Of a DNA stretch of 64,000 nt, positions 1 through 64,000 are shown in pieces. Source of the stretch: Paenisporosarcina cavernae (GTDB lineage Bacteria; Bacillota; Bacilli; Bacillales_A; Planococcaceae); the NCBI RefSeq assembly GCF_003595195.1, contig NZ_CP032418.1:694501-758500 (forward strand), given 5' to 3'. Numbering within the stretch: the stretch's first letter is position 1; every line of letters begins with the position of its first letter. The notes below the pieces were generated by a model. The model saw nothing but the letters and a program-made list of their open reading frames with translations, was not told where the DNA came from and searched no databases. Position numbers and translations under genes: made by a program.

Positions 1-2
1 TC

Positions 3-524
3 GTTTCATACATTAAACAAGAATCCGAAACGCGCGAATCGGCACTAACAGACGAACAACTTGGTTCGGATATTGTGAACCAAACAACGAAAACAAGTTT
101 AAAAGAAGGCGGCACGCCACCTGACTTTACGCTACAAACGTTAGACGGCGAGAAGACTCGTCTTTCTGATTACAAAGGAAAAAAAGTCATCGTGAATTTC
201 TGGGCGACGTGGTGTCCTCCGTGTAAAGCGGAAATGCCGCATATGCAAAATTTCTACGAAGACCATGCAGAAGAGATGAATACCGAAATCTTAGCCGTTA
301 ACTTGTTAAGCTCGGACTCGATCGAGCAAGTCGAAGAATTCGTTGGCTACAACAAACTGACGTTTCCCATTCTTCTCGACGAAGAAGGCACGATCAGTAA
401 CGAATACGAAGCACTTACCATTCCAACGTCCTTTTTGATTAATACGGACGGGACCATCGCGCACCGCATCGTCGGTCCGATGGATGAAGACATGATGATC
501 AATCTACTTGAAGGCATGGACTAA
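3..524 (+). CDS. TlpA/ResA-family thiol-disulfide oxidoreductase, 5' end outside the window
   Basis: Thioredoxin-fold protein of the ResA/StoA/TlpA family, which keeps cysteines of extracytoplasmic proteins reduced. The WCPPC active site lies in the context FWATWCPPCKAEMP, followed by the cis-Pro loop (IPTSFLI) near the C-terminus. A GTG at 75 could start a 149-residue protein, but the same frame stays open to the window edge and no ribosome site precedes the GTG. Family members carry an N-terminal membrane anchor, so the real start is probably upstream and the gene is partial here. It ends about 70 nt before ctpB. The family call is secure; the individual substrate cannot be told. Confidence 0.85.
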   Translation, partial: VSYIKQESETRESALTDEQLGSDIVNQTTKTSLKEGGTPPDFTLQTLDGEKTRLSDYKGKKVIVNFWATWCPPCKAEMPHMQNFYEDHAEEMNTEILAVNLLSSDSIEQVEEFVGYNKLTFPILLDEEGTISNEYEALTIPTSFLINTDGTIAHRIVGPMDEDMMINLLEGMD

Positions 525-591
525 ACTTCCGTCTTCTAGCAGTCCTAACTTCCTTTCACGCTACATACAGTAGAGATGGGAGGAATGCGAA

Positions 592-2022
592 CTGACTAGA
601 AGCCGGATTTTTTTGTTTGGCGGGATCATCCTCGCCGGACTTTTACTGTTTATTTTTTGGGGGAATAAAAGCCCTCAGCCTGGACCAGCTGCTGAAAACG
701 TCAACCTACAGCCAATAGAAGAGGCGTACGAACGTATTTTACAATCGTCCATCACAGCTGTGAACGGGGAGCAGTTGTTAGAAGGGGCACTGCGAGGGAT
801 GACGGCGACGCTGCGCGACCCGTATTCGACCTATTTTTCCAAAACCGAAGCAATTGCCCATCACGAGTCCCTCGCAGATGAACGAGTCGGCGTGGGAATT
901 GAAGTAATGGAAAAAGATGGCCGTTTTATTGTGGTGTCACCTTTGAAAGAAGGGCCAGCGGAAAAAGCCGGTGTGCAACCATTTGATGAAATTGTGCAAG
1001 TGGATGATGTGAAAATGGATGGGAAGTCGTTTGGCGAATTGTTATCGTCGATTCGTGGAAAAGAAGGAACGAATGTGAAACTTGTCGTCTACCGAGAGCG
1101 AGAAGATAAGCATTATACGTTCACCATGATACGTCAATCGATGGAAGTCATTACCGTGAAATCGAAGAAACTTGAACAAGAAGAAAAATCGATAGGTGTT
1201 GTTGAGATTTCTGTGTTCGGCGAAAAAACGGCAGAAGAATGGAAAAAACAAACACAGAAACTCATAAAAGAAGGCATTGATGGATTATTGATCGATGTCC
1301 GCTCCAACCCTGGAGGTTACTTAGGAAGTGTGCAACAAATTGCGTCTAGTTTGTTGGAACCAAATAAAGTATTCACGTATATGCAAGACCCAGAAGGGGT
1401 GCTGGAACCACTAACTGTCGCAACTGAGAAAGAAACCGATTACGTGAAAAAAATGCGGAACTTACCCGTTGTCTTGCTGCAAAACAGTGGAAGTGCCTCC
1501 GCTAGTGAAGTATTAGCAGGAGCCATTCAAGGAAACGATCGCGGCATTATTGCTGGAACGACGAGCTTTGGAAAAGGCACAGTACAAGAAACGTGGAAAC
1601 TCTCAAACGGCGGAGAAGTGAAACTATCGAGTCACCGGTGGCTAACACCAGAGCGAAAATGGATTCACGGAAAAGGGATTAAAGTTGATTTAGAAGTGGA
1701 ACAGCCCGCTCTATTTGAACTCCGTGTTAATCCTGCGACTAGTACGTCCGAGCTTGGTGACTTTAACGAAGACGTCGCCTATGCACAAAAAGTATTAAAT
1801 GCCTTTGGCGAAGATTCCTTGCGAGAAGACGGTTTCTTTGACGGACAAACAAAACAAGCTGTCGTTACGTTTATGCATAAACGTGGAAAATCTTCCAGCG
1901 GTAAAATGGACATTGATTTCTACACTGTGCTTCATCAAGAAATCTCGAAATTTCAAGCAGATAAAGCAAACGACAAACAAGCCCAAATGGCGATCGGCTA
2001 TTTATTTCATGTGTTGAAGTGA
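592..2022 (+). CDS. ctpB: Carboxy-terminal processing serine protease (CtpB-like, S41)
   Basis: S41 peptidase with an N-terminal membrane anchor (first ~25 residues), a PDZ domain (VGVGIEV...GVQPFDEIVQVDD), the protease core, and a C-terminal peptidoglycan-binding-like segment. The catalytic Ser is in NSGSASASE and the Lys/Gln pair in FGKGTVQ. In B. subtilis CtpB cleaves SpoIVFA during sporulation and lies next to minJ, as here. The start is odd: a strong GGGAGG at 578-583 is 8 nt before a CTG at 592 that is in frame and gives a complete anchor and 476 aa (CtpB is about 480). The ATG at 585 hits a stop after four codons, and the first in-frame TTG (613) is too far from the ribosome site. Confidence 0.88.
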   Translation: MTRSRIFLFGGIILAGLLLFIFWGNKSPQPGPAAENVNLQPIEEAYERILQSSITAVNGEQLLEGALRGMTATLRDPYSTYFSKTEAIAHHESLADERVGVGIEVMEKDGRFIVVSPLKEGPAEKAGVQPFDEIVQVDDVKMDGKSFGELLSSIRGKEGTNVKLVVYREREDKHYTFTMIRQSMEVITVKSKKLEQEEKSIGVVEISVFGEKTAEEWKKQTQKLIKEGIDGLLIDVRSNPGGYLGSVQQIASSLLEPNKVFTYMQDPEGVLEPLTVATEKETDYVKKMRNLPVVLLQNSGSASASEVLAGAIQGNDRGIIAGTTSFGKGTVQETWKLSNGGEVKLSSHRWLTPERKWIHGKGIKVDLEVEQPALFELRVNPATSTSELGDFNEDVAYAQKVLNAFGEDSLREDGFFDGQTKQAVVTFMHKRGKSSSGKMDIDFYTVLHQEISKFQADKANDKQAQMAIGYLFHVLK

Positions 2023-2084
2023 TGGGGGAAATTTGATGGATCAACTATTTAGCATGACTCGTTAAATAATGATAGTACGATGCA

Positions 2085-2250
2085 TTTATGAGCGGTTATG
2101 GTGATTTTAAAAACGTTCACCCTCCGTTTATGAGCGCTTAAGATTTTCGGGTTGCCGAACCCCCTCTGATAGAGCGTGCGGCTGTGCTGATAGAATAAGA
2201 ATTGCCGCTTATAGAACGGTGAAATTCCTGATAGCGGAAGTTTTAGAATA
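2085..2250. repeat. Intergenic 21-nt-period degenerate array (A1)
   Basis: The ctpB-minJ gap (2023-2485) has no gene. Related motifs recur in step: TTTATGAGCG at 2085 and 2127 (42 nt apart), then CTGATAGAG at 2166, CTGATAGAA at 2187, CTTATAGAA at 2208 and TGATAGCG at about 2228. Steps are 21, 21 and 20 nt. The rest of each unit varies. The core resembles arrays at 21.1-21.5 kb and 40.1 kb. A perfect hairpin follows at 2323-2344. Confidence 0.75.
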
Positions 2251-2322
2251 GATTTTTGTGTTTTAGAATATTTATCACTCGATTCATTTACCCCTTACGC
2301 TGATCGTTTTGGCAATGTGGAA

Positions 2323-2344
2323 GGTTTTCGGTGAACCGAAAACC
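2323..2344. repeat. Perfect inverted repeat beside array A1
   Basis: Arms GGTTTTCGGT and ACCGAAAACC are 10 bp and perfect with a 2-nt gap. No T-run follows on either strand, so it is not a typical terminator. The same TTTTCGG/CCGAAAA design recurs beside arrays A2 and A4. Confidence 0.75.
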
Positions 2345-2485
2345 GATTATTTGGATGTCTTCGCTATTCAAGTGTGACGGAATAGCTAAGGTGTCCTTTT
2401 TTTATTTCGCAAAAGCATACGCATTCCCTTCTACGTTTGATACAATGGTAAGAAATGCTAGACCACGAGATGGGGGCTGGATTGT

Positions 2486-3652
2486 TTGTTAGTTCGAGCT
2501 ATTGGAATGGAAATTTTACAAGGAATCGGCTGGTTGTTTGCGAATCCGGTGTTCTATTTGGCGATTTTGTTTGCGATCGTCTTAGGATATGTGCGAGTAA
2601 AAAATGAGCGAAAGCATTTTCGCATACGATTAATAGATGGTTGGAGTGAGCTTCGAGGACTCGTTTCCGAAACATGGGTGTATGCGCTTGTGTTGTCGGT
2701 CATTAGTGTGGCGGCAGGACTCGTGATTGGATCGGAAATTTTAGTCTTTTATAGTGTGATTTTAGCCGTGATGATTGTTCTGTTTATGTATGTCGCGGGA
2801 TCGCCAGCGATTACTGCGCCAATTGCGATCGGACTGTTACTTCTCCTTACATATGTACGAAATACTCCCAATGTAGATGTGTGGAATTTGTCTTTATCAC
2901 TAGAAGCATCCACGTTTGTCGGGTTTGGTATTTTAATCGGATTGCTCGTTGTGGTGGAAGGGTTGTTAATTTCTAAAAAAGGCGACCAGCTCGTTTCTCC
3001 GCGATTAGAAGAGACAACACGTGGATTGAAAGCAGCGACCAATCGAATGAAACGATTGTGGTTAGTCCCAGTTGTAACGATTGTCCCAGTTGGACTTCTT
3101 CCAGACTGGTTACCGTATTGGCCAACATTTCACATGGGAGACGGAACATACGGACTTGTATTATTTCCGTTTGTAATTGGGTTTGCGTTAAAAGCGAAAC
3201 ATTCGTTACCAGTAACGGTAATACCTCGTTTTGGACAAGCGGTACTACTGATTGGTTTACTGATGGTGGCACTAAGTTTAAGCGGTTATTGGGTGAAAGG
3301 ACTCGTATTTGCAGCGTTTATTCTAGGGTTTATTGGCCGAATAGGTTTGTCGATTTTCTTTGGAATAAAAGAACGTGCCGGTAATTATGCGGTTGCGCCA
3401 AAATCTGAAGGCGTTATGATTGTCGGTGTTCTTCCTGAATCTCCTGCTGAACGTATGGGACTTGTCGTTGGTGAGTGCATTCGAAAGGTGAATGGGCAAC
3501 TCGTGACAAATGAGCAAGAATTGTACGAAGCGATTCAAATTAATGCAGCACATTGCCGTTTAGAAGTGCTCGATTTCAACGGGGAAGTTCGCCTTCGCCA
3601 ACACGTGATCTATCGACACGATCATCACCGCTTAGGGTTACTGATTATTTAA
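2486..3652 (+). CDS. minJ: MinJ, topological determinant of cell division
   Basis: Polytopic membrane protein of 388 aa with about eight hydrophobic segments in residues 10-285 and a C-terminal PDZ domain (SEGVMIVGVLPESPAERMGL). This is the architecture of B. subtilis MinJ (YvjD), which bridges DivIVA and MinD at cell poles and septa. Following ctpB and preceding csbA matches B. subtilis order. The start is taken as TTG 2486, about 10 nt after a GGGGG run; the ATG at 2507 has no ribosome site. The assignment rests on topology, PDZ position and synteny. Confidence 0.85.
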   Translation: MLVRAIGMEILQGIGWLFANPVFYLAILFAIVLGYVRVKNERKHFRIRLIDGWSELRGLVSETWVYALVLSVISVAAGLVIGSEILVFYSVILAVMIVLFMYVAGSPAITAPIAIGLLLLLTYVRNTPNVDVWNLSLSLEASTFVGFGILIGLLVVVEGLLISKKGDQLVSPRLEETTRGLKAATNRMKRLWLVPVVTIVPVGLLPDWLPYWPTFHMGDGTYGLVLFPFVIGFALKAKHSLPVTVIPRFGQAVLLIGLLMVALSLSGYWVKGLVFAAFILGFIGRIGLSIFFGIKERAGNYAVAPKSEGVMIVGVLPESPAERMGLVVGECIRKVNGQLVTNEQELYEAIQINAAHCRLEVLDFNGEVRLRQHVIYRHDHHRLGLLII

Positions 3653-3689
3653 CAATGCGAGTGTTTGGCACTCATGGTAGGAGAATGTA

Positions 3690-3932
3690 ATGGATACGAT
3701 GATAACGAAGTTTTTTTTAGCACTTTTTATCCCAGGCTTACTCGTGATTTTGTTTACTCGCGTGACATTTTCACATTGGGTTGCGTTGTTGTTGACAGTC
3801 GCTCTAATTGCCGCAAGTGTGTACGCTGGATTTACGCATACGTGGTTGTTATATATTGTGGATGCGTTTTCGTTAACAATTGGATTTTGGTACGCTACGC
3901 AGATGATGGAGCGAGGAAAACGAAAAGAATAA
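3690..3932 (+). CDS. csbA: CsbA family small membrane protein (DUF2198)
   Basis: 80-residue protein with three or four hydrophobic segments ending in a basic tail (MMERGKRKE). Size, hydrophobicity and position after minJ match B. subtilis CsbA, a SigB-controlled general-stress membrane protein of unknown activity. The ribosome site GGTAGGAGAA precedes ATG 3690. It starts 37 nt after minJ, so cotranscription is likely, and a terminator follows directly. In B. subtilis uvrB-uvrA come next; here the synteny breaks and a VOC-family gene follows. Confidence 0.8.
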   Translation: MDTMITKFFLALFIPGLLVILFTRVTFSHWVALLLTVALIAASVYAGFTHTWLLYIVDAFSLTIGFWYATQMMERGKRKE

Positions 3933-3939
3933 GAGATGC

Positions 3940-3969
3940 AAAAAGGATTCCAAGTGGAGTCCTTTTTTT
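3940..3969 (+). terminator. Rho-independent terminator after csbA
   Basis: Stem GGATTCC / GGAGTCC (one G-U pair) with a 4-nt loop followed by a T-run, 8 nt after the csbA stop. Confidence 0.8.
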
Positions 3970-4055
3970 ATGTGTGGAATGAAAAACGAAAAACTAGAGA
4001 GTATGGAGCGATTTTATTACACTAAAGAAAAGGTCGCAAAAGAGGAGTTTTAGCG

Positions 4056-4454
4056 ATGAAAAAGGGAATACTTCATCATGTGGAATTGTATGTTTCGAAT
4101 TTAGCTAAAACAATTGAGTTTTGGGGTTGGTTGTTAGAAGAGCTAGGATACGAGGAGTTTCAATCATGGGAAAAAGGAAGAAGCTGGAAGCTTGGAGAGA
4201 CATATCTCGTATTCGTCCAAACGGAAGAACGGTTTTTAGATATTCCCTATCACCGGTCTCGAGTCGGGTTGAATCATCTAGCTTTCCATGCAGATAGTGT
4301 GGAAGAAGTGGACATGCTCAGAGGTAAATTAGCAGATAGAGGTGTGCCGTTCTTGTATGCAGATCGGTACCCATCGAGACAAGAGAAACCGTACGCCATC
4401 TTTTTTGAAGATCCCGATCGAATCAAAGTTGAAATTGTTTTTTCAGCAATGTAG
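4056..4454 (+). CDS. VOC (glyoxalase/bleomycin-resistance fold) family protein
   Basis: 132-residue protein with paired beta-alpha-beta-beta-beta modules. Candidate metal ligands are His in the opening LHHVELYV motif, His in GLNHLAFH, and Glu in the closing KVEIVF strand. VOC proteins include glyoxalases, thiol transferases and dioxygenases; the substrate cannot be inferred. The ribosome site AGAGGAG lies before ATG 4056. The gene stands alone between the csbA terminator and the Cst-type operon promoter. Confidence 0.8.
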   Translation: MKKGILHHVELYVSNLAKTIEFWGWLLEELGYEEFQSWEKGRSWKLGETYLVFVQTEERFLDIPYHRSRVGLNHLAFHADSVEEVDMLRGKLADRGVPFLYADRYPSRQEKPYAIFFEDPDRIKVEIVFSAM

Positions 4455-4463
4455 GCAAGTATC

Positions 4464-4515
4464 TTGCATTAAATATACCCCTGATGGTATATTATAAATA
4501 CCCGAAGGGGTATAT
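4464..4515 (+). promoter_or_regulatory. Promoter with two tandem CstR-type operators
   Basis: Two near-identical 16-bp dyads, ATACCCCTGATGGTAT at 4475-4490 and ATACCCGAAGGGGTAT at 4498-4513, have centres 23 nt apart. They match the ATACCC-N-GGGTAT operator type of CsoR/CstR repressors. A candidate SigA promoter has -35 TTGCAT (4464-4469), an 18-nt spacer and -10 TATATT (4488-4493), so operator 1 would occlude the promoter. The repressor is probably the CstR encoded at 6197. Confidence 0.8.
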
Positions 4516-4558
4516 TTTGAAAAGTAGGATATACTTCATTTTCAAGGAGGATACATTC

Positions 4559-5947
4559 ATGTATTTACGTTCATTTTTTGATGAAAAATTAGCACAGTAT
4601 GCGTATTTAATCGGTTGTCAGCGCACAGGAGAAGCAATTGTGATTGATCCACCGCGTGATTCAACAGAAATTCAAGCAGTCGCAAAAAAAGAAGGATTAC
4701 GTATTACAGCTGCAACAGAAACACATATTCATGCGGATTTTGTTTCCGGTTCACGCCAATTAGCACATGATACAAATGCTCATTTGTACTTATCTGACGA
4801 AGGCGATGCAGATTGGAAATACCAATATACAGATGGCTTAGATGTCACGATGTTAAAAGATGGCTCGACATTCTCGATTGGGAATATCGACTTTGAAGTA
4901 ATGCACACACCAGGACACACGCCAGAATCGATTTCGTTTGTGTTAACGGATCGTGGGGGCGGTGCAACGAATCCACTCGGAATTTTCACCGGAGATTTCG
5001 TCTTTGTTGGTGATATAGGACGCCCGGATTTATTGGAAAAAGCAGCAGGTGTGAAAGAATCAGCTGAAAAAGGCGCTCGCCAAATGTACAACTCCATTCA
5101 ACGTTTCAAAGCACTACCAGATTATTTAATGGTATGGCCAGGACATGGTGCAGGCTCTGCATGTGGGAAATCACTTGGTGCCGTTCCATCGTCAACAGTA
5201 GGTTATGAGCGTCAATTTAACTGGGCATTAAAAGAAGAAGATGAAGCTGCATTTGTTGCTGAATTGTTAAAAGATCAACCAGAAGCACCTGTTTACTTCG
5301 CAGAAATGAAGAAAGTAAACAAAATGGGTCCAGCGATTTTAGAAGATCGTCACATTCCAGAAATGACGGATAAAGCAGCATTTGAAGCAGCGTTAAATGA
5401 TGACAACACATTTGTGTTAGACACTCGTCCTGCTAGTGTTGCAGAAAAAACGCTTGCAAAAGGCGCGATCAACATTCCGTTTAACAAAGCGTTCACGAAC
5501 TGGGCTGGTTGGTTAGTAAAGTATGACGAGAAAATTGTTGTCATTGCGGATGAAGCAAATCGCACCGATATTGTAGATGCTTTACAATCAATTCACTTGG
5601 ATAATGTAGTGGCATTTGTCTCTCCTTCTTTATTATCAGAAGTAGAAGTGACATCGTATGACACTGTAGATGTGGATCAGTTCAAAGAAGAAATGGATAA
5701 CTCTTATGTCATGGACGTGCGTAATGATGTAGAATGGAACGATGGACATATTGATGACGCCCATCACCATTTCTTAGGAAAATTAAGAGAAACAACGTTG
5801 CCAAAAGATACTCCAGTATTAATGCATTGCCAAGGTGGTGCGCGCTCTGCAATTGGTGCGAGTGTATTGAAATCACTTGGTTTTGAACATGTGAAACATT
5901 TAGCTGGTGGATACGGAGCGTATGAAAAATCAGGAGGAAAAAAATAA
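4559..5947 (+). CDS. MBL-fold persulfide dioxygenase fused to rhodanese domains (CstB/ETHE1-like)
   Basis: 462-residue fusion protein. The N-terminal metallo-beta-lactamase fold has the metal motif THIHAD (H56, H58, D60), HTPGHTPES and FTGDFVFVGDIGRPDL, as in ETHE1-type non-heme iron persulfide dioxygenases. A degenerate middle rhodanese domain and a C-terminal rhodanese with active-site C424 (MHCQGGARS) follow. Staphylococcus aureus CstB has this layout and oxidises (per)sulfides to thiosulfate. The AAGGAGG before ATG 4559 fixes the start; an upstream in-frame extension to 4484 runs through the operators and is rejected. It is the first gene of the operon. Confidence 0.88.
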   Translation: MYLRSFFDEKLAQYAYLIGCQRTGEAIVIDPPRDSTEIQAVAKKEGLRITAATETHIHADFVSGSRQLAHDTNAHLYLSDEGDADWKYQYTDGLDVTMLKDGSTFSIGNIDFEVMHTPGHTPESISFVLTDRGGGATNPLGIFTGDFVFVGDIGRPDLLEKAAGVKESAEKGARQMYNSIQRFKALPDYLMVWPGHGAGSACGKSLGAVPSSTVGYERQFNWALKEEDEAAFVAELLKDQPEAPVYFAEMKKVNKMGPAILEDRHIPEMTDKAAFEAALNDDNTFVLDTRPASVAEKTLAKGAINIPFNKAFTNWAGWLVKYDEKIVVIADEANRTDIVDALQSIHLDNVVAFVSPSLLSEVEVTSYDTVDVDQFKEEMDNSYVMDVRNDVEWNDGHIDDAHHHFLGKLRETTLPKDTPVLMHCQGGARSAIGASVLKSLGFEHVKHLAGGYGAYEKSGGKK

Positions 5948-6180
5948 TGACAAATTCAGTAACGGTTTACTCAACAAATACATGTCCTTACTGTGACATG
6001 ATGAAAAACTTTTTAAAACAACAAAATATTTCATTCACAGAAGTGAATGTGCAACAAGATCCAGTTGCGGCACAAAAATTAGTAGAAACTACGGGTCAAA
6101 TGGGCGTACCACAAACAAATATTAACGGTGAATGGGTGCTTGGATTTGACCCGAATCGTGTCCTTCAGCTCGTAAAATAA
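5947..6180 (+). CDS. Glutaredoxin-like protein
   Basis: 77-residue thioredoxin-fold protein with CPYC (C13, C16) and the cis-Pro motif GVPQT. Its ATG shares one base with the stop of the persulfide dioxygenase, so translation is coupled. In this operon it probably reduces mixed disulfides or persulfides formed on proteins or low-molecular-weight thiols; that role is inferred. Family length is typical. Confidence 0.87.
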   Translation: MTNSVTVYSTNTCPYCDMMKNFLKQQNISFTEVNVQQDPVAAQKLVETTGQMGVPQTNINGEWVLGFDPNRVLQLVK

Positions 6181-6196
6181 GAAGGAGAGAATGATA

Positions 6197-6457
6197 ATGG
6201 AGTACTCAAAATCAGTAAAAAACAGACTTCAACGCGTAAACGGACAACTACAAGGAATACTCCGAATGATTGAGGAAGAGCGAGATTGTGTCGAGGTAGT
6301 CACGCAGCTTAGTGCGATTAAAAGTGCGCTCGATCGTACGGTTGGACTTGTCGTGAGTGAAAACTTGGAGCGCTGTGTACGCGAAAGTGTACAATCTGGC
6401 GAATCAACGGATGAGCATGTGCAACAAGCTGTGAAGTTGTTAATGAAGTCGAGATAG
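6197..6457 (+). CDS. cstR: CsoR-family persulfide-sensing repressor (CstR type)
   Basis: 86-residue four-helix repressor of the CsoR/RcnR family (DUF156). Counting from ATG 6197, cysteines fall at 31 (ERDCVEV) and 60 (NLERC), the positions of the two reactive cysteines in S. aureus CstR. The residue four before the second Cys is Asn, where copper-binding CsoR has His. This predicts a sulfide/persulfide sensor rather than a copper sensor. The AAGGAGA is 9 nt from ATG 6197 but only 3 nt from the ATG at 6191, favouring 6197. It probably represses its own operon at 4475-4513. Confidence 0.88.
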   Translation: MEYSKSVKNRLQRVNGQLQGILRMIEEERDCVEVVTQLSAIKSALDRTVGLVVSENLERCVRESVQSGESTDEHVQQAVKLLMKSR

Positions 6458-6468
6458 GGGATTTTTAA

Positions 6469-6816
6469 ATGGAATGGATTATTATTTTGGCGATTGTCGC
6501 GTTTATTGTGTGGCGTATGATGCCTTCAAAAGGTGTGTCGTCTATTAGTATGGGCGATTTGAAAAGCAAATTGAGCGATAAAAATGCGCAGTTTGTGGAT
6601 GTTCGTACTCCTGGAGAGTATAAGGGACGTCATATTAAAGAGTTTAAGAATATGCCATTGGATCAACTTCCTTCGAAGTTGGGTCAGTTGGATAAAGAGA
6701 AAGAAACGTATGTGATTTGTCAGAGTGGTATGCGCAGTTCTCGCGCTGCAAGTATATTGAAGAAGGCTGGTTTTACGAATGTCGTGAATGTTCGCGGCGG
6801 TATGAGTCAGTGGTAG
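6469..6816 (+). CDS. Membrane-anchored rhodanese-like sulfurtransferase
   Basis: 115 aa: one N-terminal transmembrane helix (residues 2-17) and a single rhodanese domain with active-site C84 in CQSGMRSSRAAS. It resembles B. subtilis YqhL/YtwF-type proteins. As the last gene of the cst-type operon, 11 nt after cstR, it probably moves sulfane sulfur at the membrane. A terminator follows at 6874. Confidence 0.85.
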   Translation: MEWIIILAIVAFIVWRMMPSKGVSSISMGDLKSKLSDKNAQFVDVRTPGEYKGRHIKEFKNMPLDQLPSKLGQLDKEKETYVICQSGMRSSRAASILKKAGFTNVVNVRGGMSQW

Positions 6817-6873
6817 GAAAGTAAACTTTTTCGCATGCTGTGGTCGGAGATTGTGCGGATAGGTTTTACTAGT

Positions 6874-6912
6874 GGTGCTATTCCTTGTTCAGGGGGAATA
6901 GCACCTTTTTTG
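6874..6912 (+). terminator. Terminator of the cst-type operon
   Basis: Perfect 11-bp stem GGTGCTATTCC / GGAATAGCACC, ten-base loop, then TTTTTTT. Confidence 0.92.
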
Positions 6913-7009
6913 TTTAAAGAATGTTACTTTTAAAGATCTATCGATCTTTGTATTTCTAAACCTTTTGTTGCCGATTTTGTTTCAGACAGACGCTTAAGAA
7001 CACGGATGT

Positions 7010-7215
7010 TCGCATGCCGAAATGCGACAAAACAAGGAAGTTTGCATGCCAACATGCCGCAGGACGCGGCGAATTTGATGGCCGAGGATGTCGCGTTTTT
7101 TCGGCTCAAGAGGCGCGGCTACAACTTCTTCCACTCGTTGGAAAGGATTTTCAGCTCGCTGATCCAAAGACATGGATTTCTGCATGCCGAGCAGCCGCAG
7201 GACGCGGCGTTCTGT
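7010..7215. repeat. GC-rich imperfect direct repeat, possible dispersed element
   Basis: A GC-rich patch in the 6913-7557 gap. GCATGCC followed by GCCGCAGGACGCGGCG occurs near 7043-7072 and again near 7181-7210, about 139 nt apart, and each copy can fold through GCCGC/GCGGC. A third GCATGCC is at 7013. Open frames of 63-96 codons cross it on both strands but lack ribosome sites. Composition differs from the AT-rich surroundings, which suggests a repeat element rather than a gene. Confidence 0.5.
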
Positions 7216-7397
7216 TCGGCCCTGGTTGTCGCCGTCTTACACTGCAATCGTTTTTACTTCGTACATAATGTGGTTCTTCTTAGAATGACATGTTGAAAAA
7301 GGTGTAAGTATCTTTGTGCAATAACACTGGTGCTAACTTTCGAATAGTAGCGAAATTAAACTACTAAGGATGATGAAAAATTAATAGGAAAGTTCGT

Positions 7398-7522
7398 CTA
7401 TGGAAAATTTATAAGAATCTATGGGCGAATTGAAGTGTTCTATGGGAAATTAGTGTGCTGCTATGGGAAATTTTTTCTGTCTATGGGAAGTTTTTTAATT
7501 TCTATGGGAAATTTCAAGTAGG
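7398..7522. repeat. Intergenic 21-nt-period degenerate array (A2)
   Basis: Six units each opening with CTATGG begin at 7398, 7419, 7440, 7461, 7481 and 7502 (steps 21, 21, 21, 20, 21). Most continue GGAAATT and then vary. CTATGGG is the reverse complement of the CCCATAG core of arrays A4 and A5, so this is the same family in the other orientation. It lies between convergent genes and is followed at once by a perfect hairpin. Confidence 0.88.
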
Positions 7523-7524
7523 AT

Positions 7525-7546
7525 GATTTTCGGCAGGCCGAAAATC
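7525..7546. repeat. Perfect inverted repeat abutting array A2
   Basis: Arms GATTTTCGGC and GCCGAAAATC are 10 bp with a 2-nt gap and no T-run. It has the same TTTTCGG/CCGAAAA design as at 2323. Confidence 0.8.
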
Positions 7547-7556
7547 TGCGTTTGGG

Positions 7557-7587
7557 CAAAAAAGGAAGACTTTCGCTAGCGAAAGTC
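7557..7587 (-). terminator. Terminator of azlCD
   Basis: 20-bp perfect palindrome centred on GCTAGC (7568-7587). Reading the minus strand it is followed by TTCCTTTTTTT, 30 nt after the azlD stop. Confidence 0.85.
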
Positions 7588-7615
7588 TACTGAATAGAAA
7601 AGATCGAATTCTTAT

Positions 7616-7915
7616 TTAGATGTAGCTGACTACTGCAAGTATTGCGATGGAGCCCATGACCACTAGGATGACGTTTGCTCCTGCGAAGGCGAGGGCAAAG
7701 GCAGCAATGGCTCCAATGATGCCAAAAAGGATATCGCCTTCTTTGATGAAGAGGATGGCCGGAAAGATGAGTGCACCAAGGACGGCGTAAGGGATGTTTT
7801 TGAGTACACCGCTGATAACTGGTGGGAGTTCTTTTCCTTCTAAAAAGGTGAGCGGGATCGCACGTGGAATGTATGTAACGAGTGCCATGCCGAGTAACAT
7901 AATCCAATAATTCAT
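7616..7915 (-). CDS. azlD: AzlD-like branched-chain amino acid exporter small subunit
   Basis: 99-residue protein with four hydrophobic segments and the PRAIPL motif near the N-terminus typical of AzlD. AzlD pairs with AzlC as an exporter of branched-chain amino acids and their analogues. Its ATG overlaps the azlC stop by 4 nt (ATGA), so translation is coupled. It ends before a strong terminator. Confidence 0.85.
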   Translation of the reverse strand: MNYWIMLLGMALVTYIPRAIPLTFLEGKELPPVISGVLKNIPYAVLGALIFPAILFIKEGDILFGIIGAIAAFALAFAGANVILVVMGSIAILAVVSYI

Positions 7916-8610
7916 CCGTTAGTCGCCTCCTTTTTTGCTAGGTTGATGTACCATATTTCGACGATGATGGCTGAAAGGAGTGTCGCGACGAGTATGGACC
8001 AACCGGTAGATAGTAAGCCAGTAAAGTAAAGAAACATATGTATGACAGCTCCGGTAAATGCGAGCCAAATAACTTTGCGATTTTCTTTCATGGATGGAAC
8101 GAGTAATCCAATGAACATTGCGTAAAGAGCTATGCCCATTGCTGCTTGTAGGAATGCAGGTAAAATGTCTCCAATAACATGTCCGACTGCGGTGAAGACG
8201 ACCCAACTGGAGTAGCTGATGAGTATAACGCCTGCTGCGAAGGCAGTAGGAAGCTTCGATTCTTTTCGTGTTGCGAGGACGCTAAATGTTTCGTCTGTCA
8301 CTCCGAATGCATACAATCCCTTTTTCCATCTGGCTGCGGGTTCCATTTTTTCATTCAACGAGGCAGTCATTAAAAAATGGCGAATGTTCACGATGAATGT
8401 GTTGAGAATGATGAGTGTTGGATCGACACTTTTGGCAAGTAGGGAAAGAGAAATATATTGTGCAGCCCCTGCAAAGACGAGAAGACTCATCGCGGTTGCT
8501 TCAATCATACTGAGCCCAGTTGTTTTTGCGAGCAAACCGAATGTGATGGCGATTGGGAAATAGCCAATGGCAATTGATGTTCCCGCTTTTACGCCTGAAG
8601 TAAATGTCAT
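7912..8610 (-). CDS. azlC: AzlC-like branched-chain amino acid exporter large subunit
   Basis: 232-residue polytopic membrane protein with the AzlC signature GYFPIAITFGLLAKTTGLS near the N-terminus. The start is ATG 8610, preceded by AAAGGGG. The frame stays open a further 96 codons upstream, but that would run through the divergent promoter and into the TVP38 gene, so it is rejected. It forms a two-gene operon with azlD. Confidence 0.87.
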   Translation of the reverse strand: MTFTSGVKAGTSIAIGYFPIAITFGLLAKTTGLSMIEATAMSLLVFAGAAQYISLSLLAKSVDPTLIILNTFIVNIRHFLMTASLNEKMEPAARWKKGLYAFGVTDETFSVLATRKESKLPTAFAAGVILISYSSWVVFTAVGHVIGDILPAFLQAAMGIALYAMFIGLLVPSMKENRKVIWLAFTGAVIHMFLYFTGLLSTGWSILVATLLSAIIVEIWYINLAKKEATNG

Positions 8611-8641
8611 GGTGTGTGCCCCTTTTTTCTTTCTTTCCATC

Positions 8642-8671
8642 AGTATACAACTGTATAATGAGCTAAAACAA
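8642..8671 (-). promoter_or_regulatory. Probable azlCD promoter in the divergent gap
   Basis: On the minus strand, TTGTTT (8671-8666), an 18-nt spacer and TATACT (8647-8642). A plus-strand TATAAT at 8654-8659, possibly serving the divergent TVP38 gene, lies inside the spacer, so the two promoters may be mutually exclusive. Confidence 0.5.
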
Positions 8672-8704
8672 TGTTGGATTTTGCAAGAGGTTGAGGTGAG
8701 CGGA

Positions 8705-9337
8705 ATGGATTGGCTGACAACAGAGAATTTACTAGAATTGACGAAAGAATATCGCGCACTTGGACCAATTATCGGATTTTTATTGCCATTTTTAGAAGCA
8801 TTTATCCCATTTTTGCCGTTGTTTATCTTTGTGTTTGCGAATGCGAGTGCATATGGTCTTTGGCTTGGGTTTCTTATCTCGTGGGCTGGTGTTGTCACGG
8901 GCTCGTATGCTGTCTTTTTAATTGTCCGTAAGTATGGACGGGCTCGCTTTATGCGAGTGCTGGTCCGCCATGAGCGAGTGCAGAAGTTAATTCATTGGAT
9001 TGAAGTGCACGGTTTTGGACCGCTCTTTTTACTGTTATGCTTTCCGTTTACGCCTTCCGCTATTGTGAATGTAGTGGCTGGGTTATCCGATATGCGAAAA
9101 AATACGTATTTGTGGACCCTTTTGGCGGGAAAGTTCGTCATGATATTTACGATCAGTTTTGTAGGGTACGATATCCGCGCGTTAATCACACAACCAATTC
9201 GGACGGCAATTGTGGTAATTGTTGTTATTTTGTTGTGGTTCGTGGGTAAACAAGTGGAGAATCGATTAAATAAACAAGTAGAGGCGGACTTTCGAGAAAT
9301 TCAGAAAGAAAGCGAGGCGAGGAAGGAGCAGGAATAG
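8705..9337 (+). CDS. TVP38/TMEM64 (VTT domain) family membrane protein, YhjE-like
   Basis: 210-residue DedA-superfamily protein with the SNARE-associated/VTT core: an E-x-F-x-P-like motif (LEAFIPFLPLF) in the first third and CFPFTPSAIVNVVAGLS in the middle, then a last helix and a charged tail. Such proteins are implicated in lipid scrambling. ATG 8705 follows GAGGTGAG. The next gene is a signal peptidase, matching B. subtilis yhjE-sipV. Confidence 0.85.
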   Translation: MDWLTTENLLELTKEYRALGPIIGFLLPFLEAFIPFLPLFIFVFANASAYGLWLGFLISWAGVVTGSYAVFLIVRKYGRARFMRVLVRHERVQKLIHWIEVHGFGPLFLLLCFPFTPSAIVNVVAGLSDMRKNTYLWTLLAGKFVMIFTISFVGYDIRALITQPIRTAIVVIVVILLWFVGKQVENRLNKQVEADFREIQKESEARKEQE

Positions 9338-9898
9338 ATGACGGATTGGAAAAAAGAGCTGTGGGAATGGTCAAAAGCAATTCTCATTGGCGTCCTTATT
9401 GTCATCATTGTTCGGTCTTTTCTCGTAACAAATTATACGGTGTCTGGCCAGTCGATGAATCCAACATTAGAAGACCAAGATAAATTGTTAGTAAGTAAAA
9501 TATCGTACACTGTAGGATCTATGGAGCACGGTGATATAATTGTGTTTCATGCGAATGAAACAGAAGACTACGTGAAGCGTATCATCGGTGTACCAGGAGA
9601 TACGATTGAGTGTATCGACGATACGTTGCGGATAAATGGCAAAGAAGTGCCTGAACCATATTTAGAAGATTTTGTTCAGTATGTGCATCCAGATGTCAAT
9701 TGGACAAAGGATTTTACCTTACAAGGCTTGGAAAATGTGAATCAAGTTCCGGCAGGGAAATATTTTGTGCTAGGCGATAACCGGAAGAAAAGTACGGATA
9801 GTCGGAAATTTGGTTTTGTCGAGGAAGAAGATGTCGTTGGAAAAGTGGTCATGCGCTATTGGCCGATGAAAGAAATGAAAATAGGATTTACTCCGTAA
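9338..9898 (+). CDS. Type I signal peptidase (SipS/SipV family)
   Basis: 186-residue membrane protease that removes signal peptides from secreted preproteins. One N-terminal transmembrane helix (residues 13-30), catalytic Ser39 in SGQSMNPTL, catalytic Lys80 in YVKRIIGVPGD, and the conserved GDNRKKSTDSR box. Length and single anchor are typical of Bacillus Sip proteins. Its ATG follows the TVP38 stop with no gap, with the ribosome site inside that gene, so the two are cotranscribed. Confidence 0.93.
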   Translation: MTDWKKELWEWSKAILIGVLIVIIVRSFLVTNYTVSGQSMNPTLEDQDKLLVSKISYTVGSMEHGDIIVFHANETEDYVKRIIGVPGDTIECIDDTLRINGKEVPEPYLEDFVQYVHPDVNWTKDFTLQGLENVNQVPAGKYFVLGDNRKKSTDSRKFGFVEEEDVVGKVVMRYWPMKEMKIGFTP

Positions 9899-9925
9899 CC
9901 TCGGCCGATTTGGTCGGGTTTTTTT
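9897..9925 (+). terminator. Terminator after signal peptidase
   Basis: Stem AACC-CGGCC / GGTCG-GGTT with one bulge, followed by seven T. Confidence 0.75.
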
Positions 9926-10004
9926 CGTGATTAGTCCCATTTGCTTACTGGAAATAGACTGGAAGTATCGTATACTTGTCAAAAGGAAACAGAGGAGTGT
10001 TGGA

Positions 10005-10499
10005 ATGAAAAAGGGCATGTGGATGTTGATTGCTAGTCTCATAAGCTTGAGTATGATGACAGGATGCTCCGATTCTAAAGAAGAAGCGCAAGAACCTTCA
10101 GAACCGAAAGCTGGGGAACCAACTTCGTTTACAACGGTAAATGATGTGGAAGGTGTAACAATGGAAGTAAAAAAGGACTCGATTTCTGCAACAGGTGTAA
10201 CGATTGTGTTCGAAAATACGACGGATGAAGAGTATACATATGGAGAAGATTATTGGCTAGAGAAAAAAGTGAATGATAAGTGGACGCAACTTCCTATTCT
10301 GGTTGAAGGGAATTGGGGATTTAATGCCATTGGTTATCAATTAGACCCTCATGACAAGAAAGAATGGAAGATTAGTTGGAATGATTTTTACGGAGAGATG
10401 GAACCAGGGGATTATCGTATGGTGAAAAGTATATTGCTAACGTTTGAAGCTGGTGGGTATGACAAAAGCTATCTCGCAGCGGAATTTACGATTGAGTAA
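10005..10499 (+). CDS. Lipoprotein with an Ig-like (Big_14-like) domain
   Basis: 164 aa. Lipoprotein signal peptide with lipobox MMTGC (Cys 21), an acidic linker, then a beta-rich domain with TGVTIVFENTTDEEYTYGEDYWLEKK and EPGDYRMVK. That pattern resembles the bacterial immunoglobulin-like domains of small Bacillus lipoproteins. ATG 10005 follows GAGGAG; an upstream in-frame ATG at 9927 lies in the preceding terminator region. No specific function can be assigned. Confidence 0.72.
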   Translation: MKKGMWMLIASLISLSMMTGCSDSKEEAQEPSEPKAGEPTSFTTVNDVEGVTMEVKKDSISATGVTIVFENTTDEEYTYGEDYWLEKKVNDKWTQLPILVEGNWGFNAIGYQLDPHDKKEWKISWNDFYGEMEPGDYRMVKSILLTFEAGGYDKSYLAAEFTIE

Positions 10500-10505
10500 A
10501 AAATA

Positions 10506-10543
10506 GCGAGAGGAATCATTTCCTGCTCGTTGTTTTATTTTTG
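10506..10543 (+). terminator. Terminator after lipoprotein gene
   Basis: Imperfect stem CGAG-AGGA / TCCT-CTCG with one bulged G, followed by a T-rich tail. Confidence 0.6.
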
Positions 10544-10567
10544 TCGCCAGATTCGAATTGCGTAAGT

Positions 10568-10655
10568 TAACTTTCGATTACGTCTACTAACTTCGATTTG
10601 CGTCAACTAACTGTGTCGTTACGTAAAATAACTGCGAGTTTGTGTCAATTAACTC
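10568..10655. repeat. Intergenic 20/21-nt-period degenerate array (A3)
   Basis: TAACT recurs at 10568, 10588, 10608, 10629 and 10650 (steps 20, 20, 21, 21), usually followed by a variable CGATTNCGTC-like segment. This core is unrelated to the ATAG family, but spacing and intergenic position are the same. The rest of the 10544-10810 gap holds only the addB promoter. Confidence 0.8.
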
Positions 10656-10743
10656 CCAGGATGCAGTAGAAAACCCAGTATTAGTGAGCTTTTTTGATGG
10701 AGTAAGCCAGAACAAAAATACGCTTGTCGGTTCGAGTAAAAAG

Positions 10744-10772
10744 AGGACATATGTTCTGATTAACGGTACAAT
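10744..10772 (+). promoter_or_regulatory. Candidate addBA promoter
   Basis: AGGACA, a 17-nt spacer and TACAAT (10767-10772), 38 nt before the addB start. Confidence 0.5.
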
Positions 10773-10810
10773 GGAAGAAAGATGTAGGACGTAAAAAGGG
10801 GGAAAAGCCA

Positions 10811-13800
10811 ATGACGCTCAGATTGGTCACAGGTCGTGCAGGAGCAGGGAAATCGAGTTTCATTCGCCAAGAAATCGCGGAGCGCTGTCAGGTAGATCCG
10901 TTAGGGAAGGCGATTTTCCTGATTGTGCCGGATCAGATGACGTTTACGGCGGAGAAGAGTTTGTCGACTAGCCGCGGGATGCACGGGATTGTGCGCGCGC
11001 AAGTGTCGACGTTTAAGCGTTTAGCTTGGCGCATTTTGCAGGAAGTTGGCGGCATTAGTAAGCAGGAAGTGTCGGGGTATGGCTACCGAATGTTGCTTCG
11101 AAAGATTTTAGAGGAGAATCGCGAGTCGTTGTCGTTGTTCCGTTTAGCAGCGACGAAACGGGGTTTTACAGAACAGTTGGAGGAATTGCTACGCGAGATG
11201 CAGCGGTACTGCGTGGAGACCGATGTGTTTTTGGCAATGAAAGACGATGTGGAGAAGTTGGATGCTCCGGAGTCGCTCAAGCAAAAGCTTCGAGATGTTG
11301 CGCTCATTATGACGGAAGTGGAAGATCGTCTTGGGACAACGCATGTTGATAGTCAAGGGTATGTGCGGTTGTTGCAACAGTCGATGCATTTGTCGGATGA
11401 GCTACGTGATGCGGAGGTGTATGTCGACGGGTTTGTGTCGATGACGACGCGTGAACGCGAGCTACTAGGTGAGTTGATGAAGTGTGCGAAGCGTGTGACG
11501 ATCGCGCTTCCAATGGAAGATGTGCAGGCAGATATGTCTGATGAGCAGTCGATTTTTCATACTGCTGCTGTGACGGCAGAGAAATTACGTGCACTCGCTA
11601 GGGAAAATGGAATTGCGATCGAAGAAACCATTTCGTTGCAAGGAACCACTCGCTTTCATTCAGAGGATATTCTACATTTAGAACGTGAACTTCATCGGTA
11701 TCCTGCAGAAGAAAGACAAGCAACCGGTGATGTGTCGATTATCGAAGCGGAAAATCGTCGGGCAGAAGTGCATGCGATTGCGAGGAAAATTCGGGGTCTT
11801 GTGCGAGACGAAGGGTATCGGTACCGAGATATTGCGATTTTGACGAGACAGACAGAGATTTACGATGTTCTCCTTCGAAATACGCTTCCGGAGTATGATA
11901 TTCCGCTTTTTGTGAATGAAAAGCGGCCGATGTTGCATCATCCACTACTTGAATGGGCGAGATCGGTGATGGAAGTGGTGACATCGAATTATGCGTATGA
12001 GCCAGTGATGCGCGCATTGAAAACGGATTTATTTATTCCAAAGGGTGCGAATCGTACGGTTTGGCGAGAGCGAATCGATGTACTGGAAAACTTTTTACTA
12101 GCGCACGGTATTTATGGGGACCGGTGGGGAGACGACAAGCGCTGGTTTGTGAAGCGGTATCGTGGACTGGAGTTTCATACGTCACTTCAAACCGATGAAG
12201 AGCGAGCAATGCAAGCAGATATAGAAGAAGTAAAAGCAACGTTTTATCCTTATATAGAGGCGTTGAAGGAAAAATTAACAGAGGGTGCGACGGGTAAAGA
12301 CGTGGCAACTGCTTTGTTTGAAATGGCAAGCGACTTACAGCTGTATGAAAAATTAATCGATCGAAAAGACGAAGATGAAGCCAATCATTTGTTAATCGAA
12401 GCAGGAGATCACGAACAAGCATGGAATGCCTGGATCACGGTACTCGATCAGTTTGTGTTGTTATTTGGCGAGGAGAAAAAGCCGCTAGAGGAATTCGTCG
12501 CGCTATTAGAAGAAGGGTTTGATCAACTCGAATTTTCCCGTATTCCACCATCTGTAGACCAAGTGTCGGTCGGGACGGTTGATTTGTCGCGCCTTTCGAA
12601 TGTAAAGGCAGCGTTTGTTATTGGTGTTAACGACGGAGTCTTTCCAAAACGTGTGGAACAAGATGGGTTACTGTCGGATGCAGACAGGGAGTGGTTATCG
12701 CAATTAGGTGTGGAACTTGCACCTACTTCTAAAATGCGGTTAATGGACGAACAGTACGTGATGTACCGAGCGGTATCTACTGCATCTCACCGATTGTATT
12801 TCTCGTATCCGTTAGCGGATGAAGAAGGAAAGGCGTTGTTACCTTCGACATATATTAAGCGAATGCAACAGCTGTTACATGGACTCCCGTTCGAAACGGC
12901 GGTTATTCAACCTGCTGAATTATCTACGAATGCGTTGAATTATTTTGAACATGCGAGAACTTCTATTGCCTATATCGCAAGTAGAATGCGAGAAGAAACG
13001 TGGCAAGAGGACTCAAACGGAGAATGGGCAGCACTTGCTTCTTATTTAGAAGCGGATCCGTTATGGCGGGATACGTTAGCGTTTGTGACGAAACCGCTAC
13101 GGGAGGATCGACAAGCAGAAAAGTTGCCCGAAGAAACGACGACCGCACTTTACGGGGAAACGATTTCATCGAGTGTGTCTCGTGTGGAAAAGTATTTCAA
13201 TTGTGCGTTTGCCCATTTTGCGGCGTACGGTCTGCGTTTAAGCGAACGCGAAGAGTACCGATTAGAAGCACCTGCAATCGGTGATTTATTCCACGAAGCA
13301 TTAAAATGGATTGGCAATGAAACGAAGCGGCTCAATCGTTCATGGGCGTCGCTTTCAACTGAAGAAGCTTGGGAATTAGCGAGGCAAGCAGTTGACGCGA
13401 TTTCTCCTTATTTTGTGCATCAAATTTTACTGAGCACGAAACGTCATTTGTATATCCAACGGAAGCTTGTGCAAATTTTGCAGCGAACAATGCGGACATT
13501 AAAAGAACATGCGAAAGTATCGAATTTTCAACCGGTGGCAATTGAAGCTGGGTTTGGATTTGGCGAGCAGTTGCCTCCACTTGAATTACAGTTGCAACAC
13601 GGTAAAAAAATTCGACTTCGTGGTCGTATTGACCGAATTGATGCGCACAAAATAGGCGATAAAACGTATTTACGCATTGTCGATTACAAATCGAGTGCAA
13701 AGAAATTAGATATAGCAGATGTGTACTACGGACTAAGCCTACAAATGCTGACGTATTTAGACGTCGCAACAAGTCATGCTAAAGAGTTATTGTCCGTTGA

Positions 13801-14305
13801 AGCAGATCCTGCAGGCGTGTTGTATGTCCACGTGCATAACCCGATGCTTGCGGTGACGCAAGAAGCCAAAGAAGACGTGGTGGAAGAGGACGTATTGAAG
13901 AAGTTTAAAATGCGTGGTTTGTTAATCGATAATGTGGACGTGTTACGCGAAATGGATACGGAACTTGCAGGTCATTCGACGATTATTCCGGCATATGTGA
14001 AAACGGATGATACATTGTCGTACCATTCTTCGAGTGTTGTTTCGACGGAAGATATGGAGCATTTACGGACGTTTACGCGGAAAAAACACCAACAAGCCGG
14101 TGAAGAAATGCTTGCTGGTAATACTGCGGTGTTGCCAGCTCGCATAAAAAACAAAACAGCGTGCGATTACTGTCAGTTCCGGAGTGTATGTCAGTTTGAC
14201 CCGACAGATCCGCATCAACATTATCGTTCGTTAGCTCCATTAAAGGACGAGGATGCGACAGCGAAAATTCGAAAGGAGGTCCGAACACGTGATGATTCCA
14301 ACTAA
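10811..14305 (+). CDS. addB: ATP-dependent helicase/nuclease AddB
   Basis: 1164-residue AddB, which with AddA forms the RecBCD-equivalent that resects double-strand breaks and recognises Chi. Walker A GRAGAGKS sits at the N-terminus, with a helicase-like core and a C-terminal RecB-type nuclease (LRIVDYKSSAKK). The four 4Fe-4S cysteines are present at 798 (FNCAF), 1118, 1121 and 1127 (CDYCQFRSVC), with the same spacing as in B. subtilis AddB. ATG 10811 follows a G-rich AAGGGGG. It overlaps addA at the 3' end. Confidence 0.97.
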   Translation: MTLRLVTGRAGAGKSSFIRQEIAERCQVDPLGKAIFLIVPDQMTFTAEKSLSTSRGMHGIVRAQVSTFKRLAWRILQEVGGISKQEVSGYGYRMLLRKILEENRESLSLFRLAATKRGFTEQLEELLREMQRYCVETDVFLAMKDDVEKLDAPESLKQKLRDVALIMTEVEDRLGTTHVDSQGYVRLLQQSMHLSDELRDAEVYVDGFVSMTTRERELLGELMKCAKRVTIALPMEDVQADMSDEQSIFHTAAVTAEKLRALARENGIAIEETISLQGTTRFHSEDILHLERELHRYPAEERQATGDVSIIEAENRRAEVHAIARKIRGLVRDEGYRYRDIAILTRQTEIYDVLLRNTLPEYDIPLFVNEKRPMLHHPLLEWARSVMEVVTSNYAYEPVMRALKTDLFIPKGANRTVWRERIDVLENFLLAHGIYGDRWGDDKRWFVKRYRGLEFHTSLQTDEERAMQADIEEVKATFYPYIEALKEKLTEGATGKDVATALFEMASDLQLYEKLIDRKDEDEANHLLIEAGDHEQAWNAWITVLDQFVLLFGEEKKPLEEFVALLEEGFDQLEFSRIPPSVDQVSVGTVDLSRLSNVKAAFVIGVNDGVFPKRVEQDGLLSDADREWLSQLGVELAPTSKMRLMDEQYVMYRAVSTASHRLYFSYPLADEEGKALLPSTYIKRMQQLLHGLPFETAVIQPAELSTNALNYFEHARTSIAYIASRMREETWQEDSNGEWAALASYLEADPLWRDTLAFVTKPLREDRQAEKLPEETTTALYGETISSSVSRVEKYFNCAFAHFAAYGLRLSEREEYRLEAPAIGDLFHEALKWIGNETKRLNRSWASLSTEEAWELARQAVDAISPYFVHQILLSTKRHLYIQRKLVQILQRTMRTLKEHAKVSNFQPVAIEAGFGFGEQLPPLELQLQHGKKIRLRGRIDRIDAHKIGDKTYLRIVDYKSSAKKLDIADVYYGLSLQMLTYLDVATSHAKELLSVEADPAGVLYVHVHNPMLAVTQEAKEDVVEEDVLKKFKMRGLLIDNVDVLREMDTELAGHSTIIPAYVKTDDTLSYHSSSVVSTEDMEHLRTFTRKKHQQAGEEMLAGNTAVLPARIKNKTACDYCQFRSVCQFDPTDPHQHYRSLAPLKDEDATAKIRKEVRTRDDSN

Positions 14306-17300
14306 ACCAGTCGATGCGACGTGGACAGATGCACAGTGGAAAGCAATTTACGCAGAAGGAACGGACCTTCTTGTTTCGGCTGCCGCAGGTTCTGGGAAAA
14401 CGGCTGTACTTATTCAACGACTGATTGAAAAAATGCTTCGATCGAATAACCCGGTCGATGTAGACGAACTACTCGTCGTGACATTTACGAATGCTTCAGC
14501 GGCAGAAATGCGACACCGGTTAGCGGAAGCGCTTGAAAAAGCGATTGCGGCGAATCCGACGTCGAGTCATTTGCGTAGACAATTGCAGCTATTAAATAAA
14601 GCACATATTTCCACGCTCCATTCTTTTTGTTTATCCGTTGTGAAAACGTATGCGTATGTGCTCGATATTGATCCCGGCTTTCGCTTGGCCAATGAAACAG
14701 AAGCTGCGCTTTTAAAAGATGAAGTACTTGCGACAGTGTTAGAAGAAGCGTATGGCTCTTCAAATCCAGATGCAGTGTACCGACTAGTAGACGCTTTTTC
14801 ATCAGATCGTGACGATCAATTAGTCGAAACACTGATCGCAAAGCTTTACGAAGCGTCACGCGTGACCCCGGATCCAAAGGGTTATATCGCTTCCATACCT
14901 GAAGCATACGAAGTTGATCCGATGATGACAATTGACGATTTGCCTTACGTGGTAGAAGTAAAATCGGCAATCGGAAGAAGTATCGAAGAGTGTCTGGCGA
15001 TGACACACGATGCATTACAACTGGCCTTAAGCCCAGAAGGACCGGCTGCGTATGAAGAAACACTTCAAAACGACACGGCACTTCTTCAAGCTGCACACGA
15101 AATCGTGACAACGGCACCCTGGGAAGATGCCCATACGTTCATGGAAACAGCCGCTTTTGCAAAATTAAAATCGGTGAAAAAAGGATCGTGTGACGACGAG
15201 ATAAAAAAACAAGCACAAGACATTCGAAATGCCGTGAAAAAGAAATTTACCGGAATGATGGAAGCGTATTACGCAAGACGTCCAGCCCGTTTGTTAGATG
15301 AAATTCGCTCGATGTATCCACTGATGGTGACACTCGCGGCGTTAACGGACGCATTCGGCAACACGTATGAAGCGAAAAAACGCGAAAAAGGATTACTCGA
15401 TTTTTCTGATTTAGAACATTTGGCGTTAGCGATTTTGTCAAAAGAAGAAAATGGGATCCTCGAGCCTTCTGATATTGCGATGACGTACCGGAAACAGTTT
15501 CACGAAGTGTTAGTCGATGAGTACCAAGATACGAATATTTTGCAAGAAAGTATTTTACAGCTCATTAAAAGCGGAAACGAAGAAAATGGAAACCTCTTTA
15601 TGGTAGGAGATGTCAAGCAGTCCATTTACCGGTTCCGCTTAGCAGAACCCATGCTCTTTTTAACGAAGTACCGCACGTTTACAGAAGAACCTATGACGTC
15701 GGGGACGAAAATCGACTTAAATGCGAATTTTAGAAGTCGAGCAGAAGTCTTGCAAGGAACGAACTTCATTTTCAGCCAAATCATGAGTCAACAAGTAGGG
15801 GAAATCGACTATGATGATGCAGCCGCACTGAAACCCGCTGCGCCGTATTCCGAAAAAGACGAGCCCGTGGAAGTGGTCGTGCTGCATACGGAAGAGGAAG
15901 AAGCGGATGAGGATGCGCCGGTTGAAGTAGTGCAAGAAGAAGAGTTAAAAAAAGCACAAGTTGAAGCGCGATATATGATTCGAAAAATTCAAGAATGGAT
16001 GGATAGTGGTGCTGTCGTAACAGATGCGTGGAGCGGAAAAACGCGCCTTCTTGAGTATCGCGATATTGTGATTTTATCACGATCGATGACGAGTTCTGCT
16101 GACTTCGCAGAAGAGTTTAAACAAGCGGGGATACCGTTATATGCGGAGTTATCCAAAGGGTATTTTGACGCGATTGAAGTGATGATTGTGTTAAATGTGC
16201 TTCGGGTGATTGATAATCCGTATCAAGATATTCCGCTTGCATCTGTATTGCGGTCGCCATTTGTCGGGTTAACGGAATCGGAGTTGTCGCTCATTCGGTT
16301 AAGTGATCCGAAGGCAAGTTTTTACGAGGCGTTAACAGCATTTATTGCATCTGAAAAATCAGGTATTCGATTAGAAACAGCGGAAAAGTTGCAACGTTTT
16401 TTACTCCATTTTTCCAAATGGCGTGATATGGCACGTAGAGGTTCGCTGGCAGATTTAATTCATGTGATTTATGAAGACACGTTTTACTATGATATGGTCG
16501 GTGCGATGCCAAATGGCAAACAGCGACAAGCCAATCTCCGTGCGCTCCATGACCGCGCTTTATCGTATGAAAAAACATCGTTTCGTGGATTGTTTCGCTT
16601 CCTGCGATTTGTGGATCGGATGCGAAAACGAGGGGACGATTTAGGTGCCGCTCGTGCTATTAGCGAGAAGGAAAATGTCGTTCGGTTAATGACAATTCAT
16701 GCATCCAAAGGTCTCGAGTTTCCGTATGTATTTGTCGCAGGTCTTGGCAAACAGTTTAATCAAATGGACTTTAACGGTTCGTATTTGTTTGACCAGCATT
16801 TTGGACTGGCGGTTAAAGCAATTGACCCCGATCAGCGAATCACGTATACGTCGCTTCCATATTTAGCGATGAAAGAGAAAAAGCAAATGGAATTAAAAGC
16901 AGAAGAAATGCGAGTTCTCTATGTAGCAATGACACGCGCAAAAGAGAAGTTAGTGCTTCTTGGAACTGTAGGGAAACTGGATAAAACGTTGTCCAACTGG
17001 GAACAAGCAAGTCAAACGGCAGAAGACATGTTGCCTAGTTATATTCGTGCTCGGGCAAAAGGATTTTTTGATTGGATTGGACCTGCCGTATCACGGCACA
17101 TGGACTTTGCGAAATGGCGAGGAGGTTCGGTTGATCATCGTGTCATGCATCCGTCTAAATGGTCGTTTGAAACTGTTGCAGCTAGTGATTTTCAAGGAGA
17201 TTATGTGGACGTTACCCGCAAGGTCGAAACCCCTCTGCCATCAAACGGAAACGACGCGTCAGCAGAAATTGCACGAAAACTATCGTATCGTTACGATTTT

Positions 17301-17984
17301 GATAGTTCAACAACTAAGCGTTCGAAACAATCCGTCAGTGAATTAAAACGGTTATCTCAGCTTCAAAAAGAAGAAGAACCTGAATTTTTCCGAGCTGCTC
17401 AAGTTAAAGATGCGATGGAAGTCGTCGTGCCAAGGCCGAGCTTCTTACAAGAATCGGCTCGCTCGTTATCTTCAGCAGAACGCGGTACCGCGATGCATAG
17501 TGTGATGCAACACTTGCCGTTATCACTACCAGCAGAAGCGGGAGAACTTCGTACGTTTATTGACCATCTCGTCTCACGCGCGATTTTAACACGTGCGGAA
17601 GCAGATGCTGTGTCCATCGAGCAATTACAAGTATTTTTACAGTCTGATTTAGCAGATACGATGCGAAACGCAAAACGCGTTTTACGCGAAATTCCGTTTA
17701 CGCATGCACTTGATGCAGGAGACGAGGACACACAAATCCTTCAAGGGATTATCGATGCAGTCGTGGAAACAAACGATGGGAAATGGTTGTTAATTGATTA
17801 TAAGACGGACCGAGTAGGCGGGGTCTTTATGACCGACGCTTCTATTTCCCGGGAAATGAATGTCCGGTATGGGATGCAGTTGAAGTTATATGCAAAAGCT
17901 TGGGAAGAAATCACCGGCATTTCATTCGCAGAAACCATTCTTTACTTGTTTGACACAGGCAAAACGTTACAACTGAAGGAGTAG
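14292..17984 (+). CDS. addA: ATP-dependent helicase/nuclease AddA
   Basis: 1230-residue UvrD-type 3'-5' helicase with a C-terminal RecB nuclease. Walker A AAGSGKT (31-37); the VDEYQDTN motif II and VRLMTIHASKGLEFP further along; nuclease motif LLIDYKTD with D1169 and K1171. Length matches B. subtilis AddA (1232). AAAGGAGGT (14272-14280) lies inside addB and serves ATG 14292 or the adjacent GTG 14289. The gene overlaps addB by 14 nt, as expected for subunits made together. Confidence 0.97.
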   Translation: MIPTKPVDATWTDAQWKAIYAEGTDLLVSAAAGSGKTAVLIQRLIEKMLRSNNPVDVDELLVVTFTNASAAEMRHRLAEALEKAIAANPTSSHLRRQLQLLNKAHISTLHSFCLSVVKTYAYVLDIDPGFRLANETEAALLKDEVLATVLEEAYGSSNPDAVYRLVDAFSSDRDDQLVETLIAKLYEASRVTPDPKGYIASIPEAYEVDPMMTIDDLPYVVEVKSAIGRSIEECLAMTHDALQLALSPEGPAAYEETLQNDTALLQAAHEIVTTAPWEDAHTFMETAAFAKLKSVKKGSCDDEIKKQAQDIRNAVKKKFTGMMEAYYARRPARLLDEIRSMYPLMVTLAALTDAFGNTYEAKKREKGLLDFSDLEHLALAILSKEENGILEPSDIAMTYRKQFHEVLVDEYQDTNILQESILQLIKSGNEENGNLFMVGDVKQSIYRFRLAEPMLFLTKYRTFTEEPMTSGTKIDLNANFRSRAEVLQGTNFIFSQIMSQQVGEIDYDDAAALKPAAPYSEKDEPVEVVVLHTEEEEADEDAPVEVVQEEELKKAQVEARYMIRKIQEWMDSGAVVTDAWSGKTRLLEYRDIVILSRSMTSSADFAEEFKQAGIPLYAELSKGYFDAIEVMIVLNVLRVIDNPYQDIPLASVLRSPFVGLTESELSLIRLSDPKASFYEALTAFIASEKSGIRLETAEKLQRFLLHFSKWRDMARRGSLADLIHVIYEDTFYYDMVGAMPNGKQRQANLRALHDRALSYEKTSFRGLFRFLRFVDRMRKRGDDLGAARAISEKENVVRLMTIHASKGLEFPYVFVAGLGKQFNQMDFNGSYLFDQHFGLAVKAIDPDQRITYTSLPYLAMKEKKQMELKAEEMRVLYVAMTRAKEKLVLLGTVGKLDKTLSNWEQASQTAEDMLPSYIRARAKGFFDWIGPAVSRHMDFAKWRGGSVDHRVMHPSKWSFETVAASDFQGDYVDVTRKVETPLPSNGNDASAEIARKLSYRYDFDSSTTKRSKQSVSELKRLSQLQKEEEPEFFRAAQVKDAMEVVVPRPSFLQESARSLSSAERGTAMHSVMQHLPLSLPAEAGELRTFIDHLVSRAILTRAEADAVSIEQLQVFLQSDLADTMRNAKRVLREIPFTHALDAGDEDTQILQGIIDAVVETNDGKWLLIDYKTDRVGGVFMTDASISREMNVRYGMQLKLYAKAWEEITGISFAETILYLFDTGKTLQLKE

Positions 17985-17991
17985 ACTTACT

Positions 17992-19149
17992 ATGCAACCA
18001 GTGTCACGCGAAGAGCGTATTCACTCGCTCGATATGATGAGAGGATTTTCGTTACTTGGGATTTTCCTTGTAAATATGCTCGTTTTTCACTCGCCATTTT
18101 TATACATTAATCCGTATTCGTGGTACCAAACACCAGAAGACATTGCGGCTTTTTCGTTTATTGATCAGTGGGTACAAGGAAGTGTGTATCCGCTGTTCTC
18201 GATGATTTTCGGTTACGGGATTGCCATTCAATATGAACGTGCCACTGCGAGAGGCGACGTGTTTTGGAGATTTGGCGTACGCCGAATGCTTGTGTTACTT
18301 GGCTTTGGACTCATCCATGCGTTCCTCATTTGGAACGGAGATATTTTACTGACGTACGCGCTTGCAGGATTCCTAGTTCTTGGATTGCTACGACTAAGCT
18401 GGCGGTTTTTACTCGGTATAGCGCTTGCACTTTACGCACTTCCAAACGTGGGACTAGCAGCACTCCTTTATCTAGGAGAACAAATGGGAGGCGTCGATCC
18501 GTCTCAATACGCAGCAGTGCAAGAACTCCAGGATTCGATTTCTGCATATGGACTCGGATCGTTTGCTGATATTTTCTCGCAACGAATTGATGACTGGATC
18601 TACACGAATGGATGGGGCTTGTTTCACTTAATCCCAACGATCATTTTGCCGTATGTGTTGCTAGGTGTTGTCGCAAGAAAGACGCAATTATTGGAACGTT
18701 TTTCGGAAAGAAAAGCAATTTGGATCACGCTAATTTTTGTTGGACTCGCTGCCGGAACGTTTATAAAATTTCTTCCTTATACGTTAGGCGATTCCATTTT
18801 TACGGTATATATTCAAGATATTTTTGGTGGTCCACTTCAAGCAGTCGCCTATGCAGGAATCATCGCGTTTCTTACAAGCATTCGTGTATTCCAGAAGGTC
18901 TTTCATTCCGTCGCACTAGCAGGCAGAATGTCCCTTACGATTTACATCATGCAGTCGCTGATTGCCACGACACTTTTTTATTCATATGGCTTCGGATTGT
19001 ACGGAAAAGTAGACGTCCTTGCAGGAACGATGATCGCCATTGGAATTTTCATTTTACAGCTCATCTTTGCGCAATTATGGTTTAGCAAATTCATGTACGG
19101 GCCGCTTGAAAAAGTATGGCGAAAACTCTCCTATCAGACGTTCATGTAA
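17992..19149 (+). CDS. DUF418 family polytopic membrane protein (YeiB/YxaH-like)
   Basis: 385 aa with about nine to ten hydrophobic segments. The N-terminal RIHSLDMMRGFSLLGIFLVNM and the C-terminal half with MSLTIYIMQSLIATTLFY are characteristic of the DUF418/HGSNAT-like family, often described as putative transporters or acyltransferase-like proteins. AAGGAG before ATG 17992, 7 nt after addA, suggests read-through from addBA. Function is unknown. Confidence 0.82.
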   Translation: MQPVSREERIHSLDMMRGFSLLGIFLVNMLVFHSPFLYINPYSWYQTPEDIAAFSFIDQWVQGSVYPLFSMIFGYGIAIQYERATARGDVFWRFGVRRMLVLLGFGLIHAFLIWNGDILLTYALAGFLVLGLLRLSWRFLLGIALALYALPNVGLAALLYLGEQMGGVDPSQYAAVQELQDSISAYGLGSFADIFSQRIDDWIYTNGWGLFHLIPTIILPYVLLGVVARKTQLLERFSERKAIWITLIFVGLAAGTFIKFLPYTLGDSIFTVYIQDIFGGPLQAVAYAGIIAFLTSIRVFQKVFHSVALAGRMSLTIYIMQSLIATTLFYSYGFGLYGKVDVLAGTMIAIGIFILQLIFAQLWFSKFMYGPLEKVWRKLSYQTFM

Positions 19150-19218
19150 TATTCACAGACATTTCGATAAACTGTGGTACGATAAAAATGACACATTAAA
19201 CTAATAGAGGTGACTATA

Positions 19219-19593
19219 ATGGACTTTTTAGCAAGCACACACCTACATATCACAACGTGGGTAATCGGACTTATCCTGTTCTTCGTCGCAGTTGTTTTAA
19301 CAAACGGCTCCAAAGGACAAAAAATCACGCAAATGATTTTACGAGTAGACTACATTTTGATCATTTTGACTGGCCTTGCGTTATTTATGAAAGGCATGGA
19401 CTACAACATGGGCATGCTATACGGTTTTAAATTTTTAGGCGGAATCTTAATCATCGGTATGATGGAAATGATTTTAGCACGCATGAAAAAACAAAAAGCA
19501 ACGACTGTTTTCTGGATCTTACTATTTGTTATTTTATTCGTCACCATGTTCCTAGGATTCAAACTGCCAATGGGACTTCACTTCCTCGCGTAA
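19219..19593 (+). CDS. yisL: YisL family membrane protein (UPF0344/DUF1516)
   Basis: 124-residue four-helix membrane protein beginning MDFLASTHLHITTW, the conserved opening of YisL proteins, with a GFKFLGG motif in the third helix. AGAGG is 8 nt before ATG 19219; the GTG at 19210 overlaps that ribosome site and is not used. Function is unknown. In B. subtilis yisL lies in the same general chromosomal region as addBA. Confidence 0.82.
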   Translation: MDFLASTHLHITTWVIGLILFFVAVVLTNGSKGQKITQMILRVDYILIILTGLALFMKGMDYNMGMLYGFKFLGGILIIGMMEMILARMKKQKATTVFWILLFVILFVTMFLGFKLPMGLHFLA

Positions 19594-19611
19594 CGAAAGG
19601 GGAGAACTCGC

Positions 19612-19764
19612 TTGATAGGTATTTTCTTTGTCATCTTAATCGCACTTTTGCTCATACTTTTCGCACTTAGCGCAACCCGCGACGCGACAGATCACACAGA
19701 AATACTGACAGAGAAACAAGTGCAGGACGCCAAGCGCTACCTGCAACATAAGGATGAACTATAA
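19612..19764 (+). CDS. Small (50 aa) single-pass membrane peptide, translationally coupled to the GH13-like gene
   Basis: TTG 19612 follows AAAGGGGAGAA and opens a 50-codon frame. Residues 2-19 form one transmembrane helix (IGIFFVILIALLLILFAL), followed by a charged tail containing EKQVQDAKRYLQHKDEL. Its TAA shares one base with the ATG of the amylase-like gene (overlap at 19764), and it starts 18 nt after yisL. Spacing, ribosome site and coupling argue for a real gene. I do not recognise the family; it may assist membrane insertion of its neighbour, which is inference. Confidence 0.7.
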   Translation: MIGIFFVILIALLLILFALSATRDATDHTEILTEKQVQDAKRYLQHKDEL

Positions 19765-21074
19765 TGAAAAAAACTACGCTCCTCGCTTGTACGTTGCTCG
19801 CAGTTATCGTTCTTCAAACACCAGCTGCCGCAAACGAACTTAACGAGAATCTATCGACAGAAAGTGTCTATGACCTACTTGTCGACCGCTTTAACGATGC
19901 AAACCCGCAAAATAATGTGGACGTGAACACACAAGACCCATCGAAATTCTTTGGTGGTGACTTTCAAGGTGTCACGGACAAGTTAAGCTACATTCAAGAC
20001 ATGGGCTTTACCGCAGTCTCCATCGGACCGGTTTTTGAAACAGACACATACAATGGCAGCAACATCACGAACTACGGAGAGCTAGAGCCACGCTTTGGAA
20101 CAGACGAACAGTTCGAGCAACTGCTTGACGCAGCCCATACGAAAAACATGGCGATCATCGTCGACTTACCACTTGCTGGTGTCACAACCGAAAATCTCGA
20201 CAACGTCATTAGCGCCTACTCGGCGTTTTTAGCGAAATATGACATAGACGGTGTGCGTGTTACGTTGGCGAATGAAGAGCAGAAACCGCTAAGGGAAGAA
20301 GTTGTCGCGGCGATCCAACAGTCGTCACGGGTGTCAATTTTCCCTGTTTCGGACACTGTCTCGACTTGGCAAGATGCTTTCCGCACCGTAGATCTCCCAC
20401 TGGCTCAGTGGGCAAAGGTTGCGACTAATCCGGAAGCTGTGCAAGCCATCGATACACTGACAAGTGAACGTTTTACCGCGCAGTCTGCAGAAGAAAACAT
20501 GTTTCCTCCAACTCGAATTAAAGTCGCGTTAGGAGCCATGATGGCACTGCCTGGTATTCCGACGATGACATACGGAACAGAAATTGCGATGAATGGGAAA
20601 ACAGAAGCTGAATCGCATCAGTATATGAACTTTAAAACAGAAGAAGAAATTATCGACTATTTAACAAAAATTCAAAAACTACGTGGACAGTCAGAAGCCC
20701 TTCAAACCGGAAACATCGACATCTTACATGAAGAAGATGGATTCGTTGTATTGAAGCGTTGGAACGACGAAGAAACGTGGATTGTTGTCATTAATAATTC
20801 TTCGGAAACGAAGAAATATACGGTGTCTTCGGAAGATATAGGAGAGAAAAAAGAGCTTCGTGGAATGTTCGAGAGTGACATTATCCGTTCACAAGACAAT
20901 GGAAAATACCCTGTTGTGTTAGACCGCGAATTAGTCGAATTCTTTTACGTGGAAGATCGACGCGGTTTAAACACGGGCTACCTCGTAGCACTCGCTGGCG
21001 TATACGTACTCTTTATGGTCTTCATCTATCTAGTTTGGAAAAAAGGCAAAAACCGCACAAAGGAATCTCGGTAA
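19764..21074 (+). CDS. Membrane-anchored GH13 alpha-amylase-like protein lacking catalytic residues
   Basis: 436 aa: signal peptide (1-23, TPAAA before NE), a GH13 barrel from about residue 33, a C-terminal beta domain, and a transmembrane anchor (about 404-424) with basic tail. The fold is recognisable from SVYDLLVDRFNDANPQNN, FFGGDFQGVTDKLSYIQDMGFTA (given as landmarks only) and ALGAMMALPGIPTMTYGTEI. Region I keeps D134 but lacks the NH pair. Region II reads DGVRVT, so the nucleophile Asp is T167. Region III has no Glu (SIFPVSD). Region IV has FPPTR where FxxNHDxxR is expected. It is therefore predicted to be catalytically dead, perhaps a surface carbohydrate-binding or scaffold protein. 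Confidence 0.78.
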   Translation: MKKTTLLACTLLAVIVLQTPAAANELNENLSTESVYDLLVDRFNDANPQNNVDVNTQDPSKFFGGDFQGVTDKLSYIQDMGFTAVSIGPVFETDTYNGSNITNYGELEPRFGTDEQFEQLLDAAHTKNMAIIVDLPLAGVTTENLDNVISAYSAFLAKYDIDGVRVTLANEEQKPLREEVVAAIQQSSRVSIFPVSDTVSTWQDAFRTVDLPLAQWAKVATNPEAVQAIDTLTSERFTAQSAEENMFPPTRIKVALGAMMALPGIPTMTYGTEIAMNGKTEAESHQYMNFKTEEEIIDYLTKIQKLRGQSEALQTGNIDILHEEDGFVVLKRWNDEETWIVVINNSSETKKYTVSSEDIGEKKELRGMFESDIIRSQDNGKYPVVLDRELVEFFYVEDRRGLNTGYLVALAGVYVLFMVFIYLVWKKGKNRTKESR

Positions 21075-21101
21075 CCTAGTATAGGTTATCGGGATTTTTT
21101 T
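21064..21101 (+). terminator. Terminator after the GH13-like gene
   Basis: Stem AATCTC...GTAACCT / AGGTTAT...GGGATT overlapping the stop codon, followed by seven T. Confidence 0.8.
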
Positions 21102-21137
21102 GTTTGTAGTGTGTCGATATTGTTGGATCGGTTTGCG

Positions 21138-21480
21138 CTGATAACACGAGCGTGAACGCCAATAAAATGAAATCTACACTGATAGAAGCTCGTGCCGCGC
21201 TGATAGAAAGGGGTCTCGCGCCGATAGAACAGTGTTTTTCGCTTATAGAGCATCCAATGTATTAACAATCTCTGAAATATAGTACTTCCATTTGACCGTT
21301 TTGCGTCCGCAAAACGCACCTTACAGTTTGCGCCCATAGAACGAGCGAAATCGCCCAAAGAATGTGCGAAATTGCCCATAGAATGAAATTTTCACCCATA
21401 GAACGTACGAAATCAACCATAGAATGAAATTTTCACCCATAGAACAGGGTTCGGAGCCCATAGAATGCAAGTTTTAGCTT
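21138..21480. repeat. Large composite 21-nt-period array (A4)
   Basis: Block 1 has cores like CTGATAGAA starting at 21138, 21159, 21179, 21200, 21221 and 21242. Block 2 has cores like GCCCATAGAA at 21332, 21353, 21374, 21394, 21415, 21435, 21456 and 21477. Every step is 20 or 21 nt. It fills the gap between convergent genes and is the largest array in the window, with 14 recognisable units. A frame of 97 codons across it on the minus strand is a by-product with a seven-residue periodicity. Confidence 0.88.
21241..21322 (+). repeat. 82-bp direct repeat, copy 1
   Basis: Begins GCTTATAGAGCATCCAA and ends in GTCCGCAAAACGC-CCTT. Copy 2 is at 21477-21559 with only a few mismatches. Each copy starts with a final 21-nt array unit and continues into non-repetitive sequence, so the array end and its flank were duplicated together. 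Confidence 0.85.
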
Positions 21481-21559
21481 ATAGAGCATCCAACGTATTA
21501 ACAATCTCTGAAACATAATAACTTCCATTTGACCGTTATACGTCCGCAAAACGCCCCTT
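21477..21559 (+). repeat. 82-bp direct repeat, copy 2
   Basis: Near-identical to 21241-21322. The two copies bracket block 2 of array A4. Confidence 0.85.
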
Positions 21560-21576
21560 TAACTACTAAAGGAAGT

Positions 21577-21594
21577 TTTTCGGCGCGTCGAAAA
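21577..21594. repeat. Inverted repeat after array A4
   Basis: TTTTCGGCGCGTCGAAAA, an 18-bp dyad with one G/T mismatch pair, of the same type as at 2323 and 7525. Confidence 0.7.
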
Positions 21595-21654
21595 TCATCG
21601 CCTTAAAATCCCATAAAAAAAATGACCTTCCCGAAGGAAAGTCATTCCTATAAA

Positions 21655-22977
21655 TTATGCTTTGTACCCAATCATGTTCACTGGATCTTTAGGTGAAGAA
21701 TAAGGCGGGGAATATGCTAGTTCCAATTCTTCTAGGTCATCGACGGTTAGCCCGGCGTAGATTGCAGTGGAAAGAACATCGATTCGTTTGTCAGCACCCT
21801 TTTCCCCAATCACTTGGGCACCGATGATTTTGTGCGTTTTTTCGTGATAGTGGACGACGAGTAATAAGTCGCCGTGTGGATAGTAGCCAGCATTTGATTT
21901 GCTTGTTTGTTTAATCGTTTTAAATGGAATGTTCGCTTGTTCAGCATTTTCTTTACTTAGTCCTGTCATGGCAATCGTGATATCGAATAATTTACTGATG
22001 GCAGTTCCTAGGAAACCTTTGAATGGAATTGCTTCTCCGCACAGGTGTTTGGCGACTATGTAGGCTTGTCGATGAGCAGGCCATGCGAGAGCAAGTTGTT
22101 TCGGTAAATGAGTGATGAAGTCAATATTTTCAATGACGTCTCCTACTGCATAAATGTCCGGGTCATTTGTTTGAAGAAAACCGTTCGTTTGAATGCCGCC
22201 TGTTGGTCCTATGTGAATTCCGGCTTCTTTAGCGAGTGAGTTGTTCGCGGTGATCCCAATATTAATGAGTAAGAAATCGGCATTGAGTTTTTTGCCAGAA
22301 GTTAATGTGATGCTTTTCTCGTCAATGTGCGCAATCTCTTCTTCTAAATAAAATTGCACGCCATTTTTAGTGAGTTCTTTTTCCACTAGGTTCGATGCTT
22401 CTGGGTCTAGTATGTGAAACATACGGTCGTTTCGTTCAATCATCGTCACTTGGACGCCACGTTCTGTTAAGTTTTCGGCCATTTCCATTCCAGTAAACCC
22501 ACCGCCTAGTAATACGGCATTTTTCGGCTGGTTTTCGGTAATAAATGAGTCGATAGCATCCATTTCGTCGAGCGTTCGTAAAGTGAAGTGTGGAATACGG
22601 TCAAGTCCTTTTAGTTTGGGGATTTTAGCGATTCCACCAGTGGAGAGGATTAACACATCATAAGACTCTTCTGTTTCATTACCAGTTATACCATCTATTA
22701 CGCGTACGATTTTTTGGTCACGATGAATGGAAAGCACTTCATGCTGCAGACGGACGTCGATACTTTTTTCTGTTTTAAATTTTTCAGGTGTGGTCGCAAT
22801 TAAATGCGACCGTTTTTTTACCGTTCCACCTAAATAGTAAGGCATTCCACACGCTGCATATGACATGACGTCTTGTTTATCGAATACGATAATTTCAGCT
22901 GTTTCATCTAACCGACGAATTTGGGAGGCAGCAGTTGCTCCGCCTGCCACTGCACCAACGATCACGATTTTCTTCAT
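21655..22977 (-). CDS. CoA-disulfide reductase (FAD-dependent pyridine nucleotide-disulfide oxidoreductase)
   Basis: 440-residue flavoprotein. FAD-binding motif IVGAVAGGATAASQIRR at the N-terminus, single redox Cys43 in SYAACGMPYYLGG, an NADH-binding fold in the middle, a second FAD motif (IYAVGDVIE), and the C-terminal tyrosine-rich dimer tail ELAYSPPYSSPKDPVNMIGY. Single-Cys enzymes of this type reduce CoA disulfide or CoA persulfide; some relatives are NADH oxidases. It lacks the C-terminal rhodanese seen in CoADR-RHD. GGAGG before ATG 22977. It lies downstream of degV, behind a terminator that ends near its start. Confidence 0.86.
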   Translation of the reverse strand: MKKIVIVGAVAGGATAASQIRRLDETAEIIVFDKQDVMSYAACGMPYYLGGTVKKRSHLIATTPEKFKTEKSIDVRLQHEVLSIHRDQKIVRVIDGITGNETEESYDVLILSTGGIAKIPKLKGLDRIPHFTLRTLDEMDAIDSFITENQPKNAVLLGGGFTGMEMAENLTERGVQVTMIERNDRMFHILDPEASNLVEKELTKNGVQFYLEEEIAHIDEKSITLTSGKKLNADFLLINIGITANNSLAKEAGIHIGPTGGIQTNGFLQTNDPDIYAVGDVIENIDFITHLPKQLALAWPAHRQAYIVAKHLCGEAIPFKGFLGTAISKLFDITIAMTGLSKENAEQANIPFKTIKQTSKSNAGYYPHGDLLLVVHYHEKTHKIIGAQVIGEKGADKRIDVLSTAIYAGLTVDDLEELELAYSPPYSSPKDPVNMIGYKA

Positions 22978-23012
22978 GCTAAATTTCCTCCAGTATTCCG
23001 TTTTTTCTTCTC

Positions 23013-23064
23013 TAAAAAAATATACCCCAGATTCGCGTTCGATAAGCGAACGGAAAATGGGGTA
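23013..23064 (-). terminator. Hairpin between degV and the CoA-disulfide reductase gene
   Basis: On the minus strand, a long stem begins TACCCCATTTTCCGTTCG, with inner loop CTTAT, and returns as CGAACG...CTGGGGTA, followed by TATTTTTTTA. It probably terminates degV. Its outer ends TACCCC...GGGGTA repeat the core of the CstR-type operators at 4475-4513. Confidence 0.7.
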
Positions 23065-23069
23065 GTAGT

Positions 23070-23921
23070 TTAACTCAACTTATTTTGGAAAAAGACGGCT
23101 AGTGTACTTGGGCCAGTATGTGCACCGACTGCGGAGCCAATCATTTCAATTTCAATATTATTTGGATGGAACGTTTCTTCGATTAACTCTTTTAATTCAT
23201 TCGCCGCTTGAAGGTCATCTCCGTGGCAAATGCCAATGGTTTGTTCGTTCAGACGTTCTCCGCGTTCTTCCATAATATCGAGTACGCGCTTCATCGCTTT
23301 TTTACGGCCACGAAGCTTTTCAATCGGAACGAGTTTTCCGTCTTCCATGTGGATGATGGGTTTGATGTTTAATAAACCACCAACAAACGCGCTCGATTTG
23401 GAAATACGTCCACCGCGAGCCATATAATCCAAGTCTTCTACGATAACGATAGATTCTAGATGCGCTAACTTTTCACGTAAAATTTCTTCCATTCTTACAG
23501 AAGATTCGCCGGCATTACGAAGTTTTACAGCTTCTTTTACGAGCATTCCGTATCCGAGCGAAGCAGCTCTTGAATCGACGATCGTCAACTTTAATTCCGG
23601 ATAGTCTTCTTTTAATTGCTCTCGAATCATCACCGCGGTATTATGCGTACCAGAAAGTTCGGATGAAAAAGCTAAGTAAAAGCCTTCTTCTCCAGATTTT
23701 GCAAGCTCTTCGAACAACTGAAAAAATTGTTCAGGAGAAGCTTGAGATGTTTTCGGCTGGACACCTCGACGAATTGCCTCAAACACTTCTTTTGAATCAA
23801 TCGTTTCCACGTCCATATATTCTTTGTCTTCTAAATGAACACGTAGAGGAACGAGCGTTACGTTGTTTGTTTCGTAAAACGATTTCGGTAAATCGCACGC
23901 GCTATCTGCAAATAATCTCAT
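23070..23921 (-). CDS. DegV family fatty acid-binding protein (FakB-like, YitS)
   Basis: 283 aa with the N-terminal DSACDLP motif, the TSQASPEQF lipid-binding segment, GYGMLV and the C-terminal GAHTGPSTLAVFF box. DegV/FakB proteins hold a fatty acid and present it to the kinase FakA. Position next to yitU, yitV and yitW matches the B. subtilis yitS region. The start ATG 23921 follows the yitU stop by 27 nt, suggesting a yitU-degV transcript on this strand. Confidence 0.87.
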   Translation of the reverse strand: MRLFADSACDLPKSFYETNNVTLVPLRVHLEDKEYMDVETIDSKEVFEAIRRGVQPKTSQASPEQFFQLFEELAKSGEEGFYLAFSSELSGTHNTAVMIREQLKEDYPELKLTIVDSRAASLGYGMLVKEAVKLRNAGESSVRMEEILREKLAHLESIVIVEDLDYMARGGRISKSSAFVGGLLNIKPIIHMEDGKLVPIEKLRGRKKAMKRVLDIMEERGERLNEQTIGICHGDDLQAANELKELIEETFHPNNIEIEMIGSAVGAHTGPSTLAVFFQNKLS

Positions 23922-23948
23922 GTATTTCGCCCCTAACCAATTAACTAA

Positions 23949-24758
23949 CTATTCCAATTTTAACCGTTCGATAAGGAAGTCTGCAATACCATCTTCATTA
24001 TTCGAAGAAGTTACTTCATTTGCAATCGACTTCAACGGCGCTATTGCATTACCCATGGCTACACCGATTCCTGCATAATCAAGCATTTCTAAATCGTTAT
24101 CTTCGTCACCAAAAGCAATAATGCGTTCTTTCGGAATATTTAACTCATGATGAACATGTCCAATTCCTACGGCTTTATTCAACCCGGAGCGAACGATTTC
24201 AATCACATGCCACGGAGCACCCCAACGGCGATGATCAATGACTTCCGCGTGAACATCTTCTAAATGTTGACGAATAGAAGGTACTTCCATTTCATCTGCG
24301 TGAATGAGAAGGGATGTGGGATCGTGTTTTAAATATGTTCGGATATCTCCCGTTGTCACGTTTGGATTGCCGAAACTAAAAATATCGAGTAATTTTTCAT
24401 CGTGATAATGAAGGTATACATCATCCTTCACCTCGGCAATAATGTTAAAGAATTTATAGTCATGTACAGCATCAATTACTTCATTGACAACGTTCAAATC
24501 AATTGGTTCATGTTTGATAGCCCAATTTCGGTTCGAAGGGTTGTGCACAAATGCCCCGTTAAAATTCACGATTGGGGTCGATAATCCTAGTTGTTGGTAA
24601 TAAATTTCACTCGCTCGGAATGGTCGTCCCGTCGCGATCATCACTTCATGTCCCGCTTGTTTCGCTTGTTGAAGTGTGCGTAATGTCTTTTCTGATATAA
24701 CTTTTTCATCTGTTAATAACGTTCCGTCTAAGTCGAGTACAATTAAATGTGGTTGCAT
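23949..24758 (-). CDS. Cof-type HAD-IIB family phosphatase (YitU-like)
   Basis: 269-residue HAD hydrolase. Motif I DLDGT with the nucleophile Asp, motif II in IATGRPF, a C2-type cap, and motif IV GDEDNDLEML. Such enzymes dephosphorylate sugar phosphates, flavin precursors or other small phosphates; B. subtilis YitU has been linked to riboflavin-precursor dephosphorylation. AAAGGAG is 8 nt before ATG 24758; longer in-frame starts lack a ribosome site. It is divergent from the yitV-like gene. Confidence 0.84.
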   Translation of the reverse strand: MQPHLIVLDLDGTLLTDEKVISEKTLRTLQQAKQAGHEVMIATGRPFRASEIYYQQLGLSTPIVNFNGAFVHNPSNRNWAIKHEPIDLNVVNEVIDAVHDYKFFNIIAEVKDDVYLHYHDEKLLDIFSFGNPNVTTGDIRTYLKHDPTSLLIHADEMEVPSIRQHLEDVHAEVIDHRRWGAPWHVIEIVRSGLNKAVGIGHVHHELNIPKERIIAFGDEDNDLEMLDYAGIGVAMGNAIAPLKSIANEVTSSNNEDGIADFLIERLKLE

Positions 24759-24889
24759 TGTCGTAACTCCTTTCATACCTATACTAAGTGTAGCTTTCCC
24801 TATTTCGTTCGTCAAAAGTTTGTGCCAATTTTGAATTTGAGTGAAAGCTTTGCTAGGATATTAATAGTAGAAAAAAAGGAAGTGTCAGG

Positions 24890-25660
24890 ATGTTAGTTGA
24901 AAGCTTGCATTGGAATGGAATCCCGATTTTACATATTGTGAACAGTGAAGAGGATTACCCGAAACGTCCAACCGTACTCTTTTTACATGGTTTTACAAGT
25001 GCGAAGGAACATAACTTACATTACGCGTACAATTTGGCGAATAAAGGATTTCGTGTTTTATTGCCAGATGCGCACTTACACGGAGAGCGTAGCGAAAACT
25101 TAGATGAAGTGCAGCTCTCGTTACGATTTTGGGAAATCGTGTTAACTACGTTAGAAGAAATCCCTGCCATTCGCACGAAATTGATGGAGCAAGGGTTAGC
25201 TGATGAGTCCACTCCGTTTGGGCTAGCTGGCACTTCAATGGGTGGAATCGAAACACTTGGCGCTCTTACCGCGTACCCATGGATTGATGCAGCGGCTGTT
25301 ATGATGGGTTCCCCAGGATATGTCGAGCTTGCGAAAGCACAAATTGCACAATTTGAAAATCGAGGATTTAAATTACCGATTACCGACGTGGAACGAAAAG
25401 GTATATTTACCGCACTAGAGCGCTTTGATTTAACGAAACAAAGTGAGAAATTAGCGAATCGACCAGTCTTTTTCTGGCACGGTGAGCAAGATACCGTTGT
25501 ACCGTTTGCGCCGACCCACCATTTCTTCCAAGCAATGAAAGAGCGTTATCCAGAGGAATCGAAATGGCAATTTATGCGAGACCGGATGGCTGGACACGCT
25601 GTCTCTCGTGCTGGGATGCTTGCTTCGGTCGATTTTCTTGCAGAACATTTGTCCGAGTAG
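24890..25660 (+). CDS. Alpha/beta-hydrolase, esterase family (YitV-like)
   Basis: 256-residue alpha/beta-hydrolase. Oxyanion segment LFLHGFTSAKEHN, nucleophile Ser in GTSMGG, Asp in HGEQDTVVP and His in GHAVSR near the C-terminus. It resembles B. subtilis YitV. AAAAGGAAGTG precedes ATG 24890. The next gene is the MIP18-type yitW homologue, as in B. subtilis. Confidence 0.85.
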   Translation: MLVESLHWNGIPILHIVNSEEDYPKRPTVLFLHGFTSAKEHNLHYAYNLANKGFRVLLPDAHLHGERSENLDEVQLSLRFWEIVLTTLEEIPAIRTKLMEQGLADESTPFGLAGTSMGGIETLGALTAYPWIDAAAVMMGSPGYVELAKAQIAQFENRGFKLPITDVERKGIFTALERFDLTKQSEKLANRPVFFWHGEQDTVVPFAPTHHFFQAMKERYPEESKWQFMRDRMAGHAVSRAGMLASVDFLAEHLSE

Positions 25661-25708
25661 CGAAAGCTTGGTACACTGAGGGGAGAAGACTTGGAAAGGG
25701 GTAGTAAA

Positions 25709-26017
25709 ATGGAACAAGAAATGCGCGATAGCATGATGGGAGCTCTGGAAAATGTCATTGACCCTGAGCTTGGCATCGATATTGTCAACCTAGGCCTTGT
25801 CTATGATGTTGAACTTTCAGAAGATGGCTTCGCATTAGTAACGATGACCTTAACGTCGCTTGGATGCCCAATGGGTCCTATGATTGTAGATCAAGTGAAA
25901 ACAGCGTTGTATGAGTTACCAGAAGTGAAAGAAGTAGAAGTCAACATTGTGTGGACTCCTGCATGGTCAAAAGATAATATGTCCCGATATGCGAAAATGG
26001 CACTCGGCGTCAGATAA
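25709..26017 (+). CDS. MIP18/DUF59 family Fe-S assembly protein (YitW/SufT-like)
   Basis: 102 aa. The motifs ENVIDPELGIDIVNLGLVY and LTSLGCPMGP, with the conserved Cys, define the MIP18/DUF59 (SufT) family, involved in Fe-S protein maturation. AAGGGG before ATG 25709 sets the start; the TTG at 25691 would give six more residues without a ribosome site. A strong terminator follows. Confidence 0.87.
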   Translation: MEQEMRDSMMGALENVIDPELGIDIVNLGLVYDVELSEDGFALVTMTLTSLGCPMGPMIVDQVKTALYELPEVKEVEVNIVWTPAWSKDNMSRYAKMALGVR

Positions 26018-26026
26018 ACAACAATG

Positions 26027-26064
26027 TCCCACTAGAATCCATTATTTCTAGTGGGATTTTTTTT
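26027..26064 (+). terminator. Terminator after yitVW
   Basis: Perfect 10-bp stem TCCCACTAGA / TCTAGTGGGA, loop of ten, then eight T. Confidence 0.93.
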
Positions 26065-26090
26065 AATCAAGATTCAGGAGGATATATCGC

Positions 26091-26681
26091 GTGTACATAC
26101 CGAAACAATTTCGAGTAGAAGATATGGAAGAAGTGAAACGATTTTTACAAGAGCACGCTTTTGCGACAATCGTTAGTTCGACTTCTGGCCGACCAGTTGC
26201 AACGCACCTCCCATTACAAGTAGCCGAGAAGAACGGGAAACTAACACTTACCGGTCATTTTGCTTATGGCAATAAACAATGGAAAGCTTGGTCAGAAGAA
26301 GAAGAGGTTCTTGTGATTTTTCAAGGACCGCATGCGTACGTTTCAAGCTCTTGGTATGACCATGTGAATGTGCCGACTTGGAATTATGAAGCGGTTCATA
26401 TTTATGGTATTGCCCATTTTTTATCGCTTGATGAACTGAAAAACGATTTAGCAGCACTTTTAGAAAAGTATGAGCATGGAAGGGAGTCTGCAGTCGTTTG
26501 GAATACACTTCCGGAAGAATTATTGGAACGAGAGTTAAAGGGTATTAAAGGTTTTCGCATTGACGTAACGAAAGTAGAAGCTGCATATAAATTAAGTCAA
26601 AATCGGCATCCAAGTGACTATGAAGCAATTCAACAGCATCTTCTACGGGAAGATTCAGAACAAAAATCATCAAGTCGCTAA
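26091..26681 (+). CDS. PaiB family FMN-binding protein
   Basis: 196-residue protein of the PaiB/FMN-binding split-barrel family, with MYIPKQFRVED opening, THLPLQV, GPHAYVSSSWY, VPTWNYEAVHIYG and the C-terminal KLSQNR segment. B. subtilis PaiB is described as a negative regulator of sporulation and degradative enzymes, although the fold suggests an FMN-dependent oxidoreductase. The start is GTG 26091, 8 nt after AGGAGG. Confidence 0.86.
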   Translation: MYIPKQFRVEDMEEVKRFLQEHAFATIVSSTSGRPVATHLPLQVAEKNGKLTLTGHFAYGNKQWKAWSEEEEVLVIFQGPHAYVSSSWYDHVNVPTWNYEAVHIYGIAHFLSLDELKNDLAALLEKYEHGRESAVVWNTLPEELLERELKGIKGFRIDVTKVEAAYKLSQNRHPSDYEAIQQHLLREDSEQKSSSR

Positions 26682-26717
26682 GGAAATGAAACGAATACGA
26701 CCAACAAAACGTATAGA

Positions 26718-26766
26718 ATAAACACCATGAATTCACCTAGATGTGACTTTTATGGTGTTTATTTTT
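26718..26766 (+). terminator. Terminator after the PaiB-like gene
   Basis: Stem AATAAACACCAT / ATGGTGTTTATT with a long loop, ending in a T-run. Confidence 0.8.
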
Positions 26767-26800
26767 AGGGAATAAAAGGTAGAAACATGCGAACTGATAT

Positions 26801-26880
26801 GGTCAAAGAAGGTCAGGCATTTTTCTTTACCATCGACTAATTCCGATGTATACTTTATTTAAAGGTCAAATAAGGTCAAA
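26801..26880 (+). promoter_or_regulatory. clpB promoter flanked by two CtsR operators
   Basis: SigA promoter TTTACC (26826-26831), 17-nt spacer, TATACT (26849-26854). The CtsR heptad repeat GGTCAAATAAGGTCAAA lies at 26864-26880 just past +1, and a second, GGTCAAAGAAGGTCAGG, at 26801-26817 upstream of the -35. The 7+3+7 layout is the CtsR consensus, so heat and protein-stress control is expected. Confidence 0.88.
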
Positions 26881-26915
26881 CATTTCACTGCCTATTCTAA
26901 TTATGAGGTGATTGT

Positions 26916-29045
26916 ATGCAAAATCAGTATCAACAACAACAGCCAGAACAAAAGCCGCTCGAGCTATATGGAAGAAATTTAGTGGAAGCAGCGCGTTCTG
27001 GAAAAATGGATCCCGTAATTGGTCGAGATCAAGAAATCCGACATGTCATTCGTATTTTATCGCGTAAAACGAAAAACAATCCTGTCCTGATTGGAGAACC
27101 TGGAGTAGGGAAAACGGCAATCGTGGAAGGACTCGCCATGCGCATTGTGCGCAAAGATGTGCCGGAAGGATTAAAAGAAAAAGAAATTTATGAATTAGAT
27201 ATGAGTGCGTTAATTGCAGGAGCAAAGTATCGCGGAGAATTTGAAGAGCGTTTAAAAGCGGTCTTAAAACAAGTGAAAGAAGCAGAAGGCAACATCATTT
27301 TATTTATCGATGAAATTCATACGATTGTTGGAGCAGGGAAAACAGAAGGTGCAATGGACGCTGGTAATATGTTAAAACCGATGCTTGCTCGCGGAGAACT
27401 TCATTTAATCGGGGCAACAACTCTCGATGAATACCGTATGTATATTGAAAAAGATGCGGCACTCGAACGACGTTTCCAACAAGTACTTGTGCGTGAACCG
27501 TCTGTCGAAGATACCGTTTCCATCTTACGTGGATTGAAAGAACGATTTGAGCTCCACCATGCGGTTCGAATTCATGACCGTGCAATCGTGGCAGCAGCGC
27601 AGTTGTCCGATCGATATTTAACAGAACGGTTCTTGCCGGATAAAGCCATTGACTTAGTCGATGAGGCGTGTGCAATGATTCGGACAGAAATCGACTCAAT
27701 GCCTCAAGAACTCGACGAAGTAACAAGACGCATGATGCAATTAGAAATTGAAGAACAAGCGTTGATGAAAGAAAAAGATGAAGCAAGTCAAAAACGTTTA
27801 GCAACTCTTCGAGACGAACTCGAAAAGTTAAAGAAAACGACCGATGATATGCGTAGTCAGTGGCAAACAGAAAAAGCATCGATTCAAGCGCTTCAGAAAA
27901 AGCGCGAAACGTTAGATATTCTGCGCCGTGAATTAGAAGAAGCGGAAAGTAACTATGATTTGAACAAAGCAGCGGAACTTCGTCATGGTTCGATTCCTTC
28001 CTTGGAAAAGGAACTAGCCCAATTAGAAGCGGAACTTGAAGCCACTGGCGAAACACGAATTTTACGAGAAGACGTGACGGCAGAAGAAATTGCATCTATC
28101 GTTGCTCGCTGGACTGGTATTCCTGTCACAAAATTAATGGAAGGCGAGCGGGAAAAATTACTTCGTCTACATGAAACTTTACAAGAGCGAGTAGTGGGGC
28201 AAGACCAAGCGGTTCAATATGTGTCGGAAGCAGTTTGGCGCGCACGTGCAGGAATTAAAGATCCGCAAAAACCAATTGGTTCGTTTTTGTTCTTAGGACC
28301 AACAGGAGTAGGAAAAACCGAACTTGCAAAAGCGCTGGCAGCGAATTTGTTCGATTCGGAAGATCACTTCATTCGAATTGATATGTCCGAGTACATGGAA
28401 AAGCATAGTGTGTCTCGTTTAGTCGGTGCACCTCCAGGATATATCGGGTATGAAGAAGGCGGCCAATTAACCGAAGCGGTTCGACGAAATCCATATTCCG
28501 TTATTTTACTAGATGAGATCGAAAAGGCGCATCCGGATGTCGCGAACATTTTGTTACAAGTCCTGGATGATGGACGGATTACGGATAGCCAAGGGCGCTT
28601 AGTCAATTTTACGAACTCGGTCATTATTTTAACGAGCAATATCGGTTCGCAATATTTGCTAGAGGAATCGGAAAATGCAGAAGACCTTGTGATGGCTGCA
28701 CTTCGCCAACACTTCAAACCAGAACTTTTAAATCGAATGGACGAAATTGTTTATTTCCATTCGTTAAAAGGGAACCACTTCCGCGCCATTACGGAAAAAA
28801 TCCTGCGTGAACTTGGAAATCGATTACATGAACAAGAGATTAGCCTTTCGTTTACTGATGACTTAATTTCTTGGGTTGTAGAAGAAGGAACGGATGCTGC
28901 TTATGGAGCTCGACCACTTCGTCGATTCGTTCAACGTCATGTAGAAACAGCCGTTGCAAGGGAAGTACTTGCAGGGCACTTTCCACCAGGAACCAACGTA
29001 CAGGTTGGTTACGAAAACGGAGAAATTACGTTTACAAATGTATAA
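26916..29045 (+). CDS. clpB: ClpB-type AAA+ disaggregase lacking the N-terminal domain
   Basis: 709 aa with two AAA+ modules: Walker A GEPGVGKT (60-67) and GPTGVGKT (about 461-468). The middle domain (about 270-395) contains [21 protein letters not shown], a hallmark of ClpB, absent in ClpC and ClpE. Full-length ClpB is about 860 aa with a roughly 150-residue N-domain. Here the protein starts with a Q-rich stretch directly before [14 protein letters not shown], so the N-domain is missing, and the region upstream is regulatory. It should act with DnaK in disaggregation with altered substrate choice. GAGGTGAT precedes ATG 26916. Confidence 0.9.
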
Positions 29046-29047
29046 AA

Positions 29048-29086
29048 CAAAAAGAAGACATCGAAAGCGGTGTCTTCTTTTTTGTT
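29048..29086 (+). terminator. Terminator after clpB
   Basis: Stem GAAGACA...TGTCTTC with a short loop, ending in TTTTTT. Confidence 0.85.
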
Positions 29087-29270
29087 GCGGAAAGGTTCAT
29101 TTTCGTGAGCGAATGCGTTCTTTAAAGGAGAAACAGAGAAGGGGTATACCATATACGTCATAAAACTAGTGACAAAAGTAGAGGAGACTGGACGTGTTCC
29201 GCAAAAGTATAGACGTCTATAAAAGCAGCCGTCAATTTCTTTACCTCCATCTACAATACCTTATTAATCA

Positions 29271-29310
29271 AAAAAAAAACCCCGTCTTTCTCACTAGGAG
29301 CAGGACGGGG
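29271..29310 (-). terminator. Terminator of yjzD
   Basis: Minus strand: stem CCCCGTC / GACGGGG, then TTTTTTTTT, just after the yjzD stop. The preceding 29087-29270 has no convincing gene. Confidence 0.88.
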
Positions 29311-29318
29311 ATTTCTTA

Positions 29319-29507
29319 TTAGTGATGATCGTGTGCTACTGGTTCGTTCGGGATTAGTGCTTGAATGATAATAAATAGTACGTAGAAAATAACGGCAATA
29401 ATTGCGCCAGTAGTAAAGTCGAAACCTACTCCAGCAACAGAACTTACTACATAATTAAGCATTGTGACTAATGCAAAAAGCCATACAAAAGTTAGAATAT
29501 ATTTCAT
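29319..29507 (-). CDS. yjzD: YjzD family small membrane protein (DUF2929)
   Basis: 62-residue protein with two transmembrane helices, a short loop (VAGVGFDFTTGA) and a histidine-rich C-terminus (AHDHH). Size, topology and position upstream of and divergent from fabH match B. subtilis YjzD. The ATG at 29507 is 7 nt after GAGGTG; the GTG at 29516 overlaps that ribosome site. Function unknown. Confidence 0.8.
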   Translation of the reverse strand: MKYILTFVWLFALVTMLNYVVSSVAGVGFDFTTGAIIAVIFYVLFIIIQALIPNEPVAHDHH

Positions 29508-29620
29508 TTCATTCACCTCAACGTAGATTCAATACTTCCATTATCTTATCATAGAGCGTTTGTGTCGAACAGTGTTAATACGAATTTTACGCGTATTTTT
29601 GGCGAAAGCGTGTCGACGAC

Positions 29621-29665
29621 TTGAAATTCGGTCGTCAAAAAATTATAATTAGAACCAGGTACTAA
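29621..29665 (+). promoter_or_regulatory. fabHF promoter with FapR operator
   Basis: TTGAAA (29621-29626), 17-nt spacer, TATAAT (29644-29649), immediately followed by TTAGAACCAGGTACTAA (29649-29665), a good match to the FapR box TTAGTACCTGNTACTAA. FapR repression relieved by malonyl-CoA is expected. Confidence 0.92.
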
Positions 29666-29696
29666 TATTTGATAATAAAGAAATGAGGTTATGCGA

Positions 29697-30632
29697 TTGC
29701 CAGCTGGAATTCTTTCTCTAGGACGCTATATACCCGATACAATTGTGACGAATAAAGATTTGGAAAATAGAATGGATACGTCGGATGAATGGATCCGAAC
29801 TCGAACTGGTATTGAAGAGCGTCGTTATGCAAGTGATGAGATAGATACATCTGATATGGCGTACAGTGCTGCGAAAGAGGCAATGGAACGTGCTGGAGTT
29901 AAACCCGAAGAAATTGGGTTAATTTTAGTGGCGACCGTAACGCCAGATAAACCTTTCCCAACCGTCTCCTGTATGATTCAAGATCGCTTAGGGGCAAAAA
30001 ATGCGGCAGCAATGGATATTTCTGCAGCTTGTTCCGGCTTTATGTACGGCGTTATTACCGCTAAACAATTTGTGGAATCTGGTGCGTATAAGTATGTGCT
30101 AGTGGTTGGAGTCGAAAAGCTAACGAAGATTACAAACTTTGAGGACCGAAATACTGCCGTTCTTTTCGGAGACGGTGCAGGAGCTGCGGTCGTTGGGAAT
30201 GTTTCGGAAGGAAAAGGTATATTATCATTTGAATTAGGTGCAGATGGATCTGGTGGAAATGAATTATACCAAGACGGACCGTACTTATACATGAATGGGC
30301 GAGAAGTCTTTAAATTTGCAGTACGACAAATGGGCGAGTCAGCAGAAGCTGTCATTGCGGAAGCTGGACTGACAAAAGAGGAAATCGATTTTCTCGTTCC
30401 ACATCAAGCAAACATTCGCATCATGGAATCATCTAGACAACGGCTGAATTTGCCAGTAGAAAAAATGTCCAAAACGATTCAACGATACGGGAATACCTCT
30501 GCCGCTTCTATCCCAATCTCTTTGTATGAAGATATTGAAGAAGGTCGCGTAAAAGACGGCGACACAATCGTGCTTGTCGGTTTTGGTGGCGGTCTTACGT
30601 GGGGCGCAATTTGCATGGTTTGGGGTAACTAA
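29697..30632 (+). CDS. fabH: Beta-ketoacyl-ACP synthase III
   Basis: KAS III, which condenses acetyl- or branched acyl-CoA with malonyl-ACP to start fatty acid synthesis. Thiolase fold with the catalytic triad Cys (AACSGFMYG), His (VPHQANIRI) and Asn (GNTSAA). Two starts are possible: ATG 29691, 3 nt from GAGGT, and TTG 29697, 8 nt from it. The TTG start gives Met-Pro-Ala-Gly-Ile, matching the length of B. subtilis FabHA and placing the catalytic Cys at 112, the usual number; I prefer it. First gene of a FapR-controlled fabHF operon. Confidence 0.95.
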
Positions 30633-30661
30633 ATACGAAGCAATGAAAGGAGACGCAACAT

Positions 30662-31903
30662 ATGACGAAACGTCGAGTAGTAATTACAGGAGTTGGCGCT
30701 ATTACACCGTTAGGAAATGACGTGCCATCTACTTGGTCTAATATTAAAGCAGGTAAATCAGGAGTGGGTCCGTTAACTCGTTTAGATACCGATTTATTCG
30801 CCGCAAAAATTGCAGCCGAAGTAAAAGATTTCAATATCGAGGAGTATATTGAACGAAAAGAAGCGAGAAAAATGGATCGCTTTACGCATTATGCACTTGC
30901 TGCATCAATTGAAGCTGTTAAAGACTCAGGACTGGAGATCACGCCAGAAGTTGGTCTACGCACAGGTGTCTGGATTGGCTCTGGTATTGGTGGAATGGAA
31001 ACGTACGAAAACCAGTTTAAAGTATTCCAAGAAAAAGGGGCTCGTCGAGTTAGTCCTTTCTTCGTTCCAATGATTATTGCAGACATGGCTTCTGGCCAAG
31101 TGTCGATTCATTTCGGGGCGAAAGCAATGAATAACTGTTCGGTTACTGCATGTGCTTCTGGCACGAATTCCATCGGAGATGCATTTAAAGTCATTCAACG
31201 CGGTGATGCCGATGTGATGATTTCTGGTGGGGCAGAAGCACCGATAACGAACATGTCCGTTGCAGGGTTTATTTCCAATACAGCACTTTCGTTAAATCCT
31301 GAGGCACAAAAAGCATCACGTCCATTTGATGCGAACCGTGACGGATTTGTTATTGGAGAGGGTTCAGGTATTGTCGTGCTGGAGGAATATGAGCACGCTG
31401 TAGGTCGTGGTGCAAAAATTTACGCAGAAATCGTGGGTTACGGTTCGACAGGAGATGCACATCATATTACAGCTCCAGCACCGGAAGGGGAAGGAGCTGC
31501 ACGTGCGATGGCGCAAGCTCTTTCGGATGGAGGCGTTTCTCCAGAGCAAGTAGCTTACATTAATGCGCACGGTACAAGTACACCGTACAATGATTTATTC
31601 GAAACACAAGCAGTGAAATCTGTTTTCGGTGAGCATGCCTATACACTAGCGATGAGTTCGACAAAATCGATGACGGGACATTTGTTAGGAGCAGCTGGTG
31701 GTATTGAAGCAATCTTTACCGCCTTAGCGATAAAAGAAGGCATCATGCCTCCAACGATCAATTTAGAAAATCCCGATCCAGAATGTGACTTAGATTATGT
31801 AGCAAATGAAGCTCGAGAAGCTTCGATTGACTACGCAATGAGCAATTCACTTGGCTTCGGTGGACATAACGCGTCCATTGTCTTGAAAAAAGTAGACGCA
31901 TAA
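30662..31903 (+). CDS. fabF: Beta-ketoacyl-ACP synthase II
   Basis: 413-residue KAS II elongating acyl-ACP with malonyl-ACP. Nucleophile C164 in TACASGTNS, the two histidines in [11 protein letters not shown] and [12 protein letters not shown], and the C-terminal [10 protein letters not shown]. Length and motifs are standard. AAAGGAGACG precedes the ATG, 29 nt after fabH, so one transcript is expected. A terminator follows. Confidence 0.97.
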
Positions 31904-31908
31904 TGATG

Positions 31909-31963
31909 AAACCCTTTTCTTGTTGCTGTACATGTACAGAACGAGGAGAGGGTTTTATTTTTT
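31909..31963 (+). terminator. Terminator of fabHF
   Basis: Long stem AAACCCTTTTCTTGTT / AACGAGGAGAGGGTTT (G-U pairs) with a TGTACATGTACA apex, then a T-run. Confidence 0.85.
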
Positions 31964-32075
31964 AAAAAATCGCGAGGGATTGCACATGAAAAAGACATCC
32001 CGCAATAACGGAATGCCTTCTGCCTATTCATATTGTTGTCCCTTTCGTACATAAGGTAGAGAGGGGGAATGTAAG

Positions 32076-33511
<1,436 letters not shown>

Positions 33512-33517
33512 GGTGAC

Positions 33518-33547
33518 ATTATAATATAGAAGAAAGTCGAAAATCAA
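33518..33547 (-). promoter_or_regulatory. trpS promoter
   Basis: Minus strand TTGATT (33547-33542), 18-nt spacer, TATAAT (33523-33518), just upstream of the T-box leader. Confidence 0.8.
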
Positions 33548-33558
33548 GTAGGATTTTT

Positions 33559-33912
33559 CTATAAATAATACACGACTAAAGCGACCACCATTGTCAGTAA
33601 AATGGTACCACCAATTTGGAAAAATGGAACAGCGGAGAAATCGATTACCTGTGATGGAAGACGCATATTTAGCATATCCTCTTCCTGGTGTCGTCGCGTG
33701 AAGACGTCTCGAATACTTTTTGTAAAAATATCAAAAAATCCTCCAGCCACTACATAAACAAAAATTCCTAAAAGAAAAACAATCCCTCCAACAACAAATG
33801 AAACATTGATGTAAGAAAGTAACGAGAAATTTTTATAGTAAAGTAACATAGATATGGCAATTATTACTTCTAAAATTCCAAAAAATACAAGCTTGCGTGT
33901 CAATTCGTTCAC
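33559..33912 (-). CDS. Small membrane protein, probably DUF3899
   Basis: 117 aa: two helices in the first 60 residues, a charged cytoplasmic loop (FTKSIRDVFTRRHQEEDML) and a C-terminal helix. The layout fits the DUF3899 family, often found near opp operons in Bacillales; I am moderately sure of that assignment. The start is one of two adjacent GTGs (33915 or 33912) with only a weak ribosome site. It reads away from oppA; its downstream end abuts the trpS promoter. Confidence 0.65.
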   Translation of the reverse strand: MNELTRKLVFFGILEVIIAISMLLYYKNFSLLSYINVSFVVGGIVFLLGIFVYVVAGGFFDIFTKSIRDVFTRRHQEEDMLNMRLPSQVIDFSAVPFFQIGGTILLTMVVALVVYYL

Positions 33913-34073
33913 CACCAGTCCATCTTATGTTAATAAAATTAACTGAAAAAATCAAAAAATCTTTTAAAAAAGGAAATGTTCACAATTAACGAAAAACACC
34001 GAAATATCAAGCATTCTGTCATGTTGTTGTAATATTCATGTTACAGGAATGTAAAAAAAATTCAAAAAAAGGG

Positions 34074-34129
34074 TGTACAGATTTTTCAGAATATGTATAA
34101 TAAACCTTGTACCAATTTTTCAGAAAATT
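34074..34129 (+). promoter_or_regulatory. oppA promoter with CodY-like boxes
   Basis: TGTACA (34074-34079), 16-nt spacer, TATAAT (34096-34101). A CodY-like 15-mer ATTTTTCAGAAAATT (34115-34129) differs from AATTTTCWGAAAATT at one base and lies in the leader. A weaker one (ATTTTTCAGAATATG, 34081-34095) overlaps the promoter. CodY repression of opp in amino-acid-rich conditions is known in Gram-positives, so the inference is good. Confidence 0.75.
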
Positions 34130-34146
34130 TAGGGAGGTCATTTCTA

Positions 34147-35877
34147 GTGAAGAAGAACAAGTTATTTTGGCTACTTAGCCTAATGTTAGTACTTTCTGTG
34201 TTCTTAGCTGCTTGTGGCGATGGTGAAGACCAAAACAACGACGGCGAAAAAGAGCCAGGCGAAGTAACTACAGATGATGGCAATGGCGAAGGCGATGGCG
34301 AAGAAGCGCTTGACGCAGAACAAGTTTTAAACTTAATCGAAGGTGCTGAGATTCCATCAGTTGACTCTGCTGTTGCAGAAGACCAAGTTGGTTTCGTAGT
34401 ATTAAATAACACTCAAGAAGGTTTATTCCGTTTAAACCAAGAGAACGTAGCGATCCCAGCAATTGCTGCAGGTGAGCCTGAAATCTCTGAAGATGGTTTA
34501 ACGTATACTTTCAAAATTCGTGAGGATGCGAAATGGTCAAATGGCGATGCTGTTACAGCAAAAGATTTCGAATTTGCTTGGAAACGCGCTATCGACCCAG
34601 CAACTGGATCTCCTTACGGTCCTTACATGATGTCTGGCGTACTTAAAAACGCTGAAAAAATCGCTGCTGGCGAAATGGACAAAGCTGAGTTAGGTGTTAA
34701 AGCTGAAGACGATACTACTTTAGTAGTTAACCTTGAGCGTCCAGTACCTTACTTCTTATCTTTAATGTCTTTCGGTACTTTCTACCCTCAAAATGAGGCG
34801 TTCGTAACTGAACAAGGCGAAAACTATGCAACTAACTCTGACACTGTGATTTCAAACGGTCCTTTCTTACTTACTGAGTGGGATGGAACTGGATTATCAT
34901 GGGTTTACAAAAAGAACGACTCTTACTGGGATGCTGAATCAGTTAAGTTAACTCAAATTAACTGGGACGTAGTAAAAGAAAACTCTACAGCAGTTAACCT
35001 TTATACTACTGGTGAAAAAGATCGTACTGGTCTTTCTGGTGAGTATGCAATGCAATATGCTAACGATCCTGACTTAATTAAAATTCCGGATACATCTGTA
35101 TTCTACTTAAAATTCAACCAAGAACGTAATGGTAAACCAAATGCTTTAGCAAACGTAAACATCCGTGAAGCAGTAGCTAAATCATTCAACAAACAAGATT
35201 TAACTGACGTAGTATTAGCAAACGGTTCTGTACCTGCTAACTACCTAGTACCAGTTGACTTTGCATTCGATGCAGACGCAGTAGATTTCCGTGAAGTAAA
35301 CGGAGATATGGCTGAGTTCAATGCTGAAGAAGCAAAAGCAGCATGGGAAAAAGGTCTAGCTGAGCTAGGCGTAGAAGAAGTTACACTTGAGTTATTAGGT
35401 GGAGACTCTGACTTATCTAAAAAAATGGATGAGTACATGAAATCTCAAATGGAAACAAATCTTCCAGGTTTAACAGTTACATTGAAAGAAGTACCATTCA
35501 ACGTTCGTTTAGAACTTGATGATGCTCAAGATTACGATATCCAGTTCGCTGGTTGGGGTCCTGACTACCAAGATCCTATGACTTTCGTAGACTTATTCGT
35601 AACTGGTTCACCACAAAACAACATGGGCTATTCTTCTGAAGAGTTCGATGGTCTAATCGAAAAAGCTAAAGGTGAATTAGCAATGGATCCTGAAGCTCGT
35701 TGGCAAGCAATGGCTGACGCTGAAAAATTATTGGTAGCTGAAGATTACGCTATCGCTCCTGTATACCAACGCGCTGGTGTAGGTCTATCAAAACCTTACG
35801 TAAAAGGTATTGTTAAACATCCATTCGGTGGAGATTACTCATACAAATGGGCTTATATCTCTGGTAAAGGTGAATAA
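34147..35877 (+). CDS. oppA: Oligopeptide ABC transporter substrate-binding lipoprotein OppA
   Basis: 576-residue SBP_bac_5 family lipoprotein. Signal peptide with lipobox LAAC (Cys about 23), an acidic Gly/Asp/Glu-rich linker, then the peptide-binding domains. Start GTG 34147 is placed by GGGAGGTCA; the ATG at 34093 lies inside the promoter. Codon use is strongly biased to a few codons (GTA, TTA, GCT), as expected for an abundant protein. First gene of oppABCDF; an intergenic hairpin at 35912 may keep its transcript more abundant than the rest. Confidence 0.95.
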   Translation: MKKNKLFWLLSLMLVLSVFLAACGDGEDQNNDGEKEPGEVTTDDGNGEGDGEEALDAEQVLNLIEGAEIPSVDSAVAEDQVGFVVLNNTQEGLFRLNQENVAIPAIAAGEPEISEDGLTYTFKIREDAKWSNGDAVTAKDFEFAWKRAIDPATGSPYGPYMMSGVLKNAEKIAAGEMDKAELGVKAEDDTTLVVNLERPVPYFLSLMSFGTFYPQNEAFVTEQGENYATNSDTVISNGPFLLTEWDGTGLSWVYKKNDSYWDAESVKLTQINWDVVKENSTAVNLYTTGEKDRTGLSGEYAMQYANDPDLIKIPDTSVFYLKFNQERNGKPNALANVNIREAVAKSFNKQDLTDVVLANGSVPANYLVPVDFAFDADAVDFREVNGDMAEFNAEEAKAAWEKGLAELGVEEVTLELLGGDSDLSKKMDEYMKSQMETNLPGLTVTLKEVPFNVRLELDDAQDYDIQFAGWGPDYQDPMTFVDLFVTGSPQNNMGYSSEEFDGLIEKAKGELAMDPEARWQAMADAEKLLVAEDYAIAPVYQRAGVGLSKPYVKGIVKHPFGGDYSYKWAYISGKGE

Positions 35878-35911
35878 TTTAAAGCTTTAGCTTAACAAAA
35901 TCTCATATTAT

Positions 35912-35953
35912 AGAGAGTATATGGTGTACTTTGGTACCCTATACTCTCTTTTT
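35912..35953 (+). terminator. Partial terminator between oppA and oppB
   Basis: Stem AGAGAGTATATGG / CCCTATACTCTCT followed by TTTTT. In an operon this position usually reduces read-through, favouring oppA over oppBCDF. Confidence 0.82.
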
Positions 35954-35999
35954 AACTGAGACTGAATACTCTAAAAATTAGTATTTTTCAATTTTGGCT

Positions 36000-36030
36000 T
36001 TGACAAAAACAGCGTTTTTCTGTTTATATA
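36000..36030 (+). promoter_or_regulatory. Candidate internal promoter for oppBCDF
   Basis: Consensus TTGACA at 36000-36005, then TTATAT/TATATA 18-19 nt later. It lies after the oppA hairpin and 40 nt before oppB. Confidence 0.55.
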
Positions 36031-36069
36031 TAGTAGTTAATGTTTTATTTTTAATAGGAGGTGCTTTTA

Positions 36070-37002
36070 ATGGCGAAGTATATTGCTAGACGATTACTTT
36101 ATATGTTTTTAACTCTTTTCCTGATTGCCACGGCATCATTTTTCTTGATGAAAACGCTTCCAGGATCCCCTATCTCTGCCGCTAATAAATTATCCCCAGA
36201 ACAACTAGCAGTTGTAGAGGCGAAATACGGATTGGATAAACCAGTTCCGGTTCAATACGGTGTGTATATGCTAAATCTAGTTCAAGGAGATTTAGGTACA
36301 TCATTCCAATTTGGTGGAAAATCTGTTACAGGTCTGATTTTAGACCGTATGGGTCCATCATTTATATTAGGGGCACAAGCGATGGTATTTGGTGTCTTTA
36401 TAGGTATCGTTTTTGGAATGATTGCTGCTCTGAAGCAAAACTCCATTTTTGATTACGGAAGCACGTTTATCGCCATTCTAGGAATCTCTATTCCTTCATT
36501 CGTATTTGCGTCCTTTTTACAGTATTGGTTAGCAGCGCAATGGGAACTCTTCCCAGTTGCACTTTGGAAAGATGGATGGATGTCGAGTGTATTACCATCA
36601 ATTTCTTTAGCGATGGGTCCACTTGCAATTTCAGCACGTTTCATCCGTACAGAAATGATTGAAGTTTTAAGCTCTGATTACATAACGTTAGCGAAATCCA
36701 AAGGAGCTAATGGTTATGAGGTAGCATTTAAACATGCGTTCCGTAATGCATTAATTCCTTTAGTAACAGTTTTAGGTCCGCTAGCAGCCGGTTTACTTAC
36801 TGGTTCCCTAGTTATCGAGCAAATTTTTGCAATTCCTGGAATTGGAGAACAATTCGTTAAAGCGATCATGGTAAATGACTATGCAGTTATCATGGGAACT
36901 ACTCTATTCTTCTCTGTATTCCTTATTGCTGTCATTTTAATCGTTGATATTTTATACGGGATTATTGATCCTCGTATTCGTTTGTCTGGAGGTAACAGTT
37001 AA
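36070..37002 (+). CDS. oppB: Oligopeptide ABC transporter permease OppB
   Basis: 310-residue inner-membrane permease with six transmembrane helices. The EAA-type loop (LAKSKGANGYEVAFKHAFRNALIPLVT) contacts the ATPases. ATG 36070 lies 7 nt after AGGAGGTG; the GTG at 36061 overlaps that ribosome site. The stop shares one base with oppC. Confidence 0.95.
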   Translation: MAKYIARRLLYMFLTLFLIATASFFLMKTLPGSPISAANKLSPEQLAVVEAKYGLDKPVPVQYGVYMLNLVQGDLGTSFQFGGKSVTGLILDRMGPSFILGAQAMVFGVFIGIVFGMIAALKQNSIFDYGSTFIAILGISIPSFVFASFLQYWLAAQWELFPVALWKDGWMSSVLPSISLAMGPLAISARFIRTEMIEVLSSDYITLAKSKGANGYEVAFKHAFRNALIPLVTVLGPLAAGLLTGSLVIEQIFAIPGIGEQFVKAIMVNDYAVIMGTTLFFSVFLIAVILIVDILYGIIDPRIRLSGGNS

Positions 37003-38021
37003 TGACTCAAAACATGGAAAACTTACCTCAAGGTTCGTTTAATCGTGTCACAGTTGACAGTGCGGCTGCAGAGCGTATTTCAAAACCTGCATTAAGCTTC
37101 TGGCAAGATGCTTGGTTACGTATTCGTAAAAATAAAGCAGCCATTATTTCAATGGTGCTACTACTTTTAATATTCGTCATGTCATTCGTTGGACCAACGT
37201 TAAGTGCGCATGAATCCGACGTTCAAACAATTACACACGCAAATTTACCGCCAAAAATTCCTGGCTTTGAAAAATTAGGATTTTGGGATGGCCACGCAAA
37301 ATTGGGTGGAACTGAAGTAGATATGTATGAAATGAAAAAAGTTGATACGAACTACTGGTTCGGTACAGATGGTTTGGGACGAGATATGTTCTCCCGTGTT
37401 TGGGAAGGAACACAAATCTCCTTGCTCATTGCATTTGTTGCAGCGTTTATTGACATGGTAGTTGGTGTTGCTTATGGTGGTATTTCTGCTTATTATGGTG
37501 GGCGTACAGATGACATAATGCAACGTATTGTCGAGATTTTAGTTGGTATTCCAAACTTAGTTGTCGTTATTTTGATGATCCTTGTAATGGATCCAGGTAT
37601 CATGGCGATTATTATCGCGATTTCGATTACAGGATGGATTGGAATGTCCCGTATCGTTCGTGGTCAAATCTTGAAATTTAAAAACCAAGAATTCGTATTA
37701 GCTGCTCGTACTCTTGGAGCAAGTGATAGCCGTATTATTCAAAAACATTTATTGCCAAACATTTTGGCAATTATCATCATTAACACGATGTTCACGATTC
37801 CAGGAGCAATTTTCTTTGAAGCATTCTTAAGCTTCATCGGATTAGGGTTACAACCACCAGCTGCTTCACTAGGAACTTTGATTAATGATGGATTTAGATT
37901 AATTCAATTCCAACCACATATTTTATTATTCCCATCAATCATACTTTCTATTCTTATGATTGCCTTTAACTTACTTGGTGATGGTCTACGTGACGCACTA
38001 GATCCAAAAATGAAAGACTAA
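37002..38021 (+). CDS. oppC: Oligopeptide ABC transporter permease OppC
   Basis: 339-residue permease with a cytoplasmic N-terminus, a first helix at about 45-65, the FGTDGLGRDMFSRVWEGTQISL motif typical of OppC/DppC, and the EAA loop AARTLGASDSRIIQKHLLPN. Translationally coupled to oppB by a one-base overlap. Standard length. Confidence 0.95.
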   Translation: MTQNMENLPQGSFNRVTVDSAAAERISKPALSFWQDAWLRIRKNKAAIISMVLLLLIFVMSFVGPTLSAHESDVQTITHANLPPKIPGFEKLGFWDGHAKLGGTEVDMYEMKKVDTNYWFGTDGLGRDMFSRVWEGTQISLLIAFVAAFIDMVVGVAYGGISAYYGGRTDDIMQRIVEILVGIPNLVVVILMILVMDPGIMAIIIAISITGWIGMSRIVRGQILKFKNQEFVLAARTLGASDSRIIQKHLLPNILAIIIINTMFTIPGAIFFEAFLSFIGLGLQPPAASLGTLINDGFRLIQFQPHILLFPSIILSILMIAFNLLGDGLRDALDPKMKD

Positions 38022-38035
38022 TAGGAGGAAAGCAA

Positions 38036-39091
38036 ATGGAAAAGATATTAGAAGTGAATGACCTAAAGCTTTCCTTCCATACATTTGCGGGGGAAGTACA
38101 AGCGATTCGCGGCGTAAGTTTCGATGTATATAAAGGAGAAACAATCGCGATCGTAGGTGAGTCTGGTTCAGGTAAATCGGTAACAACGAAAGCGATTATG
38201 CGCTTGTTGCCAGAATCTAGTTCTGAATTCAAAGATGGTCATATTTTATTCAATGGAAGAGATTTAACAAAGCTTTCGGATAAAGAAATGCAAAAAATTC
38301 GCGGAAAAGATATTTCGATGATTTTCCAAGATCCAATGACTTCTTTAAACCCAACAATGACAATTGGAAAGCAAATTACAGAGCCATTGTTAAAGCATCA
38401 AAAAGTAAGTAAGTCCGAAGCGCGAAAAATCGCGATTGACTTACTTCGCATGGTTGGTATGCCAAAGCCAGAATTACGTATTAAACAATACCCTCACCAA
38501 TTCTCTGGTGGTCAACGTCAACGTATTGTTATCGCGATTGCACTAGCGTGTAATCCTCAAATTCTGATTGCGGATGAGCCAACAACAGCACTTGACGTAA
38601 CTATTCAAGCTCAAATTCTTGAGTTAATGAAAGATTTGCAAAAGAAAATTGATACATCAATCATCTTTATCACGCATGATCTTGGTGTTGTAGCAAACGT
38701 TGCTGACCGAGTGGCAGTTATGTATGGTGGACGTATTGTGGAAGTAGGGACAGTAGATGAAATTTTCTACAATCCGCAACATCCATATACTTGGGGCTTA
38801 TTGAGCTCAATGCCATCACTTGATACCGCTGAAGAAAAATTATATGCGATTCCAGGAACTCCTCCGGATTTACTCGATCCTCCAAAAGGAGATGCATTCG
38901 CTCTACGTAGCGAATACGCACTGGCAATCGATTTAGAACAAGAACCACCAACTTTCCAAATTAGCGATACTCATTTCGCTTCTACTTGGTTGCTACACCC
39001 AGACGCACCGCAAGTAGAGCCACCAGTTTCTATTATCGAGCGTATGAAGAAATTCCCAGGTAGTCGTTACTACGAAGGAGGTACGCGCTAA
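38036..39091 (+). CDS. oppD: Oligopeptide ABC transporter ATP-binding protein OppD
   Basis: 351-residue ABC ATPase. Walker A GESGSGKS, signature QFSGGQRQR, Walker B LIADEPTTALD, and the C-terminal oligopeptide-transporter extension. In many relatives this extension carries cysteines for an Fe-S cluster; here the segment (DAFALRSEYALAID...HFASTWL) has none. AGGAGG precedes ATG 38036; its stop overlaps oppF by one base. Confidence 0.95.
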   Translation: MEKILEVNDLKLSFHTFAGEVQAIRGVSFDVYKGETIAIVGESGSGKSVTTKAIMRLLPESSSEFKDGHILFNGRDLTKLSDKEMQKIRGKDISMIFQDPMTSLNPTMTIGKQITEPLLKHQKVSKSEARKIAIDLLRMVGMPKPELRIKQYPHQFSGGQRQRIVIAIALACNPQILIADEPTTALDVTIQAQILELMKDLQKKIDTSIIFITHDLGVVANVADRVAVMYGGRIVEVGTVDEIFYNPQHPYTWGLLSSMPSLDTAEEKLYAIPGTPPDLLDPPKGDAFALRSEYALAIDLEQEPPTFQISDTHFASTWLLHPDAPQVEPPVSIIERMKKFPGSRYYEGGTR

Positions 39092-40032
39092 TGACTGAAA
39101 AATTGTTAGAAATCAAAAATTTAAAACAATACTTCAATCAAGGGAAACCGAATGAAGTGCGTGCTGTTGATGGAATTAGTTTTGATATCTATCGCGGAGA
39201 AACTCTTGGTTTAGTTGGAGAGTCTGGTTGTGGTAAATCTACTACTGGACGTTCTATTATTCGCTTGTATGATGCGACAGATGGAGAAGTAATTTTCGAT
39301 GGCGTGAATGTTCACGGAAAGAAATCGAAAAAAGACTTAAAAAAATTCAACCGTAAAATGCAAATGATTTTCCAAGATCCCTATGCATCGCTTAACCCTC
39401 GTATGAAAGTTATGGACATCATTGCAGAAGGCTTAGATATCCACGGTTTGTTCAAAAATCAAACAGAACGAAAACAACGTGTGTTCGAACTTCTTGAAAC
39501 TGTTGGACTGAACAAAGAACATGCGAACCGTTACCCACACGAATTCTCAGGTGGACAACGTCAACGTCTTGGTATTGCTCGTGCGTTAGCAGTAGACCCA
39601 GAATTCATCATTGCCGATGAACCGATCTCTGCACTTGACGTATCAATCCAAGCACAAGTAGTTAACTTACTTCGTGAGTTACAAAAAGAAAAAGGATTAA
39701 CGTACTTATTTATCGCCCATGATTTATCCATGGTAAAATACATCTCTGACCGTATTGGTGTTATGTATTTCGGTAAATTAGTAGAACTAGCGCCTGCTGA
39801 GGATCTTTACAACAATCCAATGCATCCGTATACTCAATCGTTATTATCTGCAATTCCTCTTCCAGATCCGAACTATGAGCGTAATCGCGTTCGTAAGTCT
39901 TATGATCCTGCAGTTCATAATTATGCAGAAAACGAAGAGTTAGAAATGCGTGAAATCACACCAGGACACTTTGTATTATGTTCTGAAAAAGAATATGAAT
40001 CATTAAAACTTGCATCTGCTGCACGTGTTTAA
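39091..40032 (+). CDS. oppF: Oligopeptide ABC transporter ATP-binding protein OppF
   Basis: 313-residue partner ATPase of OppD. Walker A GESGCGKS, signature EFSGGQRQR, Walker [12 protein letters not shown], and the C-terminal Opp extension with [10 protein letters not shown]. One-base overlap with oppD. Last gene of the operon, 7 nt before a strong terminator. Confidence 0.95.
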
Positions 40033-40038
40033 TGTTAC

Positions 40039-40066
40039 AACCCCGCCAGTGATGGTGGGGTTTTTC
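40039..40066 (+). terminator. Terminator of the opp operon
   Basis: Stem AACCCCGCCA / TGGTGGGGTT, loop GTGA, then TTTTT. Confidence 0.93.
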
Positions 40067-40093
40067 ATTTGTTAGAACTCTATAGACACTTAA

Positions 40094-40240
40094 CGTCAAT
40101 AGAGCCGTTTTTTTCGCTTTTCAAGTGTAGGTTTTCACCCATAAATCATCTTCCTGCGCCAATAGAGCACTAATTTTCGCCCATAGAGCACTAATTTTCG
40201 CCCATTGAGGAATGATTTTCGCCCATAGGGGCAGTTTAGT
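40094..40240. repeat. Intergenic 21-nt-period array (A5), seven in-phase units
   Basis: Unit starts fall at 40094, 40115, 40136, 40157, 40178, 40199 and 40220, each exactly 21 nt apart. Cores are CGTCAATAG, CGCTTTTCA (degenerate), CACCCATAA, CGCCAATAG, CGCCCATAG, CGCCCATTG and CGCCCATAG. The middle units share GAGCACTAATTTT. It begins 28 nt after the opp terminator; the rest of the 40241-40442 gap shows no gene. Confidence 0.9.
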
Positions 40241-40442
40241 AATAGAAATAGGATAAATATAGTAACTTACTCGCATAATCTTCATTTACTTTAAATGCGC
40301 CTTCGTGATGAAAATATCCTACCTAATTCCTCTACACGTTTTGTCAATTTCGGTATTTTATTGCCAAAAAAGGACATTCAGCCCTTTTTAACATGAACGT
40401 TCCTTGTTACACTTAAATTACAAAGAAAGGATGACGGCATCG

Positions 40443-41663
40443 ATGACATTTCAGAAATCTTTAAGTGTGTTTGCACTATCTAGTGCACTTGTTTTTACTT
40501 CATTACCAGCTTCAGCAGAAACGACAACAGAAGATATTATATTCACAGAGAAGCAATTTGATTACCAATTAATTGATGAACAAGTGGTAGCAAGTTCGTC
40601 GCTTTATACATATGATTCAGGACTTCAATTTACATATCCAGATGCAGTGCGTGGTGTTTACGTAACTGGACATTCTGCAGGAGGAGCACGTTTTAACGAT
40701 CTATTAAAATTAATGGATCAAACAGAGTTAAATGCAATGGTCATCGATATTAAAGATGATTTTGGCGATTTAACCTATGTACCGAAAGAGGATTCACCGA
40801 TAAAAGATCTTGGGATTGGTAACCTGTATATGAAAGACCCGCGGAAAGTGTTAGAAACGTTGGAGCAAAAAGAAATTTATCCGATTGCACGTGTAGTTGT
40901 GTTTAAAGATACCCGTTTAGCGGAGAAACATCCGGAGCTATCATTCGTGGAGCCAAACGGAAGCGTATGGAAAAATGGACGAGAAGAAGCGTTTGTAAAT
41001 CCATTTGCAAAAGAAGTATGGGATTATAATGTGCAAATTGCCATAGAAGCAGCAAAGATGGGATTCCAAGAAATTCAGTTTGATTACGTGCGTTTCCCAG
41101 AAGGGTTTGAAAACCGTGCGGATGTGTTGAAGTATACGGGTGGAGGATATGAAACATCTGATCCAGATCCTGTGCAACGACGCGTTCACGCTGTTACAGA
41201 CTTTGTCGCGTATGCTAAAGAGAAATTAAAGCCATATGGCGTAAAAGTGTCAGTAGATATATTTGGTTACTCTGCGACGCTTCCAGAAGCACCTGGAATC
41301 GGACAAAATTTCTCGAAAATTTCATCTAATGTAGACGTAATTTCTTCCATGATTTATCCGAGTCACTGGACATCTTATTTTGGAATTAAGAAACCGGATC
41401 TTGAGCCTTATCGTTTAGTGCAAGAGTATGCAAAAGTAGAGAATGTGAAGTTAGCTGAACTGGGTGACAAAGCACCAATCTCCCGTCCGTGGTTGCAGGA
41501 TTTCACCGCTTCCTATTTAGGTGCTGGAAACTATCAAGTGTACGGTGCGAAACAAGTTCAACAACAAATCCAAGCATTGTCAGAAGCAGGCATCAATGAA
41601 TTCTTGCTTTGGAATGCAGGAAACCGATATAGCGCAGGTGTGGATTATACACCTGGTAAGTAA
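40443..41663 (+). CDS. Secreted putative glycoside hydrolase (DUF4015/GHL family)
   Basis: 406-residue protein with a Sec signal peptide (about 1-25, cleavage after SLPASA) and a TIM-barrel domain. The motifs VRGVYVTGHSAGG, MVIDIKDDFGDLTYV, EIQFDYVRFPEG (likely catalytic-face acids), VDIFGYSAT, ISSMIYPSHW and FLLWNAGNRYS are those of the DUF4015 putative glycoside hydrolases. Substrate unknown; a cell-wall or surface polysaccharide is plausible. AAAGGATG is 10 nt before ATG 40443. Confidence 0.85.
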   Translation: MTFQKSLSVFALSSALVFTSLPASAETTTEDIIFTEKQFDYQLIDEQVVASSSLYTYDSGLQFTYPDAVRGVYVTGHSAGGARFNDLLKLMDQTELNAMVIDIKDDFGDLTYVPKEDSPIKDLGIGNLYMKDPRKVLETLEQKEIYPIARVVVFKDTRLAEKHPELSFVEPNGSVWKNGREEAFVNPFAKEVWDYNVQIAIEAAKMGFQEIQFDYVRFPEGFENRADVLKYTGGGYETSDPDPVQRRVHAVTDFVAYAKEKLKPYGVKVSVDIFGYSATLPEAPGIGQNFSKISSNVDVISSMIYPSHWTSYFGIKKPDLEPYRLVQEYAKVENVKLAELGDKAPISRPWLQDFTASYLGAGNYQVYGAKQVQQQIQALSEAGINEFLLWNAGNRYSAGVDYTPGK

Positions 41664-41669
41664 TAGTAA

Positions 41670-41701
41670 GAGTCATCCATGTAAATGGATGACTCTTTTT
41701 T
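41670..41701 (+). terminator. Terminator after the DUF4015 gene
   Basis: Perfect 11-bp stem GAGTCATCCAT / ATGGATGACTC, loop GTAA, then a T-run. Confidence 0.95.
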
Positions 41702-41974
41702 CGCAAAAAAAGTCCTCAAGTGGGTTATATCCTGCATAAGAGGGGAAACTCATAACATATACTAAAAAGTTGTGTGAGTTGGTTAGCTAATGAAAGTAAA
41801 GGGGAATTTTTTGTATTTATTCTAAAGGTGTAGGAAGGAAAATAAGGATCCTACGCTTCTAACAAAATCTTAAGTTGGAGTTTATATTTTATGCATTAAA
41901 AACTTTCAAAAATGACGAAAAAAATGAAACTTTTTTTGCCTTCGAAACGTATTATAGGTAAGAATGAAAATATA

Positions 41975-42007
41975 TTATTCTCATTTATATTTTATAACTG
42001 AGAATAA
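41975..42007. promoter_or_regulatory. Perfect dyad in the spx upstream region
   Basis: TTATTCTCA (41975-41983) and TGAGAATAA (41999-42007) are perfect 9-bp inverted arms with a 15-nt AT-rich spacer. A further near-palindrome GAAAATATATTATTCTC overlaps the left arm. The half-sites resemble Fur/PerR-type elements. The 41702-42282 gap otherwise holds no gene; an extended -10 TGGTGTATAAT near 42178-42188 may be an spx promoter. Confidence 0.5.
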
Positions 42008-42282
42008 ATAATTTATTTTTCTTTCGGTGTTTATTTTTATCGCTTACAGGGTAAAGTAAAATTACTTATATGGAAATAGTAGCTTATCCACAAGAAGCCA
42101 CTCTCTATTACGAAATTGTGACGAATGTGTTAAGGGTACATATTTTTCCGGATAAAGTATAGTAAGTTGGTCAGAAATGGTGTATAATTTCAATTAAGAA
42201 GTCTATTTTAAAGTAATTCTAATGTAAGAAGAGTTCATTTTAAACAAGACGAGAATGAATGGAAAGGAAGTGTTGCTGCATG

Positions 42283-42678
42283 ATGGTTACCTTGTTTACT
42301 TCACCTAGTTGTACATCTTGTCGTAAGGCAAAAGCATGGCTAGAAGAACATGATATCCCGTATACAGAACGAAACATTTTCTCCGAACCACTTAGCATTA
42401 GCGAGATCAAAGAAATTCTTCGCATGACGGAGGATGGAACTGATGAGATTATTTCTACTCGCTCTAAAATTTTCCAAAAACTTAACGTAGATGTGGAAAG
42501 TTTACCTTTACAACGTCTATACGAGTTAATTCAAGAGCATCCTGGTTTACTTCGTAGACCAATTATTTTAGATGAGAAACGCTTGCAAGTTGGGTATAAC
42601 GAAGATGAGATTCGTCGTTTCTTACCTCGAAAAGTTCGAGCTTACCAATTGCTTGAAGCACAGCGTATGGTTAACTAA
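42283..42678 (+). CDS. spx: Spx, RNA polymerase-binding stress regulator
   Basis: 131-residue ArsC-fold regulator that binds the RNA polymerase alpha C-terminal domain and controls thiol-stress genes. The redox switch CTSC is at C10/C13, with the [24 protein letters not shown] segment and the C-terminal degradation tail. [13 protein letters not shown] matches the Spx N-terminus, so ATG 42283 is chosen over 42280; AAAGGAAG lies upstream. MecA and YjbH, both linked to Spx and Clp proteolysis, are encoded nearby. Confidence 0.96.
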
Positions 42679-42694
42679 CCTTCGAAAGTATGAT

Positions 42695-42746
42695 AGACTG
42701 ATGAATTCTTCTTCTATATAGAAGTCGGAGTTCGTCAGTCTTTTTG
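42695..42746 (+). terminator. Terminator after spx
   Basis: Long stem AGACTGATGAATTC.../...GAGTTCGTCAGTCT followed by TTTTT. Confidence 0.88.
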
Positions 42747-42934
42747 TATCTAAGCCGTATGCTTGATTTCTTCCTGGCATTCCCATACAATTCAAGATAC
42801 ATTCTTTTTATCAAATTTATCCTTTCCAAATAGAGGATGATAGACATATAGTAAGATAGACACTAGAAATTGACGGCTGGAACTGTTGCAAAAAAGGGGA
42901 TTCCCTTTAACAGAATCGAAGGGAGATGTGTAAA

Positions 42935-43594
42935 ATGGACATCGAACGCATAAATGAAAACACAGTCAAGTTTTACATTTCATACATCGACATTGAAAAA
43001 AGAGGCTTCAGCCGAGATGAAATATGGTTTAATCGTGACAAAAGTGAAGAGCTTTTTTGGGAAATGATGGATGAGATTAATGATGAGTCCGAATTTGAAG
43101 TAGAAGGTCCGCTTTGGATTCAAGTGCATGCACTTGAAAAAGGACTCGAGGTAACGGTTACACGTGCTGGCGCGAATAAAGAAGGTAAGAACGGATTTAT
43201 TGAACCAGATGAGCGTGATTCGTACTATTCAAGTATTTCAGAAGCCGGTGGCAATCAAAAATATAATGACATTGCTGATTTGTACGCGGAATTAGAAGTC
43301 GATTTAATGGAACACACATTTGTTTTCCGTGAATTTGACGACATTATTCCATTAGCAAAACGAATGGAAATTCCGTCGAATGTATCGAGTTCCTTCCACT
43401 TTTTTGAAGGAAAGTATTATTTGTATTTAGAGTTAATGGACGAAGAAGATGAAGCACTTGAAGCTTTTGAAAATTTGGCTAGCGTCGTACAAGAATATGC
43501 GACAGATTCTACCGTAACGATTCATCGTTTAGAAGAGTATGGGAAAGAAATTATCTCAGATGAAGTTTTCGACCATATTCGTAACTATTTTTAA
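42935..43594 (+). CDS. mecA: MecA, ClpCP adaptor protein
   Basis: 219-residue adaptor that delivers ComK, ComS and other substrates to ClpC-ClpP. N-terminal substrate-binding domain beginning MDIERINENTVKFYISYIDIE, an acidic Glu/Asp-rich linker, and the C-terminal ClpC-binding domain ending FDHIRNYF. AAGGGAG precedes ATG 42935. The spx-mecA-coiA-pepF order is as in B. subtilis. Confidence 0.95.
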   Translation: MDIERINENTVKFYISYIDIEKRGFSRDEIWFNRDKSEELFWEMMDEINDESEFEVEGPLWIQVHALEKGLEVTVTRAGANKEGKNGFIEPDERDSYYSSISEAGGNQKYNDIADLYAELEVDLMEHTFVFREFDDIIPLAKRMEIPSNVSSSFHFFEGKYYLYLELMDEEDEALEAFENLASVVQEYATDSTVTIHRLEEYGKEIISDEVFDHIRNYF

Positions 43595-43610
43595 TAACAA
43601 GATGTTGTTG

Positions 43611-43642
43611 CACCGAATGTATCTTACATTCGGTGTTTTTTT
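43611..43642 (+). terminator. Terminator after mecA
   Basis: Perfect 11-bp stem CACCGAATGTA / TACATTCGGTG with a 3-nt loop, then seven T. Confidence 0.95.
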
Positions 43643-43764
43643 ATGCTTCTAATTCCATCTTGTTTCATTTTCACGTATCTCTGCACTAATGAACGTAAAT
43701 ATCCACTTTCTCGTTTGCCAGTTTCTGAGTAGATTTGTACAATGAAAAGAGGAGGTGAGAGATC

Positions 43765-44826
43765 ATTCTTACAGCCATCACCGCGGAGGACCATCTCCTT
43801 TCTATTTCCCCAGAAATGTCGAAAGCGTCCTTAATTGAACTTCGGAAAACCACGATTTTTCACTGCCCCGCCTGTCTTCAGCCCGTGAAGTTGAAAGTGG
43901 GAAACGTGAAAATTGCACATTTTTCTCATACTCCATCAGCTACTTGTACTTCTTTCTTCTCCGAAAACGAATCACCTCACCATTTACAAGGGAAGTGGCA
44001 ATTCTATTCCTTCTTTCAATCCTTAGGATATTCCGTTACGTTAGAGCACTATCTTCCTTCCATACAACAACGACCTGACCTTCTCGTTACGCGAAATGGT
44101 AGATCTATTGCGATCGAAGTTCAGCGTAGTACGATTCCAATCGAACACGTCAACGAGCGTACAAACGGCTACGCATCGATCGGGATCGAAACTTGCTGGA
44201 TTTTAGCGCAATCGGTTAAAGTTCTATCTAACTATGATCATCAAGTGGTCCGTATTTCTCTTTCCGACTTTCAACAATCGTTCATTCACGACAATACATG
44301 CATCGTGTATGACGTGGAATTAAAAACATTCCATTACTACAGTTCGTTACACTACCTAGGAGGAAATCAATTTCTTGCGCGCCATTCGACACTACCATTA
44401 AGACTACAAACGTTTCCTTTTCGACAAGTGGGACAGTGTAGACCAGAAACAGTCGCTACACTTCATTCGAAATGGCAAGCGCGACGAATGATACACCTGC
44501 AGCAACTCATGAAACGAAATCGGCAAGGAATCCAGCATCCTATCTTACGAGCGTGTTATCAATTAGGCGTTTATCCAACCGAACTTCCTAACTACATCGG
44601 AATACCAATCGAAGGAGCTGAAATAATCCATCGTCACCCCGTTGAGTGGCAGCTTTTGTTGTATGAAGCACTATCTCATAACAGCCATATCTCGATTGAA
44701 ACATTCTTCCAACACACGATGTCGCAACCTGGGACAGACAAAGTAGTGGACGTGGTCTTTCAGTATGCAGAATTTTTGCTAAAGGTAGTCCCTTTTCGAC
44801 ACCTCCCTTCAGTTGCAAAAAGGTGA
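43765..44826 (+). CDS. coiA: CoiA competence protein, probable ATT start
   Basis: CoiA promotes recombination during transformation. The motif FHCPACLQPVKLKVGNVKIAHFSH is the N-terminal Zn-binding and DNA-handling segment; the nuclease-like core has RPDLLVTRNGRSIAIEVQRS. The first ATG (43816) lacks a ribosome site and cuts off the conserved N-terminus. A strong GGAGGTG (43751-43757) is 7 nt before an in-frame ATT at 43765, which gives (M)LTAITAEDHLLSISPE, the expected CoiA beginning. The only in-frame alternative after the upstream stop is ATC at 43762. This gives 353 aa, near the usual 370. Confidence 0.85.
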   Translation: MLTAITAEDHLLSISPEMSKASLIELRKTTIFHCPACLQPVKLKVGNVKIAHFSHTPSATCTSFFSENESPHHLQGKWQFYSFFQSLGYSVTLEHYLPSIQQRPDLLVTRNGRSIAIEVQRSTIPIEHVNERTNGYASIGIETCWILAQSVKVLSNYDHQVVRISLSDFQQSFIHDNTCIVYDVELKTFHYYSSLHYLGGNQFLARHSTLPLRLQTFPFRQVGQCRPETVATLHSKWQARRMIHLQQLMKRNRQGIQHPILRACYQLGVYPTELPNYIGIPIEGAEIIHRHPVEWQLLLYEALSHNSHISIETFFQHTMSQPGTDKVVDVVFQYAEFLLKVVPFRHLPSVAKR

Positions 44827-44883
44827 GAATATTGAGAAAATAGTCTAGGTAACCGGTGATAAACCGGAATAAGGGGGATCATC

Positions 44884-46701
44884 ATGACGACAAGTACAAA
44901 AAACAAATTACCAATCCGTTCAGAAGTACCAGAAGAATTAACGTGGAAATTAGAAGATATTTTCCCATCAAATGATGCATGGGAAAAAGAATTGACAGAA
45001 GTAAGTGAGCTAGCGGAGAAAGCGACACAATTTAAAGGAACGTTTGCAAGTGGCGCTGAAGCATTGTATGATGCGTTATCGTACAAAGATGATGTCATGG
45101 AACGAATTTACCGCTTGTACACATATGCACACATGCGTTATGACCAAGATACAACAAATAGTCATTACCAAGCGATGGACAGTCGTGTGAAATCATTACT
45201 CGTGAAAATATCTACGAACTTATCGTATTTCACACCGGAAATTTTAGCGCTAGACGAGTCTGTTATTGAGAAATATGTAAACACTCACGAAGGGCTAGCA
45301 CTATATAAACAAGCATTGAGCGAAATCAATGAAATGCGACCTCACGTATTGCCAGCAGAACAAGAAGCAATTCTTTCACAACTTTCTTTAGTTGCAAACG
45401 CTTCTTCCCAAACGTTTGGCATGCTGAACAATGCTGATTTAACATTCCCAACGATTAAAGATGAGAATGGGGAAGAAGTAGAGCTCACACACGGTCGTTA
45501 TACGAATTTCTTAGAAAGTGCCGATCCTCGCGTCAGAGAAGATGCATTTAAAGCGATGTACGACACGTACGGCAACTATCGGAATACATTTGCCTCAACG
45601 CTGTCTGGAAACGTGAAACGTGACAATGTGAATGCAGAAATTCGCCATTACGACTCTGCTCGACATGCTGCAATGTCGGAGAATTTCATTCCAGAGAAAG
45701 TGTATGACAATTTAGTTGGGACGATTAATAAAAACCTTCACTTGTTGCATCGATACGTGGACCTTCGCAAAAAAGTGTTAGGACTCGATGAACTTCATAT
45801 GTGGGATCTTTACACGCCACTAGTGAAAGAAACGAAAATGGAAATTCCCTATGATGAAGCGAAAGAAATCATGTTAAAAAGCTTCGCGCCACTAGGGGAA
45901 GAATATGTTTCCATCGCGAAAAAAGGACTTGAGAATCGTTGGGTCGATGTTGTGGAGAATAAAGGGAAGCGTTCTGGGGCTTATTCATCAGGAGCATATG
46001 GGACGAACCCGTATATTCTCATGAACTGGCAAGATAACGTCAATAACTTATTCACATTGGCGCATGAATTTGGCCACTCTCTACACAGCTATTATTCCCA
46101 GTCGAACCAACCATTTGTCTATAGTGACTACTCGATTTTTGTGGCAGAAGTAGCTTCAACATGTAATGAAGCATTGCTAAACGACTATATGCTCAAAACG
46201 TTAGATGATGAGCAGCAACGTATTTATCTACTCAACTACTGGCTAGAAGGATTCCGCGGAACCGTTTTCCGCCAAACAATGTTTGCGGAATTTGAACACA
46301 TCATCCATCAACTAGATCAAAACGGGGAAGCATTAACTGCTGACAAATTAACCGAAGAATACTACAATCTCAACAAAAAGTATTTCGGCGACAACATGGT
46401 AGTGGATGAACAAATTGGCTTAGAGTGGGCGCGAATTCCACATTTCTACTACAACTACTATGTGTATCAATACGCGACTGGGTACAGCGCTGCAGTCGCT
46501 TTAAGTAATCAAATACTTGAAGAAGGAGAGCCGGCAGTAGAACGTTATATTAACGAATTCTTAAAAGCAGGTTGTTCCGATACGCCGATCAATGTATTGA
46601 AAAAAGCGGGAGTCGACATGACATCCTCTTCACCAATTGAAGAAGCGTGTAAAGTATTCGAGGAAAAACTAACAGAACTTGAAAATTTATTACTAAAATA
46701 A
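44884..46701 (+). CDS. pepF: Oligoendopeptidase F
   Basis: 605-residue M3B zinc metallopeptidase cleaving short peptides in the cytoplasm. Zinc motif HEFGH (H394, E395, H398) and the distal EVASTCNE glutamate. The N-terminal RSEVPEELTWKLEDIFPS is typical of PepF. AAGGGGGATC precedes ATG 44884. It lies 57 nt after coiA, as in B. subtilis (yjbG), and may recycle peptides imported by Opp. Confidence 0.95.
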   Translation: MTTSTKNKLPIRSEVPEELTWKLEDIFPSNDAWEKELTEVSELAEKATQFKGTFASGAEALYDALSYKDDVMERIYRLYTYAHMRYDQDTTNSHYQAMDSRVKSLLVKISTNLSYFTPEILALDESVIEKYVNTHEGLALYKQALSEINEMRPHVLPAEQEAILSQLSLVANASSQTFGMLNNADLTFPTIKDENGEEVELTHGRYTNFLESADPRVREDAFKAMYDTYGNYRNTFASTLSGNVKRDNVNAEIRHYDSARHAAMSENFIPEKVYDNLVGTINKNLHLLHRYVDLRKKVLGLDELHMWDLYTPLVKETKMEIPYDEAKEIMLKSFAPLGEEYVSIAKKGLENRWVDVVENKGKRSGAYSSGAYGTNPYILMNWQDNVNNLFTLAHEFGHSLHSYYSQSNQPFVYSDYSIFVAEVASTCNEALLNDYMLKTLDDEQQRIYLLNYWLEGFRGTVFRQTMFAEFEHIIHQLDQNGEALTADKLTEEYYNLNKKYFGDNMVVDEQIGLEWARIPHFYYNYYVYQYATGYSAAVALSNQILEEGEPAVERYINEFLKAGCSDTPINVLKKAGVDMTSSSPIEEACKVFEEKLTELENLLLK

Positions 46702-46705
46702 TTGC

Positions 46706-46738
46706 GAAAGCCTCTTTCTAAAATGAAAGGGGCTTTTG
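46706..46738 (+). terminator. Terminator after pepF
   Basis: Stem AAAGCCTCTTTC / GAAAGGGGCTTT (one G-U) with a T-rich tail. Confidence 0.82.
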
Positions 46739-46833
46739 TTATTTCGATATAATTATGTGTCAATTTATCTAGAATTGTAAAATTCGTGAAAACGCTTTCT
46801 ATATGACGAATTTGTGAAACCTGTTCAAATCCA

Positions 46834-46971
46834 TTGAAGTATAAGTTATTTCGTGATATCTTTTACATGTGAAATAAATCACAACAAACATATACCCCTT
46901 TGTTTGAACGTGAACATTTCTCCCATCCCCTTTGTGAGAGTCGCATGAAAATGTGGCTCTTTTTTTTTTTT
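46834..46971 (+). ncRNA. Candidate small RNA between pepF and yjbH
   Basis: After the pepF terminator comes a second complete plus-strand terminator (stem AGAGTCGCAT / ATGTGGCTCT with G-U pairs, 46937-46960, then more than ten T) with no open frame in front. A possible SigA promoter, TTGAAG (46834-46839), 17 nt, TATCTT (46857-46862), would give a transcript of about 100 nt. Promoter match is moderate; the terminator is strong. Confidence 0.4.
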
Positions 46972-46994
46972 GCAAAAACTCTTGCGAAAAACCA

Positions 46995-47025
46995 CAAAAA
47001 AAGCCTTGAAGATTTACTCTTCAAG
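46995..47025 (-). terminator. Terminator of yjbIH
   Basis: Minus strand stem CTTGAAGA / TCTTCAAG then GCTTTTTTTG, just after the yjbH stop. Confidence 0.9.
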
Positions 47026-47033
47026 ACTCCCTA

Positions 47034-47837
47034 TCAAGCATATTTTTTAATTCGCCAATGTGTCGTTTCTGGCTGAGGAATTCGCTCCAACTGTTGAAGT
47101 AGTGTACGCTTCTTTAATTCCCGTTCTGCCATGTACGGCGTCACACCGTAAATAGCAGCTACTTCGTGCGTTGATAACGTCTCATACCGATCAAACAACT
47201 CATCTAACGTTGGCGGTTCTTTTTCCACTAATTCTTCATTCACCATTTCTTGCAAAATGTGCTTATACACGTCGAAATCATACGTTCCAGAAACCTTTAA
47301 TCCCTCATCCTCAATGTTTTCATTAAAAAACACCAACGTCGGAACTTCTGTCACTTCCATTTCACGCGTAATATATAAATCGCACTGAAAAGCGCGCGAT
47401 GCTTCATTCGACTTAAAGTCCGACTCAAACTCTTGTAAATCTAACTCAACGGTTTCAGCAATTTCCTTCAGAGCATTAAAATTAGTGCAACTTTTCGTAT
47501 TTAAAAAAATCTGCTCTTGTACTTTTTGTAAAAAACGCATCCCTGCACGTTTCCCTTGAAGCTCTGCTGCCTTTATCGCAACTGCTGGAAGGGCTGGGTG
47601 AGCATAATTATCTTCATCATCCGTCTTGCCCTTCGTCACTTTCGTATTGAGCGCACTAAGTCGCGTGCTAACCACAATACGTAGCGTAAAATACTGATCA
47701 TACTTCACTTGAAGCTTACGAAGAGTAGGCTGTAAGTCGAAACAATCCGCACATAAAGGATCGATAAAAGCATATAATTCCACAGGCTTCGTCGTTGATT
47801 GAACAAATTCTTCAGGCGGGATCTCTACGTTACTCAC
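47034..47837 (-). CDS. yjbH: YjbH/SpxH, ClpXP adaptor for Spx
   Basis: 267-residue DsbA-like thioredoxin-fold adaptor that delivers Spx to ClpXP. CxxC motif C29-A-D-C32 in IDPLCADCFDLQ. Start GTG 47837, preceded by GGAGGAG, overlaps the yjbI stop by 4 nt. The yjbI-yjbH pair on the strand opposite to spx-pepF is conserved in Bacillus. Confidence 0.93.
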   Translation of the reverse strand: MSNVEIPPEEFVQSTTKPVELYAFIDPLCADCFDLQPTLRKLQVKYDQYFTLRIVVSTRLSALNTKVTKGKTDDEDNYAHPALPAVAIKAAELQGKRAGMRFLQKVQEQIFLNTKSCTNFNALKEIAETVELDLQEFESDFKSNEASRAFQCDLYITREMEVTEVPTLVFFNENIEDEGLKVSGTYDFDVYKHILQEMVNEELVEKEPPTLDELFDRYETLSTHEVAAIYGVTPYMAERELKKRTLLQQLERIPQPETTHWRIKKYA

Positions 47838-48226
47838 TCCGTCTCCTCCTCCTGCCGGTTGGTCATATGATGCGCCGTTAAAACTAGTCGCTTATAAAAG
47901 AAATCACGGAACGTTCCATCGAGTTCTACCTCATCCATCGCCTCGCTCATACACTCAAGCCACGCTTGGGCACGACTAGGCGTAATAGGGAATGGCTTAT
48001 GTCTCGCACGCAACATCGGATGTCCGTGCTCTTCCGAATACAAATTAGGTCCACCTAAATACTGCGTCATAAACTGCTTCTGCTTGCGAGCAGTCTCCGT
48101 CAAATCATCTGGAAAAATAGGAGATAACAAAGGATGCTTCGCAACCTTGCTATAAAAAGTGTCAATCAGTAGGTGCAAGCGTTCTTCACCAATTTCCTCA
48201 AAAGGAATAACAGGTTTTCGGGTCAT
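47834..48226 (-). CDS. yjbI: Truncated hemoglobin (group II, YjbI)
   Basis: 130-residue 2-over-2 globin. Distal-pocket Tyr25 (FYSKV), proximal His76 (RARHKPFPI) and Trp89 mark group II truncated hemoglobins. B. subtilis YjbI binds oxygen and protects YjbH from oxidation, consistent with overlapping genes. AGAGGAG precedes ATG 48226. Confidence 0.92.
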   Translation of the reverse strand: MTRKPVIPFEEIGEERLHLLIDTFYSKVAKHPLLSPIFPDDLTETARKQKQFMTQYLGGPNLYSEEHGHPMLRARHKPFPITPSRAQAWLECMSEAMDEVELDGTFRDFFYKRLVLTAHHMTNRQEEETE

Positions 48227-48264
48227 GCTGATAACTCCTCTTTTTTAGCTGTAATCCCATTCTA

Positions 48265-48432
48265 TCAACGTTCCTGAACGAACTCAAGCCAATCGATTTC
48301 CTTGACAAATGCTAAAATGTCAATATCAGTAAGCCCGTTTTGTTTGGCAATGAAAGATCTCCGGGCTCCTCTAGGGTTACATTCTTTCGACAAGTAAAGC
48401 GAACACTGGGGACATTTTCCGCCAAGATCCAT
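48265..48432 (-). CDS. Unannotated 55-residue Cys-containing protein upstream of yjbI
   Basis: An open frame from ATG 48432 to TGA 48265 encodes MDLGGKCPQCSLYLSKECN at the start, a CPQC knuckle plus a third Cys at 18, followed by an amphipathic stretch ending IDWLEFVQER. Composition looks protein-like and it ends 38 nt before yjbI on the same strand, so it could lead the yjbI-yjbH operon. There is no good ribosome site before the ATG and an in-frame stop lies one codon upstream, so it may be a 5'-truncated remnant. I do not recognise it; a small zinc-ribbon protein is possible. Confidence 0.5.
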   Translation of the reverse strand: MDLGGKCPQCSLYLSKECNPRGARRSFIAKQNGLTDIDILAFVKEIDWLEFVQER

Positions 48433-48582
48433 CGTCTATGACTTAGTCTTACTTTCAAGTATCGTTCCAGTTGCAGACAGCTGTTCGCATTCTGTTAAAT
48501 AGTATAAACCTATTCTATTTCTATAATAATTAGGAAAAAATAGTTAATTAGTGTTGTTCGTCGTTATCTTGTACCTAGATAG

Positions 48583-48645
48583 TGTGCTATTTCAGGAGGT
48601 TCATGTGCGATACGGTAAGGGGATGTGCGATAAAGGTCAAAAATC
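48583..48645. repeat. Short 21-nt-period array (A6)
   Basis: TGTGC cores at 48583 (TGTGCTAT), 48604 (TGTGCGATA) and 48624 (TGTGCGATA), steps 21 and 20. It lies in the 48433-48737 gap between the lytic transglycosylase 3' end and the yjbI-side genes; nothing else was seen there apart from a terminator. Confidence 0.6.
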
Positions 48646-48680
48646 TATATTTTGAACAAAATGCGTATGATATTTCTAAA

Positions 48681-48713
48681 ATAAAAAAGAACCACTTGGA
48701 TGAAGTGGTCCTT
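48681..48713 (-). terminator. Terminator of the lytic transglycosylase gene
   Basis: Minus strand stem AAGGACCACTT / AAGTGGTTCTT then TTTTATTTTA. Confidence 0.85.
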
Positions 48714-48737
48714 ATTTTCATGAGGAGCTATATCTAA

Positions 48738-49385
48738 TTATCCTTGAAAATAGCCCATCACTTTTTGTACATATTGCTGTGTCTCTTTAAAGGGTGGAAT
48801 GCCATTATATTTACGTACATTTCCTGGCCCAGCATTATATGCAGCAAGTGCTGTTTCGACGTTTCCGTCAAATTGATTGAGCATTTGACGCAAATACTTT
48901 GACCCACCCATCACGTTTTCATACGGGTTAAAACGATTCTTTACACCTAAAAACTTTGCCGTTCCTGGCATTAATTGCATCAAGCCAGATGCACCAGCGT
49001 GGCTTTCGGCATTTGCATTAAAATTTGACTCTTGCTTAATGACGGATTCTATTAATTTTTCTGGTAAGTTATATTTCTTCGCCGCTTCTTGAATAATGGA
49101 TGTCAGATCAGACGGAACATTGGCCACTTTCTCAGTTGCATTTTCAACAAAATTCGTTAGTCCATTTTGAATGGAGAACTCGTTTAATGCACCTGACTGG
49201 ATACTCCCTAGTAACTGACTTACAGAAGAACTAGGTGTAGCAGAAGCGGACATTTCACTCATCATTTCCTGCAACATTTCCGTAAACATGGACGAATCAT
49301 TTGCTGAATCCGCTAATGTTTTGACAGATCCAAGCGTCTGCATCGCATTTATTTCCATTAAGGTTTTGATCGAAGAAAAGTTCAT
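48738..49385 (-). CDS. Lytic transglycosylase (SLT domain, YjbJ/CwlQ-like)
   Basis: 215 aa. The N-terminal half is Ser/Met-rich and low complexity; the C-terminal SLT domain has catalytic Glu in [10 protein letters not shown], then [16 protein letters not shown] and [16 protein letters not shown]. subtilis CwlQ (YjbJ), a muramidase/transglycosylase, occupies the same place between yjbI and yjbK. No classical signal peptide is visible. It starts 4 nt after the yjbK stop, so translation is coupled. Confidence 0.88.
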
Positions 49386-49389
49386 CAGT

Positions 49390-49971
49390 TCACGTTCTTT
49401 CTGCCATTCGTTTCATTTCGTTATAGAACCTGGCAATTTTTTTATCGGTAGGGCGAGCCGGGATGTTTACGTCTTGTAAAAAAGAATCAAAAATTACCTG
49501 ACCTTCCAATTCATTCGTTGTTTCATATTCTACTTCAAAATCCTCTGTTTGACCATATATCGAATGGTCTAAAACGAGGAGTCCTCCGTGAAACTCCACT
49601 TCGAGCCGGTGAGTTTCCAACGAACCGACACAATCTAATCGTTCTGGTAAATGAAGAAATTCGGGATAGTCACGTGTGTTGACGTATCCTTGCGATAAAA
49701 TGATGCTTGCTTCATTCTCTGAAATCGTCACATTCGTTTCGTTCGAAACAGTCGTAGATATAGCTTCCTTAAACGTGAGTTCGCAATGATCCGCTTTTTG
49801 TCGTAATCGAAACGCTTGTTTTTTCTGTTTTAAAGGAACTGTTGGATGGTCGAAATACGTATTCACTTGCTTTATAGCATCCGATGTTGATTTCCCGATA
49901 AATGCTAACGCTCGTTTATATTCTTCGATCGTCAATAAATTCTTAAACTCAATTTCCGTTTCGTTTCCCAT
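49390..49971 (-). CDS. yjbK: CYTH domain protein (YjbK-like triphosphatase family)
   Basis: 193-residue CYTH/triphosphate tunnel protein with the N-terminal EIEFKN (ExExK) signature and alternating charged strands ([24 protein letters not shown]). Members hydrolyse inorganic triphosphate or bind nucleotide polyphosphates. GAGGTGATG sets the start at ATG 49971, seven codons inside the longest frame. First gene of yjbK-yjbJ. Confidence 0.85.
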
Positions 49972-50077
49972 CGTCATCACCTCTTCTTTCATTATCCCAA
50001 ATAATGTTGCAACTGCAACTGCTACAAAGCTGTGCTAAAATAAGGGTAAGTTTTGGAAGTGGAAGGATGACAAGATT

Positions 50078-50464
50078 TTGCGTAACACATATATCGTAGA
50101 TAGCGGTGTCCAAAAAGGGACATCGATTACATTTTTATTAACCGAAAAACCAACAACTGAGCAAGTAAAACCTGCAGGACAACTCATCACCGATTCAGAT
50201 GCACATTCATTTGTCTATTTACTAGATGAACAAGATGGTTACGGTTATGTTCAATTTCCCAAAAACGTCTGGGGACTACTCACCGAGCTTTTAAGAATCG
50301 AAGAAGACCCCTCGTTAGAATTTGGAGATCAAACATTTGTCCTCCATCAATTCCGAGAAGAACTCGAAATGCTTTTATATAACATTGAAGGCAACGAAAA
50401 TTACGGTGCTGACTTCACTAAAGAAGTCGAAACAATTTTTCAAGATTTCTACGAAAATGCATAG
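50078..50464 (+). CDS. yjbL: YjbL family protein (UPF0738)
   Basis: 128-residue soluble acidic protein starting RNTYIVDSGVQKGTSITFLL. It matches YjbL in size and position, divergent from yjbK and upstream of the alarmone synthetase. Start TTG 50078 after GGAAGGATG. No known function; the C-terminus is an acidic amphipathic helix (DFTKEVETIFQDFYENA). Confidence 0.78.
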   Translation: MRNTYIVDSGVQKGTSITFLLTEKPTTEQVKPAGQLITDSDAHSFVYLLDEQDGYGYVQFPKNVWGLLTELLRIEEDPSLEFGDQTFVLHQFREELEMLLYNIEGNENYGADFTKEVETIFQDFYENA

Positions 50465-50581
50465 TAATGAATATAGAGAGACTTTAGAAATTTTTGGAAA
50501 TAAATGATAAAATGCTAGTTACGAAACAGCACACATTCATTATTTACACAAAGTAGGATGAAGAAGTTAGGGGTTGACGTC

Positions 50582-51226
50582 ATGGGGCAATGGGAACGAT
50601 TTTTAGAACCATATAAACACGCGGTGGATGAACTGAAAGTAAAACTAAAAAGTATGCGGACACAATTCGAATTGGAAAATCGCACGTCACCTATCGAATT
50701 CGTGACGGGGCGAGTGAAACCGCTCGCGAGTATTTACGATAAAACGCTCGAAAAAGGAATTGCTTTTGAGCCCTCAGAGGAGTTAACGATGGAGATTCAA
50801 GATATTGCGGGCCTCCGAATGATGTGTCAATTCGTGGATGATATCGAAACCGTTGTAACGCTTATGCGTGAGCGAAATGATTTTCGAATTGTCGAAGAGC
50901 GCGATTATATTTCAAATAAAAAGCCTAGTGGCTACCGGTCGTATCATATGATTATCGAATATCCCGTTCAAACCATCCATGGTGAAAAGAAAATTCTAGC
51001 AGAAGTGCAAATTCGAACGCTTGCGATGAATTTTTGGGCTTCTATTGAACATTCGCTAAACTATAAGTACAAAGGGATTTTCCCAGAAGAAATTAAAAAT
51101 AGGTTACAATATGCCGCAGAAGCAGCGTTTCGCTTAGACGAAGAAATGTCCTTAATACGAGACGAAATCCAAGAAGCACAAAAATACTTTAGTGAATATA
51201 AAAAAGGCGGGTCGAATCGTTCATGA
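50582..51226 (+). CDS. relQ: Small alarmone synthetase RelQ (YjbM/SAS1)
   Basis: 214-residue (p)ppGpp synthetase with the RelA/SpoT synthetase domain only. Motifs [45 protein letters not shown] and [23 protein letters not shown]. No hydrolase or regulatory domain. ATG 50582 gives MGQWERFL, matching YjbM, and lies 9 nt from AGGGG; the ATG at 50558 adds eight residues with a weak ribosome site. Overlaps nadK by 4 nt. Confidence 0.94.
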
Positions 51227-52026
51227 AATTTGCCATTCAATCACGAAATGATGATCAATCGAATGAATTAATGGAACGGGCCAAAACGTATTTAACGGAT
51301 TTTGGCTTAACGTTTGATGAAGAATCGCCTGATATCGTGTTATCTATTGGCGGGGATGGGACATTGTTGCATGCCTTTCATCGCTATGCAGATCAGCTCT
51401 CATCTGTAGCATTTGTGGGAATTCATACGGGACATTTAGGTTTTTATGCAGATTGGAAGCCAGATGAAATTGAGAAATTAGTGATCTCTATTGCGAAGCA
51501 TGAATACAATGTCATTGAGTATCCGCTTTTAGAAGCGACCATCCATTACTGCGGAGAAGAAGAAAGTTCCACTTATTTAGCGCTGAATGAGTCCACGATT
51601 AAATCGCCAGATGTCACGTTAGTGATGGATGTCGAGCTAAATGGCAGTCATTTTGAACGCTTCCGTGGAGACGGCTTATGTATGTCTACTCCATCTGGAA
51701 GTACCGCATACAACAAAGCACTTGGTGGAGCTGTGATTCATCCTGCACTTGAAGCGATTCAGTTAACGGAAATGGCGTCGATTAATAATCGAGTTTTCCG
51801 TACGGTCGGTTCATCGCTTGTATTACCAGCTCATCACGCTTGCGTGTTAAAGCCGGTGAAGGCAGCAGATTTTATGGTCACCATCGATCAACTACATTTA
51901 CTGCATAAAGACGTGAAGTCTATCGAATATCGCGTCGCAAAAGAAAAAGTGCGTTTTGCACGTTTCCGTCCATTCCCATTTTGGAAACGAGTACATGATT
52001 CGTTTATCGACGGGTTTGAAGCGTAA
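51223..52026 (+). CDS. nadK: NAD kinase
   Basis: 267-residue ATP-NAD kinase making NADP. GGDGT motif at 43-47, the NE(S/T) motif in ALNESTIK, and the glycine-rich [26 protein letters not shown] overlap with relQ and one-base overlap with the pseudouridine synthase, forming the conserved yjbM-yjbN-yjbO unit. Confidence 0.96.
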
Positions 52027-52889
52027 TGAAGTTACGTTATACAGCACCGCAGGAAATGCTTGTAAAAGAAGCAATCACTGCACTAGGAATTTCGAAACGA
52101 GCACTAACAGCAATTAAATACGAGGGTGGCAGCATTCTCGTTAATGGAGAAGAGAAAACGGTCCGACACGTCTTGCAAAAGGCGGACGTCGTGACCGTTC
52201 TTTTTCCGAAAGAAGTGCCAAGTGAGGGTATTCCACTTGAACATGGCCCCATCGAAATCGTTTACGAAGATCCCTATTTACTTATTATCAATAAACCGGC
52301 TAATCAGCGGTCCATCCCTTCGATTGACGCTCCGAACGGTAGTTTAGCGAGTCAAGTGCTCGGTTATTACAACAGGCAAGGCATTGAAGCGACGATTCAT
52401 ATTGTCACGAGACTCGATCGTGATACCACAGGTCTAGTATGTCTTGCGAAGCATCGCCACATTCACTTTCTCCTAGGTAACCAGACTTTACACAAGGAAT
52501 ACCGAGCATTTATTTCCGGGGAAATGACCACCAATCGACAAATTACGCTTCCTATTGGTCGAAAAGACGGGAGTATTATCGAACGGACGGTGCGTGAAGA
52601 CGGTCAATATGCTCGAACGGACATTGAAATCGTCGAGCGTCATGCTAGTTGGACAGACATCACCTGCACACTCCGAACTGGGCGCACACATCAAATTCGT
52701 GTGCACCTTTCGGCAATTGGCCACGCTTTAATCGGGGATGAGTTGTATGGGGGTCCAACAGAACATGTGCGCCGGCAAGCACTTCATTGCCAAAGGCTGC
52801 AGTTTACACATCCAATTACTGGTGAGTTGCTTAAAATTACGAGCGAATTGCCAGCGGACATGCTACACTTTAAGCATTATCACGGTTAG
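52026..52889 (+). CDS. yjbO: RluD-family 23S/tRNA pseudouridine synthase (YjbO)
   Basis: 287 aa with an N-terminal S4-like segment (residues 1-60) and the RsuA/RluD catalytic domain. Catalytic Asp in TRLDRDTTGLV, followed by GRTHQIRVH. It isomerises specific uridines in RNA; the target is unknown. One-base overlap with nadK. Confidence 0.92.
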   Translation: MKLRYTAPQEMLVKEAITALGISKRALTAIKYEGGSILVNGEEKTVRHVLQKADVVTVLFPKEVPSEGIPLEHGPIEIVYEDPYLLIINKPANQRSIPSIDAPNGSLASQVLGYYNRQGIEATIHIVTRLDRDTTGLVCLAKHRHIHFLLGNQTLHKEYRAFISGEMTTNRQITLPIGRKDGSIIERTVREDGQYARTDIEIVERHASWTDITCTLRTGRTHQIRVHLSAIGHALIGDELYGGPTEHVRRQALHCQRLQFTHPITGELLKITSELPADMLHFKHYHG

Positions 52890-52903
52890 AGGAGGGGCGC
52901 GAG

Positions 52904-54274
52904 ATGGAGGAGAGAAACCGAGAGGAAGAATCTCAGATTGTGACGGATGCACTGATCGCGCTTCTCGAGGCGGAACAGATGGAGGAATTCCGTGCAGAGT
53001 TTTTGGCACAGCATCCATATGATCAAGCGCAAGTGTTTGAGGAAGTTGGGGCAGAAAAGCGTCAGCTAATTTATCAGTATTTGTCACCAAAAGAGATGGC
53101 GGAAATTTTCCAAGCGATCGATTTGGATGATGATGAATATGAACCGTTTTTAAATGAAATGGAAACAACGTATGCCGCGGAAATGCTCGGGGAGATGTAC
53201 ACCGATGACGCGGTGGACGTATTAAATGAGTTAGATAAGAACCAAGTCGTGAGCTACTTGACGATTATGGATAAGGATTCGGCGCAGGAAATCAAAGATT
53301 TGCTGCATTACGAAGACTACACAGCCGGTTCCATTATGACGACGGAATACGTGGCGATTCCTGCAAATTCGACGGTGCGATCTGCGATGACGATATTGCG
53401 AAATGCAGCGCCAGAAGCGGAGACAATTTACTACATTTTCGTCGTAAGCGAAGACAATGTGTTAGTGGGCGTGGTGTCTCTTCGTGATTTAATCGTAGCG
53501 GATGAAGACACGCTCATTCGTTCGATCATGAATGAACGTGTTGTCAGTGTTTCCGTTTCAGAGGATCAGGAAAATGTCGCGCGCATGATGAAAGACTATG
53601 ATTTCCTAGCGATGCCGGTTGTGGATTTTCAAGATCACTTACTCGGGATTATCACGGTCGATGATATTTTAGACGTATTAGAAGAAGAAGCGAGCGATGA
53701 CTATTCGAAATTCGCCGCCGTTTCGGAAATGGATACGTTTGATAAAGGTCCATTCACTGCAGCGAAAAAACGACTGCCGTGGCTGATTATTCTACTATTT
53801 TTAGGAATGTTGACTGCTAATCTCATGAATATTTTTAAAGCAACACTCGATCAAGCAGCGGTGCTGGCTGTTTTTATCCCACTAATTGCTGGAATGGCAG
53901 GGAACAGTGGTACACAAGCGCTGGCGGTTGCGGTTCGCGGGATTGCAACAGGCGACATTGAGGAAGAAAGTAAAATGAGTTTAATGGTTCGAGAAGCTGG
54001 GACAGGTTTGATCACAGGATTTGTTTCTGCACTTTTTGTCATTGGACTTGTGTATTTTTGGCAGCATGAGTTGTTGCTAGGTTTGTTAGTAGGAGCAGCG
54101 ATTTTTGGATCGATTTTTATCGCGACTCTTGCGGGATCGTTCATTCCGTTATTGATACATCGAATGAATATTGACCCAGCGGTTGCGTCTGGCCCGTTTA
54201 TCACAACGCTCAATGACATTATAAGTATTTTGATATATCTAGGGCTTGCAACGTTGTTTATTAGCCAACTATAG
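52904..54274 (+). CDS. mgtE: MgtE family magnesium transporter
   Basis: 456-residue Mg2+ channel. Cytoplasmic N-domain of short helical repeats (about 1-130), a CBS-domain pair (about 135-255), and five C-terminal transmembrane helices with AGMAGNSGTQALAVAVRGIATGDI around the selectivity region. GGAGGGGCG before ATG 52904, 14 nt after yjbO, leaves no room for an M-box leader, so it is read from the relQ operon. Confidence 0.94.
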   Translation: MEERNREEESQIVTDALIALLEAEQMEEFRAEFLAQHPYDQAQVFEEVGAEKRQLIYQYLSPKEMAEIFQAIDLDDDEYEPFLNEMETTYAAEMLGEMYTDDAVDVLNELDKNQVVSYLTIMDKDSAQEIKDLLHYEDYTAGSIMTTEYVAIPANSTVRSAMTILRNAAPEAETIYYIFVVSEDNVLVGVVSLRDLIVADEDTLIRSIMNERVVSVSVSEDQENVARMMKDYDFLAMPVVDFQDHLLGIITVDDILDVLEEEASDDYSKFAAVSEMDTFDKGPFTAAKKRLPWLIILLFLGMLTANLMNIFKATLDQAAVLAVFIPLIAGMAGNSGTQALAVAVRGIATGDIEEESKMSLMVREAGTGLITGFVSALFVIGLVYFWQHELLLGLLVGAAIFGSIFIATLAGSFIPLLIHRMNIDPAVASGPFITTLNDIISILIYLGLATLFISQL

Positions 54275-54302
54275 AAAAGTGTATTTGCACTTTTCTTTTT
54301 TA
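54274..54302 (+). terminator. Terminator after mgtE
   Basis: Stem GAAAAGTG / CACTTTTC followed by TTTTTT. Its right arm overlaps the fabI -35. Confidence 0.88.
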
Positions 54303-54329
54303 TTCGTTACTATTAGTACCAGATACTAA
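54285..54329 (+). promoter_or_regulatory. fabI promoter with FapR operator
   Basis: TTGCAC (54285-54290), 17-nt spacer, TACTAT (54308-54313), then TTAGTACCAGATACTAA (54313-54329), a near-perfect FapR box placed as in front of fabHF. Confidence 0.93.
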
Positions 54330-54358
54330 TAACTTGTCTTACAGATGGAGGAAACGAC

Positions 54359-55126
54359 ATGTTCACTTTAGAAGGAAAAACGTTCGTTATTATGGGAGTT
54401 GCTAATAAGCGGAGTATTGCTTGGGGCATTGCACAATCGCTTGATAAAGCAGGCGCTAATTTGATCTTTACGTATGCAGGACAACGATTTGAAAAACCTG
54501 TGCGTGATTTAGTAGAAACACTAGAAGGCAAACACGACCTTTTATTGCCATGTGACGTGACAAACGATGAGGACGTCAAAGCGTGTTTTGATGAAATCGG
54601 AAAGCGCGTAGGGAAAATTGACGGTTTAGCGCACTGCATCGCTTTTGCAAAAACAGAAGAATTGTCCGGCAATTTCAGCGACACAAGCCGCGAAGGATTT
54701 TTGTTGGCGCATAACATTAGCTCATTTTCGTTAACAGTTGTCGCGAAACACGCGAAACCCCTCATGACAGAAGGTGGTAGCATCGTCACTTTGACGTATT
54801 TAGGTGGCGAGCGCGTTGTGCCAAACTACAATATTATGGGCGTGGCAAAAGCATCGCTTGATATGTCAGTGCGTTACTTAGCAAATGACCTTGGCCAACA
54901 TAACATTCGAGTGAATGCGATTTCTGCAGGACCAATCCGTACACTTTCTGCAAAAGGTGTCAGCGATTTTAACAGCGTTCTAAAAGAAATCGAAGAACGC
55001 GCGCCACTTCGACGCAACACGACACAAGAAGAAGTTGGCGATACGGCATTATTCTTGTTTAGTCATCTATCTCGCGGTATTACAGGAGAAACAATCCACT
55101 GCGACAGCGGCTATCACATTTTGTAA
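54359..55126 (+). CDS. fabI: Enoyl-ACP reductase FabI
   Basis: 255-residue short-chain dehydrogenase-type enoyl reductase for the last step of fatty acid elongation. N-terminal nucleotide motif GVANKRSIAWGIAQ and catalytic Tyr-x6-Lys in NYNIMGVAKASLD. ATG 54359 after TGGAGG. Monocistronic between the mgtE terminator and cotO, FapR-controlled like fabHF. Confidence 0.96.
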   Translation: MFTLEGKTFVIMGVANKRSIAWGIAQSLDKAGANLIFTYAGQRFEKPVRDLVETLEGKHDLLLPCDVTNDEDVKACFDEIGKRVGKIDGLAHCIAFAKTEELSGNFSDTSREGFLLAHNISSFSLTVVAKHAKPLMTEGGSIVTLTYLGGERVVPNYNIMGVAKASLDMSVRYLANDLGQHNIRVNAISAGPIRTLSAKGVSDFNSVLKEIEERAPLRRNTTQEEVGDTALFLFSHLSRGITGETIHCDSGYHIL

Positions 55127-55162
55127 AACACGCGCATACCCTACAGAAAAAGGAGTATGCCC

Positions 55163-55510
55163 ATGAACAATCCTGTCCTCTACGTCAAAAGTCCACCCGT
55201 CCATCATCTGCCAAAAGCTGCACGTGTGAAGGACACTTTGGTCAATGAAAACCTAGAAAGGCAAGACGATGTGATTGATTTAATGGAAAAGCGGCTCGCT
55301 TATTTTACGACCGATTTTAACCGCCGAGCTTACGGGGACATCACGCTCGTTATGCAAAATGAGGAGCGAATTAGCGGGAAAGTGCTTGGGATCGAACCCG
55401 GTGCGGTGCAGTTTGAAAGTGGCGAAACGCAGTTAACGCTCGACAGTGCCGACATCCTTGAAATCGAGTGGTTAGGAAAACCTTTTCCACTGAGAGTAGG
55501 AAACAATTAA
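55163..55510 (+). CDS. cotO: Spore coat protein CotO
   Basis: 115-residue CotO-family protein: a proline-rich basic N-terminus (YVKSPPVHHLPKAARVKDT), a middle helix (LMEKRLAYFTTDFNRRAY) and a C-terminal beta-rich Sm-like segment (LVMQNEERISGKVLGIEPGAVQF). Position after fabI and near cotZ equals B. subtilis yjbW-yjbX. AAAGGAG is 7 nt before ATG 55163; ATG 55157 is too close. It is a late-sporulation coat morphogen. Confidence 0.84.
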   Translation: MNNPVLYVKSPPVHHLPKAARVKDTLVNENLERQDDVIDLMEKRLAYFTTDFNRRAYGDITLVMQNEERISGKVLGIEPGAVQFESGETQLTLDSADILEIEWLGKPFPLRVGNN

Positions 55511-55520
55511 ATCAGTTTCG

Positions 55521-55548
55521 AATGGCCACTTACAAGTGGTCATTTTTT
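55521..55548 (+). terminator. Terminator after cotO
   Basis: Stem AATGGCCACTT / AAGTGGTCATT followed by TTTTT. Confidence 0.9.
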
Positions 55549-55593
55549 TGTGGAGAATAATTCTTGAATCGGGCGTTTTAGCAAAAAGGTGGA

Positions 55594-55677
55594 GTATTTC
55601 GTGACGTTTTCAGAGAATATCATGACAAAATCGTTGTATTCCAAGACATTTTGGCAACATCTCGTGATATTATCCAA
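55594..55677. repeat. 21-nt-period array (A7, block 1)
   Basis: Units begin at 55594 (GTATTTCG), 55615 (GAATATCA), 55636 (GTATTCCA) and 55657 (ACATCTCG), all exactly 21 nt apart, each containing a GACATTTT-like segment nine bases in. It lies between the convergent cotO and cotZ genes. Confidence 0.85.
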
Positions 55678-55745
55678 AAAAAGTAAATTGCTAACTAGAC
55701 TTGTCCGAAATTTTTCTTCTATACATTATGCTCTTCAGCCTTCCA

Positions 55746-55872
55746 TAGGTTCGCGACATTTTTGAGGTATTCCGATACATTATCAATGAATTCCAGGACA
55801 AAATCGTCGTATTTCGAGACATTTTGCCATCAAACGGAGACATTTTCGCAACATCTCGCGAATTTATCCAAA
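55746..55872. repeat. 21-nt-period array (A7, block 2)
   Basis: Units at 55746 (weak), 55767, 55788, 55809, 55830 and 55851 in exact 21-nt register. Units 55767-55809 and 55851 correspond in order to block 1 (GTATTCCG, GAATTCCA, GTATTTCG, ACATCTCG), with one extra unit at 55830, so one block derives from the other. An overlapping 65-codon frame is an artefact of the repeats. Confidence 0.85.
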
Positions 55873-56040
55873 AATTTCCAAAATATCGGTAAAAAAGCTT
55901 TCCTTCTATTCCACTCTTTCTTTCCCATCAGTTATACAATTTTTCCTCACTTCCACTAGTATTTATCCGTTTAAGAAACAAATACTAATCAAGTGAAGAT
56001 TCCTACTCTCAATTAAAACACCGTTTCGCGCCCCAATATT

Positions 56041-56166
56041 TAAAAAGCACCTTTCTTCCTCGAAGTGTTTCGCTGCAGATGTAGCTATCTCCTCACGTTG
56101 CAAGAAGCAATTTCTCGTGAGGAGTGTGCTTTTCTTGCGCTCACTCCGGGGGAAAGGTGCATTTTT
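56041..56166. repeat. Folded 120-bp inverted-repeat element between cotO and cotZ
   Basis: Terminal arms AAAAAGCACCTTTC and GAAAGGTGCATTTTT enclose about 100 nt with further stems: CCTCACG / CGTGAGG around TTGC-AAGAA-GCAA (56091-56122), GGAGTG / CACTCC (56121-56147) and CGAA-GTGT-TTCG near 56060. Either strand could form a branched RNA, and the flanking A and T runs make it terminator-like in both directions. Alternatives are a MITE-like element or a bidirectional terminator for cotZ. Confidence 0.65.
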
Positions 56167-56209
56167 AATTTTTAAAAATTTAATTAGACACTAGAATCGA
56201 CTTTTGGTG

Positions 56210-56737
56210 TTAGTCACATACTCCTAAATACGTATCTTTAATACACTCGATTCCACAGAAACAGTTAAGGTCGACTGTGATACAGCTGCTTGATGAACGG
56301 AAATCACGCACTTCACAAATTTTACTTAATTTTAATGCAGTTCCGCATTCCGTTAAAAGGTTCACTTCGTGTCCGTGCTTATCAAGTGGTTCTAACACTC
56401 GAAGTGTTGCACAGCATCCGTCGAAAATATCTTCTACTCGGAAGAATACGGAGAAACAATCGTGGTCACAACGATCTCTGTCACGGAAGAATGCTTTAAA
56501 AGGTGTTCCGTCTTTTGTAATTAGCATAAAGACACGTGTATCGAATTGAGTTGATACTGGACTTACTAAACCTCCAAGTGGTTCTAGGAAACAGTTCGTT
56601 GGGCAAGCAGGGCAATCATTGTCTGTTACTTGGTCTTGGATATCTTTAATAAAACGTAGTACATCACATACACAACGACCAGAAGTTGTTCCTAGTACAC
56701 CAGTAGAAGTCGATTCTTCAAAACGTCCACATCCCAT
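56210..56737 (-). CDS. cotZ: Outer spore coat/crust protein CotZ/CotY family
   Basis: 175-residue cysteine-rich protein (about 15 Cys) opening MGCGRFEES and containing CVCDVLRFIKDIQDQV, CPACPTNC, PFKAFFRDRDRCDHDCFSVFFRVEDI and CITVDLNCFCGIECI, the CotY/CotZ crust pattern; these proteins cross-link by disulfides. GTGAGGTG lies before ATG 56737. In B. subtilis cotZ is next to cotO. It diverges from the spoVA operon. Confidence 0.9.
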   Translation of the reverse strand: MGCGRFEESTSTGVLGTTSGRCVCDVLRFIKDIQDQVTDNDCPACPTNCFLEPLGGLVSPVSTQFDTRVFMLITKDGTPFKAFFRDRDRCDHDCFSVFFRVEDIFDGCCATLRVLEPLDKHGHEVNLLTECGTALKLSKICEVRDFRSSSSCITVDLNCFCGIECIKDTYLGVCD

Positions 56738-56865
56738 TTTTTTCACCTCACTTTCCTCGAAAGTCTTTATACGATATGTCTTTTTGGATAGGTGAAACAG
56801 GGCGTCTATCCGGTTTTTTGTATAATTTTCTATTTTCATCACAACCTACGAAAAAGGGTGATGGT

Positions 56866-57273
56866 ATGAAACGTATCGTCGTTTTCTTCATGTGTTGCAT
56901 CGTTCTGTCTGGATGCTCAAGTGACCTCGCAATTAATCTTTTTGATGCGTCTAAATCAACCGATGAAACGGCTATTCGTTCTATTTTCGAGGAAGAAGAT
57001 TCGCTTGAATCTGTAGATATTGTTTTTTATGATCATACAGTTGTAGCGGCAGTGGAAGTAAATCCGTGGAAAAAGTATAAGAAAGCGAAGCTAGAAAAGA
57101 AGTATCAAAAGAAATTAGAAAAAATGCTTCCAGAGCACGAAGTGTTAGTTTCGGCTGATTTAAAAATTCGGTGGGAACTAGAAAAAGTGCTGAATCATCC
57201 AGGTAAAGCCACGGTGGAAAAGTTATCCAAGTCTTTAGATCGTATTCAGCGTTTATCGAAGGAGGAGACGTAA
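56866..57273 (+). CDS. YhcN/YlaJ-like sporulation lipoprotein
   Basis: 135 aa: lipoprotein signal peptide with lipobox LSGC (Cys about 16), then a small alpha/beta domain (SVDIVFYDHTVVAAVEVNPWKK) and a Lys/Glu-rich helix. The shape fits YhcN/YlaJ-type sporulation and germination lipoproteins, some of which are encoded with spoVA genes, including the mobile spoVA2mob cluster. One-base overlap with spoVAC shows coupling. ATG 56866 follows AAAGGGTG. Confidence 0.68.
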   Translation: MKRIVVFFMCCIVLSGCSSDLAINLFDASKSTDETAIRSIFEEEDSLESVDIVFYDHTVVAAVEVNPWKKYKKAKLEKKYQKKLEKMLPEHEVLVSADLKIRWELEKVLNHPGKATVEKLSKSLDRIQRLSKEET

Positions 57274-57725
57274 TGGAGGAAGGATACCAAGATCTTGTGA
57301 TGGAAGTTGCTCCAAAACGACCAGTCGTTGCGAATTGTATACGGGCATTTTTAGTTGGCGGTGCCATTTGTTTTATTGGTCAACTTTTGACGTATTTCTA
57401 TATGTATTTCTTTACGTTTACGGAGCGCACGGCGAGTAATCCCACAGTAGCAACATTGGTACTTATTGCAATGTTTTTAACGGGATTTGGTTTGTACAAA
57501 AAACTTGGTCAAATTGGCGGTGCAGGATCCGCAGTTCCTGTTACTGGTTTTGGTAATGCGGTTATTTCTGCGGCGATTGAGCATCGAACAGAGGGCTATG
57601 TGCTCGGTGTTGGTGGCAATATGTTTAAATTAGCAGGATCGGTCATTGTGTTCGGTGTATTTTCCGCGTTCGTCATTGCATTGATTAAAACGACGCTTGT
57701 GACGATAGGATGGTTGAGTTGGTGA
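57273..57725 (+). CDS. spoVAC: Stage V sporulation protein AC
   Basis: 150-residue membrane protein with about four helices and the SpoVAC motifs CIRAFLVGGAICFIGQ and GAGSAVPVTGFGNAVISAAIEH. Part of the SpoVA channel that moves dipicolinic acid into the forespore and out on germination; SpoVAC itself has been described as mechanosensitive. Coupled at both ends. Confidence 0.93.
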   Translation: MEEGYQDLVMEVAPKRPVVANCIRAFLVGGAICFIGQLLTYFYMYFFTFTERTASNPTVATLVLIAMFLTGFGLYKKLGQIGGAGSAVPVTGFGNAVISAAIEHRTEGYVLGVGGNMFKLAGSVIVFGVFSAFVIALIKTTLVTIGWLSW

Positions 57726-58735
57726 TTGGAGGTCATTTCATTTTCCCGTCGCAGCCAAAGATTGTGTCAACAGGAACTGTTTGTGGTCCTATTGAGAAAG
57801 CTAGTCCGTTCTCCGTCTATTTTGACCAATTAAGTTCAGATGAACTTTTCGGAGAGGATACCAATGAAAAAGCACATGCTTTATTAACCAAACAAGCAAT
57901 TGAAACGGCCATTCGAAAAGCTGGCATACACCAAAAAGAAATTGATGTCGTACTGGCGGGTGATTTGATTAATCAAATGACGCCGACGAGTTTTGCGATG
58001 GCAACACTTGAAAGCCCATTTATGGGTGTGTTCTCAGCGTGTGCAACTTCTATTTCCTCGATGATTATCGGCGCAGCACTCTTAGAAGGAAAACTAGCTT
58101 CTACTGTTGTAACGGCAGCAAGTAGTCACCATAATGCCGTTGAACGGCAATTTCGATATCCAGTTGACTATGGAGCGCAAAAGCCACCGACGAGCCAGTG
58201 GACGGTTACGGCAGGTGGAGCGGCAGTAATAAGTAGAGGGGTAAGCAACAAACCGATAATTGTACGGGCAACAGTAGGAAAAGTAATCGATTCTACTTGT
58301 ACGGATCCTTTAGATATGGGAAGTGCAATGGCACCTGCAGCATTTGACACAATCGTACGCCATCTCGAAAGTTCCGATGCAGATTCGTATGACTTAGTAA
58401 TTACGGGGGACTTAGGAAAAACAGGCTACCAAGCACTTTTAGAATTAAGTAAACAGCATCTATTTTTTCAGTCGAAGGTGAAAGAACTTCGGGATGGCGG
58501 GGTTGAATATTTTGGTGGGAATGAAAAATTCTTATCAGGAGCAAGTGGGGCAGGATGCTCTGCTTCCGTATTTTTCGGACCAATCTATATGGATTTGTTA
58601 GCTGGGAGAGTAAAACGAGTGCTGCTTGTTGCGACTGGGGCTTTATTATCCCCATTATCCTTTCAACAAGGGATGACGATTCCAACAACCGCTCACGCAG
58701 TAGAAGTAGTAATGGAAGGAGGAACTAGTGGATGA
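57710..58735 (+). CDS. spoVAD: Stage V sporulation protein AD
   Basis: 341-residue soluble thiolase-fold protein that binds dipicolinic acid. Key segments are VLAGDLINQMTPTSFAMATLESPFMGVFSACATSISSM and HLLFFQ-like strands, with GCSASVFFGPIYMDLLAG near the C-terminus. ATG 57710 overlaps spoVAC by 16 nt; TTG 57719 or GTG 57722 are possible alternative starts. ATGA overlap with spoVAE. Confidence 0.93.
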   Translation: MVELVIGGHFIFPSQPKIVSTGTVCGPIEKASPFSVYFDQLSSDELFGEDTNEKAHALLTKQAIETAIRKAGIHQKEIDVVLAGDLINQMTPTSFAMATLESPFMGVFSACATSISSMIIGAALLEGKLASTVVTAASSHHNAVERQFRYPVDYGAQKPPTSQWTVTAGGAAVISRGVSNKPIIVRATVGKVIDSTCTDPLDMGSAMAPAAFDTIVRHLESSDADSYDLVITGDLGKTGYQALLELSKQHLFFQSKVKELRDGGVEYFGGNEKFLSGASGAGCSASVFFGPIYMDLLAGRVKRVLLVATGALLSPLSFQQGMTIPTTAHAVEVVMEGGTSG

Positions 58736-59097
58736 TTGTGTCCTCATTTATCGCATTTTTTGTGGGTGGTCTTATATGTGTCATAGGTCAGTTAATGATG
58801 GATGTCGGAAAAATGACGCCTGCTCATACACTCAGTACGCTAGTTGTTGCGGGTGCAGTTTTAGATGGTTTTGGATTATATGAACCGTTTATCGACTTCG
58901 CTGGAGCAGGAGCAACTGTCCCTATAACATCATTTGGGAATGCGTTAACCCACGGAGCACTTCAGGAGGCGGAGCGTCACGGTTTTATTGGTGTATTAAC
59001 AGGAATGTTCGAAGTCACGAGTTCAGGTATTAGTGCAGCCATCGTGTTTGGTTTGTTAGCAGCTTTTATCTTTCGTTCAAAAAGCAATTCTATCTAG
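58732..59097 (+). CDS. spoVAE: Stage V sporulation protein AE (AEB type)
   Basis: 121-residue membrane protein paralogous to SpoVAC (AFFVGGLICVIGQLMMD, GAGATVPITSFGNALTHGA). Last gene of a four-gene operon (lipoprotein-AC-AD-AE), with no spoVAA, AB or AF beside it in this window. Confidence 0.92.
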   Translation: MIVSSFIAFFVGGLICVIGQLMMDVGKMTPAHTLSTLVVAGAVLDGFGLYEPFIDFAGAGATVPITSFGNALTHGALQEAERHGFIGVLTGMFEVTSSGISAAIVFGLLAAFIFRSKSNSI

Positions 59098-59164
59098 CCA
59101 TTTGTCCCTTCTTTTCCTTCATCCGCGGAATACCCTAGGTTGAAGAGGAAAGGAGGGATTTTAT

Positions 59165-59281
59165 ATGTACAATCAATGTTACAATGCGTACCCGCCCCAA
59201 CAGAACTACGGAGGTTCGACATTTATCCTAATCGTCGTCCTTTTCATCCTACTTATCATTGTGGGAAGTAGCTTCTATTAA
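59165..59281 (+). CDS. YjcZ family sporulation peptide (38 aa)
   Basis: ATG 59165 after AAAGGAGGG encodes 38 residues: a Tyr/Gln/Pro-rich head (MYNQCYNAYPPQQNYGG) and one transmembrane helix (FILIVVLFILLIIVGSSFY). This is the standard form of YjcZ-type sporulation peptides found in coat fractions. It lies 13 nt before spoVIF and is probably cotranscribed. Confidence 0.88.
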   Translation: MYNQCYNAYPPQQNYGGSTFILIVVLFILLIIVGSSFY

Positions 59282-59293
59282 GGAGGGAAGAGA

Positions 59294-59557
59294 ATGAGCG
59301 AATCATTTTATAGCAAAATCGAGCAAAAAACTGGCGTGAAAATGTCGGAAGTATTTGCATTGGCAAATGAAGTGCAACATGCAGATTTTTCCGATCCAAA
59401 GCAAGTCAAAAAAATTGTTCGTAAAGTTGCCAAAGTGGCTAACAAACCAATTAACAAAGAACTAGAAGAAAAACTAGTACAAACAGTTGTAAACAGTGGA
59501 AAAAAATTAAACATGCAAGAAATTCAATCCATGATACAAAAAAATTCATCAAATTGA
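59294..59557 (+). CDS. spoVIF: Stage VI sporulation protein F
   Basis: 87-residue helical protein; FYSKIEQKTGVKMSEVFALAN, KQVKKIVRKVAKVANKP and a C-terminal Gln/Asn-rich helix match B. subtilis SpoVIF (YjcC), which controls late coat assembly and spore resistance. AAGGAGGGAAGAG before ATG 59294. Confidence 0.92.
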   Translation: MSESFYSKIEQKTGVKMSEVFALANEVQHADFSDPKQVKKIVRKVAKVANKPINKELEEKLVQTVVNSGKKLNMQEIQSMIQKNSSN

Positions 59558-59624
59558 GGTTTTTACGGACAAAAAACGGGGTAAATGTACGAATAATAAA
59601 TAACATTAACGGAGGTGAGCGAAA

Positions 59625-59921
59625 ATGGGCTATGTTTTACCAATCCAAAATTATCAAGCTACAAATTATGCAAATCGAATGACAATGGGAAATTACGATT
59701 TTGCTTACATTAATGCTGTCCAAGGTATTAAAATGAAATCGCTATTTGAAGAAGAACTCGAAGATCAAGCAAGAGATGTGGAGGAGGATGAAACTAACTC
59801 TAAATCGCTTTCTTCACGAGCAGTACCATATAAAGGCTTTATTCAACCAAATCCCGCAACTCTTTCTCCGGAAATCGCCAAGATAAGTGGTAAGGGAATG
59901 CAATTTAATACGTATGCTTAA
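59625..59921 (+). CDS. Conserved hypothetical protein, probably sporulation-associated
   Basis: 98 aa with a strong ribosome site (CGGAGGTGAG). N-terminus MGYVLPIQNYQATNYANRM is Tyr/Asn/Gln-rich, the middle (EEELEDQARDVEEDE) acidic, and the C-terminus PYKGFIQPNPATLSPEIAKI Pro-rich. Such compositions occur in small coat or sporulation proteins, and its place after spoVIF supports that. I do not recognise the family. A terminator follows. Confidence 0.7.
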   Translation: MGYVLPIQNYQATNYANRMTMGNYDFAYINAVQGIKMKSLFEEELEDQARDVEEDETNSKSLSSRAVPYKGFIQPNPATLSPEIAKISGKGMQFNTYA

Positions 59922-59929
59922 ATGAGAAG

Positions 59930-59962
59930 AAACCGGACGTCATGTGGCGTTCGGTTTTTTTA
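59930..59962 (+). terminator. Terminator after 59625-59921
   Basis: Stem AACCGGACGT / GCGTTCGGTT (G-U pairs) followed by seven T. Confidence 0.8.
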
Positions 59963-59971
59963 TTGGCTTCG

Positions 59972-60077
59972 GGCTAAGACGAGCGATTATCTGGTTAAGA
60001 CGAGCGATTCTGGAGGTAAGGCGATCGATTCTCTGGCTAAGGCGATCGATGCTCGGGGTGAGGCAATCGATTCTTGG
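59972..60077. repeat. 21-nt-period array (A8), five exact units
   Basis: Units begin at 59972, 59993, 60014, 60035 and 60056, each exactly 21 nt. Shared core GG(C/T)TAAGRCGANCGATT. No relation to the ATAG-family sequence, yet the period is identical. It starts 10 nt after a terminator, between convergent genes. Confidence 0.92.
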
Positions 60078-60124
60078 ATAGATGTGCATACACACTTGCT
60101 TTACTATTTTTATCGCATTTCACA

Positions 60125-60163
60125 ATAAAAAACTCGAGTGCCACTGAATCGGCAACTCGAGTT
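60125..60163 (-). terminator. Terminator of yjcHGF
   Basis: Minus strand stem AACTCGAGT / ACTCGAGTT then TTTTTTATT, overlapping the yjcF stop region. Confidence 0.88.
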
Positions 60164-60592
60164 TTATAATTTTTTTTCCATTGCGCGATGCGGAATTCCA
60201 GCATCCATAAATTCGGGTGATGTAATTTCATAGTGCAATTTTTCATAGAATGGTACGGCATACGATTGTGAGTTTAAGATGATTTTCGTAAATCCGTTTT
60301 CTCGAGCGTAGTTTTCCATTTTTTCCATCATTAGATTTCCAAGGTGTTTTCCTCGGTAGGAAGGTAAGATGCAAACACGTTCCACTTTTGCGATACCGTC
60401 TCCGAGATCACGTACTCGACCTGCGCCAAATACTACGTCCTCATCATATGATACAAAGTGGATAGCAGTTGCATCTTGATCATCTAATTCTAAATGAATG
60501 GGTACGCCTTGTTCTTCTACGAATACCATTTTCCGAACAGAGAAAGCATCATCGCGTTCTTTATCTGTCGTCACTTGTTTCGCAGAAATCAC
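60164..60592 (-). CDS. yjcF: GNAT family acetyltransferase (YjcF)
   Basis: 142-residue GNAT fold protein with FSVRKMVFVEEQGVPIHLE near the N-terminus and the acetyl-CoA loop VCILPSYRGKHLGNLMM. It resembles B. subtilis YjcF; substrate unknown. Its ATG overlaps the yjcG stop, and the yjcH-yjcG-yjcF order is conserved in Bacillus. Confidence 0.87.
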   Translation of the reverse strand: MISAKQVTTDKERDDAFSVRKMVFVEEQGVPIHLELDDQDATAIHFVSYDEDVVFGAGRVRDLGDGIAKVERVCILPSYRGKHLGNLMMEKMENYARENGFTKIILNSQSYAVPFYEKLHYEITSPEFMDAGIPHRAMEKKL

Positions 60593-61110
60593 TAAGATTT
60601 ATCTCCATTTAAACGGAAAGTTTCGTATACAGTCCAGGAACCGTCTTCTAGTTGGTATAGAAGATGCAGACGGTCAATCATTTCTTTATGATCGACTCCT
60701 GCCATTCGTAATTGACCAAAGATATCATCATGTTCTCCAGATGCCATTTTTTGCGCAATTGTAATGTGTGGAACAAATGCATATTCTGCCGCTCCACCTA
60801 ATTCATCCGAATGTAAATCTTTATGCAACGATAACATTTCTTCGTTTGGTTCAACTTTAAAGTAAATCGCATTAGTCACAGGACTAAAAGAACTAATACG
60901 TGTAGCATGTAAAGGAAATGCTCGATGTTTTTTCACTACTTCGCCTATTTTGCGAGATAGTTCTTCGATTTCTTCATCATTCGCTTCGAAAACACCTTTT
61001 AATGTCATGTGAGGCGTAATTAAAGAATAGTGCGGATCGTAACGTTTACGGTAGGAATTCGCTAAATCTTGTAATTTTTTTGATGGGAATGCAACAACAC
61101 CATATTTCAT
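60592..61110 (-). CDS. yjcG: 2H phosphoesterase superfamily protein (YjcG)
   Basis: 172-residue 2H (2'-5' RNA ligase-like) phosphoesterase with the two HxT/I motifs LITPHMTLKG and FVPHITIAQ. RNA-end or cyclic-phosphate processing is inferred from the fold. GGAGG before ATG 61110. One-base-scale overlap with yjcF implies a coupled pair. Confidence 0.88.
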   Translation of the reverse strand: MKYGVVAFPSKKLQDLANSYRKRYDPHYSLITPHMTLKGVFEANDEEIEELSRKIGEVVKKHRAFPLHATRISSFSPVTNAIYFKVEPNEEMLSLHKDLHSDELGGAAEYAFVPHITIAQKMASGEHDDIFGQLRMAGVDHKEMIDRLHLLYQLEDGSWTVYETFRLNGDKS

Positions 61111-61182
61111 ATGGGATAACCTCCTTCATGATCTACATAGTATTAGTATATCAAAATTTTCAATAAATAGTGAAAATTGATG

Positions 61183-61905
61183 CTACAAACCAAAATTCAT
61201 TTCAATTGCTCGTTTCATATCAGGCTGCCAGAACTTCCATGTATGGTTGCCGTCAAACTCTTCGTAAAATGTTTGAAATCCTTTTTCTAGCATAATTTCA
61301 TGCAACTCTCGGTTAGGTGTTAAGAAGTCTGCGGTTTCGCCGCGGGTAGTTTCCACTGCTGTTTCTTCTTTTCCAATGACATGATATACCGAAAATGCAT
61401 GAGGCGTTCTAACACCACGAACGACTTCTTTTACATAATCATTTACCATAGGAGAGTGCATAATCACTTTTCCAAAGATGTTAGGATATTTGCTTGCTGC
61501 AAGTAATGAAACGGTACCTGCAAGTGAATCTCCCATTAAAGCGCGTCCCATGCCAATTTGATAGGTTGGGAAATGAGTATCAATGTATGGAACTAGTTCG
61601 TGTGCTAAAAAGCGTAAGAAAGCTTCATGTTGTTCCCCTTCAGGATGGTACTTTTTAAGACGATCTTGCACGTTTTTGTAAGGAATTCCAACGATAATAA
61701 GATTTTCTATTTCTTTATTCTCCAACAGCTCGTCTGCAACACGTGACAATCGACCAAGTTGGAAATAATCTTTTCCATCAGAAACAAATAATACGGAGTA
61801 TTTATATAAAGGAGAGTAAGTTGCTGGTTTGTAAATTAACAATTGCATGTCTTCTTGTAAGGCATCGCTAAATAAGGTGATATCTTCTAATGTTCCTTTG
61901 TTCAT
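61183..61905 (-). CDS. yjcH: Esterase family protein (YjcH, Fes-like)
   Basis: 240-residue alpha/beta-hydrolase of the esterase D/enterochelin-esterase type: VLFVSDGKDYFQLG, nucleophile Ser in ALMGDSLAGTVSL, and His in EFDGNHTWKFWQ. AGGAGG is 7 nt before ATG 61905; the 67-codon longer frame would cross the divergent pgpA start. Head of yjcH-yjcG-yjcF. Confidence 0.87.
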   Translation of the reverse strand: MNKGTLEDITLFSDALQEDMQLLIYKPATYSPLYKYSVLFVSDGKDYFQLGRLSRVADELLENKEIENLIIVGIPYKNVQDRLKKYHPEGEQHEAFLRFLAHELVPYIDTHFPTYQIGMGRALMGDSLAGTVSLLAASKYPNIFGKVIMHSPMVNDYVKEVVRGVRTPHAFSVYHVIGKEETAVETTRGETADFLTPNRELHEIMLEKGFQTFYEEFDGNHTWKFWQPDMKRAIEMNFGL

Positions 61906-62014
61906 GAGTGAACCTCCTGGGCATCCAAATCGTATGGACATTGTAACATAAAGGAATCGAGAGGTATAATGACAACAACCTGTAACAAAGACAAGGGAAA
62001 GGTAGTGGGGAGAA

Positions 62015-62599
62015 ATGTGGCAACGAGAAAATCGAGTACATTCAAAAGAAGTGTACGAAGCAGCAAAAAATGCACTAGAACGTAGAGGTGTTTCCGTAGA
62101 AGACATTGCAAAAATCGTCTTGGAAATGCAACTTGCTTATAACGATGGTTTAACGTTAGAGCATTGTGTGGAATCGGTGGACAGCGTGTTAACTAAACGA
62201 GAAATGCAACATGCCATATTAGTTGGCGTGGAATTAGATGAGCTAGCAGAAAAGAAACAGCTATCAAAGCCTCTTCAGCAAATTGTCGAGGCAGACGAGG
62301 GTTTATTTGGAGTAGATGAAACAATCGCGCTCGGTTCCGTGTTCACATATGGAAGTATCGCTGTAACCACTTTTGGTCATTTGGATAAAAATAAAATTGG
62401 TGTGATCAAAAAATTAGATACGAAAAGCGGGAACGGCATCCATACATTTTTGGATGACTTAGTGGCAAGTATTGCTGCTTGTGCATCTTCACGAATAGCA
62501 CATCGTACGAGGGATCTGGAAGAGCACCATGAAACCTTTAAAGACATATCTCCAGAGGAAGTTGCGCCTGAGAAAAATGTGGAAGGAACGACCACTTAA
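62015..62599 (+). CDS. pgpA: Phosphatidylglycerophosphatase A family protein (YutG-like)
   Basis: 194-residue PgpA-family protein with VYEAAKNALERRGVSVEDIA, QHAILVGVELDELAEKK, ADEGLFGVDETIALGSV and IHTFLDDLVASIAACASSRIAHR. Bacillus YutG-type PgpA lacks the strongly hydrophobic helices of E. coli PgpA, as here. It would dephosphorylate phosphatidylglycerophosphate. GGGGAG before ATG 62015. Divergent from yjcH. Confidence 0.85.
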   Translation: MWQRENRVHSKEVYEAAKNALERRGVSVEDIAKIVLEMQLAYNDGLTLEHCVESVDSVLTKREMQHAILVGVELDELAEKKQLSKPLQQIVEADEGLFGVDETIALGSVFTYGSIAVTTFGHLDKNKIGVIKKLDTKSGNGIHTFLDDLVASIAACASSRIAHRTRDLEEHHETFKDISPEEVAPEKNVEGTTT

Positions 62600-62698
62600 C
62601 ACATTACGATCGAAGGACTATTCGTACTATTTGACATTTCTGTGAAATGTAATGGTAAAATGAATATGTAATCATATTTTAAGGGGGTATTTTCATTC

Positions 62699-63661
62699 AT
62701 GAAAACGAAGACAAAAATTATGGCAGCGTTAGGACTATCTGCAACGTTGCTACTAGGCGCTTGTAGTTCAGGTGGCGATGGCGATTATGAATACTTGAGC
62801 TTAGCAACAGGTGGAACAACTGGTACATATTATGCACTAGGTGGTTCATTAGCTAAAATCATTACAGACAACACTGATTCAGAAGTAACAGCGGAAGTTT
62901 CTCAAGCATCTGCAGCAAACATGACTGCTCTTGATGAAGGGGATGCGGAAATCGCATTCGTTCAAACAGATATTGCGTATTATGCTGCTGAAGGTTTAGA
63001 AATGTTCGATGGCAAAGCAGTCGATTCCATTTCGGCTATTGGTTCGTTATATCCAGAAACAATTCAATTGGTAACAACAGAAGGATCTGGAATTAAAACG
63101 TTTGCTGATTTAAAAGGCAAAAAAGTGTCAGTGGGTGCACCTGGATCAGGTACATTCATCAATGCACAACAATTATTGGAAATACACGGAATGTCAATCG
63201 ATTCTGATATCGATGCACAAAACTTAGACTTTGGTGAATCACAAGAAAGTTTACAATCAGGATCAATTGATGCTGCTTTCATTACTTCAGGTACTCCAAC
63301 AGGAGCTGTAGAAGCATTAAATGCAGTGGAAAAAGTCGTTATCGTACCAGTTGAAGCTGATAAAGCGGAAGAATTAATTGCAAAATATCCTTACTATGCG
63401 ACAGATACAGTAAAATCAGGCACTTACGGATTAACAACAGATGTTCCAACTGTTTCCGTTAATGCGATGCTAGTTGTGAATAAAGATCTTCCAGAAGATC
63501 TAGTGTATGACATGACGAAAGCAATCTTCGAAAACACTGGTGAGATGGCACATGCTAAGGCAGAAATGATTAAAGCTGAAACAGCTTTAAATGGTGTTAA
63601 CATTGATGTTCATCCTGGTGCGCAAAAATACTTCGATGAAGTTGGCGTAGAGAAGAAATAA
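62699..63661 (+). CDS. TAXI family TRAP transporter solute-binding lipoprotein
   Basis: 320 aa: lipoprotein signal with LLLGAC (Cys 21), then the TAXI signature SLATGGTTGTYYALGGSLAKII and KKVSVGAPGSGTFINAQQLLE. Ligands of this group are often glutamate- or dicarboxylate-like; the actual one is unknown. AAGGGGG lies 12 nt upstream of ATG 62699. A DUF1850 gene follows, as is common before the fused TRAP permease. Confidence 0.92.
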   Translation: MKTKTKIMAALGLSATLLLGACSSGGDGDYEYLSLATGGTTGTYYALGGSLAKIITDNTDSEVTAEVSQASAANMTALDEGDAEIAFVQTDIAYYAAEGLEMFDGKAVDSISAIGSLYPETIQLVTTEGSGIKTFADLKGKKVSVGAPGSGTFINAQQLLEIHGMSIDSDIDAQNLDFGESQESLQSGSIDAAFITSGTPTGAVEALNAVEKVVIVPVEADKAEELIAKYPYYATDTVKSGTYGLTTDVPTVSVNAMLVVNKDLPEDLVYDMTKAIFENTGEMAHAKAEMIKAETALNGVNIDVHPGAQKYFDEVGVEKK

Positions 63662-63719
63662 TACAGGTAGGCGATGGATGAATCTATCCATCGTCTTCTG
63701 TTTTCCTTGGAGTGAGTGT

Positions 63720-64000
63720 ATGAAAAAACGAACATTTGGTATCTTATTTTTCTTGTTAATAGCAATAGTTGGTATAGTGACTCTTCCGTACAAATGGAGT
63801 TTTGTCTTCTACGAACAACGAAATACATCCCCTATCGCTTATCTTCCGTTAGAAAATGACGAGTCATTTCAAATACGCTATACTCATTCTATCCACTTAT
63901 CTGACGTCCTAGAGACATACCTCATAACAAAAGAAAAAGATATACGTGTTTATGGTGTAGAATACGAAGATTTCGCGATTGGAATGCCTTCAAATGCAGG
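63720..64000 (+). CDS. DUF1850 domain protein, 3' end outside the window
   Basis: ATG 63720, with TTGGAGTGAG upstream, opens a frame to the window end (93 complete codons). An N-terminal transmembrane helix (8-23) and the DUF1850 motif FQIRYTHSIHLSDVLETY are visible. DUF1850 genes commonly sit between a TAXI binding protein and its permease, so a TRAP permease is predicted just outside. A weak hairpin GATGGAT / ATCCATC lies in the gap before it. Confidence 0.85.
   Translation, partial: MKKRTFGILFFLLIAIVGIVTLPYKWSFVFYEQRNTSPIAYLPLENDESFQIRYTHSIHLSDVLETYLITKEKDIRVYGVEYEDFAIGMPSNA

Follow-up and report, generated by a model that had tools for sequence, protein, structure and literature searches.

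A predicted membrane-anchored pseudoenzyme derived from GH13_45 amylases and kept downstream of yisL in the Planococcaceae

The window analysed here is a stretch of 64,000 nucleotides from Paenisporosarcina cavernae. On its forward strand, positions 19764..21074 carry a gene with an ATG start that encodes a GH13_45-derived protein of 436 amino acids in one unbroken reading frame, as the first-pass annotation had read it. Pfam detects in this protein an Alpha-amylase domain (PF00128, 1.2e-26) and an Alpha-amylase_C_2 domain (5.2e-22). A hydrophobic N-terminus with an AxA motif makes up a predicted signal peptide of about residues 1-23 (19764..19832, + strand), for which AAA-N is the probable cleavage point, and hydropathy places a C-terminal transmembrane segment at residues 407-425 (20982..21038, + strand), where a 19-residue hydrophobic segment of mean hydropathy 2.5 is followed by net positive charge. 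On hydropathy, the signal peptide and C-terminal anchor proposed earlier are thus borne out. The same hydropathy test found a C-terminal transmembrane-like segment in all 67 distinct proteins of the family and an N-terminal hydrophobic segment in 64 of them. With such an arrangement, the ectodomain would face outwards from the membrane and a short tail would remain in the cytoplasm. The C-terminal region is rich in aromatic residues (Y406, Y414, F417, F420, Y422 and W425), and the sole cysteine of the protein, C9, lies within the signal peptide. A terminator-like hairpin at the gene end (21058..21102, + strand) was picked up by a consensus scan that returned 7 sites where 3.4 were expected in shuffles. 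Past the gene, at 21118-21400, several short near-repeats of the 'gctgatagaa / gcccatagaa' kind were seen by eye. Elsewhere in the window, 40404-41663 encodes a DUF4015 'putative glycosyl hydrolase domain' protein (9.1e-118).

The upstream neighbour encodes a DUF1516 membrane protein (19210..19593, + strand) and is presumably yisL by name; further upstream in the conserved cluster lies a gene for a DUF418 membrane protein (17992..19149, + strand), both being assigned by Pfam and locus comparison. Family loci are usually arranged as addB-addA-DUF418-(one gene)-yisL-pseudoenzyme, and often a CoA-disulfide-reductase-like, a degV-like and a HAD gene come next on the opposite strand; the names beyond those assigned by Pfam (addB, addA, degV-like and the others) are our assumption. 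Of the 69 family loci, 67 have a co-oriented yisL ahead of the pseudoenzyme gene, and in the two exceptions (L086 and L173) the upstream DNA extends for just 425 and 1,129 bases. Across the family, between 90 and about 1,800 bases separate yisL from the pseudoenzyme gene, and the region has no more promoter-like sites than chance would give (6 against 7.3 expected).

In the window, an ORF of 50 amino acids with a TTG start and a single transmembrane segment (19612..19764, + strand) occupies this gap, its stop overlapping the start codon of the pseudoenzyme gene. Among the loci inspected by eye, a comparable ORF showed at only five others (L082, L088, L091, L110 and L111); a conserved small ORF between the two genes is therefore not claimed, and this one is perhaps not part of the system. 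The spacing between DUF418 and yisL (19149-19210) is 60 bases here against about 1.1 kb in many relatives. At locus L083 of genome G006, which belongs to the genus of the window and whose protein is identical to that of L007 of Paenisporosarcina indica, the spacer holds a 300-aa ORF with, by eye, the look of a fumarylacetoacetate hydrolase, which we take to be yisK. No PF01557 match was found in the whole window genome, so a yisK-like gene seems to have been lost there.

The catalytic columns were read from an alignment of 110 distinct homologues in which L018 served as the triad-intact reference row. CSR-II (residues 162-172, 20247..20279, + strand) reads DGVRVTLANEE in the window protein and DGYRLDTVKHV in L018, and CSR-IV (residues 228-238, 20445..20477, + strand) reads AIDTLTSERFT against FMDNHDMSRFT, so that NHD has become TLT with L232 for His and T233 for Asp while D230 and R236 are kept. 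The register at both regions is safe since an alignment of 16 rows shows no variation at D162, G163, D230, R236, F237 and T238; anchored at D162-G163, it upholds the earlier reading of T167 in place of the nucleophile Asp. Around strand beta5, where the alignment is gapped and a remnant of the CSR-III region remains (residues 189-197, 20328..20354, + strand), there is no acid/base Glu, nor any Glu in residues 180-223, which are flanked by E179 and E224. This agrees with the absence first noticed near SIFPVSD, as does the alignment with the lack of NH in CSR-I of the window protein. One assignment had to be corrected: FPPTR (residues 247-251, 20502..20516, + strand), which had been taken for CSR-IV, is a conserved family motif located 3' of the true CSR-IV, the DTLTSER stretch, and it occurs in the triad-intact L017 too.

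Domain B is also missing. It would lie between beta3 and alpha3, where the alignment and the secondary structure of the model leave residues 136-147 (20169..20204, + strand), and alignment columns 155-225 hold 19 residues in the window protein against 55-58 in 20 triad-intact homologues. The LPDlx motif (CSR-V) was deleted along with it. The deletion is not a sequencing artefact, since three proteins of a related genus (L080, L081 and L120) have the same length in this stretch. Fewer than 25 residues remain there in 9 of the 67 family proteins, and the shortening needs 5 changes on a tree of 85 rows.

The residues that in Taka-amylase, we assume, line subsite -1 have gone in the same way. The Trp pair (A154-F155 in the window protein), the YW of the YHGYW stretch and the His residues of CSR-I, CSR-II and CSR-IV are all replaced, and apart from the Trp pair these replacements are shared by all family proteins or nearly all of them. 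Among the subsite -1 residues compared, the CSR-II Arg, R165, is the sole survivor. These losses weaken the proposal of a surface glycan sensor made in the first-pass annotation. They also bear on a lectin-like surface protein, whose cleft, opened by the absence of domain B, would bind, but not cut, a glycan of the wall or the environment. In its favour are the retained barrel and C domain, the CSR-II position (Arg in 59 of the 67 family proteins, Lys in the other 8) and a catalytic face still under constraint; the missing YW platform and His residues speak against it, and so does the scarcity of other GH13 domains described below, which hardly suggests that these bacteria use alpha-glucans through GH13 enzymes. 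We consider this reading rather unlikely, and it ranks second to partner binding.

Full triads are absent from all 67 distinct family proteins: the nucleophile column holds Asp in none of them, the acid/base column Glu in one and the stabiliser column Asp in six. The loss is therefore conserved among homologues. That the protein could still be an enzyme, using an unusual catalytic apparatus of the sort claimed for BmaN1 or performing a new reaction, draws on residues near these columns, namely a Glu one residue past the acid/base column in 37 of the 67 proteins, an Asp or Glu one residue past the nucleophile column in 14 and the six stabiliser Asp just mentioned, as well as on the reported activity of BmaN1 with His as stabiliser (PMC5347038, of which the accessible part is used here). 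In the window protein, however, T167-L168, the lack of Glu in residues 180-223 and T233 leave the three roles unfilled at their usual places, and Asn stands at position 97, where 96% of the family has Asp. Continued catalysis is accordingly judged improbable.

The fold appears to have outlived the active site. An AlphaFold2 model built from 16 input sequences reached a pLDDT of 78.1 and a pTM of 0.73, with regions below pLDDT 50 that include residues 43-56 and 277-291. Foldseek ranked 5a2c, 5a2a and 4e2o at the top for this model, and VIA-align superposed it on 4e2o with Z 38.7 over 364 residues at an rmsd of 3.1, in line with the GH13 barrel first noted from the sequence. The closest solved relatives by sequence are 5a2b, 5a2a and 4e2o (8.5e-68 to 2.1e-61), which the consulted portion of PMC11448133 gives as GH13_45 amylases. 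The match to 5a2b covers residues 30-136 and 230-404 but not the part between them, the place of domain B and CSR-II/III. The model thus predicts a (beta/alpha)8 barrel and an amylase C domain that are kept, and a domain B that is gone.

Searched with the window protein, 243 of the 247 family genomes and all 19 genera hold a homologue at E <= 1e-20; the four genomes without one (G035, G072, G073 and G074) belong to the same genus. Named loci of the group come from Bhargavaea and Paenisporosarcina, two genera that NCBI assigns to the Caryophanaceae. The best match is 3.7e-54 or better in 242 of the 243 genomes, the exception being G017 at 9.8e-38, whose protein (L113) lacks the triad by sequence, and triad-intact copies in family genomes score 3.1e-35 or weaker against the window protein. 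By a hand count, exactly one PF00128 match (E <= 1e-5) is present in 156 of the 247 genomes, none stronger than 3.4e-22, with one first-look candidate left unscored in a few genomes. As each of these 156 genomes has a homologue of the window protein, we infer that the pseudoenzyme accounts for the single match and is apparently their sole GH13 protein.

This distribution bears on a possible role in assisting a coexisting active amylase, as its chaperone or regulatory partner. Five family genomes do carry a triad-intact GH13_45 copy elsewhere (L018/L115, L114, L116, L117 and L118). The single GH13 match in 156 genomes argues against it and also against a role in starch use, and the window genome offers as other matches only two further GH13 genes, both distant. 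A partner of an active amylase is disfavoured by its retention in genomes with apparently no other GH13, and is highly improbable in our view.

The position of the gene is shared outside the family. Among the 22 triad-lost proteins from other families, 18 are encoded downstream of a co-oriented yisL, 15 of them within the fetched DNA and three (L151, L125 and L147) by coordinates, and no yisL was found within the 6 kb or less examined around the remaining four (L010, L014, L015 and L016). Triad-intact relatives of other families lie, by coordinates, on the same strand 9 to 25 kb downstream of yisL in all 12 genomes examined. No yisL was found in the fetched DNA near the intact copies of the five family genomes, and in G005 and G012 the intact copies and yisL are on different contigs. 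Given this shared yisL-linked position, the best reading of the pseudoenzyme gene is as a syntenic orthologue of an ancestral amylase, rather than a spare copy. Dependence of YisL on the pseudoenzyme was rejected, given that YisL persists in all 4 family genomes without a homologue.

The 85-row tree was built without the catalytic columns and rooted on a single distant outgroup (L019), which leaves the count of losses soft. In every one of the 200 bootstrap trees, a single clade made up only of triad-lost rows contains all 47 family rows along with some from other families. Label changes number 5 on the quick tree and 2 on the careful tree, and irreversible losses range from 2 to 7 over the 200 bootstrap trees; given this range, we claim only that the triad was lost at least two times. 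One protein outside the family (L147 of genome G323) has lost only its nucleophile, with His for Asp, and keeps the Glu and the Asp, possibly as an early stage of catalytic loss.

Purifying selection is apparent in close pairs of triad-lost proteins. By the Nei-Gojobori method, dN/dS was 0.058-0.184 in 27 such pairs with dS 0.1-1, 25 of them within the family; these pairs are not independent, and pairs with dS below 0.1 were left out. Over all 135 triad-lost pairs with dS 0.1-1.6 the median was 0.291 (range 0.042-0.644), and reliance is placed on the 27 pairs with dS below 1 because the remaining ones are near saturation. Only two triad-intact pairs were comparable, with values of 0.058 and 0.119. 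As the nearest relative of the window protein is at 49% identity, these estimates cover other pairs and not its own branch.

New constraint is visible as well. S86, G88, P136, P249, H285, S310, G360 and Y406 reach 96-100% conservation among family members, and at each of these positions the triad-intact set most often has another residue, a pattern that, on the aligned residues, argues for a new role. Among the family-specific barrel columns (>=75%), 16 of 22 are on loops of the catalytic face (p = 0.005), the face loops being 124 of 279 residues that we set from the secondary structure of the model, in which the H285 loop is of low confidence. This enrichment partly reflects where any GH13 protein changes once catalysis goes.

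A functionless relic of a decaying amylase would account for the shortening of domain B and the CSR-III region and for the long end branch of the window protein (0.63, where the median is 0.26). The presence of homologues in 243 of 247 genomes, dN/dS below 0.2 in each of the 27 pairs and the new near-invariant residues led us to reject decay, and we hold it to be very improbable. The evidence supports a membrane-anchored GH13 pseudoenzyme whose loss was kept rather than one in decay, and the first suspicion of a functional loss holds up, with the triad missing in 67 of 67 proteins and low dN/dS in the close pairs.

Since catalysis and the sugar subsites are gone while the face, the C domain and the anchor remain constrained, binding of a partner at the membrane is the most likely role, and a chaperone-like or scaffold partner is the version that we prefer. 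An ancestral membrane-anchored GH13_45 amylase would have been encoded downstream of yisL in Bacillales, and its catalytic machinery would have been lost before the radiation of the Planococcaceae/Caryophanaceae, after which the catalysis-free protein would have been kept for a non-catalytic job at the outer face of the membrane. The former catalytic face (S86, G88, P136 and H285) may bind the partner, as may the membrane end (Y406, F417 and F420). This partner would most likely be a membrane protein, for which the pseudoenzyme would work as an ectodomain scaffold in the manner of the 4F2hc heavy chain. YisL is the first candidate on neighbourhood alone, and a wall polymer the second; the persistence of YisL without the pseudoenzyme and the variable gap between the two genes count against YisL. 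We give an even chance to this account as a whole, in which catalysis was lost before the family radiated and the body was kept as an extracytoplasmic scaffold or partner-binding protein resembling 4F2hc.

A broader proposal is that the GH13_45 surface amylase of Bacillales always had a second, non-catalytic membrane role tied to yisL, so that catalysis could be dropped repeatedly and the protein would be a bacterial counterpart of 4F2hc, a core protein of the family and in many of its genomes the sole GH13 protein. Such a long-standing second role would explain how catalysis went more than once while the protein stayed. We put it forward tentatively, as possible but doubtful.

If the pseudoenzyme reading is true, the Pfam alpha-amylase match in nearly every genome of the family does not stand for an amylase, and genome-based claims of starch use would be wrong wherever the pseudoenzyme is the only match. 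The co-occurrence of triad-intact and triad-lost orthologues at one locus, together with separate losses of domain B, could be used to test if a non-catalytic function preceded the loss. Moreover, the C-terminal aromatic region of GH13_45, in print as starch-binding, persists in 67 of 67 proteins without a triad, which fits a membrane anchor as well as, or better than, starch binding.

In the literature searched, as far as the accessible texts go, no account was found of the family-wide conservation, the constant locus, the joint loss of triad and domain B or the retention without other GH13 proteins. Triad-altered GH13_45 proteins as such are already in print, since the portion of Sarian et al. 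2017 at hand describes a smaller group (Nos 28-34) with the entire triad substituted and reports BmaN1 as active with Asp203, Glu231 and His294, where His replaces the stabiliser (PMC5347038). BmaN1 and Nos 28-34 are like the window protein in being GH13_45 relatives with changed catalytic residues, and Nos 28-34 may overlap with the present family; the same portion ascribes domain B and the Trp pair to them, whereas the window protein lacks both and has no Asp after the nucleophile position (PMC5347038). The BmaN1-type signature Lys-Asp / Glu / His is replaced in the window protein by T167-L168, a stretch without Glu at 180-223 and T233, and a search of the window protein for shifted BmaN1-like catalytic residues found none.

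The GH13_45 amylases BaqA, ASKA/ADTA (5a2a-c) and GTA (4e2o) have in common with the window protein the fold, the C domain and the aromatic, hydrophobic C-terminal region, whereas their triad, Trp pair, LPDlx motif and domain B are all missing from it. The setting downstream of yisL is likewise common to the window and to the sampled triad-intact GH13_45 relatives, a sample apart from the loci of the characterised enzymes themselves. The C-terminal aromatic feature of GH13_45 is defined by five published residues, beside which the six aromatics of the window protein are set without one-to-one matching (PMC11448133, accessible part). According to the same part of Frima et al. 2024, a transmembrane helix is predicted in the C-terminal region of BmaN1, and this region helps to bind and degrade raw starch (PMC11448133). 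By analogy, this result stands against an anchor-only role, and the C-terminal region may do more than anchor.

The first-pass annotation had likened the protein to mammalian rBAT and 4F2hc, and for rBAT the likeness is inexact: rBAT keeps its active site and domain B and 4F2hc keeps neither, as far as the consulted text of PMC8537225 goes. The two differ in the anchor, which is N-terminal (type II) in 4F2hc and, by hydropathy, C-terminal in the window protein, and in the link to the partner, since 4F2hc is covalently joined to an SLC7 light chain while the sole cysteine of the window protein is in the signal peptide, which leaves the ectodomain without one for a disulfide of the 4F2hc style (PMC8537225, same text). 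They are alike in their architecture, and 4F2hc, as portrayed there, is a GH13 barrel with a C domain, without domain B and with an unconserved active site, held by a single membrane anchor (PMC8537225).
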